Positions 1-64,000 of a stretch of DNA of 64,000 bases are shown one piece after another. The stretch covers positions 2,480,001 through 2,544,000 of the forward strand of contig NC_013922.1 of NCBI RefSeq assembly GCF_000025625.1. The letters run 5' to 3'. A program made the translations under genes and the position numbers. Each line of letters begins with the position of its first letter. Within the stretch, counting starts at the first letter, position 1. The DNA comes from Natrialba magadii ATCC 43099. Its GTDB lineage: Archaea; Halobacteriota; Halobacteria; Halobacteriales; Natrialbaceae. Under the pieces are notes generated by a model, which saw only the letters and a program-made list of their open reading frames with translations, searched no databases and was not told where the DNA came from.

Positions 1-199
1 CGAGCCCCTCGTCCGTGAGCGTGGCACCTTTGTACTTCTCGTGCTCAACGAGGCCCTGGTCTTCGAGTTTGCCGATCATTTCGTTGACGCTCGCCGGACT
101 GACTTCGAGCAGGTCCGCGAGTGTGCCGGTCGAGGCTGGGCCCTCTTCAATCCGCTGTGCGAGATAGATCGCCTTGAGATATTGGTCTGCCGTGTTCAT
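1..199 (-). CDS. DtxR/SirR-type metal-dependent transcriptional regulator (N-terminal part)
   Basis: The visible 66 codons begin MNTADQYLKAIYLAQRIEEG and run off the window edge. They match the N-terminal winged helix of DtxR/MntR/SirR repressors: a YLxxIY helix, then a TGTLADLLEVSPASVNEMIGK recognition helix-turn-helix and a wing around EHEKYKGATLTDEGL. Such proteins bind Fe2+ or Mn2+ and repress iron or manganese genes. The ATG at 199-197 overlaps the stop of a 25-codon micro-ORF (ATGA), which in turn overlaps the ferritin-like gene, so it is probably expressed with that gene. The neighbouring Suf and ferritin-like genes fit a role in iron homeostasis. The metal-binding and dimerisation part lies outside the window. 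Confidence 0.85.
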   Translation of the reverse strand, partial: MNTADQYLKAIYLAQRIEEGPASTGTLADLLEVSPASVNEMIGKLEDQGLVEHEKYKGATLTDEGL

Positions 200-273
200 T
201 GCGTCCCTCCGTCACTGCTGGTTTCGGTCCGTCCACCGAAGCGGTTGGCGACGACCGTCCGTGCTCCGCTCAT
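196..273 (-). CDS. 25-codon micro-ORF linking the ferritin-like gene to the DtxR gene
   Basis: The ATG at 273-271 overlaps the ferritin-like stop codon as ATGA. Its own TGA at 198-196 overlaps the DtxR ATG in the same way. The 25-residue product starts MSGARTVVANRF and ends SSDGGTQ. I recognise no family. The gap between the two larger genes is exactly filled by an ORF with ATGA overlaps at both ends, which suggests translational coupling or a real microprotein. Chance is also possible for so short an ORF. Confidence 0.35.
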   Translation of the reverse strand: MSGARTVVANRFGGRTETSSDGGTQ

Positions 274-764
274 GCTCTGCGCTCCATGATTTCGGTTACC
301 TCTTCGGCACCTTCCTTTTCCTCCTCACGAAGCGTTCTGAGCGTCTCGAGGAGGCGTTCGCGGTCGACTGCGAACTCGCTGTCCGAAGCTTCGATCGCCT
401 CGATCAGATCGTCGTAGAACTTGTAGGCCGTCTCCTCGTTTGCGAGCTGGTCGTAGAGCACGCCATCCGTGTCCTCCGGCGGCCCGTACTGCGCGTCGAC
501 CAGCGCGTTGATTTCCTCGTAGGGGACCGTCTCCGCATCGAGATCTGCGATCAGGTCTTCGAGGCGGTCACGGTGGTCGGCGGACTCCTCGGCGGCATCG
601 ACGAGTAACGCACGTACCTCCTCGTCGACGGCATCCCGCTCTTCTGGCGGGAGCGTCTCGAGGTGGTGGGCGGCACGCGACTCGACGACCTCCTCCAGCA
701 CGACCCCGATCTGGAGGAGTCGTGTGAGCTGCCGGTCGGTCGAGACACGCTGTCCCAGGCTCAT
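270..764 (-). CDS. Ferritin-like / rubrerythrin-type four-helix protein
   Basis: This 164-residue, very acidic protein has four predicted long helices. Carboxylate/His patches fall where a ferritin-like diiron fold would have them: EEVVESRAAHHLE near residue 25-37, EESADHRDRLEDL near 58-70, EETAYKFYDDLI near 109-120 and a final EEEKEGAEEVTEIME helix. The likely role is iron binding, oxidation or storage in the cytoplasm; the exact reaction is not shown. The start at 764 is supported by a TATA-like GATTAAGTAG centred 27 nt upstream, so the mRNA should be leaderless. It lies between sufD and the DtxR regulator, fitting an iron-handling block. No CxxC rubredoxin module is present. Confidence 0.75.
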   Translation of the reverse strand: MSLGQRVSTDRQLTRLLQIGVVLEEVVESRAAHHLETLPPEERDAVDEEVRALLVDAAEESADHRDRLEDLIADLDAETVPYEEINALVDAQYGPPEDTDGVLYDQLANEETAYKFYDDLIEAIEASDSEFAVDRERLLETLRTLREEEKEGAEEVTEIMERRA

Positions 765-785
765 GCTACGGCGTCAGAGCCGCGG

Positions 786-796
786 CTACTTAATCG
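786..796 (-). promoter_or_regulatory. TATA box for the ferritin-like gene
   Basis: The minus strand reads GATTAAGTAG centred about 27 nt before the ATG at 764. That is the spacing expected for a leaderless haloarchaeal transcript. It implies a promoter separate from the suf genes upstream. Confidence 0.55.
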
Positions 797-940
797 TCCC
801 TACTCCTCGCCACCTTCTCTTTTCTCCCCCGAACAACCCACTACTGCCACCGCTGGCACTGGTTGCTGGCGACACGAGAATTAGTCGGTGAGAGTACAGA
901 GACAGCACGAGCGAAAAAACCGAACCGTCGCCCGCAGTCG

Positions 941-2167
941 TTAGTCGCGCTTGCGGAGCCGCGCTGCGATCAGCTCTTCTAAGTCGTCGCGCAGTTCGTC
1001 GACGGCAATCTCCTCGAGTACCGGCACGAAGAAGCCTTCGACGAGCATGTTCCGCGCGTCACGTGGCTGGACGCCGCGCGAGGTCATGTACAGGAGGTCT
1101 TCCTGATCGATCTGACCCACCGTGGCGCTGTGGGAAGCCTCGGTGTCGTGGTTGTTGATGATCAGCTTCGGCGAGGCGTCGGCCTCGGACTCATCGGAGA
1201 GCATGAGCGTGTTCTCACGCTGGTAGGAGCTGGTGTCCCACGCGCTGCGGCCGACGTCCTGCACGCCCTCGTAGACCGAGCGGGCGACGTCGTCGGTGAC
1301 GCCGCGGGTGACGAGGTCGGCCGTCGTGTGTTCGGCGCGGTGCCAGACTCGCGCGTCGATGTCGAAGTGCTGGTCGTTGTGACCGTAGAACGCACCGACG
1401 ATCTGGCTCTCGGAGCCGTCGCCGTTGAGTTCGGTCTCGACGCCGGACTTCGTCAGCTGGGTGCCGAGGTTGGCCTCGATCCAGTCGATCGTCGCGTACG
1501 TGTCGGCGTCGCCACGCTTGAGCGTGAAGTTGTAGGCCTCCTCCGAGAGGTTCTGGAGGCTGCCGTACTGGACGTTGCTGTTCTCGCCGGCGACGATTTC
1601 AACGATGCCGCTGTAGTACTGTTCGTCCTGCTCCTCGCCGGTCGACTGGCGTTCGAGGATCGTGACCGAACTCGACTCCTCGGTGACGACGAGCGTGTAG
1701 TTGAACAGCGAGCGGGAGTTCTGCTCGGTCCGGACCGTCACGCCCTCGGCGTCAACACCTTCTGGGACGTAGATGACCGTTCCGGTGCTAAACAGCGCCG
1801 TCGAGAGCGCCGTCAGGTAGTTCTCCTGGGGATCGACAACGCTGCCGAAGTGCTCCTTCAAGAGCTCCTCGTGCTCGTTGACGGCCTCGCTCCAGGCGAG
1901 GACCTCGGCCTCTTCCGGGCCGACCTGGTCCTTGTTCTCCGCCGCGTTCAGCGGATCCACGAGCGACTCGTAGTCGAGTTCGTGGAGGTTCGTCCAGTCG
2001 CGACCCGGCGTCCGGATGACGTCCGGCATGTCGAGGGACTCGAGTGCCTCGAGCGCGTCGAGACGGGTCTCGAGCAGCCACTCGGGCTCGTCCAGCTCGT
2101 CGGAGATCTGGCGTACCTGTTCGTCCGTCAGATTGGCGTGTACCTCTGTGTGCGTTGCTGCGCTCAT
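941..2167 (-). CDS. sufD: Fe-S cluster assembly scaffold protein SufD
   Basis: The 408-residue protein belongs to the SufB/SufD family. It has an N-terminal helical part (LTDEQVRQISDELDEPEWLLETRL), a beta-helix core and the family signature ASHSATVGQIDQEDLLYMTSRGV near residues 345-367. SufD partners SufB and SufC in the cytosolic SufBCD scaffold that builds Fe-S clusters. It starts 2 nt after the sufB stop (TAATATG), so the two are surely co-translated. The gene order sufC-sufB-sufD is complete and no SufA, SufS or SufE is visible in the window. Length is normal for the family. Confidence 0.95.
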   Translation of the reverse strand: MSAATHTEVHANLTDEQVRQISDELDEPEWLLETRLDALEALESLDMPDVIRTPGRDWTNLHELDYESLVDPLNAAENKDQVGPEEAEVLAWSEAVNEHEELLKEHFGSVVDPQENYLTALSTALFSTGTVIYVPEGVDAEGVTVRTEQNSRSLFNYTLVVTEESSSVTILERQSTGEEQDEQYYSGIVEIVAGENSNVQYGSLQNLSEEAYNFTLKRGDADTYATIDWIEANLGTQLTKSGVETELNGDGSESQIVGAFYGHNDQHFDIDARVWHRAEHTTADLVTRGVTDDVARSVYEGVQDVGRSAWDTSSYQRENTLMLSDESEADASPKLIINNHDTEASHSATVGQIDQEDLLYMTSRGVQPRDARNMLVEGFFVPVLEEIAVDELRDDLEELIAARLRKRD

Positions 2168-2168
2168 A

Positions 2169-3599
2169 TTATCCGAGGCTACCCTCCATCTCGAGTTCGA
2201 TGAGGCGGTTGAGTTCGACCGCGTACTCGATCGGCAGTTCTTCCGTGATCGGCTCGATGAAGCCAGCGACGATCATCTTCTTGGCGTCGTCGTCGTCCAG
2301 ACCGCGGCTCTGGAGGTAGAAGATGTCCTCGTCACCGATCTTGCCGACGGTCGCCTCGTGGGCAACGTCGACCTTCGACTCCTCGATTTCCATGTACGGC
2401 ATGGTGTCCGAGGTGGACTCGTTGTCGAACATCAGTGCGTCACACTCGACGGCGGTGCTCGAGTTCTCGGCACCGTCGGCGATGTGGACGAGCCCGCGGT
2501 AGTTGGTGCGGCCGCCGTCCTTCGAGATCGACTTGGACTCGATGGTCGACTTCGTCTCGGGTGCGTTGTGGTAGACCTTTGCGCCGGTGTCGATGTCCTG
2601 GCCCTCGCCCGCGAAGGCGATGGTAATGTGGGTGTCCGTCGCGCCGCGACCCTTGAGGATCGAGCACGGGTAGAGCATGGTGGCCTTCGAACCCATGCTG
2701 CCCGAAATCCACTCCATCGTCCCGTTCTCTTCGACGATGGCGCGCTTGGTGTTCAGGTTGAACGTGTTCTTCGACCAGTTCTGGACGGTCGAGTACTGGA
2801 CGTGAGCGTCTTCTTCGACGAAGACCTCCACACCGCCGCTGTGGAGGTTGTGAACACCGTACTTTGGTGCGGAACAGCCCTCGATGTAGTGGACTTCCGA
2901 GCCCTCCTCGGCGATGATGAGCGTGTGCTCGAACTGGCCCATCCCCTCGGAGTTCATGCGGAAGTACGCCTGGACCGGCATTTCGACGGTGACGCCCTCT
3001 GGGACGTAGACGAACGAGCCGCCGGACCAGACGGCACCGTGGAGTGCGGCGAACTTGTTGTCGCTTGCTGGGACGCAGGTCGTCATGAAGTGCTCTTTGA
3101 CGAGCTCAGGGTGCTCCTGGACCGCGCGGTCCATGTTCATGAAGATGACACCCTTCTCTTCCCACTGATCCTGCATGTTCTGGTAGACGATTTCGGACTC
3201 GTACTGGGCGCCGACGCCCGAGAGGGCGTTCTTCTCGGCTTCTGGAATGCCCAGCTTGTCGAAGGTGTCCTTGATCTCGTCTGGCAGCTCCGTCCAGTCG
3301 TCAACGCCTTCGCGCTTGTCGACGTCCGGGCGGATGTAGGGGACGATTTCCTCGACGTCCAGCTCGGTCAGATCCGGCTGCCCGGGCCAGTCCGTCGGCA
3401 TCGGCATGTTGTGGTACTGCTTGAGCGCGCGCAGACGCCGCTCGAGCATCCAGTCGGGCTCGTCCTTGTCCTCGGAGATCATGCGGATGACCTCCTCGGT
3501 CAGGCCCTTGTCGGACTTGACGGCGGCGTTTTGCTCCTTCTTGAACTCGAAGCGCGCCTCGGTGTCGGTTTCTTTGAGGTGATCTTGTTCGGAACTCAT
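2169..3599 (-). CDS. sufB: Fe-S cluster assembly scaffold protein SufB
   Basis: The 476-residue protein has the full SufB architecture. An N-terminal helical segment (RMISEDKDEPDWMLERRLRA) is followed by a long right-handed beta-helix with cysteines at AEEGSEVHYIEGCSAPKYGVH, and by the C-terminal signature VAHEATVGKIGDEDIFYLQSRGL. With SufC and SufD it assembles Fe-S clusters using ATP. It lies 61 nt after sufC and 2 nt before sufD on the same strand. The ATG at 3599 is the first in frame and gives the usual haloarchaeal N-terminus MSSEQDHLKETDTEARFEFK. Confidence 0.96.
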   Translation of the reverse strand: MSSEQDHLKETDTEARFEFKKEQNAAVKSDKGLTEEVIRMISEDKDEPDWMLERRLRALKQYHNMPMPTDWPGQPDLTELDVEEIVPYIRPDVDKREGVDDWTELPDEIKDTFDKLGIPEAEKNALSGVGAQYESEIVYQNMQDQWEEKGVIFMNMDRAVQEHPELVKEHFMTTCVPASDNKFAALHGAVWSGGSFVYVPEGVTVEMPVQAYFRMNSEGMGQFEHTLIIAEEGSEVHYIEGCSAPKYGVHNLHSGGVEVFVEEDAHVQYSTVQNWSKNTFNLNTKRAIVEENGTMEWISGSMGSKATMLYPCSILKGRGATDTHITIAFAGEGQDIDTGAKVYHNAPETKSTIESKSISKDGGRTNYRGLVHIADGAENSSTAVECDALMFDNESTSDTMPYMEIEESKVDVAHEATVGKIGDEDIFYLQSRGLDDDDAKKMIVAGFIEPITEELPIEYAVELNRLIELEMEGSLG

Positions 3600-3660
3600 G
3601 GTTTGTATGTAGTGGTGTTTACGGCTCTGGCGTTATTACGGTTGTTCTAGCCGAATTCGG

Positions 3661-4569
3661 TTACGCGGTGCCGTAGACTTCTTCGCGAACCCAGTCGTAC
3701 CCCTTGTCCTCGAGTTCCGCTGCGAGCGAGGCGTCGCCGCTCTTTGCGATTTGACCGTCGAGCATGACGTGGACGTGGTCTGGCTCGACGTAGTCGAGGA
3801 TGCGCTGGTAGTGGGTAATCTGGAGAATACCGGTGCCTTGCTCGTCTCGAAGGGCGTTGATGCCGTTCGAGACGTCCTGCAGGCGGTCGATGTCGAGCCC
3901 GGAGTCGATCTCGTCGAGGACGGCGATCGATGGCTCGAGGATTGCGGCCTGAAGGACTTCGTTCTGCTTCTTCTCACCGCCGGAGAAGCCGGCGTTGAGG
4001 TAGCGCTGTGCGAAGCGCTCGTCCATGTCGAGTTCCTCCATCTTCTCCTGGAGGATCTGCTGGAACTCGGCGACGCCGACTTCGCCTTCGTCCGCTGGGC
4101 CTTCCATCGGCGAGGTCTCGAAGCCTTCGTCCTCTTCGTCGTCCTCGTCGGCGTCCTCGTCCTCGAAGAGCTCTTCGCGCTCGTCGATCTTGGCGTTGAG
4201 CGCCGTGCGGAGGAAGTTCGTCATCGTGACGCCCTCAATCTCGGCTGGGTACTGGAAGCCGAGGAAAATACCGAGCGCGGCGCGCTCGTTCGGTTCAAGA
4301 TCGAGGATGTTCCAGCTGCGCTGGTCGTCGTCGATCTCGATTTCGTCACCGAACTCGCCCTCCTCCAGGTGGAGCAGGACCTCACCCTCGGTAACCTCGT
4401 AGGCCGGGTGGCCGGCGATGACCTTCGCGGTCGTCGACTTCCCGGAGCCGTTCGGTCCCATCAGGGCGTGAATTTCGCCCGACTTGACCTCGAGGTTGAC
4501 GCCCTCGAGGATCTTCTCGTCGCCATCTGCTACTTCTGCGTGCAGGTTGGATAGTTCGAGGCGTGCCAT
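3661..4569 (-). CDS. sufC: Fe-S cluster assembly ATPase SufC
   Basis: ABC-type ATPase of the Suf machinery, 302 residues. Walker A GPNGSGKST is at residues 38-46, the Q-loop at FLGFQYPAE (102-110), the signature FSGGEKK at 195-201 and Walker B AVLDEIDSGLD at 216-226. It is about 50 residues longer than bacterial SufC because of two acidic insertions: about 67-83, and a run of Asp/Glu about 134-150 (EDEDADEDDEEDEG). The insertions lie outside the catalytic motifs and fit adaptation to high salt. It is the first gene of the sufCBD operon, with a promoter expected in 4570-4700. Confidence 0.95.
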   Translation of the reverse strand: MARLELSNLHAEVADGDEKILEGVNLEVKSGEIHALMGPNGSGKSTTAKVIAGHPAYEVTEGEVLLHLEEGEFGDEIEIDDDQRSWNILDLEPNERAALGIFLGFQYPAEIEGVTMTNFLRTALNAKIDEREELFEDEDADEDDEEDEGFETSPMEGPADEGEVGVAEFQQILQEKMEELDMDERFAQRYLNAGFSGGEKKQNEVLQAAILEPSIAVLDEIDSGLDIDRLQDVSNGINALRDEQGTGILQITHYQRILDYVEPDHVHVMLDGQIAKSGDASLAAELEDKGYDWVREEVYGTA

Positions 4570-4815
4570 AGTATTCTGTCGTCTGAATCGTGGGTCGTCT
4601 GACTGATAACGGTTTCGTATTCTGGCCCTATTCGGTTTCGAACACGAAAGATAATTTTCCGGAACCGGAACCTACGCGTTCAGGGTGCTCCCGCGGGCGG
4701 GCTCACGGAGTCCTGTTCTTACGGCCCATAAAATGCGAGTAGGCCGTGTGTCGACTCTGTCTGTGGTATCAAGACCGAGGCAAAAAGGTGTGTTGGACGC
4801 TGACAGAACCACTCC
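4570..4815. other. Intergenic region between sufC and polB
   Basis: The 246 bp separate the sufC start from the polB stop, both on the minus strand. It should hold the suf promoter. TATA-like candidates on the minus strand are AAATTATC near 4650 and GTTATCA near 4605; neither can be chosen from sequence alone. A GGAACCGGAACC tract lies near 4660. No ORF of note is present. Confidence 0.4.
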
Positions 4816-7800
4816 TTACATGAAATTGCTCAGACCGGTCTGCTCCTGGCCGCTCTTGACCTCCTCCCAGGAGACACCAAGTGCCTCGAGAATCCGCTCG
4901 ATCGGTCCCTTCAGTGTCTTCTCTAACATTGTGTCGTAGTCGACTTCGAACTCCTCGGGGATCTGGTCGTCGTACTCGAAACAGATCACGTCCGGATCGC
5001 GTTTAAACGCGCCATAGATCGGATCCGTTCGTGCGTCGAGGCCCTCTTCCTCCTCGAGTCGCTCGAAGAACGAGGGGCCGACCCGATCCAGGTAGAGCCG
5101 CTTTGGCTTGCTGCCACGCTGGAAGTTGGTTCCCAGCAACCGGTTCGCGTACTTCGCGCCACGAACCTGCGCCGTATCGGTGTCGTAGTTGTCCAGTCGC
5201 TTGCCGATGCCGCCCGGAATGGCGATCTCCTCGAGTGCGATGTCGCCCTCCTGAACGTCCTCGATGACGCCGTTGACGTACTCCTTTGCGCCCTCAACGT
5301 CACCCTCTTTGACGATCATCTCGATGACCTTGTGCTGGACCTCCTTGGTGATCGGCGCGATGTCCGAGCGCTGGTACTCGAAGCCGACGATGTCGATGGT
5401 GTCGACGTCCTTGCCCTCCTTCCAGGTGATGTGGCCGGCGTAGCGCTTCTTCTTGCCTGCCTGGAAGAACCGCCGGTAGAGTTTTTCGAACTCGATCTGG
5501 AACCGATGGAACTCAGCATTGAGCTCGTCGCGCGCGAAGTCGTCGTAGCGATCGTTGATGTACTCCTCAATTTCGAACGACTGCTCTAAGGCCTCGTCTT
5601 TTGAGATATCAGGTCCGAGTTCGAGCATGACGGAGTCGGTATCACCGTAGGCAACCGTGTAGTCGAGTTCGTTCGCAGCAGTCTCGGTGAACTCGATCAC
5701 TTCGCGCCCGGTAGCCGTGATTGCGGACGCCGCTTCTTTGTCGTAGAGGCGGAATTGCTCCCAACCCGACACGCCGTAGAGAGATTGGCCAACGAATTGG
5801 AATTTCCCGTTCCGGCCTGCAAGTAGCGTATGGTTGTCTTCGACGGTGACGCAGTAGACTCCGTTGTCGGCAGTACTCTGGGTCGAACTTCGATGCATTC
5901 GAAGCGTGTTCTTTGATCCTTCAGTCACGTAGATTCGCCACGTTCCGCTGTCACGGCTGTAGTTCGCTGTTAGGCCGAGATGTGCACAAAGCCGAAGAAC
6001 ATCGTCCCGAAGACGGTTACTCGAGGTCGTGTACCGCCAGGAGTTTGTCTGTCGGTCACCGTCGCCGTCGATAAGCACCTCAAGGAACCGGCGTTTCTGT
6101 CGGTGACTACACTCGAAGACGAGTTCAGGGATCCGTTTCTCGAAGCTTCCATCACCGCAGCACGATGTTAGGAAATTCCCGAGGAGTTTCGACGTGACCG
6201 TGTAGGAACGGTCGTCGACGTAGTAGTCGAATCCCATCTCATCGAGCAGTTCACCGATCGTCGCGTGATGACCGAGACCGCCGTCGGCAATCGGTAGTTT
6301 GTCCTGCGCCAGTTTCACTGTCGTCGCAGAGCCGCGGAAATTCTCGCCGAACTGCTTGTCTTCAGAGGTGTACACGTTCCCTTCTGTCACGAACCACGCG
6401 AGCAGGTCAAGGAACTTGTCTCCATCGTATGTCCGTGGAATCCACTTCCGTCCAGAGTCGCGATGAATAAAGCTCGTCTCACACACCTCTTCGATGTACT
6501 CTCGGTGTGCCTCGAATTCTTCGGCGGTGAAGACGTAGCCAGTTTTCCCAACGTCTGCTTTTGGTACGCGACGCGGTTTCCAGCCCAGTTCTGTGGTGAA
6601 CGTATGACCGTGAACAGACGGCCGAACCCACACCTCGTACTCACCGTCGATTAGCTCCGTCAGATCGACTGTATCGAGTTCGTTTCCGTCTGGCCCGTCC
6701 CAATCATGGGGTAGTTCGTAGTTCGTTGCCCGATCAAGATCACCGGCCTCGATGAAACTGTATTCGTCTTCAGTAATTCCGTTCGTTTCGTTCTTGCGGA
6801 CGAGCATCCGATGGTTCGGGGTGACGCGGAAATCGATCTTGTTAGTCTCGATGTCGACCAGATCCCCGTCGTACTCTGGATAGGCGTGGGTTTCGACGAC
6901 GGGCTTTACCTCTAACGCTTCAGTCTCCGGATCAAGGGAATACACCTCGTCACCGACCTCAAGATCAGTAATATCGCGCACGCCGTCTGGAGTCAACACC
7001 TCTGTATCCGGCGTGAAGCAGTTCATGATAACCTTTACCGCACCTTGTTGGCGGTCGTACTGCTCGTACTCGGGCGTTCCGGGTTCGTGCTCGTTTCGCA
7101 GTGCTTTCTTCTCCTCGCGCTCGGCAAGGAGTTCGGTAATCATCGTCCGGTTGACGCCGTCGGGTTCCTTCTGGAAGTGTGTCCCCGTGGGTGCCTCGTA
7201 GGTCTCCCCGTCGTAGGAGTCGGGGTCGACCCTCGTCTCCGGCGACGCGTTGATCGTCGTCATGCACATCGGGTACAGCGACTTCAGGTCGAGCACGGTG
7301 ACGTTCTCCTTGACGCCCGTGATCGGCTCGAAGACGGCCCCGCCCTCGTACTCCTCTCCGGCCTCCTGCTGGCCTTTCGAGGGGAGCGCGAACTCGCCGT
7401 AGGCCTGGTGAAGGACGTACATGTCCACCGCGTCGCCGGGCGTGGGAGCGTCCTCTAACTTGCAGCCGACGAACGAACGCACCTCGTCCCAGAACGGGAT
7501 GATCGACTGCTGGCGATCGAGTTCCACACAGAGTTCCACGTCCCGGAGGTTGTACGCCAGTAGCTGGTAGGGGTCGTCCTCCCAGAGATCGCCGATGTCG
7601 CCGGCGTAGCGCTCCTTGCCGACGCCGAGTTCGGACTCGCCGACGGCGTCGAGCCGGTAGGAGTCGAGTTCTGAGAAGACCATCCGCTGGTAGCCATAGA
7701 GCAGGTCGAAGACGACCCGCCCCTTGATATCCGGACCGCCCCAGCCGCTGCGCCAGACTTCGTCGACTCGGGAGAGTTGGTCGATCTCGAGGTCGTAGTC

Positions 7801-10137
7801 GTGGTGTGGGCCCTGAAGCTCCTCGAGGCGATCTAAGAGATATGGTGCGTCGAAATCATCGCAGTTGTGGACCAAACACCCTTCAGCGATGAAGTTGTGC
7901 GTCGTCGTTTCGATGTCGTAGGTCGTCTCAGTGCCAGTTACCGAAACGTCCGTTACCTCAACGAAGACGTACTCTTCCCACTCCTCAGAGTGTGTCTCGT
8001 GACGTTTAAGGTTAATACCGCGCCGATGTTTGTCGTTACCGATCCGCTTTGCGTCAGACCCGACATCTGCTTCGAACAACGCGTATGGGATGTTCTCGGT
8101 TTGACCACTCTTGCCGCCCTCGAATTCCGTGAGGGCGTCTTTCTTTTCGGAATGGCTCATATACGGGAGCACGCAGTCCTTCAGTCGATCGATGTCGCGT
8201 TTCGCATCGGGAATTCTAACGACGTTCTCTCGTTGCTGCGCGTAGATCCCAAGGCGCTTGAATAGCTTCACGTACCACGTACCGATCGACCGGTTCTCGG
8301 CAGCAACTGTGATCCCGCTTTGCGCAATATTTCCGTCGCCATCGATAGCACCCGCTAAGAAGCGACCGATGTATTCGGACGGCATTTCGTAAATCGTCGA
8401 GAGATCGACTGGACCGTCGTTTTTATTCCCAAACGGAATACCGAGTCCGTGAAAGGCATACATCGTCGCATAGTCCAGCACGTTCTGTTTGTAACATCCC
8501 TTTCCGTCCGGTTCTAAATGATTCTCGCCGGGGAATTGTCGATGGAGTTCCTCTCGAGTGTTGTAGAACCGAACGCCATCATCTGTCGACATCGACCCGT
8601 CCGTGAGGATCAGCCCAGCGTAATAGAGTTCTTCAGGCGTTATTTTTCGTTCGAGAGCAACACCCGTTCCCCGATATTCGACGCCACCATCTGGAACGGG
8701 AACGTCGTACTGGCTCGCTGCATCTCGGCAGCGTTTCGGTGTCCAGACACTCGTGTGTGGGTGATGTAAGGTTCCGGTTGTGACATCAAACTGATCGGCT
8801 AACTCACTGACGGCACCGTATGGGAGATCCGTCTTGAATTCTGAGACCGACTGTTTGTCGGCGTATCGTTGGTTCTCTATCGGAATGAGGTCCGAAAGGG
8901 TAGGAGTGGCCGTCTCTTCGACGGAGAGTCTCCGCGGTTTGAGCACGTAATCACCCGATTCGATTTCGCTCCCTTCTTTCCAGTCCACGGCATCGTCACC
9001 CCCGACCATTATCCGATGATCGGCTGACGATCGGAGGGATGTTCCATCAGCTAACGAAAATTCACGTATCTCCTTCTCGCTTTCCCACTTGTTCGTTACT
9101 TCTGCAACGCTTGTTTGCTGTGAGTCGGAACCGACTACCGAATCCCCAATCTCGATCTCTTGTATCTCTTTCTCGGTTCCGTCCGCCATGAGGACATCGC
9201 TATCCGCTGGAAGGCAGTTCCAACCAGTGATGATGTCTGGGTCGGCCTTATTTCGATCAGCGATGTAGTCGACGAACGCCTCAAGCATCGCTTCCTCCGC
9301 GTCGAAGGCGCGAATCTCGTGGTCAATCTCGCCCTCGATTGGCTCGTAATCGGTTATTTCGTCGGGGATCTCGCCGTCGCCCTCGTCGGCCGCACAGACC
9401 CACATGATGTACTCGTCGCGGTAGGAGTCGTGGCTCGTCAGACAGACGATCGGCTCCTCGCCGTCCTCTGGGAAGCCATGGCGGTCCTCGACCTCGATGT
9501 CGAACGTCAGGACGCGCGGATCGGCGTCGACATCGACGGCCTCCACTTCGGTGTGGGGGACGACGAGCGAGCCGTCCTCGGCGCGGCGCTGGGGGACGCG
9601 AATGCCGCTCTGAACGTCCTTGTCGATGAGAAACCGGTTCGGGAACAGGATGTCAGCCTCGTAGTGTTCGAAGTCGTCACGGATCTGACCCACGTCGCGC
9701 GGTGTCTGCCCGAAGATTTTGGTGAGTTTCTCACCGCGAATACTCTCGTAGGGCTCGCCGTTCTCGTCTTCCGTCTCGCTCCCGGTGAGGCGGTCGTACT
9801 GCTCTTCTGGTGGGCGCTCGAGTGTCTCCGTCGGCGCGTAGAAGTACGGTCGGAAGCCGACGACCTGCACGTGTTCGAGTTCGTTCTCCGGGGTGCGTCC
9901 GAAGACGTGCATGATCGGTCGCTCCTCGTCGCCGTAGCCAGCGACGGTGTAGTCGACCTGCATTACCGCGATGTCGACCGCCTCACTCTCGGGTTCCGGC
10001 AGCGTTTCCTCGACGACGTCGATCACCTCGGCCGTAGTGGTCCCGCCGTTGCCCGCGACGGCGACAGCCTCTTCGTCCGGCCGCTGTGCGGACTCGTCTG
10101 AAAACTCCGTGAGTCCGGTTTGGCCCGCCTCAGTCAT
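4816..10137 (-). CDS. polB: Family B replicative DNA polymerase containing two inteins
   Basis: The 1773-residue precursor leaves a 910-residue polymerase after removal of two inteins. Exonuclease motifs are visible: Exo I FDIEVED near residue 225, Exo II GWN/CDDFD interrupted by intein 1, and Exo III YNLRDVELCVEL. Polymerase motifs are motif A LDLKSLYPMC, motif B KVIMN/SLYG interrupted by intein 2, and motif C YGDTDSVML. It copies DNA and proofreads 3'-5'. The ATG at 10137 is preferred over one 48 codons upstream because a TATA-like GGTTTTTATT lies 27 nt before it, giving a leaderless mRNA and the N-terminus MTEAGQTGLTEF. All catalytic residues seem intact once the inteins are removed. Confidence 0.95.
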   Translation of the reverse strand: MTEAGQTGLTEFSDESAQRPDEEAVAVAGNGGTTTAEVIDVVEETLPEPESEAVDIAVMQVDYTVAGYGDEERPIMHVFGRTPENELEHVQVVGFRPYFYAPTETLERPPEEQYDRLTGSETEDENGEPYESIRGEKLTKIFGQTPRDVGQIRDDFEHYEADILFPNRFLIDKDVQSGIRVPQRRAEDGSLVVPHTEVEAVDVDADPRVLTFDIEVEDRHGFPEDGEEPIVCLTSHDSYRDEYIMWVCAADEGDGEIPDEITDYEPIEGEIDHEIRAFDAEEAMLEAFVDYIADRNKADPDIITGWNCLPADSDVLMADGTEKEIQEIEIGDSVVGSDSQQTSVAEVTNKWESEKEIREFSLADGTSLRSSADHRIMVGGDDAVDWKEGSEIESGDYVLKPRRLSVEETATPTLSDLIPIENQRYADKQSVSEFKTDLPYGAVSELADQFDVTTGTLHHPHTSVWTPKRCRDAASQYDVPVPDGGVEYRGTGVALERKITPEELYYAGLILTDGSMSTDDGVRFYNTREELHRQFPGENHLEPDGKGCYKQNVLDYATMYAFHGLGIPFGNKNDGPVDLSTIYEMPSEYIGRFLAGAIDGDGNIAQSGITVAAENRSIGTWYVKLFKRLGIYAQQRENVVRIPDAKRDIDRLKDCVLPYMSHSEKKDALTEFEGGKSGQTENIPYALFEADVGSDAKRIGNDKHRRGINLKRHETHSEEWEEYVFVEVTDVSVTGTETTYDIETTTHNFIAEGCLVHNCDDFDAPYLLDRLEELQGPHHDYDLEIDQLSRVDEVWRSGWGGPDIKGRVVFDLLYGYQRMVFSELDSYRLDAVGESELGVGKERYAGDIGDLWEDDPYQLLAYNLRDVELCVELDRQQSIIPFWDEVRSFVGCKLEDAPTPGDAVDMYVLHQAYGEFALPSKGQQEAGEEYEGGAVFEPITGVKENVTVLDLKSLYPMCMTTINASPETRVDPDSYDGETYEAPTGTHFQKEPDGVNRTMITELLAEREEKKALRNEHEPGTPEYEQYDRQQGAVKVIMNCFTPDTEVLTPDGVRDITDLEVGDEVYSLDPETEALEVKPVVETHAYPEYDGDLVDIETNKIDFRVTPNHRMLVRKNETNGITEDEYSFIEAGDLDRATNYELPHDWDGPDGNELDTVDLTELIDGEYEVWVRPSVHGHTFTTELGWKPRRVPKADVGKTGYVFTAEEFEAHREYIEEVCETSFIHRDSGRKWIPRTYDGDKFLDLLAWFVTEGNVYTSEDKQFGENFRGSATTVKLAQDKLPIADGGLGHHATIGELLDEMGFDYYVDDRSYTVTSKLLGNFLTSCCGDGSFEKRIPELVFECSHRQKRRFLEVLIDGDGDRQTNSWRYTTSSNRLRDDVLRLCAHLGLTANYSRDSGTWRIYVTEGSKNTLRMHRSSTQSTADNGVYCVTVEDNHTLLAGRNGKFQFVGQSLYGVSGWEQFRLYDKEAASAITATGREVIEFTETAANELDYTVAYGDTDSVMLELGPDISKDEALEQSFEIEEYINDRYDDFARDELNAEFHRFQIEFEKLYRRFFQAGKKKRYAGHITWKEGKDVDTIDIVGFEYQRSDIAPITKEVQHKVIEMIVKEGDVEGAKEYVNGVIEDVQEGDIALEEIAIPGGIGKRLDNYDTDTAQVRGAKYANRLLGTNFQRGSKPKRLYLDRVGPSFFERLEEEEGLDARTDPIYGAFKRDPDVICFEYDDQIPEEFEVDYDTMLEKTLKGPIERILEALGVSWEEVKSGQEQTGLSNFM
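5785..7020 (-). other. PolB intein 2 (412 residues) in motif B, LAGLIDADG-type
   Basis: It begins with Cys (CFTPDTEVLTPDGV) right after VIMN and ends FQFVGQ before the extein SLYG. Splicing block B is RVTPNHRMLV. Two degenerate dodecapeptide endonuclease motifs are seen, LLAWFVTEG and FLEVLIDGDG. The insertion interrupts the conserved KxxxNSxYG polymerase motif, a known intein site in archaeal PolB. The last two residues are Gly-Gln, not the canonical His-Asn; the +1 nucleophile is Ser. The reading frame is open throughout, so the intein is probably functional. Confidence 0.92.
7864..9216 (-). other. PolB intein 1 (451 residues) in the Exo II motif, LAGLIDADG-type
   Basis: It begins with Cys (CLPADSDVLMADGTEKEIQE) after IITGWN and ends CLVHN before the extein Cys of CDDFDAPYLL. 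The block-B-like RSSADHRIMVG and the canonical His-Asn/Cys C-terminus are present. The homing-endonuclease dodecapeptides are YYAGLILTDG and FLAGAIDGDG. The site lies inside the exonuclease II motif, so the unspliced protein could not proofread. The base composition is lower in GC than the flanking exteins, as expected of a mobile insertion. Confidence 0.93.
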
Positions 10138-10159
10138 GGTATCGGGCTTTGTAGCCGGT

Positions 10160-10169
10160 GAATAAAAAC
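10160..10169 (-). promoter_or_regulatory. TATA box for polB
   Basis: The minus strand reads GGTTTTTATT about 27 nt before the ATG at 10137. It sets the start of polB and predicts a leaderless transcript. Confidence 0.6.
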
Positions 10170-10262
10170 CCCTGCAATCCGCTCCGGAAATCGGAGACGG
10201 CATTGCTGTGAGTCGGACTCTCTCGATTCCGTCTTCTGATCTGATATTGCAGGAGCAAAAAG

Positions 10263-10272
10263 ACATATAATG
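10263..10272 (+). promoter_or_regulatory. TATA box for the 53-residue ORF at 10306
   Basis: ACATATAATG on the plus strand predicts transcription from about 10293, leaving a leader of roughly 13 nt before the ATG at 10306. Confidence 0.55.
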
Positions 10273-10305
10273 TGGTAACACATAACACGCAATCAGGTGA
10301 CCGAT

Positions 10306-10467
10306 ATGTCCACCACTCCTGACGACGCGACGGATCGTAGTGAGTCTGTAGACGCCCCGACGATCGAGTCCTACGAGACGGACGACGGCGTCGTCTTCTA
10401 TGACGCCCAGAACCCGCTCGCGTGGGTCGAAACGACCAGAACACTGGTCCTCAAAGATGTCGCCTAA
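10306..10467 (+). CDS. Small conserved haloarchaeal protein (DUF7331-like)
   Basis: This 53-residue acidic protein begins MSTTPDDATDRSE and has the core ETDDGVVFYDAQNPLAWVE followed by TTRTLVLKDVA. The VVFYDA.NPLAWV core is one I associate with a small haloarchaeal family of unknown function, DUF7331; that name is from memory and not checked. The preceding TATA box and the absence of a competing ORF support it. It is divergently oriented from polB. There is no membrane segment and no cysteine motif. Confidence 0.7.
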   Translation: MSTTPDDATDRSESVDAPTIESYETDDGVVFYDAQNPLAWVETTRTLVLKDVA

Positions 10468-10596
10468 GTCGATACCCGTGCGACCTCGCGACCGACGCTG
10501 ATCTACCCACGAACACCCTGCCGCTGTCGCCCCTTTTCTCCCGAACTCGCACCCGAAACGCGAATCCTTTTGCGTGTGGTTGCTCTCTGCTCACCC

Positions 10597-11388
10597 GTGA
10601 CGACTGATCGGACCAGTACCGACGCAGATGGCGACCACAATACCGCCAGCGACACCGCTGCCGCCGATTCTTCCACCGACGGCACAGCCGCTGACTCCTC
10701 CGACGCCGCCACCGACGGCACAGCCGCTGACTCCTCCGACGCCGCCACCGCCAATGCGTCCACTGCCAACTCCGAATCCGAGTCCACCGCTCGCAACAAA
10801 GACGCGAGTACTCCCGACGATTCCCCACCGGGCGAGTGGGATCCCGAAGCATCGTACCGGGACTCGAGTGCCGACTCGCTGACGATTCCGCGAGTCGAGA
10901 CTGAGGATGCGGGGTCGACGTTCATGTCCGATTTCAAATCCGAGCACGAACACGAACACGAACACGAGTTCGAGGCCGACTCGGTCACCATCCCGGAAGT
11001 GTCGACAGCCGAGTCGGACGTGCCGAAAGAACTCCTCAAGCTGTTCTGGGGGATCGTGCTCGTTCTCAACGCGGCGATACTCGCCGTTGCGCTCGGTCTT
11101 TTGTTCATCATTTTCGAGGGCGTCTCGCAGATGGCTCTCACACTGATCGCCGGCGGTCTCGTCCTGTTTGGCTTCGCGTACTACCGATACCGGTCGTATC
11201 GGAACCAAGAGAACGAGTTCACCGTCGAGGACGCGGACGAACTGAGTGAGGGCGACGACGATGACGACACCGCTTCGGAGAACAGTACCAATGCCGACGA
11301 GGAAGACGACGACATCGGCGAGAGCGACACTACTGGGTCCGAACGCGACGAGTCACTACAGCAGGACGACTCCGACCGCCAATACTGA
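10597..11388 (+). CDS. Two-helix membrane protein with acidic arms (DUF7322-like)
   Basis: The protein has 263 residues from a GTG start. The N-terminal half is low-complexity, rich in Asp, Ala, Ser and Thr with an imperfect repeat (AADSSDAATDGT), and includes a run of His-Glu pairs (EHEHEHEHEFEAD). Around the middle, SDVPKELLKLFWGIVLVLNA starts two adjacent hydrophobic helices ending ALTLIAGGLVLFGFAYYRYR; a very acidic tail follows. Such an organisation recalls haloarchaeal DUF7322, usually near rad50/mre11 (from memory). It is probably an integral membrane protein with cytosolic disordered arms. The GTG is the most likely start because upstream in-frame sequence is not protein-like. Function unknown. 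Confidence 0.7.
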   Translation: MTTDRTSTDADGDHNTASDTAAADSSTDGTAADSSDAATDGTAADSSDAATANASTANSESESTARNKDASTPDDSPPGEWDPEASYRDSSADSLTIPRVETEDAGSTFMSDFKSEHEHEHEHEFEADSVTIPEVSTAESDVPKELLKLFWGIVLVLNAAILAVALGLLFIIFEGVSQMALTLIAGGLVLFGFAYYRYRSYRNQENEFTVEDADELSEGDDDDDTASENSTNADEEDDDIGESDTTGSERDESLQQDDSDRQY

Positions 11389-11451
11389 CGCCGGCAAAAG
11401 TACTTCAGGGACTGACGCCGAAGAACGGATACCGGACGACTCTGACCGACT

Positions 11452-12033
11452 ATGACAACCGTCCAAGACGACACCGGGAAACGATACCTGCTTCTCAAGC
11501 GCTCCGAGCACGCGAGCCTCGTACGTGACCCACAGACAGGCGACGAATGCTACGTCCAGAACGACCGACTCGACTCCGTCGACGCCGCAGACGAACTCGA
11601 CCCGGTCGCACAGGCGGTCAGCAGTCCCGTTCGGACACTGCTTACGACCGTCCACGACGAAGCCACCCTCAGTCTGCTTATCACCCTCGCAGACGAGGGT
11701 CCACTCGACATCCGCACGATTCTCGACAGAACCACCCTCTGTGAAAGCGACCTCCACGGCCGACTGACCATCCTCAAGGGTGCCGACCTGCTCGCCGAAA
11801 CCGACGTCGGCGGCGAGCGTGGGTACCGTCTCACCAACACCTGCGACGCCGCACTCGAGACGATCCGATTCGATCTCGATAAGTCGGCGGCAGCGCCCGA
11901 TCCAGATTCCGACGACAACGCGTCTTCTGAGTCCGATTCGGCTGCGTCCGCAGCTCCGTCGAGGTCTACGTCCACATCCACCTCCACATCCACCTCGACT
12001 CCAGAACCAGCAGGCTCACTCGAGTCGAACTGA
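11452..12033 (+). CDS. Winged-helix-like haloarchaeal protein (DUF7346-like)
   Basis: The 193-residue protein starts MTTVQDDTGKRYLLLKRSEH, with a small beta-rich N-terminus (DPQTGDECYVQNDRL). A winged-helix-like region follows at about residues 60-145: LLTTVHDEATLSLLITLADE, DIRTILDRTTLCESDLHGRL and a wing LAETDVGGERGYRLT. The tail is a low-complexity Ser/Thr run encoded by a 6-bp repeat (TCCACA). A regulatory or DNA-binding role is inferred from fold only. It is convergent with rad50, separated by a symmetric A/T hairpin, and I recall this family next to rad50 in other haloarchaea. Confidence 0.7.
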   Translation: MTTVQDDTGKRYLLLKRSEHASLVRDPQTGDECYVQNDRLDSVDAADELDPVAQAVSSPVRTLLTTVHDEATLSLLITLADEGPLDIRTILDRTTLCESDLHGRLTILKGADLLAETDVGGERGYRLTNTCDAALETIRFDLDKSAAAPDPDSDDNASSESDSAASAAPSRSTSTSTSTSTSTPEPAGSLESN

Positions 12034-12047
12034 AACAGACTCCGGTG

Positions 12048-12060
12048 AAAAACGAGTTTT
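12048..12060. terminator. Bidirectional terminator-like A/T palindrome
   Basis: AAAAACGAGTTTT lies between the convergent stops at 12033 and 12086. It offers a T run to transcripts from either side. Confidence 0.4.
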
Positions 12061-12085
12061 GTTGACCGCGCCCCTCCCGACCTGC

Positions 12086-14860
12086 CTACTCGGACGCCAG
12101 CAGCGCCGCCTCCGGCGGCTCGCCGCGTTCGAGTCGCGAGCGGTTCGAGGTCGCGTCCTTCTCGACCCTGACGAGCGAGTCCGCCGCACCGACGAGTTCC
12201 TGATCGTGACTGACGACGACGATCTGTTCGACGCCCAGGTCGCGCATCGACTCGACCAGCGAGACGAGCTGGGTGACATGGCCGGAGTCGAGAAACACCG
12301 TCGGCTCGTCGAGGATCAGCGGCGGCATCGGCGCAGCACCCTCGACGCCCTCCGCGAGCAGCCGGTAGATCGCACACCGCAGACTGAGGTTGAACAACGC
12401 TCGCTCCCCTCCCGAGAGCTGCTCGGGATCGAGGCTCTCGCCATCCTTCTGATACACCGTCAGCTGGTAGTCGCCGTCCAGATCGATCGCCGCGTAGGAG
12501 TCGTTCTGGTAGACCAGGTCGAACGTCTCGTTCAGCAATCGCTCTAAGGTCTCGACGTTCTGCTGGCGCAGGTCCGAGCGCAACTCGCCGTAGGTCGTCT
12601 GCAGCGTCTCGGCCTCGTCGTACAGCGACTCGAGTGTCTCGCATGTTTCTTCGACTGCAACGAGTCGGTCGCGCAGGCGCTCGAGTTCGTCGAGTTTCTC
12701 CTCGACGCCGCCGATTGTCCCCTGCACGTCGTCGCGCTGTTCCTCGAGGTCGTCGAGTTTCTCCTCGACCTGCTCGATGTAGGTGTCGGCGTTCTGGCGG
12801 TCCTCGCGGGCAGCCTCGACGCGAGCGTCGTCGAATTCGTCCTCGAGTTCGCGCTTCCGATCGCGCTTTGCCGACAGCGTCTCGCGGCGCTCCTCGTTCA
12901 TCTCCTGCCAGTCGGCACGACGCTCACGGCGCGTCACGATCTGGCGCTCGAGTTCGGCGCGCTCGTCGGCGATCTCGCGCAGTCGTCGCAGCGCCTGCAG
13001 CGTCTCCTTGATCGCGCTGCGCTCGCCGTTGATCTTGCCGAGTTCGACACGGACCTCGTCGACCTCCGACTCGAGTTCGCTCGCTTCTTCGCGTTTCGCT
13101 TCGGCGTCGGACTCGAGTTCGTCGGCCTCCTCGCGCAACTCGGTACACTGTTCGCGCCGGTCGGCGATCGTCTCGCGCTTCTGGGCCAGGAGTTGCTCGA
13201 CGTTGTCGCGGTTGTCTGCGAGCCGTTCGACGCGGCGTTCGGCCTCCTGTAGGTCCTCGACCTGCTCGATTCGCTCGTCGAGCGCTTCGATCTCAGCTGC
13301 GAGTGTCTCTCGCTCGGCCTCGAGTTCCTCGGCTTCCTCGCGCTTTTCGGCGAGGACGTCGACGTGTGGCGAGTCCTCGACGGACTGGCCACACTCGGGG
13401 CACTTGCCTTCCTCGAGCAGCGCTTCGCCTTCCTCGATGGCGTTTTCGACGGTTCTGAGATCGGCGGTGAGATCGTTGCGTTCGGCGACTGCGTCCTCGC
13501 GGTCGGACTCGAGTTCCGCGAGCCGTGTTTCGGCCTCGCCGAACGCGACGGTCAGGTTGTCCGTTGTGTCTTCGTCTTCGTCTTCGTCTTTGTCTTCGTC
13601 TTCGTCTTTGTCTTCGTCTTCGTCTTTGTCTCCGCCAACGAACCGCCCTCGAAGCTCATCGATCTCATCCTCGAGCTCCGAGAGCTTCTCCTCGCGATCG
13701 CCGATTTCTGACTCGGTCGTCTCGAGTTCGCTCTCGATTTCGTCGGCGTCCGTGCGCGCTTCGTCGGCCCGTGTTTCGAGGTCGTCGGCCTCCTCTCGGA
13801 GCCGGTCGGCGGTCTCCGTTTTCGTCTGGATCGAGACGCGAACGTCTGCGAGGTCATCCTGGAGTTCCTCGTCTCGTTCTTCGAGGTCGTCGATATGCTG
13901 TTCGACACTCGTCTCGGCACCGGAATCTGCGCCGGGGTCGACCTCGCGCTCGAGATCTGCGAGCAACTCGTTGCGTTCGTCGGCGAGTTCCTCGCGCGCT
14001 TCTTTCCGCTCCCGAATCTCGTCTTTCGCGTCCTCGCGGTCGCGTTCGGTCTCGGTGATCTTCGATTGGAGGTCGTCGATCTCCTCGCCGAGCGTCTCGA
14101 TCTCCTCGCGGGTCTCTTCGTGGCGCTCGAGCACCTCCTGGGCCGTTTCGAGCGTCTCCACGGCCTGGTCTCGCTGGGCCTCGTAGTGGTCGATCTGTTC
14201 CGTGAGCTCGTCGCGCTCTTTCTCGAGTGTGTTCAGCGTTTCGTGGAGATCCTGCTCCTCTTTTTGCTCGACCTGCGAGCGGACGTCATCGAGGACCTCC
14301 CGCTGGCCGTCGAGGACGGACTTGACGCCGAGCCGTGCATCGCTCGCGCGCTCGCGATACTCCTCGAGTGCACCCAGTTGCAGGAGGTCGTCGATCATGT
14401 CCTGGCGCTCGCTCGGCGAGGCGTGGATGAGTTTGTTGACCTCGCCCTGGCGGACGTACGCGCAGTTGACGAACGCCTCGGCGTCCATTCGCAGGAGTTC
14501 GGTGACCGTCTTACGCACGTCGCGCGCGCCTTCGATGGTGTCTTCGGGCGTCTCGAGGACGCACTTGGTCGTCGTTGCGCGGTCGCCGCGCAGTTTGAGA
14601 TGGCGTTCGATGTGGTACTCGCGGTTGTCGTGGGTGAACCAGAGTTCGACCTCCGACTCGTTCTCGCCGGTCGTGATCACGTCGTCGAGCGTGCGGTCGT
14701 CGAGCGCCTTCGAGCCGTAGAGGGCGAAGAAGACGGCCTCGAGCAGCGTCGATTTCCCGCTGCCGTTGACCCCGTGGACGACGGTGACGCCGCGCTCTAA
14801 GGTGAGGTCGGCGTCGCCGTAGCACTTGAAGTTCAGCATGCGGACGCGGTCGACTCTCAT
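12086..14860 (-). CDS. rad50: DNA double-strand-break repair ATPase Rad50
   Basis: SMC-like ATPase of 924 residues. Walker A GVNGSGKST is at 30-38, a long coiled coil carries the zinc hook CPEC at 487-490, the signature LSGGERALFNLSLR precedes Walker B LILDEPTVFLD, and the D-loop/H-loop region ends VVSHDQELVGAADSLVRVE. With Mre11 it tethers and processes DNA ends. An unusual KDEDED repeat (about residues 409-433, 18-bp DNA units at 13560-13632) interrupts the ascending coiled coil ahead of the hook. The start overlaps the mre11 stop by 4 nt (ATGA), showing translational coupling. Length is normal. Confidence 0.97.
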   Translation of the reverse strand: MRVDRVRMLNFKCYGDADLTLERGVTVVHGVNGSGKSTLLEAVFFALYGSKALDDRTLDDVITTGENESEVELWFTHDNREYHIERHLKLRGDRATTTKCVLETPEDTIEGARDVRKTVTELLRMDAEAFVNCAYVRQGEVNKLIHASPSERQDMIDDLLQLGALEEYRERASDARLGVKSVLDGQREVLDDVRSQVEQKEEQDLHETLNTLEKERDELTEQIDHYEAQRDQAVETLETAQEVLERHEETREEIETLGEEIDDLQSKITETERDREDAKDEIRERKEAREELADERNELLADLEREVDPGADSGAETSVEQHIDDLEERDEELQDDLADVRVSIQTKTETADRLREEADDLETRADEARTDADEIESELETTESEIGDREEKLSELEDEIDELRGRFVGGDKDEDEDKDEDEDKDEDEDEDTTDNLTVAFGEAETRLAELESDREDAVAERNDLTADLRTVENAIEEGEALLEEGKCPECGQSVEDSPHVDVLAEKREEAEELEAERETLAAEIEALDERIEQVEDLQEAERRVERLADNRDNVEQLLAQKRETIADRREQCTELREEADELESDAEAKREEASELESEVDEVRVELGKINGERSAIKETLQALRRLREIADERAELERQIVTRRERRADWQEMNEERRETLSAKRDRKRELEDEFDDARVEAAREDRQNADTYIEQVEEKLDDLEEQRDDVQGTIGGVEEKLDELERLRDRLVAVEETCETLESLYDEAETLQTTYGELRSDLRQQNVETLERLLNETFDLVYQNDSYAAIDLDGDYQLTVYQKDGESLDPEQLSGGERALFNLSLRCAIYRLLAEGVEGAAPMPPLILDEPTVFLDSGHVTQLVSLVESMRDLGVEQIVVVSHDQELVGAADSLVRVEKDATSNRSRLERGEPPEAALLASE

Positions 14861-16296
14861 GCGAAATCACCCAGTGAGGCGTGGTCGGCGTCTCGGTCCG
14901 GCTCCGTGTCGGATTCTGCCTCGCCCGCTGTGTCATGTTCGGCTGTCTCACGTTCGGCTGTGTTACGCTCGTCTGTGTCACCCTCGGAATCTATCGGGTG
15001 TTCATCGTCTGCTGTGGCAGCAGCTGACGTTTTGGTGTCTTCGGTGCCTCCGGTACCCGAGTCAGCGGCGGCCGCCGAGAGCTGATCCGCAACCGTCGTC
15101 ACATCTTCGTCCTCCGGCGCGCGCTCCGGTGCTGGCTCGAACGCAGACCGGTCGTCCTCGAGTAGGTCGCGAACACGGCGCTCAACTGACTCCCGGACGT
15201 TCGAATCGGGCAGGTCGTCGTTGCGGACCGTCTCGTCGATACTGCGCGCAGCGTCGCTGAGCCCGAGGTCACGGATTCGCTCGCGAACGGCCGCGTCCGG
15301 GTCGGCGAAGCTCACCGAGACCTCCTCGGCCTCGTCGGGGATGTCGCGTCGGTCGTTCATCCGGGCGACGAGTGCGCCGCGGTCGAGTGCGAGTTCCTCG
15401 ACAGCGGCGGGAGTGATCGGCCGGCCATCGCCCTCGACGGTGACGATGGCGACGGCGTCTTCGACGTCGTGCTGGCGGACACGCTCCTGGACGCGGTCGA
15501 TTCCCTCCCCTTCCTCGAGTTCGACGTCGACGAAAACGAAGTCGCGGGTGTCGGTGAGTGAGCGGCGGGTGATGGCGACCGCATTATCGCTGGCGTCCTC
15601 GCTCGTGGCCTCACTATCGTCAGCCGCGGACTCGAACTCGACCAGATTGTACCCTCGCGCTTCGCGTTCGCTCGCGCTCGCACGCTCGGTCGACCCGCAG
15701 TAGGTCACCCAGGTGTCGCACACCTCGGCGGTGTCTGGCTTGTGATTGTCTCCAAGGAGGACGGCGTCAAACTCGACTGTGGCCTCCTCGAGCATTCGCT
15801 CCGTATCCCAGTCGGCGTGGGCGAAGGGCTCGAACAGGCCATGGCTCACCAGCGCCGCGTGACTCGCGGCGTCGGGAACTGGTTCGAACTCGTACTCGAG
15901 TCCCTCGCGTCGCGAGCGGGGGACGAAGTCCTGGCCGTAGAAGGCGACATCGCCGACGACTTCGGGGTCGGGACCGAGGCGCGTTGCGAGGCCGATGTCG
16001 GCGAAGAGGTCGAGCCACTGGGCGTCGCGTTTGCCCTCGTGGTTGCCGACAACGGCGAGGAAGGGGATGTTAGCGTCCGCGAGCGTTCGGAGGACGTCGA
16101 TCGTTCCCTGGAGGTCGACCAGTCCAGGCCGACGATCGTGAAAGAGGTCGCCGGCGTGGATGACGGCGTCGACGTCCGCTGAAACCGCGTCCTCGGCGAC
16201 GTTGCGAAACGCCTCGAGGAAGTCTCGTCGTCGGGCGGGCGAGTTGTACTGCTGGTACCCGAGGTGGGTGTCGCCCGTGTGTATCACCCGTGTCAT
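14857..16296 (-). CDS. mre11: DNA double-strand-break repair nuclease Mre11
   Basis: The 479-residue calcineurin-like phosphoesterase shows metal-binding motifs in order: HTGDTHLG at residues 6-13, HAGDLFHD near 47-54, VVGNHEGKRD near 93, LVSHG near 150 and a GDNHKPD motif near 177. It is the Mn-dependent nuclease partner of Rad50. The C-terminal third is acidic and low in complexity with repeats such as ERETAEHDTAGEAESDTEPD. The start at 16296 is supported by a TATA-like CTTTAGGG about 29 nt upstream on the minus strand. It is first in a two-gene operon with rad50. Confidence 0.96.
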   Translation of the reverse strand: MTRVIHTGDTHLGYQQYNSPARRRDFLEAFRNVAEDAVSADVDAVIHAGDLFHDRRPGLVDLQGTIDVLRTLADANIPFLAVVGNHEGKRDAQWLDLFADIGLATRLGPDPEVVGDVAFYGQDFVPRSRREGLEYEFEPVPDAASHAALVSHGLFEPFAHADWDTERMLEEATVEFDAVLLGDNHKPDTAEVCDTWVTYCGSTERASASEREARGYNLVEFESAADDSEATSEDASDNAVAITRRSLTDTRDFVFVDVELEEGEGIDRVQERVRQHDVEDAVAIVTVEGDGRPITPAAVEELALDRGALVARMNDRRDIPDEAEEVSVSFADPDAAVRERIRDLGLSDAARSIDETVRNDDLPDSNVRESVERRVRDLLEDDRSAFEPAPERAPEDEDVTTVADQLSAAAADSGTGGTEDTKTSAAATADDEHPIDSEGDTDERNTAERETAEHDTAGEAESDTEPDRDADHASLGDFA

Positions 16297-16514
16297 TGTC
16301 CCGTCGTTAGACAGGCGGCCCTAAAGTGGTTCCGCGACCGGAGTGAAAGTAGTCCCCGTTGAGAGGTTCCCGTGATCGACCCGCAGATATGGCTCCGCTC
16401 TGTTGTCGCAGCGAGAGAGTTGTCGTCGCCCCAATTCCTGTGCCCGGTTTTTCGACACGGTCGGTTCCGGAATCGAACGCAGACTCGTAACCACCTGAAT
16501 TCCTGGACCCTCAG

Positions 16515-16562
16515 CCTCGCAACCTCGCAACCTCGCAACCTCGCAACCTCACGACCTCGCGA
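16515..16562. repeat. 8-bp tandem repeat, six units, abutting the HTH gene stop
   Basis: Units of CCTCGCAA (four exact, two variants CCTCACGA and CCTCGCGA) end 2 bp before the stop codon of the HTH gene. The surrounding 16297-16564 stretch holds nothing else beyond the mre11 promoter. Confidence 0.9.
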
Positions 16563-16564
16563 AC

Positions 16565-16837
16565 TCAGGCGTCGATATCGAGACTGTAGAGACGCTTTCG
16601 CGCGTCCGAGAACGAAAACCGCGAGTCGACGACGTTCTCCTCGTCGAGGCGGTTCAGTGCGTACCGAACCGTCCGCGCCGGCAGCAGTGTCTCGTCTGCA
16701 ATCTCTTGCTGCGTCATCGTATCGTTGTACTCGAGTACCTTCGCGACTAGCTTCGCACTTGGTGGGAGTTCTCGGACGTCATCCCAACTTCCTCGTTCCT
16801 GTTCGGACTCCTGTCGAAACGTTTCTGACGCGCTCAT
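16565..16837 (-). CDS. Small winged-helix (MarR/HTH-type) transcriptional regulator
   Basis: The 90-residue protein contains a compact HTH: LPPSAKLVAKVLEYNDTMTQ, then QEIADETLLPARTVRYALNR and a wing NVVDSRFSFSDARKRLYSLD. This matches short MarR/TrmB-like haloarchaeal regulators that carry only the DNA-binding domain. The target is unknown. A 6-bp inverted repeat (TCGTAT...ATACGA) overlaps its start codon and could be an autoregulatory operator. A TATA-like AAAATATTATTA lies about 30 nt upstream. It is divergent from pan. Confidence 0.85.
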   Translation of the reverse strand: MSASETFRQESEQERGSWDDVRELPPSAKLVAKVLEYNDTMTQQEIADETLLPARTVRYALNRLDEENVVDSRFSFSDARKRLYSLDIDA

Positions 16838-16860
16838 CGTATACCCTTTAGCAAATACGA
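16837..16860. promoter_or_regulatory. Inverted repeat overlapping the HTH gene start (candidate operator)
   Basis: TCGTAT at 16837-16842 and ATACGA at 16855-16860 are perfect inverted copies with a 12-bp spacer, covering the start codon and leader. Position suits repressor binding; no protein is shown to bind it. Confidence 0.35.
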
Positions 16861-17056
16861 GGTAATAATATTTTCTGTTTCATATAATGCCTAGCAGTTA
16901 TATGGCGGACTGTCCGGGTTTTCGTGACAGTCAGCCAGAACGGACTCTCGAGTAGCGAGCGGTTGATCTAGACGTTAGTCGAATCGCGGTGAGCCGGGTA
17001 CAGACGGGTGAATCTGTCGGTTCTGGCGGTTGCAGTCTGGGTGGGTGACCCGAAGC

Positions 17057-17066
17057 CTCTTATGAG
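17057..17066 (+). promoter_or_regulatory. TATA box for pan
   Basis: CTCTTATGAG is centred about 27 nt before the ATG at 17088, predicting a leaderless mRNA and favouring that ATG over the GTG one codon earlier. Confidence 0.5.
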
Positions 17067-17087
17067 CCAATACCCAAGGGACGGGTG

Positions 17088-18305
17088 ATGACTGACACTG
17101 TGGACGACGTCGACCTCCCATATGACGAGGACGAGGCGTCCCAACAGGAGAAAATCCAGGCACTCGAGGACAAGCTGGAGATCCTCGAGTCGCAAAACGA
17201 GGAGATGCGAGACAAGCTCCTCGATGCGAACGCCGAGAACAACAAGTACCAGCAGAAGCTTGAGCGGCTCACGCACGAGAACAAGAAGCTAAAGCAGTCC
17301 CCGCTGTTCGTCGCCACCGTCCAAGAGATGACCGACGAGGGCGTCATCATCAAACAGCACGGGAACAACCAGGAAGCGCTGACCGAAGTCACCGACGAGA
17401 TGCGCGAGGAGATCGAACCCGACGCCCGGGTTGCCGTCAACAACTCCCTCTCTATCGTCAAGACGCTCTCTAGCGAGACGGACGTCCGGGCCCGTGTGAT
17501 GGAAGTCACCGAGAGTCCCGAGGTCAGCTACGAGGATATCGGCGGTCTGGAAGAGCAGATGCAGGAAGTTCGCGAGACCGTCGAGATGCCACTCGAGAAG
17601 CCGGAGATGTTCGACGATGTCGGCATCGACCCGCCGAGTGGGGTCCTGCTGTACGGTCCGCCGGGCACGGGGAAGACGATGCTCGCGAAGGCTGTCGCCA
17701 ACCAGACCAACGCGACTTTCATCAAGATGGCCGGCTCCGAGCTGGTCCACAAGTTCATCGGTGAGGGTGCGAAGCTGGTCCGTGACCTGTTCAAGGTCGC
17801 CCGCGAACACGAGCCAGCCGTCATCTTCATCGACGAAATCGACGCCATCGCGGCCAAGCGGACGGAGTCGAAGACCTCCGGCGACGCCGAGGTCCAGCGG
17901 ACGATGATGCAACTCCTGAGCGAAATGGACGGCTTCGAAGACCGCGGCGAGATCCGGATCATCGCCGCCACCAACCGCTTCGACATGTTAGACCGTGCGA
18001 TTCTTCGCCCCGGTCGCTTCGACCGTCTCATCGAGGTCCCCAAGCCGAACCAGGAGGGTCGCGAGATCATCTTCGAGATCCACACCCGCGGCATGAACGT
18101 CGCCGACGATGTCGACTTCGCCGAACTGGCTACCGAAGCCGAGGAGGCCTCCGGTGCCGACGTGAAGGCGATCTGTACCGAAGCCGGGATGTTCGCCATC
18201 CGCGACGAGCGCACCGAGATCCAGATGGAAGACTTCCTGGGCGCGTGGGAGAAGGTTCAGGCCGAATCCGACGAGACCCAAGAGGTCTCGAAGACGTTCG
18301 CCTGA
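17088..18305 (+). CDS. pan: Proteasome-activating nucleotidase (PAN, Rpt-like AAA ATPase)
   Basis: The 405-residue protein has an N-terminal coiled coil (about 18-70), an OB domain (about 75-150) and a AAA module: Walker A GPPGTGKT near 190, pore loop KFIGEGA near 223, Walker B FIDEIDAIAAKR near 247 and a sensor region AATNRFD. It unfolds substrates and feeds them to the 20S proteasome in the cytoplasm. No proteasome subunit genes are nearby. The C-terminus is SKTFA: a Tyr of the usual HbYX gate-opening tail is replaced by Phe and the residue before it is Thr. ATG at 17088 is chosen from the TATA spacing. Confidence 0.95.
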   Translation: MTDTVDDVDLPYDEDEASQQEKIQALEDKLEILESQNEEMRDKLLDANAENNKYQQKLERLTHENKKLKQSPLFVATVQEMTDEGVIIKQHGNNQEALTEVTDEMREEIEPDARVAVNNSLSIVKTLSSETDVRARVMEVTESPEVSYEDIGGLEEQMQEVRETVEMPLEKPEMFDDVGIDPPSGVLLYGPPGTGKTMLAKAVANQTNATFIKMAGSELVHKFIGEGAKLVRDLFKVAREHEPAVIFIDEIDAIAAKRTESKTSGDAEVQRTMMQLLSEMDGFEDRGEIRIIAATNRFDMLDRAILRPGRFDRLIEVPKPNQEGREIIFEIHTRGMNVADDVDFAELATEAEEASGADVKAICTEAGMFAIRDERTEIQMEDFLGAWEKVQAESDETQEVSKTFA

Positions 18306-18310
18306 ATCGA

Positions 18311-18781
18311 TCACTCCAGTCGGCTCATCTCAGTTTTGTTCGTTCGCTCTTGTGTAGTACTTTGTTGATCTCGAAGCGTAGCTTTGATAGCGTGTTTGAG
18401 TGTTACTCTTCCCGGTTTTCGCAGTAGCTTTCGTCGAAGTTGAAACGCCCGGAAATACTGCATGACTTCGTCTTTTGGAATATCTCGATGGGGGAGAGAG
18501 TCACGGTTGCAGCAGCGATTCGTGGCTCTCGCAGGTATTGACATGGACGTTTTCATCGGCATATTCACCGTCGCCGTGGACGGCGTATTCGTGGTTGAAT
18601 GGTCGTCCTTCTCTAAGTGGGTCGTATGCTCGGAATCTGCCAGTATAGACTGCTAGTGGCTCCTTCTCGCTCATTACCGGTCAGAACGTCAGCGAGGGCA
18701 AGTAACACCGTTACGCCAGTGAATCTTCTGCAACAGGTCCGCTGCGACCGATTCCGATCCAAGCACACCAAGCAGAATCAT
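18311..18781 (-). pseudogene. Decayed IS1595-type transposase (N and C ends, centre deleted, frameshifted)
   Basis: Minus-strand translation from 18781 gives MILLGVLGSESVAADLLQKI, then HWRNGVTCPR and a stop. That is the zinc-ribbon N-terminus of IS1595-family transposases with the second Cys lost. The next block reads VYTGRFRAYDPLREG, FNHEYAVHGDGEYADENVHV and NTCESHESLL, the DDE-domain C-terminal part. It changes frame near 18510 to HRDIPKDEVMQYFRAFQLRR with a KPGRVTLKHAIKATL tail. The middle, with most catalytic residues, is missing. Family assignment rests on recalled motif similarity. Confidence 0.75.
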
Positions 18782-18951
18782 GCCTAACTGACACCGCTGA
18801 CGCCGTGTCCTTGCTCTCTTCAATTCCACAGCGATAGCTGAACAGTATCAATAATCACCCCCGGAAGACAGATGTAATATAATAAATATTCACCATTATA
18901 TAACTTTCGCAGAAAGATATAAATTGTCCTATAATATTACTTTCAATTGCA
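18782..18951. other. AT-rich promoter region of the exported protein at 18952
   Basis: The 170 bp are strongly AT-rich compared with the core sequence. GATATAAA at 18916-18923 is a good TATA box, predicting a start near 18946 just before the ATG at 18952. No gene or terminal inverted repeat was recognised. Confidence 0.4.
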
Positions 18952-20379
18952 ATGAATGGTAAAAACCGCCAGGTGAATAGTAGAATTAATCGTCGAAAAA
19001 TCCTCCAAACCTTTGGTGGAGGAGGGGCTGCCCTTACGGCCGTCCCAGTCATCGGTTCAGCGACGGGTTCCAACAGTTATGTTGGCTATACATACGATAC
19101 TCTCACCCATGCATCGGGTCATGAGGTAAGAGGGCGAATCAACGAAGACGATCTTACTGGAACCATTAGCGTTGCAGGTTTTGACATCGAACTCAGTAAG
19201 TTAGAGAAACTGAACCAGAAAAATGGATCCATTGACATAAGGAGAGTTGGTGTTCTTGATGGGGAGAATTACGTTTATGAAACCTCTGAGAACAAAATTC
19301 CACTAAAGGTGAACGTAGTCAAATTTGGACAGTCGATTTCCGGAATGCTAAGTCGTCCATGCGGTGAATTTGGTCATCTTGGTTTCTATCTGTTAGATAT
19401 AGATGGCATACAAGAAGGTTTTAACATAGATATAATGTCTATTGATTCTAAGTGGAAAGATCATACCTTGGGCTTTAATGTGCCGGAAAAAGGTCTCCCT
19501 ACAGATTCGAGTCCAGCTCGATTTATTGAGCAAAAGAGAATCGAATATAATACCGAAGATCTGATTAATGAGCTAGCTAACAAAGAAAATGACGATTTCG
19601 TTGATCAAGAGAGTTTCCGCATACAGGCTGATGAAGACGCAGGGAATATTCACGAGATCCGTACTGTCAGCGATGATCTCGAGGGTAACTGTGAAGAGTC
19701 AAATATGGAGTATTGGATGGGCGTTTCGGCAGATGATGCGACAGCCTACGATTACGATGAGATCGGATTTAGTCAGTCAAACAGATGGCGATTCTGGGTG
19801 TTCTTCTCGGAGCGTCCAGACGACGTCTTTCCAGATAGCTGTGATCCAGCAAACTTCATTCACCCAAGCAATTATTCCCTCCACGTAGAACCCCACGATG
19901 AAAATCATTATAACGATCTCTACTTCTCACATCCTGAACCAGATGATGGAGATGGAGAAAGCGGTAATGATGAAGTCGGTTTGGCCTTAGACATTATCGG
20001 TGCCGCTGGTGGCCGTCTTACTGAGATTGGTGCGAGTATTGCGGACTATGTAATGGCAGGGTCGGGCAGCTCGACGGAAGTTAACTACGAACAGGGTGGT
20101 GCAATTTACAATTTCGACGTTGATTTGGATGGAGAGTATGATGATCTTCCCAGAGAGTTGTCTAATGAAGCTCAAACAACCCAATTCTCTCTCCGAGTAC
20201 ACAACGAACTGCATCCAGACGATTCACCCTACCTCGTCTCATTCCATCCACAATACACTTTCCACTATGCAGACAGTAATTCATGTGACTGTTTCCACGC
20301 CATGCCAATTGCCGCATACAAAACTATAGGACCCAACATAGCGTGGAGTGCGTTGTACGAATCTGTGCATGTGGACTGA
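18952..20379 (+). CDS. Unrecognised Tat-exported protein on low-GC island
   Basis: The 475-residue protein starts with a Tat-type signal: RRKILQTFGGGGAALTAVPVIG, cleaved probably after the Ala of GSATG. The mature part has no motif I recognise. It includes two Cys-bearing stretches (SRPCGEFGHLG; EGNCEESNMEYWMGVS), an acidic Asp/Glu/Gly run near residue 322 and a C-terminal NSCDCFHAMP. Codon use is strongly AT-biased (many AAT, GAT, ATA codons), unlike the neighbours, so recent acquisition is likely. It follows the transposase relic and precedes an opposite lipoprotein gene. A secreted or surface role is inferred only from the signal. Confidence 0.75.
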   Translation: MNGKNRQVNSRINRRKILQTFGGGGAALTAVPVIGSATGSNSYVGYTYDTLTHASGHEVRGRINEDDLTGTISVAGFDIELSKLEKLNQKNGSIDIRRVGVLDGENYVYETSENKIPLKVNVVKFGQSISGMLSRPCGEFGHLGFYLLDIDGIQEGFNIDIMSIDSKWKDHTLGFNVPEKGLPTDSSPARFIEQKRIEYNTEDLINELANKENDDFVDQESFRIQADEDAGNIHEIRTVSDDLEGNCEESNMEYWMGVSADDATAYDYDEIGFSQSNRWRFWVFFSERPDDVFPDSCDPANFIHPSNYSLHVEPHDENHYNDLYFSHPEPDDGDGESGNDEVGLALDIIGAAGGRLTEIGASIADYVMAGSGSSTEVNYEQGGAIYNFDVDLDGEYDDLPRELSNEAQTTQFSLRVHNELHPDDSPYLVSFHPQYTFHYADSNSCDCFHAMPIAAYKTIGPNIAWSALYESVHVD

Positions 20380-20490
20380 AGTAGGCTATCAGCAGTAAAG
20401 TAAGGATATCAAAGACCATCCTAGTTATGTTTGTCTGCAGTTTATTTGGTGAAATTAGTTAATGAACACACAACATAGGTGGTAAATGAA

Positions 20491-20904
20491 TTAACTTAAT
20501 GAAGCGCACTCGGATCTTGAGTCAATATATTCATCGTGAATTCTGAAACTAATAGCATCTCCTTCGTCTTGTGAGCAATCTAACTCGAAATTGGTTGTTT
20601 CTTCTAATCCAGAATCGACTTCTATCGCACCCGTTAATTCCATATTCTTTGATATTCTTTCTATTTCTAGAGTGGTTTTTGATGATGGGTTCAATCCGTT
20701 CTGGCCTTCATCAGGTAAGTCAATATTTTGATGGTAAAGTACTTCATTAGAACCATATATTTTGATATTCACATTCATGGGCTCATTCGTGTGATTTATT
20801 ACGTTTACTTGGAATGTACGTACTTCATTTCGAAAAGAGCATCCAGCCAGGATACCCGAGATGGGAAGAACTGAAGATAGTATTTTTCTTCTATTGAAAC
20901 CCAT
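20491..20904 (-). CDS. Unrecognised small Tat lipoprotein on low-GC island
   Basis: The 137-residue product begins MGFNRRKILSSVLPISGILA followed by GC, a Tat motif with an archaeal lipobox. It should be lipid-anchored outside the membrane. The mature part looks beta-rich (VNVINHTNEPMNVNIKIYGS, SSKTTLEIERISKNMELTG), like a small immunoglobulin-like fold, with two further cysteines (LDCSQDEGD; SECASLS). Codon use is AT-rich like the gene at 18952 and unlike the flanks. The two genes are convergent and probably arrived together. Function unknown. Confidence 0.7.
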   Translation of the reverse strand: MGFNRRKILSSVLPISGILAGCSFRNEVRTFQVNVINHTNEPMNVNIKIYGSNEVLYHQNIDLPDEGQNGLNPSSKTTLEIERISKNMELTGAIEVDSGLEETTNFELDCSQDEGDAISFRIHDEYIDSRSECASLS

Positions 20905-21024
20905 GCCTAAAATTTTTGCTAGAAGTGTAAATTGCTTTCGGTCTCAGCCAATTTGTAGATGAAATAATATTCAAACAATTGATTGTTCGTTTTTACCGTT
21001 CCGAACATGGACATCGGCTTGAGT

Positions 21025-21162
21025 CTACAGCGTCGCAAACACGAGCCACGGCACGATGAACAGCGCCACGGTCAACACCGCGAGGATCAACAGATAGCCG
21101 ATACCGGTGCCGACCGCGGTGATCCAGGACGGATGGTTAAACTCGGAGAGATCGACTGCCAT
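21025..21162 (-). CDS. Small one- or two-pass membrane protein (45 residues)
   Basis: The product MAVDLSEFNHPSWITAVGTG continues with one long hydrophobic stretch, IGYLLILAVLTVALFIVPW, and ends LVFATL. The ATG at 21162 sits 27-28 nt after a TATA box on the minus strand (21187-21193, GTTTATA). This spacing strongly supports expression as a leaderless mRNA. GC returns to the core level here, so it marks the right edge of the AT-rich island. I recall similar small membrane proteins next to GMP synthase in haloarchaea but cannot name the family. It is divergent from the guaA gene. Confidence 0.65.
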   Translation of the reverse strand: MAVDLSEFNHPSWITAVGTGIGYLLILAVLTVALFIVPWLVFATL

Positions 21163-21186
21163 ATTCCTACCGTTCGGTGACGAGGC

Positions 21187-21193
21187 TATAAAC
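21187..21193 (-). promoter_or_regulatory. TATA box for the 45-residue membrane protein
   Basis: TATAAAC as written on the plus strand (GTTTATA on the minus strand), 27-28 nt before the ATG at 21162. Confidence 0.55.
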
Positions 21194-21237
21194 GTACCGG
21201 AGACGAGTGTCGAGCGAGGCTGGCGTTCTGTACCGTG

Positions 21238-21283
21238 CGAGACCGGAGACCTGTGTCGGGCGAGACCGGAGACCTGTGTCGGG
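21238..21283. repeat. 23-bp direct repeat, two copies
   Basis: CGAGACCGGAGACCTGTGTC plus GGG occurs twice back to back in the divergent intergenic region between the small membrane protein and the GMP synthase subunit. The two copies are identical. Confidence 0.85.
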
Positions 21284-21361
21284 CGGCAGGCTGAACGACG
21301 AGCGGCCGACCGAGAATCGCTTCCGGTCCGTTTTTACCGGATCACTGGCTAGACACTGGCA

Positions 21362-21916
21362 ATGACGAAGATCGTCGTGGTGGACAACCACGGGCAGTTT
21401 ACACACCTAGAACACCGGGCGCTTCGCGACCTCGGCGTGGAGGCCGAGTTGATCGACAACGACACGCCGCCTGAAGATATCGACGCAGACGGCGTCGTCC
21501 TCTCGGGTGGCCCGGACATGGACCGGATCGGGCAGTCCCCGGCGTACCTCGAGGCCGACGTTCCCGTCCTCGGAATCTGTCTCGGCATGCAACTCATCGC
21601 CGAGGAACTCGGCGGCCGCGTCGACAGCGGCGACTACGGCGGCTACGCGGACGTAACGGTCGAACTGACCGACGAAGACGACCCCCTCACCGGCAGTCTC
21701 CACCCCGAAACGCGCGTCTGGGCGAGCCACGCTGACGAAGTCGTCGAACTCCCCGACGGATTCGAGCGAACCGCGACAAGTGACGTCTGCGGCATCGAAG
21801 CCATGAGCGACACCGACCGCGACCTCTACGGCGTCCAGTGGCACCCCGAAGTCGCCCACACCGAGGAAGGCGACGTGATCTTCGAGAACTTCCGCGACAT
21901 CTGCGAGGCGAACTGA
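21362..21916 (+). CDS. guaAA: GMP synthase, glutaminase subunit A
   Basis: The 184-residue class I glutamine amidotransferase has the oxyanion loop LSGGPDMDRIG near 48-58, the nucleophile motif GICLGMQ (Cys about residue 72) and the His-Glu pair QWHPEVAHTE near 159-168. It supplies ammonia from glutamine to the separate ATP-pyrophosphatase subunit that turns XMP into GMP; that partner is not in the window. Archaea encode GuaA as two proteins, so the short length is normal. A TATA-like GTTTTTACC lies about 31 nt before the ATG. Confidence 0.95.
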   Translation: MTKIVVVDNHGQFTHLEHRALRDLGVEAELIDNDTPPEDIDADGVVLSGGPDMDRIGQSPAYLEADVPVLGICLGMQLIAEELGGRVDSGDYGGYADVTVELTDEDDPLTGSLHPETRVWASHADEVVELPDGFERTATSDVCGIEAMSDTDRDLYGVQWHPEVAHTEEGDVIFENFRDICEAN

Positions 21917-22161
21917 ACGCCACGGCACTGCGTCGGCGCTCTCTGCCGTCGCACTCGAGTCCACACTGTCTCACTCACGGCTCGTCTCGAGTCTGATCGC
22001 TCTCTACGCTGATTTTCGGCTCTATACACTCTGCAATTGGTCCCCCATCTCACCGTCCGACACACTCGTGTGCGCCCAGATAGTTGAACCCAATCCAACG
22101 TTTGCCCCACTGATTGGCACGACCGCCACGCTATTGGGCGCGCGCCCGAATGAGTGTTCTA

Positions 22162-22674
22162 ATGTCAACCGACACTGACGCTGTCGGCCAGTTGAAACAC
22201 GCACTCGAGGAACTCGAGGTCAGGCTGGAGCGTGTGTCCGCGGCCGACGCGAGCGAGCGACTCGCGGCGCTGCTCACGGAGCCGGCTATCGGGACCACCC
22301 TCCCGTTCGAGGGCGTCTCCCTTCCGGAGTCCGTCACGACCGAGCCGACGGCTGCTGTCCTCGCCGACGCACAGACCGGAATCACGCCGGCGACGTTCGC
22401 AATTGCGGAGTACGGCACCGTCGCACTCGAGTCCCGCGCGGCTGGCGACGAACCGATCAGCGTCTATCCGGAGCACCACATCGCCGTCGTCGCGGCGAGC
22501 GACGTCGTCCCCGACCTCGCGGGCGGGTTCGACCGCCTCGCGGCTCGGTTCGATGCAGGCGGCGACAGCATCGTTTTCGCCACGGGACGGAGCGCGACTG
22601 CCGACATGGGTGACCTCGTCCACGGCGTCCACGGCCCCGGCGAAGTGACCGTCGTCGTGCTGGAGGATCGATAA
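22162..22674 (+). CDS. lutC: LUD-domain protein, LutC/YkgG-like
   Basis: The product is 170 residues from ATG 22162; an in-frame ATG four codons earlier (22150) is an alternative. It shows LUD-domain features: GTTLPFEGVSLPE, ITPATFAIAEYGTVALES (the conserved EYGT segment), YPEHHIAVVAASDVVPDL and a closing FATGRSATADMGDLVHGVHG plus PGEVTVVVLED. LutC-type proteins are part of the LutABC machinery that oxidises L-lactate. The stop is 1 nt before the next ATG, so it forms an operon with the LutA-LutB fusion at 22676. Confidence 0.88.
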   Translation: MSTDTDAVGQLKHALEELEVRLERVSAADASERLAALLTEPAIGTTLPFEGVSLPESVTTEPTAAVLADAQTGITPATFAIAEYGTVALESRAAGDEPISVYPEHHIAVVAASDVVPDLAGGFDRLAARFDAGGDSIVFATGRSATADMGDLVHGVHGPGEVTVVVLEDR

Positions 22675-22675
22675 G

Positions 22676-25114
22676 ATGGCCGAACGAAGCCACGCACCCG
22701 GTCAGTCGGAAGGGGGTGGGGGTACCGCCAGCCACACACCATCCCACTCGCGCGCCGAAACCGCGGCCCATCTTCGACACCTACTCGAGACGGAAGGCGA
22801 TGCAATTCACGCCCACACGAGCGTCTCCAACCTCCAGCGTCACGAGGTGTTCGACGAAACCGACGATCTCGACGCGCTTCGATCGGAGGCGCGTGCGGTC
22901 AAGGAAGACGCCATCGACCGCCTCCCGGACCTCATCGAGACCGTTCGCGAGGCGGTCGAAGCCAACGGCGGAACGGTCTACGTCGCGGAGAACGCGGCCG
23001 ACGCGAACGCCTACGTCGCCGACGTGGTCGACGACCGGGCCGCGACCAGCACCGCAGCCGAGAGCGCCAGCGACCGCCCGTCCGTCGTCAAATCCAAGTC
23101 CATGACCACCGAGGAACTCGAGCTCAACGATGCACTCGAGTCCGAGGGGATCGAGGTCACCGAAACCGACCTCGGCGAGTGGGTCCTCCAGGTTGCAGAC
23201 GACACGCCTTCGCACATCGTCGGCCCGGCGATGCACCTGACACGTGAGGAGATTGCCGACCTCTTCACAGAGCAGTTCGACCCCGACGAGGAGTTCGAGA
23301 CCGCAGAAGAGCTCACCCGGTTCGCTCGCGACCACCTCGGTGAGCGCATCCGCGAGGCCGACGTGGGGATTACGGGCGCGAACTTCGTCGTCGCCGAGAG
23401 CGGGACGATCACGCTCGTCACGAACGAGGGCAACGCCCGCAAGTGCGCCGTCACGCCAGATACGCACGTCGCAATCGCCGGCGTCGAGAAGCTCATCCCG
23501 TCGATTCGGGATCTCGAGCCGTTCGTCGACCTGATCGCGAAGAGCGCGACGGGGCAGGAGATTTCCCAGTACGTGACGATGCTCTCGCCACCGACGGAGT
23601 CGCCGACGCTCACCTTCGACGAACCCGACGAGCCGATCGGAGCGAACACGGACGCCGAGGCCAACGGCTCTACAGACCGCGAGTTCCACCTCGTGCTGCT
23701 CGATAACGGCCGCACTGAGATGCGTGAGGACGATCAGCTTCGGGAGACGCTGTACTGCATCCGCTGTGGCGCGTGTTCGAACTCGTGTTCGAACTTCCAG
23801 GCCGTCGGCGGTCACGGCTTCGGCGGCGAGACCTACTCCGGCGGCATCGCGACGGGCTGGGAGGCCGGCGTCCACGGCCAGGACTCCGCCGCCGAGTTCA
23901 ACGACCTCTGTACCGGCTGTACGCGCTGTGTCGACGCCTGCCCGGTGAAGATCGACATTCCGTGGATCAACACCGTCGTCAGGGACCGCGTCAACCGCGA
24001 TGTGGAGCCGGCGGCCTACGACTTCCTCGTCGACGGACTCACGCCGGACGAGGAATCCGGCGGACTCGACCTCGGAAAACGCTTCTTTGGCAACATCGCC
24101 ACCGTCGCAAAGCTCGGCAGCGCGACGGCCCCGGTCTCGAACTGGCTCGGCGAGACGGCACCGGTACGCTCACTTCTCGAGCGGACGCTCGGTATCGACC
24201 AGCGCCGAGCGTTGCCCTCGTTCGAACGGCACTCACTCGTTGACTGGTTCGATGCCCGCGGCGGTGAAGGCGAGTCGAAACGGCGGGCAGCGGCCGGCCG
24301 TCGGGAGTCTCACGACGAACCCACAGACGCGCTCGACCGCGACGTCGTCCTCTACCCCGACGTCTACACCAACTACGTCGACACCGACCGCGGGAAGGCG
24401 GCCGTGCGGACGCTCGAAGCCCTCGGTGTTCCCGTCTCGGTTCCCGACCTGCCCGAGAGCGGCCGCGCCCCGCTCTCGCAGGGGATGGTCGCCACGGCAG
24501 ATACGCAGGCGAGCAAGGTCTACGCCGCCCTCGCCGAGGACCTGGACGCTGGCCGCGATGTCGTCGTCATCGAACCCTCCGACCTCGCCGCGTTCCAGCG
24601 CGAGTACGAGCGATTCCTCCCCGAACGCTCGTTCGAACGACTGCGGGACAACAGCTACGAGATTTGTGAGTTCATCTTCGGGCTACTCGAGAACGGTGCG
24701 GATCCGGCGGCACTGTCGACGGCTGGTGGTGACGGAGCGAGAATCGGTGACGGGAACGGGAACGAGAACGAGAACGAAAACGGGGACAACGGCCAGCCGA
24801 TCGCCTACCACTCCCACTGCCAGCAACGCACGCTCGACCTCGAAGCGCCGACGGTCGCCGTCCTCGAACGCTGTGGCTACGCTCCGCGGACCTCGACGGT
24901 CGAGTGCTGTGGCATGGCCGGCTCCTTCGGCTACAAGCGCGAGTACTACGAGGTCAGCATGGATGTCGGCGACCGACTGGCGTCGGAGATTGAGCAGGCC
25001 AGCACCGATCTAGTCGTCGCGTCGGGTACCTCGTGTGGGGACCAACTCGAGACGCTGCTGGATCGGACGGTGCCCCATCCGGTCGAAGTGCTAGCTCCTA
25101 ATGCTGGCCCTTGA
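22676..25114 (+). CDS. LutB-LutA fusion: LUD, ferredoxin-type 4Fe-4S and CCG domains
   Basis: This 812-residue iron-sulfur protein combines modules found separately in bacteria. Residues about 30-310 form a LUD domain (DVGITGANFVVAESGTITLV). Two 4Fe-4S motifs follow, CIRCGACSNSC near 362 and CTGCTRCVDACP near 413. The C-terminal part is LutA-like with one complete CCG domain (HCQQRTLD, then ERCGYAPRTSTVECCGMAGS). The preceding CCG position is degenerate (LPESGRAPLSQGM). A GNGNENENENGDNGQ linker is low-complexity. It probably oxidises lactate with LutC at the cytoplasmic side of the membrane. Lactate as substrate is inferred from family only. Confidence 0.85.
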   Translation: MAERSHAPGQSEGGGGTASHTPSHSRAETAAHLRHLLETEGDAIHAHTSVSNLQRHEVFDETDDLDALRSEARAVKEDAIDRLPDLIETVREAVEANGGTVYVAENAADANAYVADVVDDRAATSTAAESASDRPSVVKSKSMTTEELELNDALESEGIEVTETDLGEWVLQVADDTPSHIVGPAMHLTREEIADLFTEQFDPDEEFETAEELTRFARDHLGERIREADVGITGANFVVAESGTITLVTNEGNARKCAVTPDTHVAIAGVEKLIPSIRDLEPFVDLIAKSATGQEISQYVTMLSPPTESPTLTFDEPDEPIGANTDAEANGSTDREFHLVLLDNGRTEMREDDQLRETLYCIRCGACSNSCSNFQAVGGHGFGGETYSGGIATGWEAGVHGQDSAAEFNDLCTGCTRCVDACPVKIDIPWINTVVRDRVNRDVEPAAYDFLVDGLTPDEESGGLDLGKRFFGNIATVAKLGSATAPVSNWLGETAPVRSLLERTLGIDQRRALPSFERHSLVDWFDARGGEGESKRRAAAGRRESHDEPTDALDRDVVLYPDVYTNYVDTDRGKAAVRTLEALGVPVSVPDLPESGRAPLSQGMVATADTQASKVYAALAEDLDAGRDVVVIEPSDLAAFQREYERFLPERSFERLRDNSYEICEFIFGLLENGADPAALSTAGGDGARIGDGNGNENENENGDNGQPIAYHSHCQQRTLDLEAPTVAVLERCGYAPRTSTVECCGMAGSFGYKREYYEVSMDVGDRLASEIEQASTDLVVASGTSCGDQLETLLDRTVPHPVEVLAPNAGP

Positions 25115-25120
25115 CCACTC

Positions 25121-26530
25121 CTAACGGTGTTCGGCGGTGATCCGGTCGGCTCGCGCCCGTAACTGCTCGAGGATTCGCGGCGGGCCGCGACACCGAATCG
25201 TCACCGTGTCGTCGTAGTCGACCGTCTCGACGCTCGTTCGGTCGTACGCCCGCGAAACCAGTGCCATCGCATCGTCGCAGTTCGGGACCCGAAGGTTCGC
25301 TGTCTCGGTCGGAAGCCGTTCCAGGATGGTCTCACAGAGCCGACTGAGGTTCGTCCCCTCGAGTACGCTCACAGGAATCGGGTCGGCAGCTGCGTCCGGC
25401 AGGTGCGCCGCGGCGATTGTCAGCCGACGTGCGCTCTCGTCGGCGGAGAGGCAGTCGACCTTGTTCAGCGCAGGGACGATCCGGTCGTCCGCGACAGTTT
25501 GGGCGTCGAGCACATCGAGTGCGACCTCGAGCCGCGCTCGGAACCGCGATTCGGGGTCGCTCGCGTCGACCACAAGCACGACGACATCGGCTGCACCCGC
25601 TTCGGATAACGTCGCGCTGAACGACTCGACGAGGTCGTGTGGCAGGTCGTCGACGAATCCGACCGTGTCCGTCACGAGCACCGGTCGACCATCGATCGTC
25701 GCCCGGCGCGTCGTCGTTTCGAGGGTCTCGAACAGTCGATCCCTGACGGCCGCGGTCGCGTCCTTGTCGGAGCTGTCATCGTTCGACTTCGAACTCGAGT
25801 TGGCGTCGGAAATCGATAGTTCGTCTGCGAGTCGGTGCAACAGTGTCGACTTCCCCGCGTTCGTGTAGCCGGCACACGTGACGAGGTCGAACCCTTCTTC
25901 GCGACGGCGCTCGCGGAACCGGGCCGCTGGCTCGGGGCGCTCCTCGAGTTTGCGCTCGAGGCGGTCGATCCGGTCGCGGACGTCGTAGACGGGCGACCCC
26001 TTCTCGGTTTGTTTGTTGAGTAGCCCCTCGTCGGCCGACTCGATCAGGCGCGGCAGGTCGTACCGGAGTTGTGCGAGTTCGACCTGCAATTTCGCGCGTC
26101 TCGAGCCCGCACCCGCCTCGAAGATTTCGAGGACGAGTCGGTGGCGGTCAAGGACCGCGGTGTCGGCTGGCATGGCTGACTCGAGGGTGTGGTGCTGGCT
26201 CGGCGTGAGTTCGTCGTCGACGACGACGCGGTTGGCGTCGGTTGCGGCGACGGTCTCGGCGAGTTCGTCGACCTTTCCGTGGCCGAGGTAACTGCCCGGA
26301 TTCTCACGGCCTGCCTGTGTGATGGTCGCGACGACCTCGTCGCCAGCTGCTCGGACGAGTGCGGCTATTTCGTCGGTTTGGTCGGTCTGGTTGGTCTGGT
26401 CGGTTTGGTCGGTGCCGCCAACCTGGCCGGTTTGGTCGGTGTCATCGGTCTCGTTACTCTTGGCGGCGGCATCCAATCTGCTCGCGACGACTGTTCGGTT
26501 CGGTGTATTATGCGTTCGTGATCGTGACAT
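25121..26530 (-). CDS. hflX: GTPase HflX
   Basis: The product has 469 residues from MSRSRTHNTPNRTVVASRLD. The HflX N-terminal domain (TITQAGRENPGSYLGHGKVD, VVVDDELTPSQHHTLE) is followed by a helical linker with the glycine-rich AGAGSRRAKLQVELAQLRYD and by a Ras-like G domain: G1 GYTNAGKST, G3 DTVGFVDDLP and G4 NKVD. It is a ribosome-associated GTPase. The first 28 residues of the longest ORF are omitted because they are not HflX-like. A Thr/Asp/Gln repeat (DQTDQTNQTDQTD, 26365-26420) precedes the domain and is probably length-variable. It converges tail-to-tail with the LutAB gene, 6 bp apart. Confidence 0.92.
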   Translation of the reverse strand: MSRSRTHNTPNRTVVASRLDAAAKSNETDDTDQTGQVGGTDQTDQTNQTDQTDEIAALVRAAGDEVVATITQAGRENPGSYLGHGKVDELAETVAATDANRVVVDDELTPSQHHTLESAMPADTAVLDRHRLVLEIFEAGAGSRRAKLQVELAQLRYDLPRLIESADEGLLNKQTEKGSPVYDVRDRIDRLERKLEERPEPAARFRERRREEGFDLVTCAGYTNAGKSTLLHRLADELSISDANSSSKSNDDSSDKDATAAVRDRLFETLETTTRRATIDGRPVLVTDTVGFVDDLPHDLVESFSATLSEAGAADVVVLVVDASDPESRFRARLEVALDVLDAQTVADDRIVPALNKVDCLSADESARRLTIAAAHLPDAAADPIPVSVLEGTNLSRLCETILERLPTETANLRVPNCDDAMALVSRAYDRTSVETVDYDDTVTIRCRGPPRILEQLRARADRITAEHR

Positions 26531-26769
26531 GGGTTGCTCGATAGTGGTGGCGTCATGGCTGTCTGGGACAATACTGGTCCGGCGGCTAGCGCCGGAACAC
26601 ACGGCAGTGCTCACCGCTCACACACGTCGCAACTGCTGTGACGTGACGGGGCGAAAGCACCGAACTACTGAGAAGAGGTCTCCATAGTCCTCGTAGTTGT
26701 GTTCGAGGAACCGACACTTATCAGTTGTGGGTACGTCAGTAGAGAATTGTATCAGGCGACGGCGAACCG

Positions 26770-27048
26770 CTACTCGCCGAACAGGTCGTCGACAGCCTCG
26801 CGCGCCGTTCGCGCGGCTTCGTCGGCAACCTCGTCCGGGTCCGTGCCGTCGTCCTGTTCCGGTGCGTTGAGATAGACGTCGACCTCGAGGACGCCGTCCT
26901 CGAACGACACCGTGACGTCCATATCACGCACGTCGGACTGCTTGTATCGCGAGAAGATCAGTCCCTCAGCGGCCTCGGCGGCCGTCTGGACGACCTCCTC
27001 GTCAGTTGGCTCATCCGCCCGCTCGTCGGTCGAGTCGCTGGTCGACAT
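26770..27048 (-). CDS. DUF3194 family protein
   Basis: The product is a 92-residue acidic protein. After a Ser/Asp/Glu N-terminus comes the conserved EEVVQTAAEAAEGLIFSRYK, then DVRDMDVTVSFEDGVLEVDV and YLNAPEQD. DUF3194 proteins are small archaeal proteins of unknown function usually encoded beside prefoldin beta, as here (6 bp gap). Their location in this cluster suggests a role linked to translation or protein folding; that is inference. Confidence 0.85.
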   Translation of the reverse strand: MSTSDSTDERADEPTDEEVVQTAAEAAEGLIFSRYKQSDVRDMDVTVSFEDGVLEVDVYLNAPEQDDGTDPDEVADEAARTAREAVDDLFGE

Positions 27049-27054
27049 CGCCGA

Positions 27055-27456
27055 TTACGCGCCGCCGGCACCTGGGCCGCCTGGGCCGGCTGGGCCGCCC
27101 ATGCCGCCGCCTGCGCCACCGAGCAGTTCCTCGAGTTCCTCCTGCAGTCCCTCGAACTGATCCTGGACACGCTCTTCTTGCTTCTCGAGGGTTTCGAGGC
27201 GGAGTTCGAGCGAGTCGACCTGCTCGTCGAGGTCGTCCTCGGCTGTGTCGTAGTCCGTCTCGACGAGGAGTTCGCCGACCTGTCGGTACATGGTCGTTTC
27301 CTGGTCGATGTCCTCGAGTTCCTTCTGGGCCGTCTGGGCCTCGGTGAGGCTTGACTCAGTTTCCTGTTTCTGGACGGCGACCTGCTGTGCGGTCTCCTGA
27401 AGGTCCTGTAGCTGTTCGATTTTCTCCTGTGCTTCTGGCGGCAGATTTCCTTGCAT
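27055..27456 (-). CDS. pfdB: Prefoldin subunit beta
   Basis: The 133-residue chaperone subunit begins [20 protein letters not shown], forms a coiled coil, a hairpin around [19 protein letters not shown] and a second coiled coil ([20 protein letters not shown]). This is the standard beta-prefoldin layout. The tail is a glycine/proline-rich [16 protein letters not shown] stretch. Prefoldin alpha2-beta4 hexamers hold unfolded proteins. It is followed directly by the DUF3194 gene. Upstream it is separated from pcc1 by an opposite-strand lipoprotein ORF that is unusual for this cluster. Confidence 0.95.
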
Positions 27457-27568
27457 GTCTCGACCGTCGCCCTCCGCACTGATAAAGCCAAGCTTTGCGT
27501 TCGGCCGCAGTCTCGGGGTTGCTGGTGCAGCCTGCAGAACTACCGGGTTCGGCAGTGAGAACCCACCA

Positions 27569-27751
27569 ATGCGACGCCGTGACGCGCTCGCTGCGGGAGG
27601 TGCACTCGTCGGGTCGCTCTCGGTGCTCCCAACCGCACTTACCGCCGGCTGTCTTGACCGCCAGACACTCCGCCGCGAGGACGCCTGGCGAGAACTGGTC
27701 GTCTATCCGTTGGATATCGTCACCCTGGTCGGCCGGTATAGTGACAATTGA
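27569..27751 (+). CDS. Short Tat-lipoprotein ORF, probably truncated
   Basis: A 60-residue ORF begins [20 protein letters not shown] and has the lipobox LTAGC followed by about 30 residues ([17 protein letters not shown]...). The N-terminus is a textbook Tat signal plus lipobox, but the mature part is far shorter than normal, so it may be a decayed remnant. It lies on the strand opposite to pcc1 and pfdB, inside an otherwise co-directional cluster. The RREDAW segment reminds me of haloarchaeal lipoproteins; no family is claimed. Confidence 0.45.
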
Positions 27752-27805
27752 AACAAATTCCACCCTGATCGCTGATCAGTCTGGCGATCAGGTGTTCACT
27801 GACGT

Positions 27806-28081
27806 TCAGTGGCTACTATCGTCCTCGACAGCAGCCACACCGATTGCCGCCGTCTGTTCTGCAACGTCAAGCAGCGACAACCAGGTGTTCACCGCCGCGC
27901 GAAGCGCGATCACGTCGGCCGCCCCGATTCGAACTGTGACGACCGCTCCCTCGCGCTCGATCGTCGTCTGCGAGCGCTCGTCGTCGATTTCACCGATTTC
28001 CCGGGTGACGCTCTCTGCAACGATCCGCGCTCGCGACGGCTGGTCGTACTCGAACTCGAGTGTGGTTTCGTGGGTATCCAT
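27806..28081 (-). CDS. pcc1: KEOPS complex subunit Pcc1
   Basis: The product is 91 residues from MDTHETTLEFEYDQPSRARI. The predicted alpha/beta fold carries ESVTREIGEIDDERSQTTIE, then VVTVRIGAADVIALRAAVNT and a final amphipathic helix. Pcc1 is the dimerisation subunit of KEOPS, which makes the t6A modification of tRNA. The ATG at 28081 is chosen over one 14 codons upstream because the family starts with this first beta strand. It lies downstream of rpoP in the archaeal eL43-rpoP-pcc1-pfdB neighbourhood. Confidence 0.85.
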   Translation of the reverse strand: MDTHETTLEFEYDQPSRARIVAESVTREIGEIDDERSQTTIEREGAVVTVRIGAADVIALRAAVNTWLSLLDVAEQTAAIGVAAVEDDSSH

Positions 28082-28282
28082 ACAGCTGTCTGTGTTGCGG
28101 TAGTGGTGAAACAGTCGCGACACGGTCTCGAACGGCGAGACGCTGGAGGCTGGACGCTGGCACAGAAGTGAAACAGGCTGGTCTCGTCCTCCGTCCTCAG
28201 GTCTCGTCGGTTCAGTGTTGGCCGCGCGTGTCGAGAGCGACGCTCGTGGGTCGGGTGGGCAGCGGTTGCCAGTCGACGATCG

Positions 28283-28314
28283 GCCGTCGGGCCGTCGGGC
28301 CGTCGAGCCGTCAG
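28283..28314. repeat. 8-bp tandem repeat, four units, abutting rpoP stop
   Basis: GCCGTCGG, GCCGTCGG, GCCGTCGA, GCCGTCAG run into the rpoP stop codon (28311-28313). Short and imperfect. Confidence 0.7.
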
Positions 28315-28445
28315 TTGACGTCGACTTCTTTCACGTCGCGGCTGCGTTCTTTCAGGAGTACGCGGTGACCGCAGTAGGGACAGCGGACGCCGCCGTACTC
28401 GTCGAGCTGCACGTCGCGTTTGCAGCGGGAGCACTTGTAGCTCAT
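28311..28445 (-). CDS. rpoP: DNA-directed RNA polymerase subunit P (Rpb12-like)
   Basis: The 44-residue zinc-ribbon protein reads [20 protein letters not shown], then [15 protein letters not shown] and RDVKEVDVN. The two CxxC knuckles (CSRC and CPYC) bind one zinc. It is an essential small subunit of archaeal RNA polymerase. It lies between the eL43 and pcc1 genes as in many archaea. The gene is short enough to be missed by size cut-offs. A (AGTCGT)n array lies upstream. Confidence 0.93.
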
Positions 28446-28477
28446 AGGTACGTTGTGGGGTTAGTGGGTGTCGTCGC

Positions 28478-28501
28478 AGTCGTAGTCGTAGTCGTAGTCG
28501 T
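28478..28501. repeat. 6-bp AGTCGT tandem repeat, four units
   Basis: Four exact copies of AGTCGT lie in the gap between the eL43 stop (28542) and the rpoP start (28445). Confidence 0.8.
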
Positions 28502-28541
28502 GTGTCCGTTCAATTCTCAGTTCCGTCCTACGTTAGACGGT

Positions 28542-28805
28542 TTATTCGTCGTCTTCGGCGAGCGCAGCGCGGATCGAGCGTCGGACCGTGCGGCCGGCTG
28601 GGGTCTCTGGGCGGTAGGCACCGCCGGTGAAGACTTCCCCGGTTTCATCGTTCTTCCAGATGCCGGTTCCGACGCGGGTGACGTCGTCGCCGTCGACCTG
28701 TGCGTTCTGCATGTCGTCTTCGATCTCGCTGACGCGTCGTCGTGCAACGCGGCCGTAGCGTGCGCCAAAGCGGCCCGCGCTGCCGACTCGTCCTTTATCG
28801 GCCAT
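28542..28805 (-). CDS. rpl37ae: 50S ribosomal protein L37Ae (eL43) lacking the zinc cysteines
   Basis: The 87-residue protein begins [20 protein letters not shown], with the conserved [20 protein letters not shown] and the core [26 protein letters not shown]. These identify eL43. The usual CPxC and CxxC knuckles on either side of the GTGIW core are absent: the protein has no cysteine at all ([20 protein letters not shown], then TGEVFTGG). The frame is clean, so this is a coherent zinc-less variant and not a sequencing slip. It is a large-subunit ribosomal protein. Position upstream of rpoP is normal. Confidence 0.9.
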
Positions 28806-28890
28806 AGTACTGCTGTCTATCCGCAGTAGATTCTTAAACCTGTTGAGTTGGTATTCTCACTGTGCGTCAGTTCGTCCCGGTTGTCGGTGT

Positions 28891-28930
28891 CGGCCTCGTC
28901 GCGGCAGAGTCGGCCTCGTTGCGGCAGAGT
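28891..28930. repeat. 20-bp direct repeat, two copies
   Basis: CGGCCTCGTCGCGGCAGAGT and CGGCCTCGTTGCGGCAGAGT (one mismatch) lie between the eL43 start and the stop codon of the membrane protein at 28947. Confidence 0.85.
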
Positions 28931-28946
28931 CGGTCGCTGTCGCCGT

Positions 28947-29162
28947 TTAGTCGTCGGAGTCGTCCGCTGCGTGTGTTGCCACGGGCCCGGTGAGCAACTC
29001 GCGAAAGACGAGCGCGAGGGCGGCAAACGGTCCCGCTGCAGTCAACGGTGCCGCGAGGAGTCCCGTTCCGACGCCCGTAGCGGTGATTAGTGATCGAAGC
29101 GCGAGTCCACTCACCGCGAGCAACGGGATCGCTGCCAGGATCGCGTCGGCGCGCTCGAACAT
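28947..29162 (-). CDS. Small membrane protein, two or three helices
   Basis: The 71-residue product is mostly hydrophobic: ADAILAAIPLLAVSGLALRS, then TGVGTGLLAAPLTAAGPFAA and LALVFRELLTGPV, closing with an acidic tail. It looks like an integral membrane protein of a haloarchaeal family of unknown function. A perfect 16-bp palindrome lies 4 bp before its ATG. It is on the same strand as the eL43 cluster, 140 bp upstream. Confidence 0.65.
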   Translation of the reverse strand: MFERADAILAAIPLLAVSGLALRSLITATGVGTGLLAAPLTAAGPFAALALVFRELLTGPVATHAADDSDD

Positions 29163-29165
29163 AGC

Positions 29166-29181
29166 TAATTAGATCTAATTA
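29166..29181. promoter_or_regulatory. Perfect 16-bp palindrome TAATTAGATCTAATTA
   Basis: It lies 3 bp upstream of the ATG of the 71-residue membrane protein gene and stands out from GC-rich flanks. It could be an operator for a dimeric repressor; no binding protein is identified. Confidence 0.45.
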
Positions 29182-29314
29182 CAGCCGTCCGGATAAAGAA
29201 CGGACAAGCAGCAGCGCGTGTCACTTCCATCAGATAGTGACAGTACTTGTCTCAACGTGCCATCCCGTTCGCGGCCACGGCTGGAAAACCGACAAATTCG
29301 AACGCTACCGGAAG

Positions 29315-30106
29315 CTACTGGAACTCGCTTTCCGCGAGCACGTCGTTCAGATCCGCACGAATCCGTTCTCCCATCTCCCGGTCTCGGGCAGTCGTCACGA
29401 CGCGATTTTCCTGTACACTCGAGCCGTCCCGTAGAAGCATGCGAACGTTGCCGCCGTTGTCGGCGCGGGTGACCTTCGCGCGAAGCCCCGACTGTGAGCC
29501 CTTGCCGCCGGCATCGATCGGACCGGGAATGACCTTCTTGACGTGTGGATGGCCGGCGACGGTCTGGATTGCACGCATTCCGGTGCGACCGCCGATCAGC
29601 GTCGAGTGGCTGCCACCGATCTTCTCCGCGGGCGGGGTTTCGACAACATCGAGCGCGCGGGTTCCGCGTCGCTTGCGGACAGCCTCAACTGGATTCTCGT
29701 CCGCGACACGGTAGAAGTCGTGATGGACGTCCGCTCGAATTGCACGGATCACATCTCGCTCCCCGCCGGCGTAGACCTCCTTAGGGCGCTTGCGTCGAAT
29801 CTCGTCGCCTACGAGTCCGGCAAAGTTCCGCAGTTCGACGGGTTCGTTCTCGCCGTCTTCCGGTGTGGTCGTAATCGTCGTCTCGCCGAGCACCTGATTC
29901 TGCTCACCGTCCGGACCTGAGTTCGAGTTCGGGTTCGGGTTCGAACTCGAGTTAGTGTGCGCTGGGTCGTCGTCTGCCCCAAGCATTGTGAGTGTCACCC
30001 GATCGCGTGCGACGTCGAGAACGATCGCCTCGGTGTTCTGTTCCCGGCAGATCAGACAGAAGTCCCCGGGTTTTTCGAGCGGCGAGGCACAGTGGCGACA
30101 CTCCAT
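29315..30106 (-). CDS. DUF2103 family protein with N-terminal zinc ribbon
   Basis: The 263-residue product starts MECRHCASPLEKPGDFCLIC, two CxxC-type knuckles. A low-complexity Asn/Ser/Pro linker is followed by a conserved domain with AGLVGDEIRRKRPKEVYAGG, then GGSHSTLIGGRTGMRAIQTV and HPHVKKVIPGPIDAGG. The latter matches DUF2103, an archaeal family of unknown activity. The metal knuckles suggest nucleic-acid or protein binding. It is transcribed divergently from the lipoprotein gene at 30298 and lies upstream of the eL43 cluster. Confidence 0.82.
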   Translation of the reverse strand: MECRHCASPLEKPGDFCLICREQNTEAIVLDVARDRVTLTMLGADDDPAHTNSSSNPNPNSNSGPDGEQNQVLGETTITTTPEDGENEPVELRNFAGLVGDEIRRKRPKEVYAGGERDVIRAIRADVHHDFYRVADENPVEAVRKRRGTRALDVVETPPAEKIGGSHSTLIGGRTGMRAIQTVAGHPHVKKVIPGPIDAGGKGSQSGLRAKVTRADNGGNVRMLLRDGSSVQENRVVTTARDREMGERIRADLNDVLAESEFQ

Positions 30107-30189
30107 GCGATGGTGGGGGTTGGCACCGGACGTGTAAAATCCGTCCGCTTTCGAACATGGTGTGGTTTCGGGCCGGGGTGGCTCACGAG

Positions 30190-30221
30190 TGGGTGGGTAG
30201 GTGGATGGGTGAATGGGTGGG
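30190..30221 (+). repeat. G-rich tract with quadruplex potential
   Basis: Five GGG runs (GGGTGGG ... GGG ... GGGTGGG) with intervening GG pairs lie in the divergent intergenic region between the DUF2103 gene and the lipoprotein. The stretch also reads as a degenerate 4-bp GGGT repeat. Confidence 0.6.
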
Positions 30222-30297
30222 TGCGTCCAGAGACCTGGTGTTGGACAAACGACTCCTACCCGAACGCTGAAGACTCAGCCTCGTCTACACTCTGCAG

Positions 30298-30696
30298 ATG
30301 CATCGCCGTTCGGTCCTTGCCGCCGCGAGCGCGGTCGCGTCAGTCGGCATAGCCGGCTGTCTCGAGTTCTTCGAGGACAACGGCGAGGATATCACTGATC
30401 CGGGTGACATCGAAATCGTCTGGGACGACCTGGTTCGGGACGATCCGGGCACCGAGGACGAACGCGTGTTCGTCTGGGCCGCCGTCAGAAACGTCGGCGA
30501 TCGGACGCTGAACTACGTCGAAATTCGGGCAACGTTCTTCGACGGAGAAGGCGAGGAACTCGAGAGCGTCATCGAACACGTCGACGAGGACGTCACGTCG
30601 GGCGAGGAGTGGTCGTTCGAAGTCGAGTTCCCCCACTTTGGGGAAGCGGCGGCCGAGGTCGAGGCGTACGAACTCGAACCGGTAACGGGGGTATGA
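30298..30696 (+). CDS. FxLYD-domain Tat lipoprotein
   Basis: The 132-residue product begins MHRRSVLAAASAVASVGIAG plus C, a Tat signal with lipobox. The mature part is a beta-sandwich: FVWAAVRNVGDRTLNYVEIR, then ATFFDGEGEELESVIEHVDE and EEWSFEVEFPHFGE. This is the pattern of FxLYD domains. It is likely lipid-anchored outside the membrane. Its role is unknown. It precedes the flippase gene on the same strand by 89 bp. Confidence 0.8.
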   Translation: MHRRSVLAAASAVASVGIAGCLEFFEDNGEDITDPGDIEIVWDDLVRDDPGTEDERVFVWAAVRNVGDRTLNYVEIRATFFDGEGEELESVIEHVDEDVTSGEEWSFEVEFPHFGEAAAEVEAYELEPVTGV

Positions 30697-30785
30697 GGTG
30701 TGGCTGTCGACGGCGTGCTGGCAGCGGTACGTCACGGCGTGGTGGTGGCTGAATCGCGGTCCGATCCACGGTAACTTACGTGGCC

Positions 30786-32330
30786 ATGACTGACACCGAC
30801 ACCGACACCGACACTGGCACCGAGGCGACACGCGACGAAGGCGTCTCGACGCTCGCGAAACAGGGCAGCATCACGTTCGTCGGGAACGTCGTGAACGGCG
30901 CGTTCGGCTTCGCGATCGTCATGTTGATGACGCGATACGTGACACCCTCCGTCTACGGATTGTTCGTCCTCGCGACCTCTGTTATCCTCTTCATGCAGGT
31001 CTTTGCGAACCTCGGGTTGCCGCTCGCGATCGACTACTTCGTCCCGCAGTACCTGGACGAGGGCGAGCACGGCAAGGCCAAGGGCGTCATCGTGCAGGTG
31101 ACCGCGACGGTGCTCATCACCTCTGCGCTCGTCGCGTTCGTACTCGCGGCCGGATCGGAGTACATCGGTGACGTCTTTCAGGAGCCGTCGATGCGGATCG
31201 CGCTGTTGTTCCTGTCGGTCACCATTCCGATGCTCGCGATCTATAACGTCTTGCTCACCTCCTATTACAGCATCAAGAAGCTCCAGTACCGCGTCATCAT
31301 GCGCGATCTGGTCCGGCCGATCGTTCGTTTCGGCGTCACGGCCGCCCTCCTGCTCGCCGGCTTTGGCCTCCTCGGCCTCATCGCCGGCTACGTGGTCGGC
31401 CTCTTCGTCGCGATCACCGTCGGCGCGGCGCTGTTCACCTACAAGGCCTGGGACCTGCTCACCGTCGACACCGAACTCGTCGCCTCGCGCCCACTGCTCA
31501 CCTACTCGCTCCCGCTCGCGATGACCAGCGTCGTCTTCGTCCTGATGGGCCACGTCGACTACTTCGTCCTCGGGTTCTTCCTCGACTCCGACGACGTCGG
31601 TATCTACCGCGTCGGCTACATGCTCGGCTCCGGGCTGATGATTATCTTCAACTCCCTGTCGCCCGTGTTCAAACCCCTCATCGCCGAAACGCGCGAGGAC
31701 ACCGCCCTCGTCGAGCAACGATTCCGCGTTGCCGCCCGCTGGATCGCTGGCATCACCCTGCCGATCGCAATCATCCTCTCGCTCGGCGCGAGTTCCTACC
31801 TCGCAGTGCTCTACACGCCACAGTACGCCGAAGCGAGCCTCGTCGTCGTCCTGCTCTGTGGCGCGTTCCTGTTCAACGTCACCGTCGGCGGCCCCGACGG
31901 CTCGCTCCTGCAGGGTATGGGCTACTCGCGGATCGTCTTCGCAAACACGCTCGTCCTCTTCGGCGCGAACTTCCTCGTCTCCATGGCGCTCGTCCCCATC
32001 TTCGGCATCGAGGGCGCTGCAATCGGCTCCGCGACTGCCCTCTTCCTCGTCGGCGGCCTCACGATCGCCGAAATCTACTACCTCGACGGCATCCACCTGT
32101 TCACCCGCGACTTCGCCAAGATCATCAGCGCTGGTATTCCCGCGACGATTGCAGGAGTTCCGATCGTGGTGCTACTCGAGTCCGATCTGCTTATCGTGGC
32201 CCTGTTGCCGGTCGTCGTGGTGAGTGTCTATCTGGCGACGTTGATCGTGACGGATGCGTTCACGGACGAAGATGCCCAGATGATCGGAGAGTTTAGCCCG
32301 ACGGTCGAGAAGTGGTTGCCGGTGAGTTGA
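30786..32330 (+). CDS. Polysaccharide/oligosaccharide flippase (MOP superfamily, Wzx/AglR-like)
   Basis: The product has 514 residues with about 14 predicted membrane helices. After a low-complexity TDTDTDTDTGTEAT N-terminus comes LAKQGSITFVGNVVNGAFGF, then MTRYVTPSVYGLFVLATSVI, a typical Wzx start. It probably flips lipid-linked glycans across the membrane for S-layer or surface glycan synthesis. No glycosyltransferases flank it, so the pathway is not determined. The ATG at 30786 is chosen over a GTG two codons upstream. The DTDT repeat suggests length variation between strains. Confidence 0.88.
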   Translation: MTDTDTDTDTGTEATRDEGVSTLAKQGSITFVGNVVNGAFGFAIVMLMTRYVTPSVYGLFVLATSVILFMQVFANLGLPLAIDYFVPQYLDEGEHGKAKGVIVQVTATVLITSALVAFVLAAGSEYIGDVFQEPSMRIALLFLSVTIPMLAIYNVLLTSYYSIKKLQYRVIMRDLVRPIVRFGVTAALLLAGFGLLGLIAGYVVGLFVAITVGAALFTYKAWDLLTVDTELVASRPLLTYSLPLAMTSVVFVLMGHVDYFVLGFFLDSDDVGIYRVGYMLGSGLMIIFNSLSPVFKPLIAETREDTALVEQRFRVAARWIAGITLPIAIILSLGASSYLAVLYTPQYAEASLVVVLLCGAFLFNVTVGGPDGSLLQGMGYSRIVFANTLVLFGANFLVSMALVPIFGIEGAAIGSATALFLVGGLTIAEIYYLDGIHLFTRDFAKIISAGIPATIAGVPIVVLLESDLLIVALLPVVVVSVYLATLIVTDAFTDEDAQMIGEFSPTVEKWLPVS

Positions 32331-32457
32331 GTCGATTCTGAAGCCTTTCGTTGGACTGGTTGAGCTCGCTGGATTCGCGGGGTTCTCCTACTCTCACTCT
32401 CATTCTCACTCTCACCCTCTGTCTCGCCCTTCTTCCGCGTTCTCGTTCGGTAGCGAC

Positions 32458-33918
32458 TCAGTCGTCGACGGATTCCGTATCGGCGTCCATCTCACCGCGC
32501 GAATCGCCGTCGAACGCTGCATCTGACTCCCGTCCCTCGCCGATGACGTCTTGTTTCCACGTTCCCAGCCGGAACCAGCCGACGGCGACGACGAACGAGA
32601 GCACCATGCCGATCGAGTACGCCCACCAGATACCCTCGATTCCCCAGTCGAGGGCAGCGATGGTGATGCCGAGGCCAGGAATCGTGATCGTCCAGGCGAA
32701 CGCGAGCACGAGTGCGATGGGAAGCCGGAAGATCCACCGCGAGAGGAACGAGAGGACCATCGCTTCGCGGGTGTTGCCCGCCCCGCGGAACGCCCCCTGG
32801 ATGACCATCACGCCGGCGAACAGCGCCCAGAAGGGTGCCATGATGCGCAGGAAGAGCACACCTTCGGCGATCACCGCCGGACTGTCGACGAAAATCCCCA
32901 TGGCCTGTGCGGGGAAGACGAGCAGAATGGCGGCGACGGCGAAAATGAACGCCATCGTTCCCGCAGTCGCGACGCGCGTGACCGTTGCAGCCCGCTCCGG
33001 CGTCTTCGCGCCGAGGTTCTGCCCGACGCCGGTCGCCGTCGCGTTGCCGACTGCGCCCGCGACGGCCCAGGTGACGGACATGAGCCGGACCCCGATCCCG
33101 TAGGCGGCCGTCGGATTCGCGCCGAATCGGGCGACGAAGCCAGCCATCGCGACGGAGGCGAAACTGCGCGCCCAGCCGTCGATCGTCGACGGATAGCCGA
33201 TGTCGACGAGTTTGCGCTGGATACTGAGATTCGGACGGAGGTCACCAAGTCTGAGCCGAACGCCGAACCGACCATCGAGGAGAATGAGGACGCCCACGCC
33301 GGTCGCGAACGCCCGCGAGATGAACGTCGCGATAGCCGCACCGCGAGTTCCCATCTCGGGGAACGGCCCCCAGCCGAGGATGAAGAACGGGTCGATCACG
33401 ACGTTAATCCCGGCCGAGACGAAGACGAGCCACATCGCAGTTTTCGTATCTCCTGCACCCTGTAGCGAGGATCGAAATGCGAAAAACAGGAATGTCAGCG
33501 GCAGCGTGAGGAAGATGATCTCGATGTACGCGAGTGCCGCGACGAACACCTCGTCGCGCGCCCCGATGAGGATGAGCAGCGGTCGCCGGAAGTAGAGCCC
33601 GATCGCCGCGAGGACTGCCGAGACGGTAACCGTCAGCAGAATAGTCTGGCCGACAACCCGGTCTGCCATCCGATCGTCACCCGAGCCGACGTACTGGGAG
33701 ACAAGCGCGATAGTGGCTGCGGTGATCCCCATGGCTGTCGAGACGAACATCCACGAGAGCGGAAACATGAGCGAGACCGCAGCGACCGAGACGCCACCGT
33801 CACCGATCTGGCCGACCCAGAACATGTCCGCGAGATTGTAGACCGTCTGCAGGAGATTCCCGAGGACGAGCGGCCACGCCAGGTGCAACAGCTTCGGCGG
33901 GATCGCTCCCGTCGTCAT
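32458..33918 (-). CDS. MATE family multidrug efflux transporter
   Basis: The 486-residue protein has 12 predicted helices. The first is PPKLLHLAWPLVLGNLLQTV, followed by YNLADMFWVGQIGDGGVSVA, the standard MATE N-terminus. Internal duplication is visible: LQGAGDTKTAMWLVFVSAGI in the first half and IQGAFRGAGNTREAMVLSFL in the second. It exports cationic compounds in exchange for Na+ or H+. ATG 33918 is chosen because the ORF extending up to 35130 is not protein-like upstream. It is convergent with the flippase, 127 bp apart, with a CTCTCA/CTCTCAC pyrimidine tract in between. Confidence 0.92.
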   Translation of the reverse strand: MTTGAIPPKLLHLAWPLVLGNLLQTVYNLADMFWVGQIGDGGVSVAAVSLMFPLSWMFVSTAMGITAATIALVSQYVGSGDDRMADRVVGQTILLTVTVSAVLAAIGLYFRRPLLILIGARDEVFVAALAYIEIIFLTLPLTFLFFAFRSSLQGAGDTKTAMWLVFVSAGINVVIDPFFILGWGPFPEMGTRGAAIATFISRAFATGVGVLILLDGRFGVRLRLGDLRPNLSIQRKLVDIGYPSTIDGWARSFASVAMAGFVARFGANPTAAYGIGVRLMSVTWAVAGAVGNATATGVGQNLGAKTPERAATVTRVATAGTMAFIFAVAAILLVFPAQAMGIFVDSPAVIAEGVLFLRIMAPFWALFAGVMVIQGAFRGAGNTREAMVLSFLSRWIFRLPIALVLAFAWTITIPGLGITIAALDWGIEGIWWAYSIGMVLSFVVAVGWFRLGTWKQDVIGEGRESDAAFDGDSRGEMDADTESVDD

Positions 33919-34043
33919 ATCCACCCGCTTTCGCTCGTCCTCCGATTCCGTCGCTGACACGTATCGCTCTTGTCCGTGTCTCAGCCGGGGCCGTGAAAAG
34001 GGCTCGCTTCCCGTGTGGAGTTGCCGGCTCGGGTGCCAGAAAT

Positions 34044-34084
34044 TTGACTTGACTTGACTTGACTCGAGTCGAGTCGACTCGAGT
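34044..34084. repeat. TTGAC x4 repeat followed by TCGAGTCGACTCGA palindrome
   Basis: Four exact TTGAC units (34044-34063) run into a 14-bp palindrome (34069-34082). This lies between the divergent MATE and serine-hydrolase genes. The rest of 33919-34185 shows no gene. Confidence 0.7.
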
Positions 34085-34185
34085 ACGAACGAGCAAACGG
34101 ACAGCCAACTCGTCTCGAGTACTGATACCGGTGCGTCCTGTGGGGTACCTGAATATTGATAGCCACCGACTGGGAGGTGGCCACC

Positions 34186-35586
34186 ATGACCGCTGCCGAC
34201 ACACTGGACGCGGCGACGATCGACCGAATCGACTCGTTCCTCCGTGAACGCCTCCGAGAGGACGAACTCCCCGGACTGAGCCTCGCCGTCACGGATGGCG
34301 ACGAACTGCTGTACGCGCAGGGCTACGGCTCGCGTGACCTCGCTGCTAACGATCCAGCGACGCCTGACACCGTCTACGGCATCGGCTCGGTCTCGAAGTC
34401 CTTCGCCGCACTCGCCGTCGCGCAACTCGTCGACGCGGGGGAACTCGAGTACGACGATGCCGCGACCGACTATCTCGATATCGACGTTCCCGACGACGTG
34501 ACGCTCCACCACCTGCTGAGCCACACCTCCGGCTACCCGTCGCTCGCGGCCAGCGAGGCCCTGATCGCGCGCCAGATGGAGGTCGGCGAGTCGAACGTCC
34601 CACTCGGCTCGATGGACGATGTCTACGCCCACATCGAAGGTGCACGAGACGAAATCGCGGGCGAACCAGGAGAGCACTGGCAGTACTGCAACTCGGGCTA
34701 TACGCTCGCCGGCGAAGTCGTCGAAGCCGTCAGCGACGAGTCGTTCACCGACTACGTCGAAGGGGAGATACTCGAGCCGCTCCGAATGGAGCGCTCGACC
34801 TACGACGAAGAGACGTACACCAGCTTCGACGATCGGATGACGCCGTACTTCCCAGGCGATGAGGACGATGACGAGGACGCCGACCTCGAACCGGCAGCGC
34901 TCCCCATCCGAGAACAGAGCGCGGCCGCCGGGGGCCTGCTCGCACCCGTCACCGACCTCGCATCGTACCTCCGACTGCACCTGAACGGCGGCGTCACAGA
35001 CACCAGCGAGCGTCTGCTCGGCGAGGACACCCTCTCGCAGTGTTACGGCGCGTACGCTGACACCCCGTCCGGTCCGTACGGCTACGGCTGGCGGACCCGC
35101 GAGGTCTGCGGCCACGACCTCATCGGTCACGGCGGCTCAATCGCCGTCTCCACGGCCGCCGTCGGCTTCGCACCCGAACAGGATCTCGGGATCGCCCTGC
35201 TCGCCAACGCCTCACCGGGCTACGGCCTCACCGAACTCAGCCAGGCCGTCTTCGCCGCACTGGTCGGCGAGGATCCCAGCGAAATTCCGTTCTTCGCTCG
35301 CCGGCAGGTACTCGAGTCCCTCGCGGGCGAGTACGAGACCTACCGCGGGATCAAGGAGGCCGAAGTCGTCGTCGAGAGTGGTGCGCTGCGCCTGCGCGTC
35401 GGTGGTCCGATCGAGGAGGGGTCGTGGACGCCGCTGGTGCCGACGGATCTGGAGTCGGGAGAGTTCTACGTTCCGACGGTGTCGGGCGAGCGTCAGCCGG
35501 TGCGGTTCGAGGGTGATGGTGTGGGAGCGGCTGATGGTGGTGACGTGAGCCTGTTTATCGACCGCTGGCATCTGCACAAGCAGTAG
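34186..35586 (+). CDS. Beta-lactamase-type serine hydrolase (class C/penicillin-binding-like)
   Basis: The product has 466 residues. The catalytic SxxK is SVSKSF near residue 68, the second motif is YCNSGY near 167 (YxN), and the third region is GHGGSIA near 309. The N-terminus is RIDSFLRERLREDELPGLSL, typical of the family. There is no signal peptide, so it acts in the cytoplasm unless an unseen route is used. A C-terminal 100-residue domain (LAGEYETYRGIKEAEVVVES) is like DUF3471-type tails. The substrate is not predictable; archaeal members are often esterases or peptidases. The ATG at 34186 gives the family-length N-terminus. Confidence 0.88.
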   Translation: MTAADTLDAATIDRIDSFLRERLREDELPGLSLAVTDGDELLYAQGYGSRDLAANDPATPDTVYGIGSVSKSFAALAVAQLVDAGELEYDDAATDYLDIDVPDDVTLHHLLSHTSGYPSLAASEALIARQMEVGESNVPLGSMDDVYAHIEGARDEIAGEPGEHWQYCNSGYTLAGEVVEAVSDESFTDYVEGEILEPLRMERSTYDEETYTSFDDRMTPYFPGDEDDDEDADLEPAALPIREQSAAAGGLLAPVTDLASYLRLHLNGGVTDTSERLLGEDTLSQCYGAYADTPSGPYGYGWRTREVCGHDLIGHGGSIAVSTAAVGFAPEQDLGIALLANASPGYGLTELSQAVFAALVGEDPSEIPFFARRQVLESLAGEYETYRGIKEAEVVVESGALRLRVGGPIEEGSWTPLVPTDLESGEFYVPTVSGERQPVRFEGDGVGAADGGDVSLFIDRWHLHKQ

Positions 35587-35732
35587 CGGACTCCGTTCTC
35601 TCGCTTTTTCGTCTTGACCCGACCGCTGGTCTCGTATGACCGACTGCTGTGCAACCAACGTAATTTCGCCCGCCGATCGATAGTGACCTGATGAAGAGTA
35701 GGATATTAACAGCTGGTTAGTTGGATTATAGT

Positions 35733-36032
35733 ATGTTGTGGAGGACTTTGGCAATCTTGGCGGTCCTGTATACGATTCTCTTCGGGCCGCTCGCAGCCCT
35801 CGTCTACTGGGACAGCAAGCGGTCGGGAATTCACGGACCCGCCAAGTGGGCCGGATTCGTGTTCCTCACGGGACTGCTCGGACTCGTGCTGTACATCTCG
35901 GACAAAGACGACGAGTTCCACGATCCCGACGATGCAGACCCGTTCTCCCTTCCAGGCACTCCACCAGCGGGTGCGGCAGACAGTGATGACAGCACGGAGG
36001 CCGTCGGAACGGACACAGACCACTCGAGTTGA
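35733..36032 (+). CDS. Small membrane protein with PLDc_N-like helices
   Basis: The 99-residue product starts MLWRTLAILAVLYTILFGPL and has a second helix KWAGFVFLTGLLGLVLYISD, then an acidic tail. The WDSKRSG turn between helices is typical of small phospholipase-D-N-terminal-like membrane proteins in haloarchaea. There is no catalytic domain. ATG 35733 is preferred over an in-frame TTG four codons earlier. Function unknown. Confidence 0.72.
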   Translation: MLWRTLAILAVLYTILFGPLAALVYWDSKRSGIHGPAKWAGFVFLTGLLGLVLYISDKDDEFHDPDDADPFSLPGTPPAGAADSDDSTEAVGTDTDHSS

Positions 36033-36143
36033 GCGGCGACACGTGTGGGAAACGCACGCCACGCGACCAACCTACGCGCACGCGAGCGCACCGCCCGCGT
36101 ATCGCACGCACACCCGCGCAGTCTGCCGATTTTGGCGAAAGCG

Positions 36144-36152
36144 TTATCAAAT
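36144..36152 (+). promoter_or_regulatory. TATA box for the topA transcript
   Basis: TTATCAAAT is centred about 27 nt before the ATG at 36174, so the mRNA would begin at the short upstream ORF and not at the topA start codon. Confidence 0.5.
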
Positions 36153-36173
36153 CCTCAGTCGTAGCCAGCGAGT

Positions 36174-36245
36174 ATGACCGAGACTCGGCCAGTTGGACTC
36201 GAGTACACCGCGCCTGATCGAGGGAGTGATCGGCGGTGGAGCTAA
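36174..36245 (+). CDS. 23-codon upstream ORF overlapping the topA start
   Basis: MTETRPVGLEYTAPDRGSDR ends RWS with TAA at 36243-36245. The topA GTG at 36236 lies inside it. The ATG sits exactly at the transcription start predicted by the TATA box. It may be a leaderless leader peptide that couples translation into topA. No family is recognised. Confidence 0.35.
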   Translation: MTETRPVGLEYTAPDRGSDRRWS

Positions 36246-38767
36246 TTATCACGGAGAAGGACAACGCCGCGCGGCGGATTGCGGACATTTTGTCGGGTGG
36301 AACGTACGATTCGAGCCGCGAAAACGGCGTCAACGTCTACGAGTGGGGTGGCAAGCGCTGCGTGGGCCTTTCGGGCCACGTCGTCGGTGTCGACTTCCCG
36401 TCCGAATATTCGGACTGGCGGGACGTCGAACCCGTTGAACTCATCGACGCGAGCATCGAGAAGACGGCGACGAAGGAGAACATCGTCGCCACGCTCCGAA
36501 TTCTTTCGCGGAAGGCAACCCGTGTCACCATCGCGACTGACTACGACCGCGAGGGCGAACTCATCGGGAAGGAAGCCTACGACATCGTCCGCGAGGTCGA
36601 CGAGGAGGTGCCGATCCGACGCGTGCGTTTCTCCTCGATTACGGAGAACGAGGTGCAGGACGCGTTCGACGAACCGGACGAACTCGACTTCGACCTGGCC
36701 GCGGCGGGCGAGGCGCGTCAGATCATCGACCTCGTCTGGGGGGCCGCGCTCACTCGCTTCCTCTCGCTTTCTGCGGGCCAGCTCGGGAACGACTTCATCT
36801 CGGTCGGCCGTGTGCAGTCACCGACGCTCAAGCTGATGGTCGACCGCGAGCGCGAGATTGAGGCGTTCGATCCGGAGGACTACTGGGAGCTTGTGGCCGA
36901 CGTAGCCAAAGGTAGCGAGGCGCAACGCGCCTCGGAAACGTCGAGCGGTGACGAACCGCGAGAGAGCGAGGCGTTCGAGGCCCAGTACTTCTACCGCGAC
37001 GAGGACGGCAACGAGGCCGAGCGCGTCTGGGAGGAAGCCGTCGCCGAAGATGTCTTCGAGACGCTCTCTCAGCGCGACACGGCGACCGTGGTCGACGTCA
37101 ACCGGCGCACCCGTACCGACTCGCCGCCCGCACCGTTCAACACGACCCAGTTCATCCGGGCGGCCAGTGCGCTCGGCTACTCCGCAAAGCGCGCCATGTC
37201 CATCGCGGAGGACCTCTACACTGCCGGCTACATCACGTACCCCCGAACTGACAACACCGTCTACCCGGACGATCTCGACCCCGAGGAGCTGCTCGACGAC
37301 TTCGTCGGGCACCCGACGCTTGGCGAGTCTGCCGAGTCGCTCCTCGAGGCCGACGAGATCGAACCCACAGAAGGTGACGAGGAGACGACCGACCACCCGC
37401 CAATTCATCCGACCGGCGAGATTCCCTCCCGCGGCGATGTGAGCGACGACGAGTGGGAGGTCTTCGAGCTCGTCGTCCGCCGATTCTACGCGACGGTTGC
37501 CGAAGCCGCCATCTGGGAGCACCTCAAAGTCGTCGCCGAGGTCGCAGCCCACCGGCTCAAGGCAAACGGCAAGCGCCTCGACAAAGCCGGCTACCACGAC
37601 GTCTACCCGTACTTCAGCACCACGGAGAACTACGTCCCCGACGTCTCGGAAGGGGAGGAGATCACGATCACGGACGTCGAACTCGAGGACAAACAGACCC
37701 AGCCACCCCGACGGTACGGCCAGTCGCGGCTCATCGAGACCATGGAGGACATGGGCATCGGGACGAAGTCGACTCGCCACGAGACGATTCAGAAGCTCTA
37801 CGACCGGGGCTACATCGAGAGCGATCCGCCGCGGCCGACCAAGCTCGCGATGGCCGTCGTCGAGGCCGCCGAGAACTACGCTGACCGCGTCGTCTCGGAG
37901 GACATGACGGCCCAGCTCGAACAGGACATGGACGCCATCGCCTCGGGCGAGGCCGGACTCGAGGATGTGACCAACGAGTCCCGGGAGATGTTAGAAGAAA
38001 TCTTCGCAAATCTCGCGGACTCGCGCGACGAGATTGGTGATCACCTCCGGAAATCCCTCAAGGACGACAAACGGCTGGGGCCGTGTCCGGAGTGTGGCGA
38101 GGACCTGCTCGTACGCCGGAGTCGCCACGGCTCGTACTTCATCGGCTGTGACGGCTATCCCGACTGTGAGAACACGCTACCGCTGCCCTCGACTGGCAAA
38201 CCACTCATCCTCGATGAGGAGTGTGAGAAACATGACCTGAACGAGGTCAAGATGCTCGCCGGCCGGCAGACGTTCGTTCACGGCTGTCCACTGTGTAAGG
38301 CCGAAGACGCTGGCGAGGGGCCGGTGCTCGGCGACTGCCCAGAATGCGGGGACGAACACGGCGGCGAACTCGCTGTCAAGACACTCCAGAGTGGCTCTCG
38401 ACTCGTCGGCTGTACGCGTTACCCCGACTGTGAGTACTCGCTGCCGCTGCCCCGCCGCGGCGAGATCGAGGTCACCGAGGAGTACTGCGGCGAGCACGAC
38501 CTGCCCGAACTCGTGATTCACAGCGGTGACGAGCCGTGGGAACTGGGCTGTCCGATCTGTAACTACCAGGAGTTTCAGGCGCGCGAGAGCGAGAGCGGCT
38601 CCGATCTCGAGTCACTGGACGGCGTCGGCGCGAAGACGGTCGAGAAGCTCGCTGCAGCGGGTATCGAGAGTCTCGCCGATCTGACCGAGGCCGACCCCGA
38701 TTCGATCGCCGAGGATGTCGACGGCGTCAGCGCGGACCGAATCAGAAACTGGCAGGCGAGCGCGTAG
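36236..38767 (+). CDS. topA: DNA topoisomerase I (type IA)
   Basis: The 843-residue enzyme starts from GTG (MELIITEKDNAARRIADILS). The TOPRIM domain carries the glutamate of ITEK and ATDYDREGELIG near residue 100; the active-site Tyr is in YITYPRTDNT near 334. The C-terminal region has two or three zinc fingers (CPECGEDLL with GCDGYPDCEN; CPECGDEH with GCTRYPDCEY; CPICNY) and a closing helix-hairpin-helix, SLDGVGAKTVEKLAAAGIES. It relaxes negative supercoils through a 5'-phosphotyrosine. No in-frame ATG upstream is possible because of stop codons, so GTG 36236 is the start. Confidence 0.95.
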   Translation: MELIITEKDNAARRIADILSGGTYDSSRENGVNVYEWGGKRCVGLSGHVVGVDFPSEYSDWRDVEPVELIDASIEKTATKENIVATLRILSRKATRVTIATDYDREGELIGKEAYDIVREVDEEVPIRRVRFSSITENEVQDAFDEPDELDFDLAAAGEARQIIDLVWGAALTRFLSLSAGQLGNDFISVGRVQSPTLKLMVDREREIEAFDPEDYWELVADVAKGSEAQRASETSSGDEPRESEAFEAQYFYRDEDGNEAERVWEEAVAEDVFETLSQRDTATVVDVNRRTRTDSPPAPFNTTQFIRAASALGYSAKRAMSIAEDLYTAGYITYPRTDNTVYPDDLDPEELLDDFVGHPTLGESAESLLEADEIEPTEGDEETTDHPPIHPTGEIPSRGDVSDDEWEVFELVVRRFYATVAEAAIWEHLKVVAEVAAHRLKANGKRLDKAGYHDVYPYFSTTENYVPDVSEGEEITITDVELEDKQTQPPRRYGQSRLIETMEDMGIGTKSTRHETIQKLYDRGYIESDPPRPTKLAMAVVEAAENYADRVVSEDMTAQLEQDMDAIASGEAGLEDVTNESREMLEEIFANLADSRDEIGDHLRKSLKDDKRLGPCPECGEDLLVRRSRHGSYFIGCDGYPDCENTLPLPSTGKPLILDEECEKHDLNEVKMLAGRQTFVHGCPLCKAEDAGEGPVLGDCPECGDEHGGELAVKTLQSGSRLVGCTRYPDCEYSLPLPRRGEIEVTEEYCGEHDLPELVIHSGDEPWELGCPICNYQEFQARESESGSDLESLDGVGAKTVEKLAAAGIESLADLTEADPDSIAEDVDGVSADRIRNWQASA

Positions 38768-38790
38768 GTGACTGGACACCTGCGGCCGCG

Positions 38791-39594
38791 CTAGTCGTCT
38801 GTCTCTGCTTCCTCGACATCCTCGTTTTCTTCGTTTTCAGCACTATCCCCGCTCTCATCGTCCTCGTCTGTGGCCTCACCCTCACTATCCTCGCCGTCCG
38901 ATCCCTCGCTGTCCGATCCTTCTTCGTCCGACCCCTCGTCGTCTGACTCTTCCCCCTCCGAATCCGTCCCTGACGGCTCCTCTTCGGCATCGTCAGCATC
39001 GTCGGCCGCCTCTGTCCGCTCACGGTACTCGTCGATCACCGGCGCAGCACCGTAGTAGATCTGCCTCGGGTTGATGACACCGTTCTCATCCCAGTGTTTC
39101 TCCCCGTTCTCGTCGATAACGATAATCACCGGGTAGCCAACCACCTGATAGGTGACGCCGAGTGTCCGTCCCGGATCGTGGCCGAGGTACCAGTTGCCGT
39201 CGTGTTCGTCCCACCACTCGCGTAACTCGTCTTCCGATCGGTTCGACGTAACCGAAACGATGGTGACGTCGTCACCGTACTCCTCGTTCAACTGATCGCT
39301 CGCCTCACGAAGGTTCGGCATCAGCGCCTGACAGGAGCCACAGCTTGGCGAAAAGAACATGACAACGGTGACGCCGTCGTTTGGCACCTCGATCGTCCCC
39401 TCCTCGCTGCCCGTTGCGTCGATCGTCTCGAGTACAATCGGGCCGTCGCTGTCGTCATCTTCGGTGTCTTCGTCACCGCCCGCATCCGCCGCTGGCGGCT
39501 CGTCTCCGACGGGGATACCGCGCCAGAGGACGCCGCCAGCGCCGGCAAGAACGCCAAGACTGCCGACGCCAGCGATGAGATCACGCCGACGCAT
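38791..39594 (-). CDS. Exported TlpA/ResA-like thioredoxin with acidic tail
   Basis: The 267-residue product has a Tat signal (MRRRDLIAGVGSLGVLAGAG). The thioredoxin fold carries the redox motif CGSC in FFSPSCGSCQALMPNLREAS, the family strand VTIVSVTSNRSEDELREWWD, and the cis-Pro region QVVGYPVIIVIDENGEK. The last 80 residues are almost entirely Ser, Asp, Glu and Gly. It should act on thiols outside the membrane, perhaps in cytochrome maturation. A Shine-Dalgarno GGAGGTGA 6 nt before the ATG fixes the start. A second, degenerate paralogue lies upstream at 40038. Confidence 0.85.
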   Translation of the reverse strand: MRRRDLIAGVGSLGVLAGAGGVLWRGIPVGDEPPAADAGGDEDTEDDDSDGPIVLETIDATGSEEGTIEVPNDGVTVVMFFSPSCGSCQALMPNLREASDQLNEEYGDDVTIVSVTSNRSEDELREWWDEHDGNWYLGHDPGRTLGVTYQVVGYPVIIVIDENGEKHWDENGVINPRQIYYGAAPVIDEYRERTEAADDADDAEEEPSGTDSEGEESDDEGSDEEGSDSEGSDGEDSEGEATDEDDESGDSAENEENEDVEEAETDD

Positions 39595-40037
39595 TCGCTC
39601 TCACCTCCAGGGGATTTGTGTGCCGGGTGTGTACGACTCGGGGGTGGTCTGTGTCTGTCTCTGTGTCTTGGCAGGAGTCCGTGTATCGGTCTGAACCTAG
39701 ACATGGACCTGGGTCTGGGTCGAAGCCCGAACACGGAACAGCCCTCGAACCCGAGTCCGACGAATTCGGCAGTGGATTCGGCCACGAAATCGACGGCGAA
39801 CCAACTCGCGGGTTCGACGCCGAGCCGACTCGAAAGCGACAAACGAATCGGTGCGGGGAACGAGCGTGTCCCAGCGCAGCGGGTCGCCGGGGTATCATAC
39901 GTGATAGTACGAACTCCAGGAAAATGGGTGCACTGGTTCGCGCGACGAATGCCAGCTACAATCGTCCCGGTGTCTCGCGACTCGCTGGCAGCCTCGTTGA
40001 AATCGCTCTCGCTGTTCGCCTCGATTTCAGCAGCAAC
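39595..40037. other. Intergenic region between the two thioredoxin-like genes
   Basis: The 443 bp contain the Shine-Dalgarno of the gene at 38791 and a TGTCTGTCTCTGTGTCT stretch near 39650. No ORF with family signals, RNA or clear TATA box was seen. The sequence keeps core-like GC. Confidence 0.4.
39601..39608 (-). promoter_or_regulatory. Shine-Dalgarno GGAGGTGA for the thioredoxin gene
   Basis: On the minus strand GGAGGTGA ends 6 nt before the ATG at 39594. It shows this gene has a leadered mRNA, unlike many neighbours, and decides the start. Confidence 0.7.
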
Positions 40038-40739
40038 CTACTCGTTGGACTCGAGTGCCGACTGCGCTGCGCTCACGTAGCTTCCCGTCGCCGTGCCGCC
40101 ATCGCTTTCCCACTGGAGTTCGCCCTCGCTGTCGATGATACGCGTCGCTGGTGCACTCCGAACGCCGTAGATGTCGAAGAGTGAGTTCTCTTCGTCGATG
40201 CCGACCGTCCAGTTGCCGTCGTGTTCGGCCCACCACTCCCCGAGTTCCTCCTCGGTCGGCGTCGCTCCCGAGACGCCGCTGACGACGGAGATAACTGTGA
40301 GGTCCTCTCCTCGGCCGACGGTGTACTCGAGTGGGGTGTTGCCATCGTTGTTGCCATCGTCGCCATCGTCATCATCAGTCTCTTCAGCTTCGCTCTCAGC
40401 GATCAGTCGCTCGCGTGCGTCCCCGATCGTTTCGAGGAGCCCTTCACTGGTCGGACAGTGGAGTCGGGTGAAGTTGATGAGCAAGATGCCGTCGGTGGGG
40501 ACCGTCAGCATGCCAGCCTCGCTGCCGGGGCCGTCGACGGTTGGGACGTCTATGGGGAGCGACGGGGTACCGGCGGAGCCGTCGTTGTCGTCGTTGTCGT
40601 CAGTCTCGCTCTCGCTCTCATCACCATTGTCTGTCGGCTCGTTCGACTCCAGAACTCCGAGACAGCCCGCAAGCGTCGACAGCCCGAGTCCCGCTGTTCC
40701 GGCAGCGAGTTCACGACGCGTCGGCCCCACACCCGTCAT
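40038..40739 (-). CDS. TlpA-like Tat lipoprotein with degenerate redox motif
   Basis: The 233-residue product has a Tat signal and lipobox (RRELAAGTAGLGLSTLAGC). After an acidic linker the thioredoxin-like fold includes LLINFTRLHCPTSEGLLETI and EELGEWWAEHDGNWTVGIDE, the same WW.EHDGNW block as in the paralogue at 38791. The redox motif is CPTS: the second Cys is Ser. The cis-Pro loop is RSAPATRIID. It is anchored outside the membrane. Loss of the resolving cysteine suggests a non-dithiol function such as a copper chaperone or a substrate trap. Same strand as its paralogue; likely an old tandem duplication. Confidence 0.75.
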   Translation of the reverse strand: MTGVGPTRRELAAGTAGLGLSTLAGCLGVLESNEPTDNGDESESETDDNDDNDGSAGTPSLPIDVPTVDGPGSEAGMLTVPTDGILLINFTRLHCPTSEGLLETIGDARERLIAESEAEETDDDDGDDGNNDGNTPLEYTVGRGEDLTVISVVSGVSGATPTEEELGEWWAEHDGNWTVGIDEENSLFDIYGVRSAPATRIIDSEGELQWESDGGTATGSYVSAAQSALESNE

Positions 40740-40943
40740 CGCCGCGCGAGGCTGTCCGCCCGTGTCGTTTCGATTCGTGCGGCCAACCGACCGGCACTGT
40801 CGTCAGTCTGGTTGCTCGGACGCAGCCGTGGATGCATAGCTAGGGACACGTCAGCGATCGACAAAGGATCATGGGTTCAGATCGCAGGGTGGCGTTCTGG
40901 GATGAACAGGCACAAACCCTCACGCTTCAGCGCGGAGAGAATG

Positions 40944-41507
40944 TCAACGATCGGGTGCGTTGGCAACGCAGACGAACGTCTCCCGCCGGTCGATCGCCCG
41001 ACGAATCGAGAATCCAGCATCCTGTAGCTGCGAGACTGCATCGCCGAGGGAGAACCGCTCCGTCAGCGGCGGGCCGGCGTCCTGATCGCCGGTTGCAGAC
41101 CAGTCGACTGTGACGAGTCGGCCGCCGGGTTTGAGCACCCGCGCGAGCTCGGCCAGACTCTCGTCGCTTGCGAACTCGTGGTACGTATCGACCGAGAAGG
41201 CCGCGTCGAGGCTGTCGGTGGCCAGCGGGAGATCATCAGTCCCAGCGTGGACGGTTTCGACAGTCTCGGGAACGCCCTTCTCGCGGTAGAACTCGTGCAT
41301 CTCGTCCTGGATGTCGATCGCATAGAGTGTGTCCACGTGTGGCGCGACATCGTCCGCGTAGAACCCCGTTCCGCTGCCGAGGTCGGCAACGGCGTGCTCG
41401 CCGCGCGGGTCGAGCAAGAAAAGGAGTTCCTCGCGTGAACACCAGCGGTAGCGACTCGCGTCCTCGAGTGCAGGTGCGCGCTCGGGGTCGAAGGTGTGAA
41501 AACCCAT
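40944..41507 (-). CDS. Class I SAM-dependent methyltransferase
   Basis: The 187-residue product begins MGFHTFDPERAPALEDASRY. Motif I is VADLGSGTGFYADDVAPHVD, motif II region DSLDAAFSVDTYHEFASDES and motif III ELARVLKPGGRLVTVDWSAT. This is a UbiE/Methyltransf_11-type domain; the substrate cannot be told. ATG 41507 is chosen because the extended ORF upstream runs only through a 10-bp tandem repeat. The repeat ends 44 bp before this start. It is 269 bp downstream of the aldehyde dehydrogenase on the same strand. Confidence 0.85.
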   Translation of the reverse strand: MGFHTFDPERAPALEDASRYRWCSREELLFLLDPRGEHAVADLGSGTGFYADDVAPHVDTLYAIDIQDEMHEFYREKGVPETVETVHAGTDDLPLATDSLDAAFSVDTYHEFASDESLAELARVLKPGGRLVTVDWSATGDQDAGPPLTERFSLGDAVSQLQDAGFSIRRAIDRRETFVCVANAPDR

Positions 41508-41550
41508 AGCTCTCGTTCGCGGTTGAAGGGTATGATTGCTGTGGCGCGGC

Positions 41551-41730
41551 ACAATACGGCACAGTACGCCACAGTACGCCACAGTACGCCACAGCACGCC
41601 ACAGCACGCCACAGTACGCCACAGTACGCCACAGTACGCCACAGCACGCCACAGCACGCCACAGCACGCCACAGCACGCCACAGCACGCCACAGCACGCC
41701 ACAGCACGCCACAGCACGCCACAGCACGGC
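41551..41730. repeat. 10-bp tandem repeat, 18 units
   Basis: The unit is ACAGYACGCC, with T or C at position 5 in a blocky order (TTTCC TTT then C). The two end units are degenerate (ACAATACGGC and ACAGCACGGC). It fills most of the gap between the methyltransferase start and the aldehyde dehydrogenase stop. ORFs running through it are artefacts of the repeat. Confidence 0.97.
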
Positions 41731-41775
41731 ACGGAGTCGTATTCGGTGGCCGTAGGTAGCCGACGGGGCGAGCGC

Positions 41776-43233
41776 TCACTCTCGCTCGTCGAGGTTCACT
41801 GTAATCGTCCTCGTCTGCAGGTACGAGTCGAGCGCCTCGAGTCCCTTCTCGCGGCCGATTCCACTCGCTTTCACCCCACCGAACGGTGTCTCGACCGATC
41901 CGCCGAACCACTCGTTGACGTACACGTTGCCAGCCTCGATCCGGCGCGCCATCGACAGCGCCTGCTTTACGTCGTTCGAGAAGACGCCGCCAGTCAGACC
42001 GAAGTCGACGTCGTTCGCGATTTCGATCGCCTCTTCGCGGTCGGCGAACGGAATCACCGTTAGAACAGGGCCGAAGATCTCCTCCTGCGCAAGTCGGGAT
42101 TGTGGGTCGACATCGGTGAAGATCGTCGGCTCGACGAAGTAGCCGTCGCCCTCGAGTGGCTCGCCACCCGCCGCGAGTGTGGCGTCCGAGTCGCGTCCCG
42201 CGTCGATGTACTCGAGTACGGACTCGTAGTGAGCCTCGTGGTTGAGCGGGCCCATGTCGGGGTCGTCGACGCCGGGGCCGAGCTCGGTGGATTCGGCGCG
42301 GGCGACGAGGCGGTCGACGACCTCGTCGTAGACGGATTCGTGGACGAGCGCGCGGTCGGTTGCCGAACAGATCTGGCCGGCGTTGGTGAAGATGCCAGTC
42401 CCGATCCAGAAGGCGGCCTCGTCGAGGTCGGCGTCGGGCATCACGATGGCTGGGTTCTTTCCGCCGAGTTCGAGCGTGACGGGGGTGATGGTCTTCGCGG
42501 CGGACTCCATGACGGCCTGGCCGGTGGCGACGCTGCCGGTGAACGTGAGCGCGTCGACGTCGTCGTGTGCGGAGAGGGCTGCGCCGGGTTCACTGCCGCC
42601 GGGGACGACGTTGAACACGCCGTCCGGCAGACCGGCCTCACGGCACAGTTCGGCGAGGTGGAGGGCCGAAAGCGGTGTTGTGGGGGCGGGCTTTGCGACG
42701 ACGGTGTTGCCCGCGACGATGGCTGGCGCGACGCCGCGGGCGGTCAGGTTCAGCGGGAAGTTCCACGGGATGATCTGGCCGCTGACGCCGTAGGGCTCGC
42801 GAGAGGTGACGATGAGCGAGTCCTCGTCAGTTGGGACCTGGTTGCCCTCGAGTTTGTCCGCGGCACCGGCGTAGTACTCGAAGAACCGGGCCGCACCCTC
42901 GACATCACTGCGAGCCTGGGTGAGCGGCTTGCCCTGATCGTAGCTCTCGAGGTGTGCGAGGTCGTCGGCGTTGTCGCGGATGGTGTCCGCGATGCGGGTT
43001 GCGATCCGTCCGCGTTCGTCGGGGGCGGTCGAGCGCCACTCGGGGGCTGCCTCGCGAGCGACTGCAACGGCCTGGTCGACATCGTCGGCGCTGGCCGCGT
43101 CGAGCGTGGTGATCGGCTCGCCGGTCGCGGGATCGGTGGTCGTGAACTGGTCGTCGCCCGCCGAGCGGACGAACTCGCCGTCGATGTGCGGGCCGTAGCT
43201 GTCGTACAGGATTGAATCGGGTGTTGGTGCCAT
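41776..43233 (-). CDS. NAD(P)-dependent aldehyde dehydrogenase
   Basis: The 485-residue product carries the family motifs: WNFPLNL near 150, FTGSVATGQ near 222, the general-base Glu in LELGGKNPAIV near 245 and the catalytic Cys in NAGQICSATDR near 279. It oxidises an aldehyde to the acid with NAD(P)+; the closest family look is succinate-semialdehyde or betaine-aldehyde-like, but the substrate is uncertain. ATG 43233 gives the N-terminus MAPTPDSILYDSYGPHIDGE and the normal length. The 3' flank holds the 10-bp repeat. Confidence 0.93.
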   Translation of the reverse strand: MAPTPDSILYDSYGPHIDGEFVRSAGDDQFTTTDPATGEPITTLDAASADDVDQAVAVAREAAPEWRSTAPDERGRIATRIADTIRDNADDLAHLESYDQGKPLTQARSDVEGAARFFEYYAGAADKLEGNQVPTDEDSLIVTSREPYGVSGQIIPWNFPLNLTARGVAPAIVAGNTVVAKPAPTTPLSALHLAELCREAGLPDGVFNVVPGGSEPGAALSAHDDVDALTFTGSVATGQAVMESAAKTITPVTLELGGKNPAIVMPDADLDEAAFWIGTGIFTNAGQICSATDRALVHESVYDEVVDRLVARAESTELGPGVDDPDMGPLNHEAHYESVLEYIDAGRDSDATLAAGGEPLEGDGYFVEPTIFTDVDPQSRLAQEEIFGPVLTVIPFADREEAIEIANDVDFGLTGGVFSNDVKQALSMARRIEAGNVYVNEWFGGSVETPFGGVKASGIGREKGLEALDSYLQTRTITVNLDERE

Positions 43234-43472
43234 GGGTGTCGTATGGGGTTGACTCGTTGCGGGTCGCCGTGCCCGTCGAGTCGTCGTCTCTAGGATGGGT
43301 GACCGGTTACATAATTGCTGGTGTCCGGTTCTGGAGGTGTTAACCACACCTGTTTTCATTTCTGGTTCGAATTCGTGTGGTGATACCTAGTGGAGTTACG
43401 TTAAATGAATGATTAGTCTCGCTTCAACCCTTGTTTCTCATCGTTCGTCTCTCGTGATGGAAGTGATCCATC

Positions 43473-44087
43473 TCACAGAGACTCTTCTGTGACAGTGCCG
43501 TTGGAGTAGTGAACCGGGCGCTCTTCGTGCAAGGCGGCGCAGCCCGGCTCGGGATCACTGGTTGAATAGCCACAGCCTCGGAACTCGTCGTCGAGGTACC
43601 GTTCGGTCCGCATCGCATCTGCTGCATCAGGATACGGGGCGTCGAACTCGACGCTGTAGATGATTCGGCCGGGGCACTCGTCGGATTCGGTCGTCGTATT
43701 GTGCGTGTCGACCCATACCCGATACGCCGCGACGGTTGCATCCTCCGGTGTGGTCCGGCGTATTTCGGCCGACACCTCGGTGTCTATCGAGGTGTCGTTG
43801 ATTGTTCCGACCCACACCCCACTGCTGCTCGATTTCGAGTATGCAGACACCTCATCGTGACACCCTGCCTCGAGAATTTCGACGGACTCAATCTCGGGGT
43901 CCGGTGGTGTCTCGTCCAGAATCGACAGTCCGCCGACAGCGAGCGCGCCGAGGGCGAAACTACCGACGATCGCGACACCCAGTAGGAAGGGCAGTGGAAC
44001 AGATCCGCCCCATCTGGATAGCCTCGATTCTGTGGGACCATCCCAGTCGGTTTCGTGTGTATTTTCTTTCTTCCCGGAACCGTTCAT
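43473..44087 (-). CDS. Membrane-anchored protein of unknown function
   Basis: The 204-residue product has a hydrophilic N-terminus, one helix PFLLGVAIVGSFALGALAVG, and an outside domain with five cysteines (EAGCHDE, DECPGRI, FRGCGYS, EPGCAA). The domain is rich in Thr/Asn and probably disulfide-bonded. No family recognised. Upstream on the opposite strand the gene-poor accessory stretch begins. Confidence 0.65.
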   Translation of the reverse strand: MNGSGKKENTHETDWDGPTESRLSRWGGSVPLPFLLGVAIVGSFALGALAVGGLSILDETPPDPEIESVEILEAGCHDEVSAYSKSSSSGVWVGTINDTSIDTEVSAEIRRTTPEDATVAAYRVWVDTHNTTTESDECPGRIIYSVEFDAPYPDAADAMRTERYLDDEFRGCGYSTSDPEPGCAALHEERPVHYSNGTVTEESL

Positions 44088-44289
44088 TGTGTTACTGGTC
44101 TTCGTAGGAAATGAAAAGGCTGCTGTTTAGTTCTTGGTCTGAGTAGTATGCGGTTTTCTTGGTGATGACCGCACCAACCCTACACAGTACCGTCTTGCAG
44201 TCACACGTGGACAAACAGTACTCGAGTGCTCGCGAATGTTGTACCGATGAGAGACGTAGGGAAGGACTGAATTCTCAGTCTGAGCGGTA

Positions 44290-44297
44290 GATATAAG
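44290..44297 (+). promoter_or_regulatory. TATA box upstream of the structured-RNA candidate
   Basis: GATATAAG predicts a transcription start near 44320, two bases before the outer stem of the RNA fold at 44322. Confidence 0.5.
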
Positions 44298-44321
44298 TCA
44301 CCACGAGTCAACAATTAGAAC

Positions 44322-44383
44322 GGAAGCCAGCCAGTAAGGGTACGAAAACCCCGGATGGTGATGACATCCGAGGCATGGCTTCC
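44322..44383 (+). ncRNA. Candidate structured RNA or mRNA leader
   Basis: GGAAGCCA (44322-44329) pairs with TGGCTTCC (44376-44383). Inside, GGG (44338-44340) can pair with CCC (44349-44351), and CGGATG (44352-44357) pairs with CATCCG (44365-44370), closing a 7-base loop GTGATGA. A short AAGC/GCTT hairpin follows. The fold begins almost exactly at the transcription start predicted by a TATA box. No known RNA family is recognised; it is not a tRNA because no T arm is present. It could be a free RNA or a leader of the ORFs that follow. Confidence 0.35.
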
Positions 44384-44537
44384 AAGCGGTCAGCTTGCAG
44401 CCATGATTGCATACGTTCTACCGGGATATAAACGTCCCGCACGACCACGGAATCGCCATACCTCGTCTCCGTCGCAGACAGTGCTGACTGTCCAGTTCGA
44501 CGTGTCCAACGTGCTTGTGGGTGAGACTGATGTGTGA
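44361..44537 (+). CDS. Possible 58-residue ORF behind the structured leader
   Basis: An ORF starts ATG in the stem-loop (MTSEAWLPSGQLAAMIAYVL), and ends TVQFDVSNVLVGETDV with a TGA that overlaps the next ATG at 44530 by 8 nt. The protein is not clearly acidic and has no recognised family. The overlap with the zinc-finger gene hints at coupling. It may be spurious. Confidence 0.3.
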   Translation: MTSEAWLPSGQLAAMIAYVLPGYKRPARPRNRHTSSPSQTVLTVQFDVSNVLVGETDV

Positions 44538-44850
44538 GCAGTCGGACGCGGACGACGATACCACCACTACCACCGCCACCGCAACTGCCAGCGACGGCAA
44601 CACCAACGCCGACACTGATCCACCCGACACGCTCACCCCCTGCCCGCGCTGCCAGACGCCAGTTACCACCGTCAGCGCTATCGGCCCTACCGACGCCATC
44701 GCCGGCCCCTGCGGCTGTCGTGTCGCGCCCGGGTTACTCGCTCGGAAGCGAGAGGAGCGACGGAAGCGACGTAACAGACGAGAGCGACGCCACAACCGGA
44801 GCCAGCAGGATCAACACAACCAACACGACCAACGGGACCAACGGGACTAG
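44530..44850 (+). CDS. Small zinc-finger protein (CPxC..PCGC)
   Basis: The 106-residue product has a Thr/Asp-rich N-terminus and one compact metal site: LTPCPRCQTPVTTVSAIGPT, then DAIAGPCGCRVAPGLL. The C-terminus is very basic (REERRKRRNRRERR) with Gln/Asp/His repeats encoded by a short tandem repeat (CACAACCAA-like). Small CPxCG-type proteins of this kind are frequent in haloarchaea and often linked to accessory regions; roles are mostly unknown. The basic tail suggests nucleic-acid binding. Confidence 0.55.
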   Translation: MCEQSDADDDTTTTTATATASDGNTNADTDPPDTLTPCPRCQTPVTTVSAIGPTDAIAGPCGCRVAPGLLARKREERRKRRNRRERRHNRSQQDQHNQHDQRDQRD

Positions 44851-45140
44851 CGAGTCACCCGCTACGAGACCAAATACCGCAAGGGTACTCGAGTCCCGTC
44901 GGTCAGCCGGACTCTCGGGTGTGGCGACAGTCTCCGGTCCCCGGAACCACCACAATTCGGGACCGCCTTCGCATCACCACCTACCACCACCACGCCCACC
45001 CTACTCCGTCGATACTGTATCGACGGTGGGAGTCCGGTCCGAAACCGGGACGCGAGTGTGCTTCGGATTCGTTCTCGCTGCAGTGGTGAAACTATAGTCG
45101 CCACTCAACGTCAGTGCACACCCAATCGAACGATGGCAGC

Positions 45141-45348
45141 GCGGTTCGGAGCGAGCGCGGTTCGGAGCGAGCGCGGTTCGGAGCGAGCGCGGTTCGGAGC
45201 GAGCGCGGTTCGGAGCGAGCGCGGTTCGGAGCGAGCGCGGTTCGGAGCGAGCGCGGTTCGGAGCGAGCGCGGTTCGGAGCGAGCGCGGTTCGGAGCGAGC
45301 GCGGTTCGGAGCGAGCGCGGTTCGGAGCGAGCGCGGTTCGGAACGAAC
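45141..45348. repeat. 16-bp tandem repeat, 13 units
   Basis: The unit GCGGTTCGGAGCGAGC is repeated with exact copies from 45141; the last unit reads GCGGTTCGGAACGAAC. It runs directly into the 56-bp array. Confidence 0.97.
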
Positions 45349-45481
45349 GAAGTGAGTGAGAACCGCGGACAGCGAGCGGGGAACAACGTGACCCGCGAGC
45401 GAACGAAGTGAGTGAGAACCGCGGACAGCGAGCGGGGAACAACGTGACCCGCGAGCAAACGAAGTGAGTGAGAACCGCGGA
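45345..45481. repeat. 56-bp tandem repeat, about 2.4 copies
   Basis: The copies begin at 45345, 45401 and 45457 with GAACGAAGTGAGTGAGAACC (third copy starts AAAC). The GAACGAAGTGAGTGAG core is a simple-sequence motif I have often seen in haloarchaeal intergenic DNA. Confidence 0.95.
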
Positions 45482-45689
45482 CGTGCGATTGGTGTGTAAA
45501 CAGTTGCAGTTGGTACTATACTGACGACCGTTCTTGCCAGGTGTACTCGAGTCGCAACAGCCCCAGGCCAGCAGGTTGGTCACGGTTCGTTGAGGTACGA
45601 GAGGAGAATCGACACGGAAACCAGGCTGTTCCGCTTCGCCGAGGTCGCTGTCCTTTTCACATTTTCCCACCTACTAAACTCGACTACAC

Positions 45690-46370
45690 GTGCTTACTCT
45701 CGCAGGAACACTCCTGGCGGGCGTCGTCTTCGGCATCGCCCTCGCAGCCCCGCCAGGGCCGATGAACGCCATCATCGCCGAGGAGAGCGTCGTCCGCGGC
45801 TGGGCCGCCGGCTTCTGGGCCGGCCTCGGGGCCATGCTCGCCGACGTGCTCTTCTTCGTCCTCGTGCTCGCTGGCGTCGTCACCGTCATCGACCAGTACC
45901 CCGCTATCAGACCCGCACTCTACCTCGTCGGTGGTGTCCTCATGTGCTACTTTGCCGTCGGCGCGATCGAGGAAGCCAGAGCCGCCACCTCGTTCACCGA
46001 CGGCGGCACCACCACGGCCAAGGGCTTCCGGAAGACGTTCGCCCTCTCGCTGACCAACCCCTACCAGCTTGGCTTCTGGCTTACCGTCGGTGTCGGACTC
46101 CTCCAGCCCGGCAGCCTCGATATCTTCGCCCACGTCCCCGCACTCGACTCCGTCCTCGCGGGAACGCTCGTCGTCCAGACCGGCTCGCCCGCACTCTTGC
46201 TCGGCTTCTTCGGCGGTATCGCGGTCTGGATCGTCGCCTACCCCGCCGGATTGGTCGCGGCGGGTCGTCGAGTCGACGCCCTCGCGCCGACGATCGCAGC
46301 GCTCAGCGCGGTCGTACTGGCGGGCTTCGGTGCGCTCTTTCTCGGTATCGGGGCGATGAGTTTCGTTTGA
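45690..46370 (+). CDS. LysE family translocator
   Basis: The 226-residue membrane protein starts from GTG and has six hydrophobic helices. The first carries the family signature GIALAAPPGPMNAIIAEESV, followed by GWAAGFWAGLGAMLADVLFF and a C-terminal LAGFGALFLGIGAMSFV. LysE/RhtB proteins export amino acids such as lysine or homoserine lactone relatives; the substrate is unknown. No ATG start is available without losing helix 1. It lies just after the tandem-repeat region. Confidence 0.85.
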   Translation: MLTLAGTLLAGVVFGIALAAPPGPMNAIIAEESVVRGWAAGFWAGLGAMLADVLFFVLVLAGVVTVIDQYPAIRPALYLVGGVLMCYFAVGAIEEARAATSFTDGGTTTAKGFRKTFALSLTNPYQLGFWLTVGVGLLQPGSLDIFAHVPALDSVLAGTLVVQTGSPALLLGFFGGIAVWIVAYPAGLVAAGRRVDALAPTIAALSAVVLAGFGALFLGIGAMSFV

Positions 46371-46433
46371 TCGGCAGACGCTGCCCTGTGATGCGAGTCG
46401 ATCGGTGCTGGCCCAACAGTCACCACTCACCAC

Positions 46434-46858
46434 TCAACAGTCGGTGATCGATCCCATCCAGGTTCCGAGGGTACCGGACTCGGTGATTCGTACTTCGGTG
46501 CTCGTGCAGTCGGTGTCCAGTCGGTTCGTCACCGAGGTCGTCACCCACTCCTGCTCGTCGGCGAACCGTGTTCGGAGTGTGTAGGCTGTAGGCTCGCCAT
46601 CGGTTCCGTCGACGACGGCGGCAACCGTCTCCCCACCAGGCGTCTCGTCTGTTCGCCCCGCAACGGTAACCGTGTCTGCGACGAACGGATCGCCGTCCCG
46701 ATGCATGTCGACCTCGACCGTGTGCTGCTGGCTATCGAGGTTTCGGACAGCGACGGCGTCGAGGCCACGGGCTCGGCGTCCGCCGATCGTGCACTACACC
46801 CTGCTCCCAGCACTCCTAGCCCGCTTACTGCTGTCGTGAGTACAGCGCGTCTATGCAT
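46434..46858 (-). pseudogene. Frameshifted Tat lipoprotein
   Basis: The N-terminus MHRRAVLTTAVSGLGVLGAG plus C is a Tat signal and lipobox at 46858. That frame continues ARSADAEPVASTPSLSE and then loses sense. The next frame carries GLDAVAVRNLDSQQHTVEVD and MHRDGDPFVADTVTVAGRTD to the stop at 46434. Joined, they form a normal small haloarchaeal lipoprotein with a beta-sandwich. A single one-base indel near 46760-46780 explains it. This is either a real pseudogene or a sequence error. Confidence 0.65.
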
Positions 46859-46983
46859 CGACTGCGCTATACTACCGAATACATTGTATAAAATCAATAG
46901 GTTTGGGCGGCGTTACGAGGGTCTCTGACAGTGTCACAGGTGAAGCAACGAAACCGGGGCTGCAGCCGTCGTGCGCTGTGGAC

Positions 46984-47658
46984 TCAGTCGCCCATCCCGG
47001 CAATTTCGTCTTCGAGCCACTCGCTGAACCACTTCACGCGCTTCAGTCGCTGATGGGCGATGCCTTCGGCGGTCTCACTCTCGACGCGTGAGGCCGCATT
47101 GTAGCCGCGCTCGAGGACCCGTTCGACCATTTCGTCCGAGTCCATGTGTGTTCGGGCCTCATAGCCCATCCGAAGCAACATCAGGGCCGTGCCGTTCGCA
47201 CCGACCTTGTCGAGCAGATCAGCCTCGATCAGACACTGCGTCTCGAGTGCCACGTCGCTCAGGTCTCCCTGATAGGAGTGTTGTTCGACGGCACGAGACA
47301 CCTGCTGGATGAACGATTCGGGGTAGTCACCGCGCGATTCTAGGTACTCACGGGCGACGCGGGCACCGGCTTCGGCGTGGAGTTCCTGGTCGGTCTCGAG
47401 TTTCGCCACGTCGTGAAAGAGGGCGGCGACGCGGGTGACGTCGACGTCCGCGCCCTCCTGCTGGGCGATCTCGGTGGCGAGTTCGACCACGTTGAGGATG
47501 TGGTTGTGTCGGTACTCGGCGGAGTGCCACGGATACCACCGCATCCTGCCACCTTCCTCTTCTTTTTCGACGCTGGCAGCGAGGTACTCGAAGACGAACT
47601 GTTTCATCTCCTCGAACTCTGCATCGGTAACCCTGCGTTCTTTTATTTCGACGCCCAC
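46984..47658 (-). CDS. HD domain phosphohydrolase
   Basis: The 224-residue product starts GTG (MGVEIKERRVTDAEFEEMKQ). The metal site is visible as H..HD: WHSAEYRHNHILNVVELATE and RVAALFHDVAKLETDQELHA, with later EQHSYQGDL and EADLLDKVGANGTALMLLRM. HD proteins hydrolyse phosphate esters or nucleotides; the substrate is unknown. A GGAGGG Shine-Dalgarno 7 nt upstream decides the GTG over the longer ORF, whose first 58 residues are not protein-like. Confidence 0.86.
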   Translation of the reverse strand: MGVEIKERRVTDAEFEEMKQFVFEYLAASVEKEEEGGRMRWYPWHSAEYRHNHILNVVELATEIAQQEGADVDVTRVAALFHDVAKLETDQELHAEAGARVAREYLESRGDYPESFIQQVSRAVEQHSYQGDLSDVALETQCLIEADLLDKVGANGTALMLLRMGYEARTHMDSDEMVERVLERGYNAASRVESETAEGIAHQRLKRVKWFSEWLEDEIAGMGD

Positions 47659-48105
47659 GAGAGATCCCTCCGCAAGAGACGAACGATAGTCATTGACAGA
47701 ATGTTCGGTCGTTTCGCTCTTTAGCCTTTGGTTCGGGAGAGAGACACATTCGCAGACGAGTGTGTGATCGAACAGTACCTGTTCGCTTCGCTGGTGACAA
47801 GTACTCCCCCGCTGCGTCTCTTTCGTCTCCACCGTTTCTCCAGCTACCTTTTTTCATCTGCGTAGGGGTGAAAGAATTCCCGTAGCGGTTACTTCTCGAC
47901 AAACACAGCCACAACAGTCACGGCAATTGATTGTTCCATTGAAAATAGTAACTAGAAATATCCAATAATTATATCAGTACGTTCGTTATTGGACTCTTAT
48001 GTATTCACAAGATGTGAAATACTAAATATCGTAGGTGAAGCAGTGGAATGGTGCCATACACGCTGTGTGCGTGGTGGAACGAACACAATCAAAGACAACT
48101 ACCAA
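47659..48105. other. Intergenic region upstream of the subtilase gene
   Basis: The 447 bp between divergent genes include the HD gene's GGAGGG ribosome site (47666-47671) and an AT-rich block 47930-48035. TATA-like AATTATATC near 47967 or ACTAAATAT near 48021 would give a leader of about 50-110 nt for the subtilase. No other gene is seen. Confidence 0.45.
47666..47671 (-). promoter_or_regulatory. Shine-Dalgarno GGAGGG for the HD-domain gene
   Basis: It lies 7 nt before the GTG at 47658 and decides that start. Confidence 0.5.
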
Positions 48106-51100
48106 ATGACAGACAGACGAGAACAATGGACGGCCATCCTGTTCACGGCCCTCATGGTGCTTTCGCTCGTTGCGATCGCAGGCACCGGCCTGGCAGGCAG
48201 TGCGGCCGCAGCCGATGGAATCGACACACAAGCAGTCGACGATGAGACACCAGCAACGATCGACCCCGAACTTGAGGAGGCGACCGGAACTGAGCAAGTG
48301 TATATCGTCCTCGATCAGTACGAGGGCGACCTGAGTGACGATCGCGACCGCGCGATCGCCCAACTCCAAGAGCACGCCGAGACGTCGCAGGCGTCCGTCA
48401 CGGCATCTCTCGACACGATGGCGAACGTGGACGTGGTCAACGACTACTGGATCACGAACGCAGTTCGCGCCGAAGTCGACGCGTCGGAAGTCGACACGGC
48501 TGAACTCGCCTCGATCGAGGGCGTCCAGTCGGTCGAGCTCCGCCCGGACTACGAAGTGCCGGAGCCGGAACCATCCGTCGAGCCAGCCGTTGAACCTGAC
48601 GAAGACGACTACACGTACGGTCTCGATCAGGTCAACGCCTCCGAGACCTGGGCTGACTTTAACACCCAGGGAGAGAACGTGAAGGTCGCAGTGCTCGACA
48701 CTGGCTTCGACATCGATCACCAGGATCTGGACCTCTACACCGAGGATGCAGATGACCCGACCTACCCAGGTGGCTGGGTCGAGATTGACGAGGACGGTGA
48801 CCCAGTCGAGGGCTCCGAGCCATACGACACGCACTATCACGGCACGCACGTCGGTGGCACGGTTGGTGCAGCCGCACCGGCTGACGACGATACGCCGGCC
48901 TACGGTGTCGCGCCGAACGTCGACCTGCAGCACGGCCTCGTGCTGCCGGACGGTTCGGGCGCAGACTCCGACACCATCGCTGGCTTCGAGTACGTCGTCG
49001 AAGAGATGGACTCCGACGTGGTCAGCATGAGCTTCGGCGCTGGCTGTGGCCTCTTCGGTCCAGTGTACGAAGACGCCTGGATTCCCGCAATCCAGAACGC
49101 CAACGACATGGACGTCGTCACGGTCACCTCCTCGGGTAACTCCGGCGAGGGCTGTGTCGGCTCGCCAGCGAACACCTACGACTCGTTCAGCATCGGTGCC
49201 TCGAACGAAGCCGGCGATATTACCGACTTCTCCAGCGGTAACACCATCGAAGCCCACAACTGGGACAACCCCGACCCAGAGTGGCCCGACGAGTGGATCA
49301 AGCCAGACGTCTCCGCACCCGGCGAAGACGTCCTGAGCGCGATGCCAGACGACGAGTACGACTACCTTTCGGGTACGTCGATGTCCGCACCGCACGTCTC
49401 CGGCGTGATCGCCCTCATGCTCTCTGCCAACGACGACCTCACGCAGGAGGAAATCGAGGAGACCCTCGAGGAGACCGCCTGGAAGCCTGACGGCGAACCC
49501 GACGAAAAGGACGTTCGCTACGGCCACGGCATCGTCGACGCTTACGCCGCTGTCGACGAAGTTGCTGCGGGTGCACTCGAGTACGAACTCGGTGACGTCG
49601 ACCAGGACGGCGATGTAACGGTCCAGGACGTGCAGCTAACCCAGCAGTACCTCCAGGATATGGATCCTGAGCCGTTCGCCGAGGACCTCGCAGACATGAA
49701 CCGCGACGGTGAGGTCACGACGGACGACCTGAGCCTGCTCCAGCAGAAGGTACAGGGCATGCTCGACGAGGGTGAGATCGACATTACGGGACTCGACGTG
49801 CCCGACGAAGTCGACGATGGTGAGATGTTCGACGTCACCGTCGACCTCGAAAACCTCGGTGAGGAGGGTGCTGTCCAGGAAGTTGACCTCTTCCTTGGCG
49901 ACGACGATGAGCCGGTCGACACCGAAGTCGTCGACATGGCAGCACCCGGCGTCGACGACCCGATTGACCACCCAGCAGAGACGACGATCACGTTCGAACT
50001 CGACGCGGGTGACCTCGACGGCGGTGACCACACTATCACCGTCGAAACCGAGGACGCGGACGCGAGCGACACGGTCACAGTCCTTGCGTCGAACTTCGAA
50101 CTCTCGAACCTCGACGCACCCGATGAAGCCGACCGCGGTGACGAGATTACCGTCAGCGCGGACGTCACGAACACGGGCAACGTCGATGACACCCAGTCCG
50201 TCGAGTACCGCTTCGACGACCTCGGCGACGCACTGGACACACAGAACGTCACGCTCGAACCCGACGAGAACGCGACAGTCTCCTTCGATGTCGACACAGA
50301 GAACGTCACTGAAGGAACCTACGACCACGGTGTCTTCACCGAGGATGACGAGGCAACCGCCGCGATCGACATCCTCGAACCGTTCTTCAGCGTCGACCTC
50401 ACTGACGCGCCCGAGGAACTCGCACCGGGCGACTCCTACAGCGTCAACGCAACCGTCGAAAACACCGGCGACGCGTCGGACGAACAGACAATCGCCTACG
50501 AACTCGGCGACGGCGGCGGCGACGTTGCCGTCGTCGACGTCGCAGCCGACACGAGCCAGGGCGACGCCGTTGCCAGCGTGCTCGACGAGCGACTCAACAA
50601 CGACACCTACGATGTCGACATGGTCGTCGCAGACGACCTGCTCGACGAGATGGACGACTACGACACGTTCGTCGTCCAGCGACTCGGTAGCGACACACTC
50701 GCCGAGGACTTCCTCGACGAACTCGAGAGCGCCCAGAGTGCGGTCTATCTCGACTCCCACCAGGGTGGCTCCGCAGAAGCCTACGCAGACGGTATCTACC
50801 GCCTGAATAACGTCCGTGAGGACCCCGAAGAACGCGACTCTGAGGGAATCGGAACCTCGAGCGATCCGGTAACGATCGACATCGAACAGAACCACCCAAT
50901 CTTCACGGGTGTCGGTGACGCCGGCGACGAGGTTGAGATGTTCACCGGCACCACAACCTGGGGGAGCTGGTTCGACGACTACAGCGGTACCACGCTTGCG
51001 GATGCCGACTTCGGCGACGGCTACGCCGGCCCGTCGGTTGCCGTCAGCGACGACGGCAGCGAACTGCTGCTCACGGCGACCGCACGCGACTTCTTCACCG

Positions 51101-52512
51101 ACGAAGAGGACTTCACCGAGGAAGCGAACCAGTTGCTCGCGAACTCCGTCGAATTCACCACGACGGGAAGCGTGACCGCAGATGCAGAAACCGCTGACAG
51201 CTCGTCTGTCGTCCACCTCGAACCGGGCGAGAGCGAGGACCTGACGTTCTCCGACGTCGTGCCGGAGGACACCGAAGCGGGTGACGCAAGCCACATCGTT
51301 GCCAGCGAGGACGAACAGGACTTCGCCCCGGTCACGATCACCGGCGACGAAGCGAACTGGAACGTCAAGGGAACGGTCTCCGACGACGCTACCGACGAAC
51401 CGATCGAAAACGCTAGCGTCGAACTCGAAGCCGACAACGAAACGTACACGAACGTGACCGACGCTGACGGCGAGTTCGGTCTCGCCGACGTGCCTGCTGG
51501 CGAACACGACCTCACGGTCGACGCCGAAGGCTACGCGAGCCACACTGACGCCGTCCACGTTCCCGAGAACGACACCGCCACGGTCGACGTTTCCCTGGAG
51601 CAGGCTGCAGGAGCGATCAGCGGCGACGTGATGGCAAGTGACGACGACGCACCAGTCGAGAACGCAACCATCGTCGCCGAGAACGACGACGGCGATGTCC
51701 ACGAGGCAACGACCGACGAGAACGGCTCGTACGAACTCGACGGCGTCTCGGCAGGCACGTACGTCGTCAACGTCGTCGACACACCACCGGGCTACGAACT
51801 CGACGAGATCGTTTCCGTCGCACCCGGCGAACACGTCGACGATGTCGACTTCGTCGTCGACCGCACCGCCGGTTCGATCGAAGGCACCGTCACGAACGCC
51901 GCTGGCGTCCCAATCGCTGACGCGAACGTGATTGACGCCGACGACGGCGCGTTCAACGTGACGACCGCCGAGGACGGCTCCTACGAAATCGAGGACGTCA
52001 CGCCCGGCACGAACGCGCTCCGCGCGGTCGCTGATGGCTACGACGACTCGAACGTCGAGTTCGTCGACGTTGAGACCGGCGAGACGACGACCGCGAACCT
52101 CACGCTCGGCACCTACTTCGAGGTCGACGACCTCGCAGCACCTGACACCGCCGAGCAGGGTGAGGAGATCACCGTCAACGCGACGGTCACCAACACCGGC
52201 GAGCAGGAAGACACCCGAACGGCGTTCTACTTCCCGCCGGGCACTGACTTCGGCACTGACGTCATCGACTACCAGCCTGAACTGGCCGAGACGGTCACAC
52301 TCGAGGGCGGCGAGTCGACGACGGTCGAATTCACCTACGAAATTCCGGCAGACGATGAGTCGGGCGAGTACGAACACGGTATCTCGGCTGACGAGGTCGA
52401 GTCGACGACGATCACGATCGAGGCTGCTGACGACGGTGACGCCAGTATCGCCCACGACGTGACCGACGTCGCTGGACCGAACGCGAATCAGCTGGGCGCT
52501 GCTCCTGCCTGA
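48106..52512 (+). CDS. Secreted S8 subtilisin-like protease with dockerin, CARDB and carboxypeptidase-regulatory-like modules
   Basis: The 1468-residue protein begins MTDRREQWTAILFTALMVLS, a Sec-type or S-layer-like signal. An inhibitor-like prodomain (VYIVLDQYEGDLSDDRDRAI) precedes the catalytic domain: Asp in VAVLDTGFDIDHQDL near 198, His in HGTHVGGTV near 247, Ser in LSGTSMSAPHVSG near 425. A type I dockerin pair (DVDQDGDVTVQDV; DMNRDGEVTTDDL) lies at about 495-552. CARDB-like domains follow, one interrupted by a glutamine-amidotransferase-like segment, then three CarboxypepD_reg-type repeats and a last CARDB. No C-terminal membrane anchor or PGF-type sorting tail is seen. It is a large extracellular protease; the dockerin may bind a cohesin on the cell surface. 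Confidence 0.92.
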   Translation: MTDRREQWTAILFTALMVLSLVAIAGTGLAGSAAAADGIDTQAVDDETPATIDPELEEATGTEQVYIVLDQYEGDLSDDRDRAIAQLQEHAETSQASVTASLDTMANVDVVNDYWITNAVRAEVDASEVDTAELASIEGVQSVELRPDYEVPEPEPSVEPAVEPDEDDYTYGLDQVNASETWADFNTQGENVKVAVLDTGFDIDHQDLDLYTEDADDPTYPGGWVEIDEDGDPVEGSEPYDTHYHGTHVGGTVGAAAPADDDTPAYGVAPNVDLQHGLVLPDGSGADSDTIAGFEYVVEEMDSDVVSMSFGAGCGLFGPVYEDAWIPAIQNANDMDVVTVTSSGNSGEGCVGSPANTYDSFSIGASNEAGDITDFSSGNTIEAHNWDNPDPEWPDEWIKPDVSAPGEDVLSAMPDDEYDYLSGTSMSAPHVSGVIALMLSANDDLTQEEIEETLEETAWKPDGEPDEKDVRYGHGIVDAYAAVDEVAAGALEYELGDVDQDGDVTVQDVQLTQQYLQDMDPEPFAEDLADMNRDGEVTTDDLSLLQQKVQGMLDEGEIDITGLDVPDEVDDGEMFDVTVDLENLGEEGAVQEVDLFLGDDDEPVDTEVVDMAAPGVDDPIDHPAETTITFELDAGDLDGGDHTITVETEDADASDTVTVLASNFELSNLDAPDEADRGDEITVSADVTNTGNVDDTQSVEYRFDDLGDALDTQNVTLEPDENATVSFDVDTENVTEGTYDHGVFTEDDEATAAIDILEPFFSVDLTDAPEELAPGDSYSVNATVENTGDASDEQTIAYELGDGGGDVAVVDVAADTSQGDAVASVLDERLNNDTYDVDMVVADDLLDEMDDYDTFVVQRLGSDTLAEDFLDELESAQSAVYLDSHQGGSAEAYADGIYRLNNVREDPEERDSEGIGTSSDPVTIDIEQNHPIFTGVGDAGDEVEMFTGTTTWGSWFDDYSGTTLADADFGDGYAGPSVAVSDDGSELLLTATARDFFTDEEDFTEEANQLLANSVEFTTTGSVTADAETADSSSVVHLEPGESEDLTFSDVVPEDTEAGDASHIVASEDEQDFAPVTITGDEANWNVKGTVSDDATDEPIENASVELEADNETYTNVTDADGEFGLADVPAGEHDLTVDAEGYASHTDAVHVPENDTATVDVSLEQAAGAISGDVMASDDDAPVENATIVAENDDGDVHEATTDENGSYELDGVSAGTYVVNVVDTPPGYELDEIVSVAPGEHVDDVDFVVDRTAGSIEGTVTNAAGVPIADANVIDADDGAFNVTTAEDGSYEIEDVTPGTNALRAVADGYDDSNVEFVDVETGETTTANLTLGTYFEVDDLAAPDTAEQGEEITVNATVTNTGEQEDTRTAFYFPPGTDFGTDVIDYQPELAETVTLEGGESTTVEFTYEIPADDESGEYEHGISADEVESTTITIEAADDGDASIAHDVTDVAGPNANQLGAAPA

Positions 52513-52539
52513 TTCCGGAGTCACGCAGTCACCACAACC

Positions 52540-52553
52540 TACCGACTTTTTTG
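52540..52553 (+). terminator. T-rich terminator of the subtilase gene
   Basis: Six T residues (52547-52552) follow CCGAC 35 nt after the stop. T-runs of this kind end archaeal transcripts. Confidence 0.45.
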
Positions 52554-52713
52554 ACGCTGGCTGTGTCCGACCGCCGCATGTGTGTACACGCTGAATAGCG
52601 CCTCCTGTCTCTCACGGCCACCAGTGCCACTCTCACGAACGCTGAACAGTCCGATCACACAACCTCCAGAAACTTCCGTTAAAGTCAAACATGCGGCCAC
52701 GGAAAGGACGGGT

Positions 52714-53172
52714 ATGAGCAGCGAACAGGACGAGGAGTCGCAGTCACAGCCACAATCGCACGGTCAAGGCGAGGGACGGTCGATCCGCTGTCTCGTCGCC
52801 AAAGTGGGTCTCGACGGCCACGACCGCGGCGCACACGTTATTTCACGGGCCTTCCGCGACGCCGGCTTCGAGGTCATCTACTCGGGGCTGCACAAGGCCC
52901 CCGACGATATCGTCCAGGCTGCAGTCCAGGAGGACGTCGACGTTCTCGGCATCTCGATTCTCTCGGGCGCACACGACACCCTCGTCCCGAAGATTATGGA
53001 CGGACTCGAGGAGTACGGCGCACGCGAGGATACGCTCGTCCTCGTCGGTGGCGTCATCCCCGAGGAAGATCGGCCAGAACTCAAAGAAGAGGGCGTCGCC
53101 GCCATCTTCGGTCCCGGGACCTCGATCGAAGAGACTATCGAGTTCGTCCGCGAGAACGCACCTGAGCGATGA
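52714..53172 (+). CDS. mcmA2: Methylmalonyl-CoA mutase C-terminal, B12-binding subunit
   Basis: The 152-residue product begins MSSEQDEESQSQPQSHGQGE, a disordered arm, then the B12 domain: VAKVGLDGHDRGAHVISRAF with the base-off motif DxHxxG (DGHDRG), the loop SILSGAHDTL and GGVIPEEDRPEL. It is the small subunit that binds cobalamin for methylmalonyl-CoA mutase; the large catalytic subunit is elsewhere. ATG 52714 is chosen over a longer frame whose start is not conserved-looking. Its stop overlaps the meaB start by 4 nt (ATGA). Confidence 0.92.
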   Translation: MSSEQDEESQSQPQSHGQGEGRSIRCLVAKVGLDGHDRGAHVISRAFRDAGFEVIYSGLHKAPDDIVQAAVQEDVDVLGISILSGAHDTLVPKIMDGLEEYGAREDTLVLVGGVIPEEDRPELKEEGVAAIFGPGTSIEETIEFVRENAPER

Positions 53173-54296
53173 ACGCGGACGATCAAGATCTCTTGGACGC
53201 CCTTCTCGAGGGGCACCACCGTGCGCTCGCACGAACAATTTCGAAGATCGAGAATCGTGCGCCAGGCTACCGCAACCTGGTATCCGAACTGTACGCGCAC
53301 ACGGGTAACGCCGACGTGATCGGAATTACCGGCAGCCCTGGCGCGGGCAAGTCGACGCTGGTGGACAAACTCGCCGAAACCTACCGCGAGCGCGGCGAAA
53401 CGGTCGGGATCATCGCGATCGATCCCTCCTCACCGTTCACCGGCGGGGCCGTTCTCGGAGACCGCATCCGGATGGCCTCGACGATCGGCGATATGGACGT
53501 CTTCGTCCGGTCGATGAGCGCCCGCGGCACGCTCGGCGGACTCTCGACGGCGACTGCGGACGCGGTCAAGGCGATGGACGCCTTCGGCAAGGACAAGATC
53601 ATCATCGAGACCGTCGGCGCGGGCCAGAACGAGGTCGACATCGTCCGCACGGCGGACACCGTCGCCGTGCTCGTCCCGCCGGGATCGGGCGACTCCGTCC
53701 AGACGCTGAAAGCCGGTATCCTCGAAATCGCAGACGTATTTGTCGTGAACAAGGCCGATCGCGACGGTGCGGACCGAACCGTCCAGGAACTCCGGGAAAT
53801 GCTCCACATCGGGGCGGACGTCGGCTTTGGCGGGTCGGGTCACCACGGTGCGGATGCGATGGCTGGTGCTGGGGGTACCAGCACCGACGACACCGACACC
53901 GACGCCGACACTGACGCCGACACTGACGCCGACAGCGACGAACCCGACGACTGGACACCACCTATCGTCGAAACCGTTGCGACGAAGGGAACCGGTGTCG
54001 ACACCTTCATCGACGAACTCGCCGCCCACAAATCGTTCCTCGTCGACTCCGGCACTCACGCCGAAAAAGTCCGCCAGCGCTACGCCGAGGAGATCCGCAC
54101 CCTCCTTCGCGAGGACGTCAATGCGTTGCTCGAGAGCGAACTCGAGTCCGCCGGCGGCGTCGATGAGTTGGCCGAGGCGGTTCGGACGGGCGAGACCGAC
54201 CCGTACGCGATTGCAGACGACGTGCTGACGCCGGTCGCGGACTGCCTCTCCGAGGCAGAGATCGAGGCTGTGCAGGCGGAACTCAATTCACAGTAA
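53169..54296 (+). CDS. meaB: Methylmalonyl-CoA mutase-associated GTPase MeaB
   Basis: The 375-residue G3E GTPase has Walker A GSPGAGKST near 56, the switch region DPSSPFTGGAVLGDRIRM, Walker B IIETVGAGQNEVDI and base-recognition NKAD near 196. It guards loading of adenosylcobalamin into the mutase. An insertion of Asp/Thr/Ala repeats (TDTDADTDADTDADSDEPDD, encoded by a 6-12-bp repeat at 53886-53940) lies between NKAD and the C-terminal helices; bacterial homologues lack it. Coupled to the B12 subunit gene by a 4-nt overlap. Confidence 0.94.
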   Translation: MNADDQDLLDALLEGHHRALARTISKIENRAPGYRNLVSELYAHTGNADVIGITGSPGAGKSTLVDKLAETYRERGETVGIIAIDPSSPFTGGAVLGDRIRMASTIGDMDVFVRSMSARGTLGGLSTATADAVKAMDAFGKDKIIIETVGAGQNEVDIVRTADTVAVLVPPGSGDSVQTLKAGILEIADVFVVNKADRDGADRTVQELREMLHIGADVGFGGSGHHGADAMAGAGGTSTDDTDTDADTDADTDADSDEPDDWTPPIVETVATKGTGVDTFIDELAAHKSFLVDSGTHAEKVRQRYAEEIRTLLREDVNALLESELESAGGVDELAEAVRTGETDPYAIADDVLTPVADCLSEAEIEAVQAELNSQ

Positions 54297-54407
54297 CCCG
54301 GCCCTGCCGGCCTCAGTGCCACTCCGGACTCCGGGGCCACTGCATGGCATCCAGACAGTGTGAGACAACCCCAGTTCTAAGAGCGTTCCCGCCGTACCCT
54401 CTCTCGT

Positions 54408-55430
54408 ATGAAAGCCCGAACAGTCCTCGGTACGGCCCTTGGAACCGTCGGCGCGGCGATCGTCGGTAATCGCCTTCTCAAACGCCGCGCTGGCGACCTC
54501 GAAAACCCCTTCACTGGTGTCGAACGAACCCACCGCTGGCGTGGCATCGAAGTCGCCTACACCGTCGCTGGCGATCCCAACGACCCCGACATGTTGCTCT
54601 GCCATGGGGTCCACGCCGGTGCGAGCAGTCACGAGTTCAGGGCTGTTTTTGAGCGACTCGCCGAGGAGTACCACGTCTACGCCGTCGATCTCCCTGGTTT
54701 CGGACGCACGGACCGGCCGCCGCTGGTCTACTCGCCCACGCTCTACGCCGAATTCATCCGAGACTTTGCGAACGACGTCACCGATGAGCCAATCCTCGCG
54801 GCATCCTCGCTCACCGGCTCGTTCGCCGTGCAGGCAGCAGACGAGGCGGATATCTCGGAACTCGTCCTGATCTGTCCAACCGACGACACCGGCGCGACGC
54901 GGCCCTGGGTCCAGCGTCTGCTTCGCACTCCCGTCGTCGGGACAACGCTGTTCAACGTGCTCGCCAGCAAACCCTCGATTCGCTACTTCTACGACCGCGA
55001 CGGCTACTACGATCCTGACCGGCTCGACGAGTCCGCCGTCGAGTACGCCTGGCGTAGCGCCCACCAGCCGGGAGCGCGGTACGCGCCGGCGTCGTTCGCG
55101 GCAGGGATGCTCGATCCTGGGGCTGGCAGTGAGCGCGTCGAATCCGAAGAGCGCCACGATGCCGAGCATACCCTCGACGAGTTCGATCTCGCCACCGAAC
55201 TTGCAGCGCTCGACGTGCCGACGACGCTCATCTGGGGCCGTGACGCCGAACTCGTCCCGCTGCGTGATGGCCGGGATCTGGCCGAAGCAGCGGACCTCGA
55301 TCTGGTCGTCATCGATTACGCGACGCAGTTACCCCACGCCGAACATCCCGACGAGTTCGTCGCGTATCTCACGGCGGAGCTACTCGAGGGCGGGGCGGAC
55401 GATGCAGATATCGACATCGGCGATCGATAG
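54408..55430 (+). CDS. Alpha/beta hydrolase
   Basis: The 340-residue product carries HG near residue 65 (LLCHGVHAGASSHEF), the core VYAVDLPGFGRTDRPP and the nucleophile elbow AASSLTGSFAV (Ser near 126). Later motifs are PTTLIWGRDAELVP (Asp region) and a closing PHAEHPDEFVA with the catalytic His. The fold is clear; the substrate is unknown. The N-terminal 30 residues contain a short hydrophobic segment (GTALGTVGAAIVG) that may anchor it. Located downstream of meaB by 111 bp, same strand. Confidence 0.85.
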   Translation: MKARTVLGTALGTVGAAIVGNRLLKRRAGDLENPFTGVERTHRWRGIEVAYTVAGDPNDPDMLLCHGVHAGASSHEFRAVFERLAEEYHVYAVDLPGFGRTDRPPLVYSPTLYAEFIRDFANDVTDEPILAASSLTGSFAVQAADEADISELVLICPTDDTGATRPWVQRLLRTPVVGTTLFNVLASKPSIRYFYDRDGYYDPDRLDESAVEYAWRSAHQPGARYAPASFAAGMLDPGAGSERVESEERHDAEHTLDEFDLATELAALDVPTTLIWGRDAELVPLRDGRDLAEAADLDLVVIDYATQLPHAEHPDEFVAYLTAELLEGGADDADIDIGDR

Positions 55431-55508
55431 TCGGGCTGGCCTGTTTCAGAATCAGAGTGGGGGGAGATTACGGCCAGGTTAGATCAAATCAAACTAGCCC
55501 AGTGCAGT

Positions 55509-56363
55509 TCAGAAGAGGGGGTCGGGGACGGCTGGCGGCGTCCGTTTGTGTTCGCTCTCCTCGTACATCGTTTCGACGTGTGAGACGTCCGCGACCGTCG
55601 TGTCGGTGAGTCGTGCGACGACCGACTTCGGAAGGTTTCCATCGACCGAAAGCGCGAGCACCGCGTCGAGCGTGTCGTAGCCGAGACCGAGTTCCTCCTC
55701 GTCGCTTTCGTAGTCGACCATGCCGCCGGTCGGCGTCTTCTGGACGACATCTTCCGAAGCGCCGAGGTGAGCCGCCACCTGCCGCACCTGCTGTTTGTAG
55801 AGGTTCCCGAGCGGGTTGCAGTCGACGCCACCGTCGCCGTACTTCGTGACGTACCCCGTCGCGAGTTCGGCGCGGTTACCGGTTCCGAGCACGATCCGAT
55901 TCTCACGGTTGGCGATCAGGTACGTGATCGTCATCCGCACGCGAGCGCTCGTGTTGCCGACGTACCGACCTTCCCAGCGGTCCTCCGATTTGTTCTGGTT
56001 CTCGGCGTCGGCGAGCTCGAGTATCTCGTCCATGATCGGGTCGATCTCGATTACGTCGTACTCGATTCCAAGCTCTTCGGCGACCCGTTCGGCGTCGCTC
56101 ATGTTTGTGTCTTCGTTGACTGCCTTCGGGAGCGTGATCGCGTGGACGTTGTCAGCACCGAGTGCCTCGACGGCCAGGTAAGCCATCGTCGTGCTGTCGA
56201 TACCACCAGAGAGAGCGATTTCGGCCCCATTAGCACCCGCAGCGTCGACGCGGTCTCGAATGAAATTGGTGAGATGATCGACCTGTGCTTCGAGTTCGTC
56301 GGCGTCGAATCGGAGATCAAGCGGGTCGATGTGGTCCTGAGTCTGCTCGTGGAGATTGGCCAT
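55509..56363 (-). CDS. nadE: NAD+ synthase, ammonia-dependent
   Basis: The 284-residue product starts MANLHEQTQDHIDPLDLRFD. The ATP-pyrophosphatase P-loop SGGIDST is at about 51-57, and NTSARVRMTITYLIANRENR plus VLGTGNRAELATGYVTKYGD are family segments. It turns deamido-NAD into NAD with ammonia. There is no glutaminase domain. ATG 56363 is chosen because further upstream the ORF reads only through the 7-bp tandem repeat. Confidence 0.94.
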   Translation of the reverse strand: MANLHEQTQDHIDPLDLRFDADELEAQVDHLTNFIRDRVDAAGANGAEIALSGGIDSTTMAYLAVEALGADNVHAITLPKAVNEDTNMSDAERVAEELGIEYDVIEIDPIMDEILELADAENQNKSEDRWEGRYVGNTSARVRMTITYLIANRENRIVLGTGNRAELATGYVTKYGDGGVDCNPLGNLYKQQVRQVAAHLGASEDVVQKTPTGGMVDYESDEEELGLGYDTLDAVLALSVDGNLPKSVVARLTDTTVADVSHVETMYEESEHKRTPPAVPDPLF

Positions 56364-56460
56364 GTGAACGACCGTGTTAGCGGTAGCTATGGGAAAAAGT
56401 CGTCTGCCTTCGTACGCACCGTCTCTGGACGATGCGGACAGACTGGGGCTGGTCCTCCTG

Positions 56461-56607
56461 CGGACTGCGGACTGCGGACTGCGGACTGCGGACTGCGGAC
56501 TGCGGACTGCGGACTGCGGACTGCGGACTGCGGACTGCGGACTGCGGACTGCGGACTGCGGACTGCGGACTGCGGACTGCGGACTGCGGACTGCGGACTG
56601 CGGACTG
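56461..56607. repeat. 7-bp tandem repeat, 21 units
   Basis: Twenty-one copies of CGGACTG are exact, with a partial unit after. The array lies between the nadE start and the stop of the zinc-ribbon OB protein (56635). It opens long artefactual ORFs (VRSPQSA repeats) on both strands. Confidence 0.98.
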
Positions 56608-56634
56608 CGGACAACCCGCAGACCGCCTGCCGGA

Positions 56635-57039
56635 TCAGACCGACGTAAAGCCGATGACGCGCTCGTCCGTCGTCTCCGAGCGAGTAATATCGAGTGCAAC
56701 CGTCTGGCCGGTCTCGACCTCGTCGGGATCGCGGTCGACGATCTGTCCGGTGACGCGAACCGGGCCGAAGTCGACGATGGCGGTCGCGTAGGGTGCGTCG
56801 TCCTCGAAGGCGGGCGTTGGGACGTGCGTGACGGTGAAGGTCGCGATTTCGCCGGTGTCAGGAAGGGGCTGTTCGGTGAGATCCGCCGAACCGCATTCCG
56901 GACAGAGCCGGCGTGGCGGCAGCGAGGTGTGCCCCTCGGGACACTCGAGGTAGTAGGCCTCGCCGTCTTCGGCGGCGTCGAGCCAGTCGTCGAAGCCGGC
57001 GTCGCGGACGGTGTCTGTGTCTGCGTCTGTATTACTCAT
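56635..57039 (-). CDS. Zn-ribbon OB-fold (DUF35-type) acyl-CoA-binding protein
   Basis: The 134-residue product has an N-terminal zinc ribbon (YLECPEGHTSLPPRRLCPEC) and an OB fold (IATFTVTHVPTPAFEDDAPY, ATAIVDFGPVRVTG). The first ribbon knuckle is CPEGH, a known variant. DUF35 proteins partner thiolases, bridging them to HMG-CoA synthase in archaeal acetoacetyl-CoA/HMG-CoA channels. Its start overlaps the thiolase stop by one base (TAATG), so they are translated together. Confidence 0.88.
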   Translation of the reverse strand: MSNTDADTDTVRDAGFDDWLDAAEDGEAYYLECPEGHTSLPPRRLCPECGSADLTEQPLPDTGEIATFTVTHVPTPAFEDDAPYATAIVDFGPVRVTGQIVDRDPDEVETGQTVALDITRSETTDERVIGFTSV

Positions 57040-58205
57040 TACTCCATCACCTCCAGTACGTGAACCGTCGCACTGGCGACCGTTCCACCCGCGTTGTGGG
57101 CGAGACCAGTCGTCGCATCTGCGACGTGCTCGCTGTTCGGGTGCGTCCCCGCCAGTAGCTTCGTGACCTCGGCAATCTGTGACGCGCCGGTCGCACCGAC
57201 CGGGTGGCCCTTCGCCTTGAGCCCGCCCGAGAGGTTGATCGGAACGTCGCCGTCTGCGGTCGTCCGCCCGTCGCGGGCAGCCGAGATTCCCTCGCCGATC
57301 TGGGCGAGATCGAGCGCCTCGATGGCGAGCACTTCGGCGATCGTAAAGCAGTCGTGGACCTCGGCGAGGTCTACGTCGCTGGCGTCGACGCCGGCGTCCG
57401 CGTACGCCTCTGTACCGGCCTCACGAGCGGCGGGTGAGCGCGCGAGGTGCTCGCGGTCGTGGAGCGCCATCCGGTCGCCGCCCTGCCCGGTGCCGGTGAT
57501 GGCAACCGGTGCGTCGAGGTCGTGTTCGTCAGCGTACTCCTCGCTCGTGAGGACGAGCGCCGCCGCGCCGTCCGAGAGGGGACACGAGTCGTAGAGTCCG
57601 AGTGGACTCGAGACGGTCGGGGCGTCGAGGGCCTCCTCGACAGAGATTGCCGTCTGGTACTGGGCCTTCTCGTTGGTCAGCGCGTTGTCGTGGTTCTTGA
57701 CCGCGACGTTGGCCAGGTCCTCGCGGCCGCCGCCGAACTCTTCGAAGTACGCCTGGGCCATCAGCGCGTACGCGCCGGGGAAGGTCATTCCGGCTCGCAC
57801 CTCCCAGAGGTCGTCGGCAGCGATGGCGAGCGCTTCCGTCGCGCCGGCGGTGCCGAGGTTGGTCATTCGCTCTGCGCCACCGACAAGGACAACGTCATGT
57901 TCGCCGTTTCGGACGCGCATCACGGCATCACGAACTGCCATCCCGCTCGAGGCGCAGGCCGATTCGTACCGTGTCGCTGGAGCCTGAACGCCAGCGGCTT
58001 CGGCCATCAGCGGCCCCTGATGGCCCTGGTGCTCTGCCAGTTCGCCCATGAAGTTTCCGTAGAACACTGCTTCGACGTCCGCTCGTGGAACGCCGCTCTC
58101 TTCGAACGCGGTCTGTGTCGCTTCGGCAAAGAGGTCTCTGCTCGTCCGTTCGGGGGCGTTTCCGAACGGTGTCAACCCCGTTCCGGCGACGCGTACGCCA
58201 CTCAT
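57039..58205 (-). CDS. Thiolase family protein (acetyl-CoA acyltransferase-like)
   Basis: The 388-residue product starts at MSGVRVAGTGLTPFGNAPER (58205); a second ATG two codons earlier is a less likely alternative because the TATA-like AGTATTAA lies 28 nt before 58205. The first catalytic Cys is in YESACASSGMAVRDA near 85, the His in EVHDCFTIAEV near 285, and GGLKAKGHPVGATGASQI with the second His follows. It belongs to the SCP2-type/archaeal thiolases that work with a DUF35 partner, encoded next. Likely acetoacetyl-CoA formation; the exact substrate is not proven. Confidence 0.9.
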   Translation of the reverse strand: MSGVRVAGTGLTPFGNAPERTSRDLFAEATQTAFEESGVPRADVEAVFYGNFMGELAEHQGHQGPLMAEAAGVQAPATRYESACASSGMAVRDAVMRVRNGEHDVVLVGGAERMTNLGTAGATEALAIAADDLWEVRAGMTFPGAYALMAQAYFEEFGGGREDLANVAVKNHDNALTNEKAQYQTAISVEEALDAPTVSSPLGLYDSCPLSDGAAALVLTSEEYADEHDLDAPVAITGTGQGGDRMALHDREHLARSPAAREAGTEAYADAGVDASDVDLAEVHDCFTIAEVLAIEALDLAQIGEGISAARDGRTTADGDVPINLSGGLKAKGHPVGATGASQIAEVTKLLAGTHPNSEHVADATTGLAHNAGGTVASATVHVLEVME

Positions 58206-58229
58206 ACGCATTCGTACTGCGTCGTCCCG

Positions 58230-58236
58230 TTAATAC
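58230..58236 (-). promoter_or_regulatory. TATA box for the thiolase-OB operon
   Basis: TATTAA as read on the minus strand, centred about 28 nt before the ATG at 58205; predicts a leaderless transcript and supports that start. Confidence 0.5.
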
Positions 58237-58333
58237 TCCGCGGTTGCACCGAAACTGGACGCGAGGACAAAACTGTTGTCGGATACGCGAGGTAATAACC
58301 GAAGCAAATCATCGAGCAGCCGCCTTTCCACGC

Positions 58334-58342
58334 GTTTATAAC
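58334..58342 (+). promoter_or_regulatory. TATA box for the M42 peptidase gene
   Basis: GTTTATAAC is centred about 27 nt before the ATG at 58365, giving a leaderless mRNA. Confidence 0.6.
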
Positions 58343-58364
58343 AGTCTCGCACCGACGTGCGACT

Positions 58365-59444
58365 ATGTCTCTCACCGACGATACCGTGCCGTTCGATATC
58401 GACCTTTTGACAGAACTCACCGAGACCAGCGGTGTTCCTGGATACGAAGACCGCATCCGCGACCTGGTCGTCGCAGAACTCGAGTCCAGTGTCGACGAGG
58501 TCCGGACCGACGCGATGGGGAACGTCGTCGGGACACTCGAGGGCGACTCCGACTACTCCGTTGCCGTCGCTGCACACATGGACGAAATCGGCTTTATGGT
58601 TCGCCACGTCCGCGGGAAGGAAGGCGAGGACGGCTTCGTCGAACTCGATCCGCTCGGCGGCTGGGACGCACGTGTTCTCAAGGCCCAGCGTGTTACGATC
58701 CACACCGACGACGGCGACCTACCGGGCGTCATCGGTTCGCCGCCGCCACACACACTGGACGAGGAAGACCGCAAGAAGACGCCGGAGGTCGAGGACACCT
58801 ACGTCGATGTCGGTCTTTCCTACGAGGATGCCAACGAGCGCATCTCACCCGGCGACCTCGTGACGATGGACCAGTCGACCGAACTCGTCGGCGAAACGGT
58901 CACCGGCAAGGCACTCGACGACCGCATCTGCCTGTTCGCGATGCTCGAAGCCGCCCGCCGACTCGAGACCCCCGACGTGACGATCCACTTCTGTGCGACC
59001 GTCCAGGAGGAAGTCGGCCTGCGCGGGGCAAACGCACTCGGCGTCGACGTCGATCCCGACCTCGCTATCGCCCTCGACGTCACCGTCGCGAACGACGTAC
59101 CCGGCTTCGAGGACGGAGAGCACGTCACCAAACTCGGGGAGGGGACCGCGATTAAACTCAAGGACTCGAGTGTCATCACGAATCCGAAGGTCCACCGTCG
59201 ACTCCAGTCGGTCGCCGACGAGGAGGGAATCGAGTCTCAACTCGAGATCCTTCCGGCAGGCGGCACCGACACGGCTGGGTTCCAGAATACGGCAGGTGCG
59301 AAGCCGGTGGGTGCGATTTCGATTCCGACGCGATACCTGCATACGGTGACGGAGACGGCCCACGTCGAGGACGTGGCGTCGACGATCGATCTGCTCGAGG
59401 CGTTCCTCGCGAGCGAGGACGGCGAGCACGACTACACGTTGTAG
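58365..59444 (+). CDS. M42 family zinc aminopeptidase (TET-like)
   Basis: The 359-residue product has the M42 metal ligands: AAHMDEIGF (His near 67), DDRIC (Asp near 185), the general-base Glu pair in ATVQEEVGLRGA near 211, an Asp in ALDVTVAND near 238 and the final His in RYLHTVTETAHVED. It removes N-terminal amino acids from peptides in the cytoplasm and may form TET dodecamers, finishing proteasome products. The start is fixed by its TATA box spacing. It is convergent with trkA. Confidence 0.92.
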   Translation: MSLTDDTVPFDIDLLTELTETSGVPGYEDRIRDLVVAELESSVDEVRTDAMGNVVGTLEGDSDYSVAVAAHMDEIGFMVRHVRGKEGEDGFVELDPLGGWDARVLKAQRVTIHTDDGDLPGVIGSPPPHTLDEEDRKKTPEVEDTYVDVGLSYEDANERISPGDLVTMDQSTELVGETVTGKALDDRICLFAMLEAARRLETPDVTIHFCATVQEEVGLRGANALGVDVDPDLAIALDVTVANDVPGFEDGEHVTKLGEGTAIKLKDSSVITNPKVHRRLQSVADEEGIESQLEILPAGGTDTAGFQNTAGAKPVGAISIPTRYLHTVTETAHVEDVASTIDLLEAFLASEDGEHDYTL

Positions 59445-59501
59445 GCGCACCCGGTGGGGATACCGGGTTCTGTCCCTCATATCTGCTGAGCAGACGCAAT
59501 A

Positions 59502-59521
59502 CCACGGCCGTCAGGCCGTGG
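59502..59521. terminator. 8-bp perfect hairpin between convergent genes
   Basis: CCACGGCC (59502-59509), loop GTCA, GGCCGTGG (59514-59521). It lies between the convergent M42 and trkA genes. No T-run follows. Similar CCACGGC hairpins occur at the ends of IS200/IS605-type elements in haloarchaea, so a relic end is an alternative. Confidence 0.4.
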
Positions 59522-59602
59522 ATACGCACCATCACTTGGTCTCTGAGTGCGATCCCGCTGACTCCTCGCTTCTCGGTTTCTGTCGTTGCCGATCAGTGTC
59601 AC

Positions 59603-60940
59603 TCAAAGTACCGCCGCGACCGCATCCAACACCATCGTATCGACGAACACGACGACGTGATCGCCCGTCTCGAGTACGGTCTCGCCGCGCGGAGTGATAA
59701 ACTCGCCGTCGCGCGTGATCGCACCGACGACGACGCCGTCCGGGAGTTCAGCCATCGCCTCGCGCAGGCTGGCCCCGAGGAGGATGCTGTCCTCGCCGAC
59801 TTCGATCTCGAGAACCTCCGCCCGGTCGTGGTCTAACATCGCGAGGTTCTCGGTTCGCTGCTCGCGGGTAAAGCGCGTGATTTCCTCGGCGGTCACCAGC
59901 CGCGGGTTGACCGCAACATCCATGCCGACGGTTTCGAAGAGATCCACGTACTCACCGTACTCGACGACCCCGAGCGTGCGCTCGACACCAATCCGCTTTG
60001 CGAGCAGGGAAACGAGCAAATTCTTCTCGTCGCTCTCGAGTGCGGCGATGACGATGTCCGCGTCGGCGACGTGTTCGCGGACGAGGAAGTCGATATCCGT
60101 CGCGTCGCTCTCGAGGACGAGTGTACCTGGGAGCTGTTCTGCCAGTTTGCGCGCGCGACGTGGATTGCGCTCGACGAGTCGTGGCTCGAGTCCGTCTGCC
60201 TCGAGTAGACGGGCGGTCTGGTAGCCAATTTCGCTGCCACCGATGATGACGACCTCGCTGGCCTGTTCGACCGTCGGGAGCGGTGTCAGTTCGCCGGCGA
60301 ACTCGCGAGTGCTCTCGGCGGAGCCGATAACGACCAGTTCGTCCCCGTCTTCGATGACTGTCTCACCGCTCGGAATAACGACCTCGTCTTCGCGGATGAG
60401 TGCCGCGAACGTCAGCGACTCGAAGCGGTCGGCCTCGGAGACGGTCTCGCCGACGATCGGACTGTCCGCGTCGATACCAAACTCGGCCATTTGGACGACT
60501 CCGTTCGCGAAACTGCCGACATCCCGTGCACCCGGCAGGTTGACGATATCGACGATCGTCTCGGCGGTGTAGAGGTCGGTACAGACCATCACGTCGACGC
60601 CGAAGGCCTCCTCCGTTCGCTCCCAGGTCCGCAGGAGATCGGTCTTCTTCACGCGCGCGATGGTGAACGGATCGTCGACGGTTTTGGCCGCCCCGCAGAC
60701 GACGATATTTGTCTCGTCGTCGTCGGTACTCGCGATGACGAGATCCGCCACCTCGATGCCGGCCTCCTCGAGTACCGCGCCCGAGGTCCCGTCGCCCTCG
60801 AGTGCCATGACGTCGCACTCGTAGGTGATCGCGTCGACGCGGTCCTCGTCCGTGTCGATGACGACGACTTCGTGGTCATCGTCGAGGTTGCCCGCGATGT
60901 TCGATCCGACTTCACCGGCACCGACGACGATGATTCGCAT
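59603..60940 (-). CDS. trkA: Trk potassium uptake regulatory protein TrkA
   Basis: The 445-residue protein has two RCK-N/RCK-C repeats. The first nucleotide-binding Rossmann motif is IIVVGAGEVGSNIAGNLDDD at the N-terminus; the second is VVIIGGSEIGYQTARLLEAD near 225. Each is followed by an Asp-binding loop and a TrkA-C domain (EADRFESLTFAALIREDEVV; EIEVGEDSILLGASLREAMA). It binds NAD(H)/ATP and gates TrkH; the channel partner is not in the window. Length and layout are normal. Confidence 0.95.
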   Translation of the reverse strand: MRIIVVGAGEVGSNIAGNLDDDHEVVVIDTDEDRVDAITYECDVMALEGDGTSGAVLEEAGIEVADLVIASTDDDETNIVVCGAAKTVDDPFTIARVKKTDLLRTWERTEEAFGVDVMVCTDLYTAETIVDIVNLPGARDVGSFANGVVQMAEFGIDADSPIVGETVSEADRFESLTFAALIREDEVVIPSGETVIEDGDELVVIGSAESTREFAGELTPLPTVEQASEVVIIGGSEIGYQTARLLEADGLEPRLVERNPRRARKLAEQLPGTLVLESDATDIDFLVREHVADADIVIAALESDEKNLLVSLLAKRIGVERTLGVVEYGEYVDLFETVGMDVAVNPRLVTAEEITRFTREQRTENLAMLDHDRAEVLEIEVGEDSILLGASLREAMAELPDGVVVGAITRDGEFITPRGETVLETGDHVVVFVDTMVLDAVAAVL

Positions 60941-61032
60941 CCGTTACTCACCAGTTCGTAGTACGGGAACGAGACGCAAGAATGAGTTGCCGGCAAATAT
61001 GGACCGCCCACAGGCCGGAACCGGTGTGTCTG

Positions 61033-61149
61033 GACAGCACACACTGTGCTCTCTTCTCTCCGCACACTGCTCTGTACTCTCTGCACTCCGCACACTGCTC
61101 TGTACTCACTGCTCTCCGCACACTGCTCTCTGCTCTCCGCACACCGCTC
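61033..61149. repeat. Degenerate 7-bp array organised in 28-bp and 21-bp periods
   Basis: CACACTG, CTCTGTA, CTCTCTG and CACTCCG units recur; the CCGCACACTG anchor appears at 61060, 61088, 61116 and 61138 (spacing 28, 28, 22 by eye). The array fills the gap between trkA start and the SRPBCC stop and touches that stop. Confidence 0.8.
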
Positions 61150-61671
61150 TCACGGCAACTCGTGAATCGTCAACTCCACCTCTCGCGGCTCACCCTCGAT
61201 ATCCGCCACCAGCCGCCTGACGACTTCCTGGGCCTCGTCGAGTAACCGCGGTTTGACCTTCCCGATCACCCAGTTGAGCGAAACGAACCGTGGCAGCGAA
61301 ATCGCGCTCGGATCCGCCGAGTGGGGATCGTACACTGCCTCGAAATAAATCCGACTCGCCGTCTCCTCTCCCGGCGGCGCAGCCGACGGCTCCGCCTCGA
61401 CCCGCCACTCTCCGCGTGCATCGAGGTTGTTCTGCAGGTGCCACTCGAGTGACTGTGGTGCCTCGATCCCGGTCACCTTCGAGCGGGCGGTGTAGTTGAG
61501 TTTCCACCAGGAGAGCCGCAGGTCGTAGACCGTACCGACGCTGCCGTTGCCGTGTGCGCGGACGTCGGTCAGGTGTTCCGTGTAGCGAGGGTAGTCGGAA
61601 AAGGATCGCACGTACGGAAAGACCTCCTCGGGTGGGCGGTACGCAACGGTGCTGAGGAGAATTCTGTCCAC
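61150..61671 (-). CDS. SRPBCC family (START-like) lipid/ligand-binding protein
   Basis: The product is 173 residues from GTG 61671 (MDRILLSTVAYRPPEEVFPY). The fold is typical: YPRYTEHLTDVRAHGNGSVG and TVYDLRLSWWKLNYTARSKV, with a long final helix RLLDEAQEVVRRLVADIEG. SRPBCC proteins bind hydrophobic ligands; the ligand is unknown. An ATG 13 codons upstream (61710) is an alternative start, but the family begins with the strand right after the GTG, and a TTACAGT box lies about 27 nt before it. Confidence 0.82.
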   Translation of the reverse strand: MDRILLSTVAYRPPEEVFPYVRSFSDYPRYTEHLTDVRAHGNGSVGTVYDLRLSWWKLNYTARSKVTGIEAPQSLEWHLQNNLDARGEWRVEAEPSAAPPGEETASRIYFEAVYDPHSADPSAISLPRFVSLNWVIGKVKPRLLDEAQEVVRRLVADIEGEPREVELTIHELP

Positions 61672-61752
61672 GGCGAGGAGTATGAGCGGTTTCACTGTAA
61701 GGATTCCCATCAGGTTCGGTCGAGGCCTCCACTCGGCGGCCGACAAACAACT

Positions 61753-61759
61753 TCTATAC
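61753..61759 (+). promoter_or_regulatory. TATA box for the FAD oxidoreductase gene
   Basis: TCTATAC is centred about 27 nt before the ATG at 61782; leaderless transcript expected. Confidence 0.55.
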
Positions 61760-61781
61760 GCGGGCCTCCGAACGCAGGGAC

Positions 61782-62519
61782 ATGCGAGACGTCTGTATCA
61801 TCGGCGGCGGCGTCGCTGGCCTCGCCGCATCGATCTTCACCGCACGCGCAGGGATGGATACGCTCGTCATCGACGGCGGCGAGTCCATTCTCGCCCGAAA
61901 CGCGAGTCTCGAGAACTACCCCGGGTTTCCGGACGGCGTCGACGCCCGCCGGTACCTGCAACTGGCCCGCGAGCAGGCCCGAACCGCTGGCGCAGCGTTC
62001 GAACTCGGACTCGTGACGAGCGCCGACCTGCGAGACGAGACCGACTCCGACGAAGGGTTCGTACTCGAGACCGAGGGCGGCGAACCGATCGAAGCGCGGC
62101 GCATCGTCGCGGCGTCCTGGTCCGATAGTGACTATCTCGTTCCCCTCGACGTTGGCCGAACCCAGCGCGGGAGCAAACACTTTGTGGCGGCCGACGACGC
62201 CGGGCGGACGGCCGTGGATGGCGTCTACGCCGCGGGGCGACTCGCCGGCGAACCACATCAGACGATCGTTGCGGCCGGCCACGGTGCGAAGGTCGGACTC
62301 GCTGTAATCCACGACTCCGAGGTCAACTTCTACCACGATTGGGTCGTCCCCGAGGGCTACTTCACTGGACGTGACCGGGAGGTGCCACCAGGCTGTGCGG
62401 AGATCGACGATGAGGAGCGGCGCGCACGCGACGAACGTGCCCGTGAAACGATGCTCGAGGCGTTCGCGGAGCCACTCGACGAACAGCCGACGATGCATCC
62501 GAGCGTCGAGCAGGAGTAG
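61782..62519 (+). CDS. FAD-dependent oxidoreductase, thioredoxin-reductase-like, without CxxC
   Basis: The 245-residue product starts with a dinucleotide-binding MRDVCIIGGGVAGLAASIFT, then NYPGFPDGVDARRYLQLARE and the second FAD motif VDGVYAAGRLAGEPHQTIVA. It resembles thioredoxin reductase but is shorter than usual (about 310) because the NADPH domain is reduced, and it has no CxxC disulfide. The substrate is unknown; haloarchaeal members are often called NAD(P)/FAD-dependent oxidoreductases. The start is fixed by a TATA box. It is divergent from the SRPBCC gene. Confidence 0.83.
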   Translation: MRDVCIIGGGVAGLAASIFTARAGMDTLVIDGGESILARNASLENYPGFPDGVDARRYLQLAREQARTAGAAFELGLVTSADLRDETDSDEGFVLETEGGEPIEARRIVAASWSDSDYLVPLDVGRTQRGSKHFVAADDAGRTAVDGVYAAGRLAGEPHQTIVAAGHGAKVGLAVIHDSEVNFYHDWVVPEGYFTGRDREVPPGCAEIDDEERRARDERARETMLEAFAEPLDEQPTMHPSVEQE

Positions 62520-62590
62520 TCAACCGGTAGTCTGGGCGTGGTCCCGAGCAGGTCTCCCTCGACGACGACGCAATGGCCAATCTGTGATCC

Positions 62591-62618
62591 GCAACCAACA
62601 ACCAGCAACCAGCAACCG
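62591..62618. repeat. 7-bp GCAACCA tandem repeat, four units
   Basis: GCAACCA, ACAACCA, GCAACCA, GCAACCG lie between the FAD oxidoreductase stop and coaBC start. Short but again 7 bp. Confidence 0.75.
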
Positions 62619-62662
62619 CGACCTCGCTACGCTTAACACACTCCCGTGAGAAGACCAGACGA

Positions 62663-63820
62663 ATGCTCGAGGGAGTCAACGTCGCACTCGGGGTCACGGG
62701 CTCGATCGCGGCCGTCAAGACGGTCGAACTGGCTCACGAGTTGCGACGACGCGGTGCCACCGTTCGCGGCGTGATGACCGGCAGTGCTCAGGGGATCATC
62801 CACCCCTGGGCCGTGGAGTTTGCCACGGACAACGACGTGGTCACCGAGATCACGGGCAGCGTCGAGCACGTCGACCTCTGTGGCTACGACGGTTGGGCCG
62901 ACGTGTTCCTGATCGCGCCGGCGACAGCCAACACAGTCGGGAAGATCGCCGGTGCAGTCGACGACACGCCGGTCACGACGTGCGCGACGACCGCGCTCGG
63001 CGCTGACACACCAGTCGTCATCGCTCCGGCGATGCACGAACCGATGTACGACCACCCCGGCGTCCTGGACGCCATCGACACAGTCTCCGAGTGGGGTGTT
63101 GACTTCGTCGATCCGCGAATCGAGGAAGGGAAGGCAAAAATCGCGAGCGAGGAGGCAATCGTCTGTGATGTCGCGCGCGCGGCAGGCGAACGGCCACTCT
63201 CTGGCGAGCACGTCGTCGTCACGAGCGGTGCGACGACCGAGTCGATCGACCCAGTTCGCGTCCTGACGAACCGGTCGTCGGGGAAGATGGGCCGCGCGGT
63301 CGCCGCCGCCTGCTACGTCCGCGGTGCGGACGTGACACTGGTCCACGACGGGCCGAACGTCCCCTACGCCGACGTTCAGGCGGTCGAGAGCGCCGAGGAG
63401 ATGTTTACCGCGACACAAGAAGCCTGTGTCGAGGCAGATGCGCTCGTCTCCGCCGCTGCAATCAGCGACTACACCGTCGAAACGAGCGACGAGAAGATCC
63501 GGTCGGGTCAGGAACTGACGCTTGCACTCGAGTCCACTCCGAAACTGATCGACGAGGTGCGGGCGGCCAATCCCGACCTCCCGATCGTTGGCTTCAAGAC
63601 TGAAACGTCGGGAGAGGACGACCAGATGATCGCCAAAGCCCGAGAGATGCTCGATCGAACGGGGCTTGCGTTCGTCGTCGCGAATGATGCAAGCGTGATG
63701 GGCAACGACGAGACGCGAGCCCTGCTCGTCCACGCTGGCGATGTCGCACAGTTTTCGGGATCCAAACAGTCACTCGCGGCGGAGGTTGCAGCGTCGATCG
63801 GCGCGCTGCTCGCAGACTAG
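62663..63820 (+). CDS. coaBC: Bifunctional phosphopantothenoylcysteine decarboxylase / phosphopantothenate-cysteine ligase
   Basis: The 385-residue protein joins the flavin-binding CoaC half (LGVTGSIAAVKTVELAHELR; SVEHVDLCGYDGWADVFLIA; APAMHEPMYDHPGV) to the CoaB half (VVVTSGATTESIDPVRVLTN; SSGKMGRAVAAACYVRGADV; SAAAISDYTVETSDEKIRSG). It performs two steps of coenzyme A synthesis from phosphopantothenate. The catalytic HEPMYDHP-type motif and the KIRS lysine are present. A CTTAAC box lies about 31 nt before the ATG, so the mRNA may be leaderless. Confidence 0.95.
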   Translation: MLEGVNVALGVTGSIAAVKTVELAHELRRRGATVRGVMTGSAQGIIHPWAVEFATDNDVVTEITGSVEHVDLCGYDGWADVFLIAPATANTVGKIAGAVDDTPVTTCATTALGADTPVVIAPAMHEPMYDHPGVLDAIDTVSEWGVDFVDPRIEEGKAKIASEEAIVCDVARAAGERPLSGEHVVVTSGATTESIDPVRVLTNRSSGKMGRAVAAACYVRGADVTLVHDGPNVPYADVQAVESAEEMFTATQEACVEADALVSAAAISDYTVETSDEKIRSGQELTLALESTPKLIDEVRAANPDLPIVGFKTETSGEDDQMIAKAREMLDRTGLAFVVANDASVMGNDETRALLVHAGDVAQFSGSKQSLAAEVAASIGALLAD

Positions 63821-63856
63821 TTCGACGACTGACGGTTCTAAAGCGGGTCAGGAGAG

Positions 63857-63864
63857 TTATATAG
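63857..63864 (+). promoter_or_regulatory. TATA box upstream of the right-edge ORF
   Basis: TTATATAG predicts a start near 63887, giving a leader of about 57 nt to the GTG at 63944. Confidence 0.55.
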
Positions 63865-63943
63865 GTGGCGTTCATCCCATCGAACTAACCCATTAGTACC
63901 ACCGATTGGATTCGGCAATGGACGGGGATTGAGGTGATTCGGA

Positions 63944-64000
63944 GTGGCGCAGAAACAACGAAACGATAGTATTGAACGGAAAACAGCGTCGCAGTCCCAT
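63944..64000 (+). CDS. Start of an unidentified gene cut by the window edge
   Basis: A GTG at 63944 follows GAGGTGA by 6 nt, a good Shine-Dalgarno, and lies 80 nt after a TATA box. The visible codons read MAQKQRNDSIERKTASQSH and stay open to the edge. Too little is visible to name it. Confidence 0.4.
   Translation, partial: MAQKQRNDSIERKTASQSH

What the first reader, a model, noticed from the sequence alone, without database searches (positions are those of the whole stretch)
18782..20990. AT-rich island with two unknown Tat-exported proteins
Between the relic and 20990 the base composition and codon use are clearly AT-rich. It encodes only a 475-residue Tat-exported protein and a Tat lipoprotein, convergent. 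Both have scattered cysteines and no family I can name. Imported, secreted protein pairs of this kind can be toxins (halocins) with a membrane immunity protein, or surface adhesins. The immunity idea fits an anchored small partner but is speculative.
Basis: inference. Interest (0 to 1): 0.5.

Follow-up and report, generated by a model that had tools for sequence, protein, structure and literature searches.

The report
Haloarchaeal secreted toxin-like protein with guard
A small gene island carries an exported protein, probably a weapon against neighbouring salt-loving microbes, next to a membrane-tethered partner that probably protects the producer; similar pairs, with different kinds of guard, recur in other haloarchaea.

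Summary
Confirmed: the AT-rich island (GC 0.41 against 0.62) holds a 475-aa Tat-exported protein (18952-20379 +) and a convergent 137-aa Tat lipoprotein (20491-20904 -). It was inserted: in two congeners the flanking genes lie 214 and 248 bp apart. The large protein belongs to an unnamed haloarchaeal family (29 of 391 genomes of the class).

(1) In 20 loci it is two adjacent ORFs, mostly overlapping; 19 of 20 N-halves carry a Tat motif, 0 of 20 C-halves do.
(2) 32 of 47 loci have exactly one of three unrelated membrane-anchored partners alongside: this lipoprotein family (24), a propeller-type lipoprotein (4) or a two-helix protein (4). At displaced positions no neighbour family recurs in more than 3 loci.
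(3) The predicted C-domain best matches alpha-hemolysin/leukocidin pore formers (Z 10.3), but cohesins and pilins come close (about 9) and there is no sequence match.

Best reading: a secreted membrane-active toxin with anchored, exchangeable immunity (0.5). Pore formation, joint export and neutralisation are inferred. Against: six intact split loci lack all three partners. Adhesin and receptor readings remain open; relation to known halocins could not be tested.

The parts
18345..18868 (-). Shortened insertion-sequence relic at the left end of the inserted segment; in a longer copy (L003) the transposase-like ORF of 310 aa reads on the minus strand
   Evidence: blastn to own-genome copies L003-L006: 81-82% over 18345-18670 in three, 82% over 18345-18560 in the fourth, 87-90% over 18679-18868 in four; ORF in L003, named transposase-like from recall
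18952..20379 (+). Large gene: 475-aa Tat-exported two-domain protein, putative secreted toxin (fused form)
   Evidence: ORF and translation; family of 47 distinct loci
18952..19062 (+). Tat signal region, about residues 1-37 (RRKIL at 14-18); cleavage site estimated by eye
   Evidence: sequence; R14 and R15 in 38 of 38 alignment rows that cover them
19072..19401 (+). N-domain, residues 41-150, predicted beta meander; in split relatives a separate protein with the Tat motif (proposed escort)
   Evidence: AlphaFold2 model mdba59370962f, ten-residue pLDDT means 81-98; split ORFs
19636..20370 (+). C-domain, residues 229-473, predicted beta sandwich; in split relatives a separate ORF without a signal peptide
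   Evidence: fold match to alpha-hemolysin, Z 10.3 over 174 residues
19963..20046 (+). Gly/Ala/Ser-rich hydrophobic segment, residues 338-365, mostly low confidence; candidate membrane-inserting segment
   Evidence: pLDDT under 50 at 338-353 and 360-365; family listing; role inferred
20491..20904 (-). Small gene: 137-aa Tat lipoprotein, putative anchored immunity protein, possibly an Ig-like beta sandwich
   Evidence: ORF and translation; lipobox LAGC at Cys22; family alignment A5; only weak sequence hints of Ig/FnIII-like domains; no structure predicted
18311..21025 (.). Whole inserted segment between the PAN gene (17085-18305) and the conserved right flank
   Evidence: flanks 214 bp apart in G003 and 248 bp apart in G006

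Best explanation
The pair is an exported, non-enzymatic, membrane-active antagonism protein (a halocin-like toxin) with its own immunity protein. Shown by sequence: the large protein is a Tat-targeted N-part plus a C-part, and relatives make these as two adjacent proteins of which only the N-part has a Tat motif. Inferred: the N-domain escorts the folded, silent C-domain through the Tat pore ('hitchhiking'); outside, the C-domain meets the membrane of other haloarchaea and inserts, probably through the Gly-rich hydrophobic segment of its beta sandwich, much as alpha-hemolysin-type toxins do. Inferred: the lipoprotein, tethered on the producer's outer face, binds the toxin and stops insertion. 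Relatives have a propeller-type lipoprotein or a two-helix membrane protein in the same place, which I read as alternative immunity proteins. The unit spreads horizontally as a small AT-rich cassette.
For: Co-occurrence: relatives were found with the large protein alone, yet 32 of 47 distinct loci have one of three partner families within 1.2 kb and none has two; outside 1.2 kb, in 403 kb, the same profiles hit one propeller ORF only (caveat: the three profiles were built from neighbours). Fairer control: blind clustering of neighbour ORFs gives families in 23, 4 and 4 loci at the true position and none in more than 3 loci at offsets of 1.5, 2.5 and 3.5 kb. A fixed RR-lipobox pattern is met within 700 bp of 26 of 47 loci against 18 of 120 displaced windows. 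Distances of C-domain and lipoprotein correlate (r 0.775, n 21; 0.477, n 18, without the closest clade; permutation p 0.0002, the floor of 5000 shuffles, in both), though shared descent would also give this. On the C-domain tree partner type changes at least 6 times and fused/split at least 10 times (20 of 40 inner branches well supported, 11 open, so the counts may be inflated). Split form: 0 of 20 C-halves and 19 of 20 N-halves have an RR motif; by ORF offset 12 of 19 listed junctions overlap by 1 or 4 bases (13 if the ATG overlapping the stop in L101 is used), and GGAGGTG stands just before the junction in 6 of 19. The lipoprotein family occurs without a large gene nearby in the own genome, G001 and G003 (best remnant E 0.036); the G003 copy has an altered signal region in the ORF listed. 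The large gene is broken beside an open lipoprotein ORF in G041 and G283 (DDE transposase inserted), G208 (frameshift) and G212 (internal stop, N part missing). No conserved catalytic set. Fold: of the 19 Foldseek hits with E <= 0.001, 14 are pore-forming toxins of the hemolysin/leukocidin type or similar by title and 3 more by recall, 2 are collagen adhesins (several are chains of one entry, so not independent); these toxins lead VIA-align with Z 10.3, 4.5 A, 174 residues, model 229-473 to chain 21-288. GC of the large gene is below the far flank in 49 of 49 loci, two of them duplicates and some by little.
Against: Six intact split loci (L080, L084, L086, L088, L104, L107) have none of the three partner families within 1.2 kb. 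L084 has another RR-lipoprotein ORF about 0.6 kb off and L104 an adjoining ORF with two predicted membrane segments; L088 adjoins a DUF7345/DUF7343 protein, more likely a regulator; L080, L086 and L107 have nothing obvious. A toxin should not persist so unless immunity is elsewhere or of another kind. No sequence match to the Leukocidin family. Cohesin and pilin domains score nearly as high with lower rmsd (Z 8.3-9.0, about 3 A, 128-138 residues), so the sandwich may be a common arrangement; Foldseek TM-scores of the 19 best are low (0.16-0.19 by query). The segment is helix-like in the window's subfamily and beta-alternating in the other, so one insertion mechanism is unsure. The partner's orientation varies and it is not in an operon with the large gene in the window. 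Nothing was assayed.
Confidence: 0.5

Rival explanations
1. Surface adhesin or matrix unit: the large beta protein is secreted and held at the cell surface by the anchored partner, acting in attachment, aggregation or coat formation.
For: The C-domain also resembles cohesins, pilin domains and a fibrillar-adhesin domain (Z 8.2-9.0), and two of the 19 best Foldseek hits, the first among them, are collagen adhesins. The partner is anchored and no anchor was seen in the large protein.
Against: A retention partner should be conserved, yet three unrelated partners stand in for each other. Lone lipoprotein genes and broken large genes beside open lipoprotein ORFs fit immunity better. Patchy distribution, low GC.
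Confidence: 0.2
2. Surface receptor or ligand-capture complex: the exported protein and its anchored partner bind a nutrient, signal or polymer.
For: Anchored lipoproteins and beta-propellers are common in capture and assembly systems (recalled); the predicted N-terminal beta domain could hold a ligand.
Against: Beyond the three partners no family recurs as a close neighbour in 3 or more loci, so no recurring transporter gene. High divergence and frequent breakage are unusual for such functions.
Confidence: 0.1
3. Virus-related cargo: a surface protein for superinfection exclusion or defence, moved by mobile elements.
For: Low GC, patchy, next to an insertion-sequence relic at a site with variable content; copies on two Halorussus plasmid records.
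Against: For the window protein: no match in 50,697 phage records at E <= 0.01, none confirmed in viral contigs, no PADLOC hit for either protein. One weak PHROGs hit (E 0.0093) among 68 family members.
Confidence: 0.1
4. The neighbours are coincidental: haloarchaea have many Tat lipoproteins and the large protein acts alone.
For: 15 of 47 loci lack the three partner families; 18 of 120 displaced windows hold some RR-lipoprotein.
Against: Blind clustering and displaced controls, and correlated divergence.
Confidence: 0.05

Closest known systems
Halocins (secreted antagonism proteins of haloarchaea; halocin H4, HapP/HFX_0892)
   Same: Secreted proteins of haloarchaea. Cells making halocin H4 are reported to show pinholes of about 10 nm, and its authors speculate that it perforates the cell surface (PMC6759562, abstract and passages seen).
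   Different: No sequence relation could be tested: the halocin H4 gene was not found in the collections reached. HapP is activated by a protease (PMC12893001, abstract, two sections and passages seen); I recognised no protease gene as a recurring neighbour here.
Alpha-hemolysin/leukocidin pore-forming toxins (PF07968)
   Same: The predicted C-domain aligns over its length (model 229-473 to chain 21-288, Z 10.3) and has a flexible Gly-rich segment inside the sandwich.
   Different: No sequence match; Tat rather than Sec signal (Sec recalled); extra N-domain or separate escort; anchored partner alongside.
Toxin-immunity pairs and polymorphic toxin systems
   Same: Exported large protein beside a small protein, lone small genes, exchange of partners.
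   Different: The C-domain is homologous throughout rather than swapped. A 2012 survey says immunoglobulin and beta-propeller domains had not been found among immunity proteins and that most immunity superfamilies are absent in archaea (PMC3482391, passages seen).
Tat hitchhiker complexes (e.g. hydrogenase small and large subunits; recalled)
   Same: One partner carries the Tat signal and the other has none, with adjacent, mostly overlapping genes.
   Different: No sign of a cofactor enzyme; fused and split forms alternate within one family.

Membership tests
Toxin-immunity gene pair | Exported effector next to a recurring cognate partner | tested here: met
   32 of 47 loci; blind clusters of 23, 4 and 4 loci against at most 3 at displaced positions
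Toxin-immunity gene pair | Partner present whenever the effector is intact | tested here: not met
   Six intact split loci without any of the three partner families (L080, L084, L086, L088, L104, L107), of which L084 has another lipoprotein nearby; L079, L081 and L093 also have other RR-lipoproteins next door
Toxin-immunity gene pair | Lone immunity genes, and effector broken while the immunity gene stays open | tested here: met
   Lone lipoprotein in own genome, G001 and G003, the last with an altered signal region; broken large gene with open lipoprotein ORF in G041, G208, G212 and G283. Opposite cases: L041 and L115 are broken with no partner found.
Toxin-immunity gene pair | Effector harms cells and partner neutralises it | not testable with these tools
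   Needs experiment
Alpha-hemolysin/leukocidin family (PF07968) | Match to the sequence profile | tested here: not met
   0 of 17 genomes at E <= 10; no such hit among 68 members at E <= 0.05
Alpha-hemolysin/leukocidin family (PF07968) | Cap-domain fold | tested here: inconclusive
   Z 10.3 and most top hits, but cohesins and pilins at Z up to 9.0
Alpha-hemolysin/leukocidin family (PF07968) | Membrane-inserting stem and oligomeric pore | not testable with these tools
   Candidate segment 338-365 only by position, composition and low confidence
Halocins | Secreted by a haloarchaeon | tested here: met
   Predicted only: RR motif in 38 of 38 rows that cover it
Halocins | Relation to a characterised halocin sequence | not tested
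   Halocin H4 gene not found in collections; other halocins not tried
Halocins | Inhibits other haloarchaea | not testable with these tools
   Needs experiment
Polymorphic toxins | Shared N-terminal part with exchangeable C-terminal toxin domains | tested here: not met
   The C-domain is homologous across the members aligned
Tat hitchhiker complex | Signal on one subunit only, genes adjacent and coupled | tested here: met
   19 of 20 N-halves with RR, 0 of 20 C-halves; 12 of 19 junctions overlap by 1 or 4 bases
Tat hitchhiker complex | Joint export of a folded complex | not testable with these tools
   Needs fractionation and co-purification
Known enzyme family | Profile match or conserved catalytic residues | tested here: not met
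   Only isolated weak hits in single members; best conserved polar positions Y48, C297, D49, T52, C447

The most novel reading that the evidence does not exclude
A new class of archaeal two-part pore-forming toxin: a signal-less, leukocidin-like pore subunit is folded in the cytoplasm, carried through the Tat pore by (or fused to) a beta-domain escort that keeps it silent, and the producer is shielded by exchangeable membrane-tethered inhibitors of unrelated fold, a CD59-like strategy in archaea.
Probability: 0.22. Interest if true: 0.87.

Novelty: new variant of a known kind. Interest (0 to 1): 0.62.

Why it matters
Few protein weapons of archaea are known by sequence, and immunity to them less so (recalled). 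This family gives 47 loci with a ready test: an exported protein, a candidate escort and candidate immunity proteins of three kinds. If confirmed it would show a leukocidin-like fold used between archaea, a Tat hitchhiking toxin, and recurrent exchange of immunity proteins of unrelated fold. Even if the function proves to be adhesion, the repeated fusion/fission and partner swapping is an unusual natural experiment in Tat export of complexes.

Tried and rejected
Family libraries (Pfam, NCBIfam, PHROGs, PADLOC, PDB sequences) gave no usable hit for the window proteins (the PDB sequence search was the large one only) or for the aligned families. The first AlphaFold2 model with 6 sequences was useless (pLDDT 45.1); 68 sequences gave 80.5. 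The viral structure library gave nothing at E <= 0.001. RNA folding of the stretch between the convergent genes is unremarkable (z 0.26). No relative of the window protein was found in phage records or confirmed in viral contigs; profile scans of viral and genome contigs were not possible, and a scan of genome contigs with the single protein confirmed none. The relatives seen lie in the window's order: 29 of 391 genomes drawn from the class and 6 of 392 from the phylum. HapP (HFX_0892) was considered: by the primer table its gene is about 0.7-0.9 kb and its activity is in a protease-released N-terminal peptide; sequences were not compared and no link is claimed. Rows dropped: profile hit L094 7405-8010 as spurious (L094 also holds a small C-terminal fragment of the family, not counted among the 47); duplicate loci L077 (= L046) and L112 (nearly L111) before the counts; five rows from the fused/split count as unclear or broken (L078, L041, L089, L042, L115). 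Of the 15 loci without the three partners, L079, L081, L084 and L093 have other RR-lipoproteins near, L041 and L115 are broken, L042, L083, L089 and L113 lie at contig ends, and L080, L086, L088, L104 and L107 remain. A paper on archaeal polymorphic toxins and antimicrobial peptides (mBio 2019, recalled) is not held, so I cannot exclude that some of these genes are listed there. The searches behind 'I found no paper describing this family' were made, of which I read only the papers named.
Full report
Observation. The window is a haloarchaeal chromosome segment (G000:C1:2480001-2544000; 'haloarchaeal' from its proteins and kin). The AT-rich stretch is real and by far the most AT-rich in the window: GC 0.412 for 18869-21025 against 0.623 elsewhere, next lowest stretch 0.560; GC3 0.415 and 0.299 in the two genes against about 0.84 in the flanking genes. 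It carries the two ORFs named, both with a twin-arginine motif, the small one with a lipobox. The relic is a shortened insertion sequence at 18345-18868.

Origin. In six congeners the flanking genes are present. They lie 214 bp apart in G003 and 248 bp apart in G006, while G001, G002, G005 and G004 have about 1742, 1205, 1186 and 1174 bp there. G001 has a TnpB/OrfB-type ORF at this place (PF07282, PF01385) and G002 and G004 a glycerophosphodiester phosphodiesterase ORF (PF03009); G005 has a near-identical ORF. So 18311-21025 is an insertion at a variable site.

Family. The large protein alone found relatives in 8 of 119 genomes, own included. A 6-row profile matched 39 of 392 genomes of the order at E <= 0.001, the weakest probably only by their Tat signals. 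A 14-row profile matched 29 of 391 of the class, 19 of 125 of the family and 6 of 392 of the phylum; the matching genomes all lie in the window's order. After removing duplicates 47 loci remained. A second copy lies in the window's own genome (L036). GC of the large gene is below its far flank in all 49 loci examined, two of them duplicates (mean 0.475 against 0.632; in a few, such as L040, by little), so low GC is a family trait.

Architecture. In 20 loci the protein is two adjacent ORFs covering the N and C parts of the profile. Of 19 junctions listed, 12 overlap by 1 base (TAATG type) or 4 bases (ATGA) by ORF offset, 13 if the ATG overlapping the stop in L101 is used; GGAGGTG stands just before 6 of them (L078 in that list is a frameshifted copy, and L086 and L114 were not listed). 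19 of 20 N-halves carry an RR motif and 0 of 20 C-halves do, nor do these have a hydrophobic N-terminus; the one N-half without it, L108, may start further upstream. On a C-domain tree of 43 rows the fused/split state changes at least 10 times (20 of 40 inner branches well supported, 11 open, so this may be inflated). This implies that the two parts work together, and that the C-part leaves the cell with the N-part or by an unknown route. Tat transports folded proteins (established knowledge), so a carried complex is the simplest reading.

Partner. The small lipoprotein family lies beside the large gene in 24 of 47 loci, in convergent, tandem or divergent order. In 4 loci a propeller-type lipoprotein takes its place (three of the four match PQQ/BamB-type profiles; the fourth, L087, matches no Pfam family) and in 4 a two-helix membrane protein; no locus has two. 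Blind clustering of neighbour ORFs gives families in 23, 4 and 4 loci, against none in more than 3 loci at displaced positions. A fixed RR-lipobox pattern is met near 26 of 47 loci against 18 of 120 displaced windows. Of the 15 loci without the three families, four have other RR-lipoproteins (L079, L081, L084, L093), two are broken, four lie at contig ends and five remain: L104 with an adjoining two-helix ORF, L088 beside a DUF7345/DUF7343 protein, and L080, L086 and L107 with nothing obvious. Divergence of C-domain and lipoprotein correlates (r 0.775, n 21; 0.477, n 18, after removing the nearest clade), as expected for genes inherited together. Partner type changes at least 6 times on the tree (same caveat).

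Lone and broken copies. The lipoprotein family occurs without a large gene nearby in the own genome, G001 and G003, with no clear remnant alongside (best E 0.036); the G003 copy lacks the RR motif in the ORF listed. The large gene is broken beside an open lipoprotein ORF in G041 and G283 (DDE transposases, PF01609), G208 (frameshift) and G212 (internal stop, N part missing). Frameshifts in draft genomes may be sequencing errors.

Structure. With 68 sequences the model of the window protein is good (pLDDT 80.5, pTM 0.84): an N-terminal beta domain (41-150), a linker with helices, and a C-terminal beta sandwich (229-473) interrupted by a Gly/Ala/Ser-rich hydrophobic stretch, much of it low-confidence (338-353, 360-365). 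In part of the family this stretch alternates small and hydrophobic residues around a GPxS-type turn, while in the window's part it looks helical. Foldseek: of 19 hits with E <= 0.001, 14 are hemolysin/leukocidin-type or similar pore-forming toxins by title and 3 more by recall, some being chains of one entry; two, the first among them, are collagen adhesins; TM-scores by query are 0.16-0.19. VIA-align: alpha-hemolysin Z 10.3, 174 residues, 4.5 A; cohesin and pilin domains Z 8.3-9.0, 128-138 residues, about 3 A. The tool's note puts the typical best Z of models without a clear match at 7-8. There is no sequence match to the Leukocidin family. So the fold resemblance is a lead and not membership. 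Conserved positions look structural (G45, Y48, D49, G70, G131, P289, C297, P330 and others), with no catalytic set.

Interpretation. An exported, unanchored, apparently non-enzymatic, fast-diverging, patchily distributed protein beside exchangeable membrane-anchored partners is best explained as a toxin with immunity proteins, and the fold points to membrane insertion. I put this at 0.5, and the specific pore-former-with-escort reading at 0.22. Literature seen: cells with halocin H4 are reported to show pinholes of about 10 nm (PMC6759562, abstract and passages), and a protease-activated haloarchaeal antagonism precursor has been described (PMC12893001, abstract, two sections and passages). 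The 2012 survey of polymorphic toxins states that immunoglobulin and beta-propeller immunity proteins had not been seen (PMC3482391, passages). A 2025 paper mentions predicted pore-forming toxins in Woesearchaeota metagenome genomes, taken to point to antagonism with bacteria (PMC12352652, passages). I found no paper describing this family, but a relevant 2019 paper is not held.

Noticed in passing
window 18306-21361 and L127-L132: The gap between the PAN gene and the next conserved block is a variable site: nearly empty in two congeners, a TnpB/OrfB-type ORF in G001, a glycerophosphodiester phosphodiesterase ORF in G002, G004 and G005, the toxin-like pair here.
   Followed up: partly
window 18345-18868; L003-L006: Shortened insertion-sequence relic; four longer copies sit elsewhere in the genome, two of them on contig C3. 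L003 carries a 310-aa transposase-like ORF.
   Followed up: partly
L036 (own genome, C1:603284-604768): Second, divergent member of the large family in the same genome, with a propeller-type lipoprotein directly downstream instead of the small lipoprotein.
   Followed up: yes
L037, L038, L039: Lone copies of the small lipoprotein gene in the window's genome, G001 and G003, beside the same 256-aa lipoprotein-like gene in at least L037 and L038; possibly a standing orphan immunity locus.
   Followed up: partly
L080, L086, L088, L104, L107 (and L084): Intact toxin-like loci without the three known partner families; all are of the split kind. Unexplained.
   Followed up: partly
L044, L092, L108, L109: A two-helix membrane protein family with a long loop recurs beside the large family; no significant Pfam match in the two members tested.
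   Followed up: partly
L046 (Halorussus caseinilyticus plasmid NZ_CP119813.1) and L091 (contig of the same length as Halorussus aquaticus plasmid NZ_CP100401.1): Plasmid-borne copies of the pair, the first near VapB/PIN and AbrB/MazE type genes, which supports horizontal movement.
   Followed up: partly
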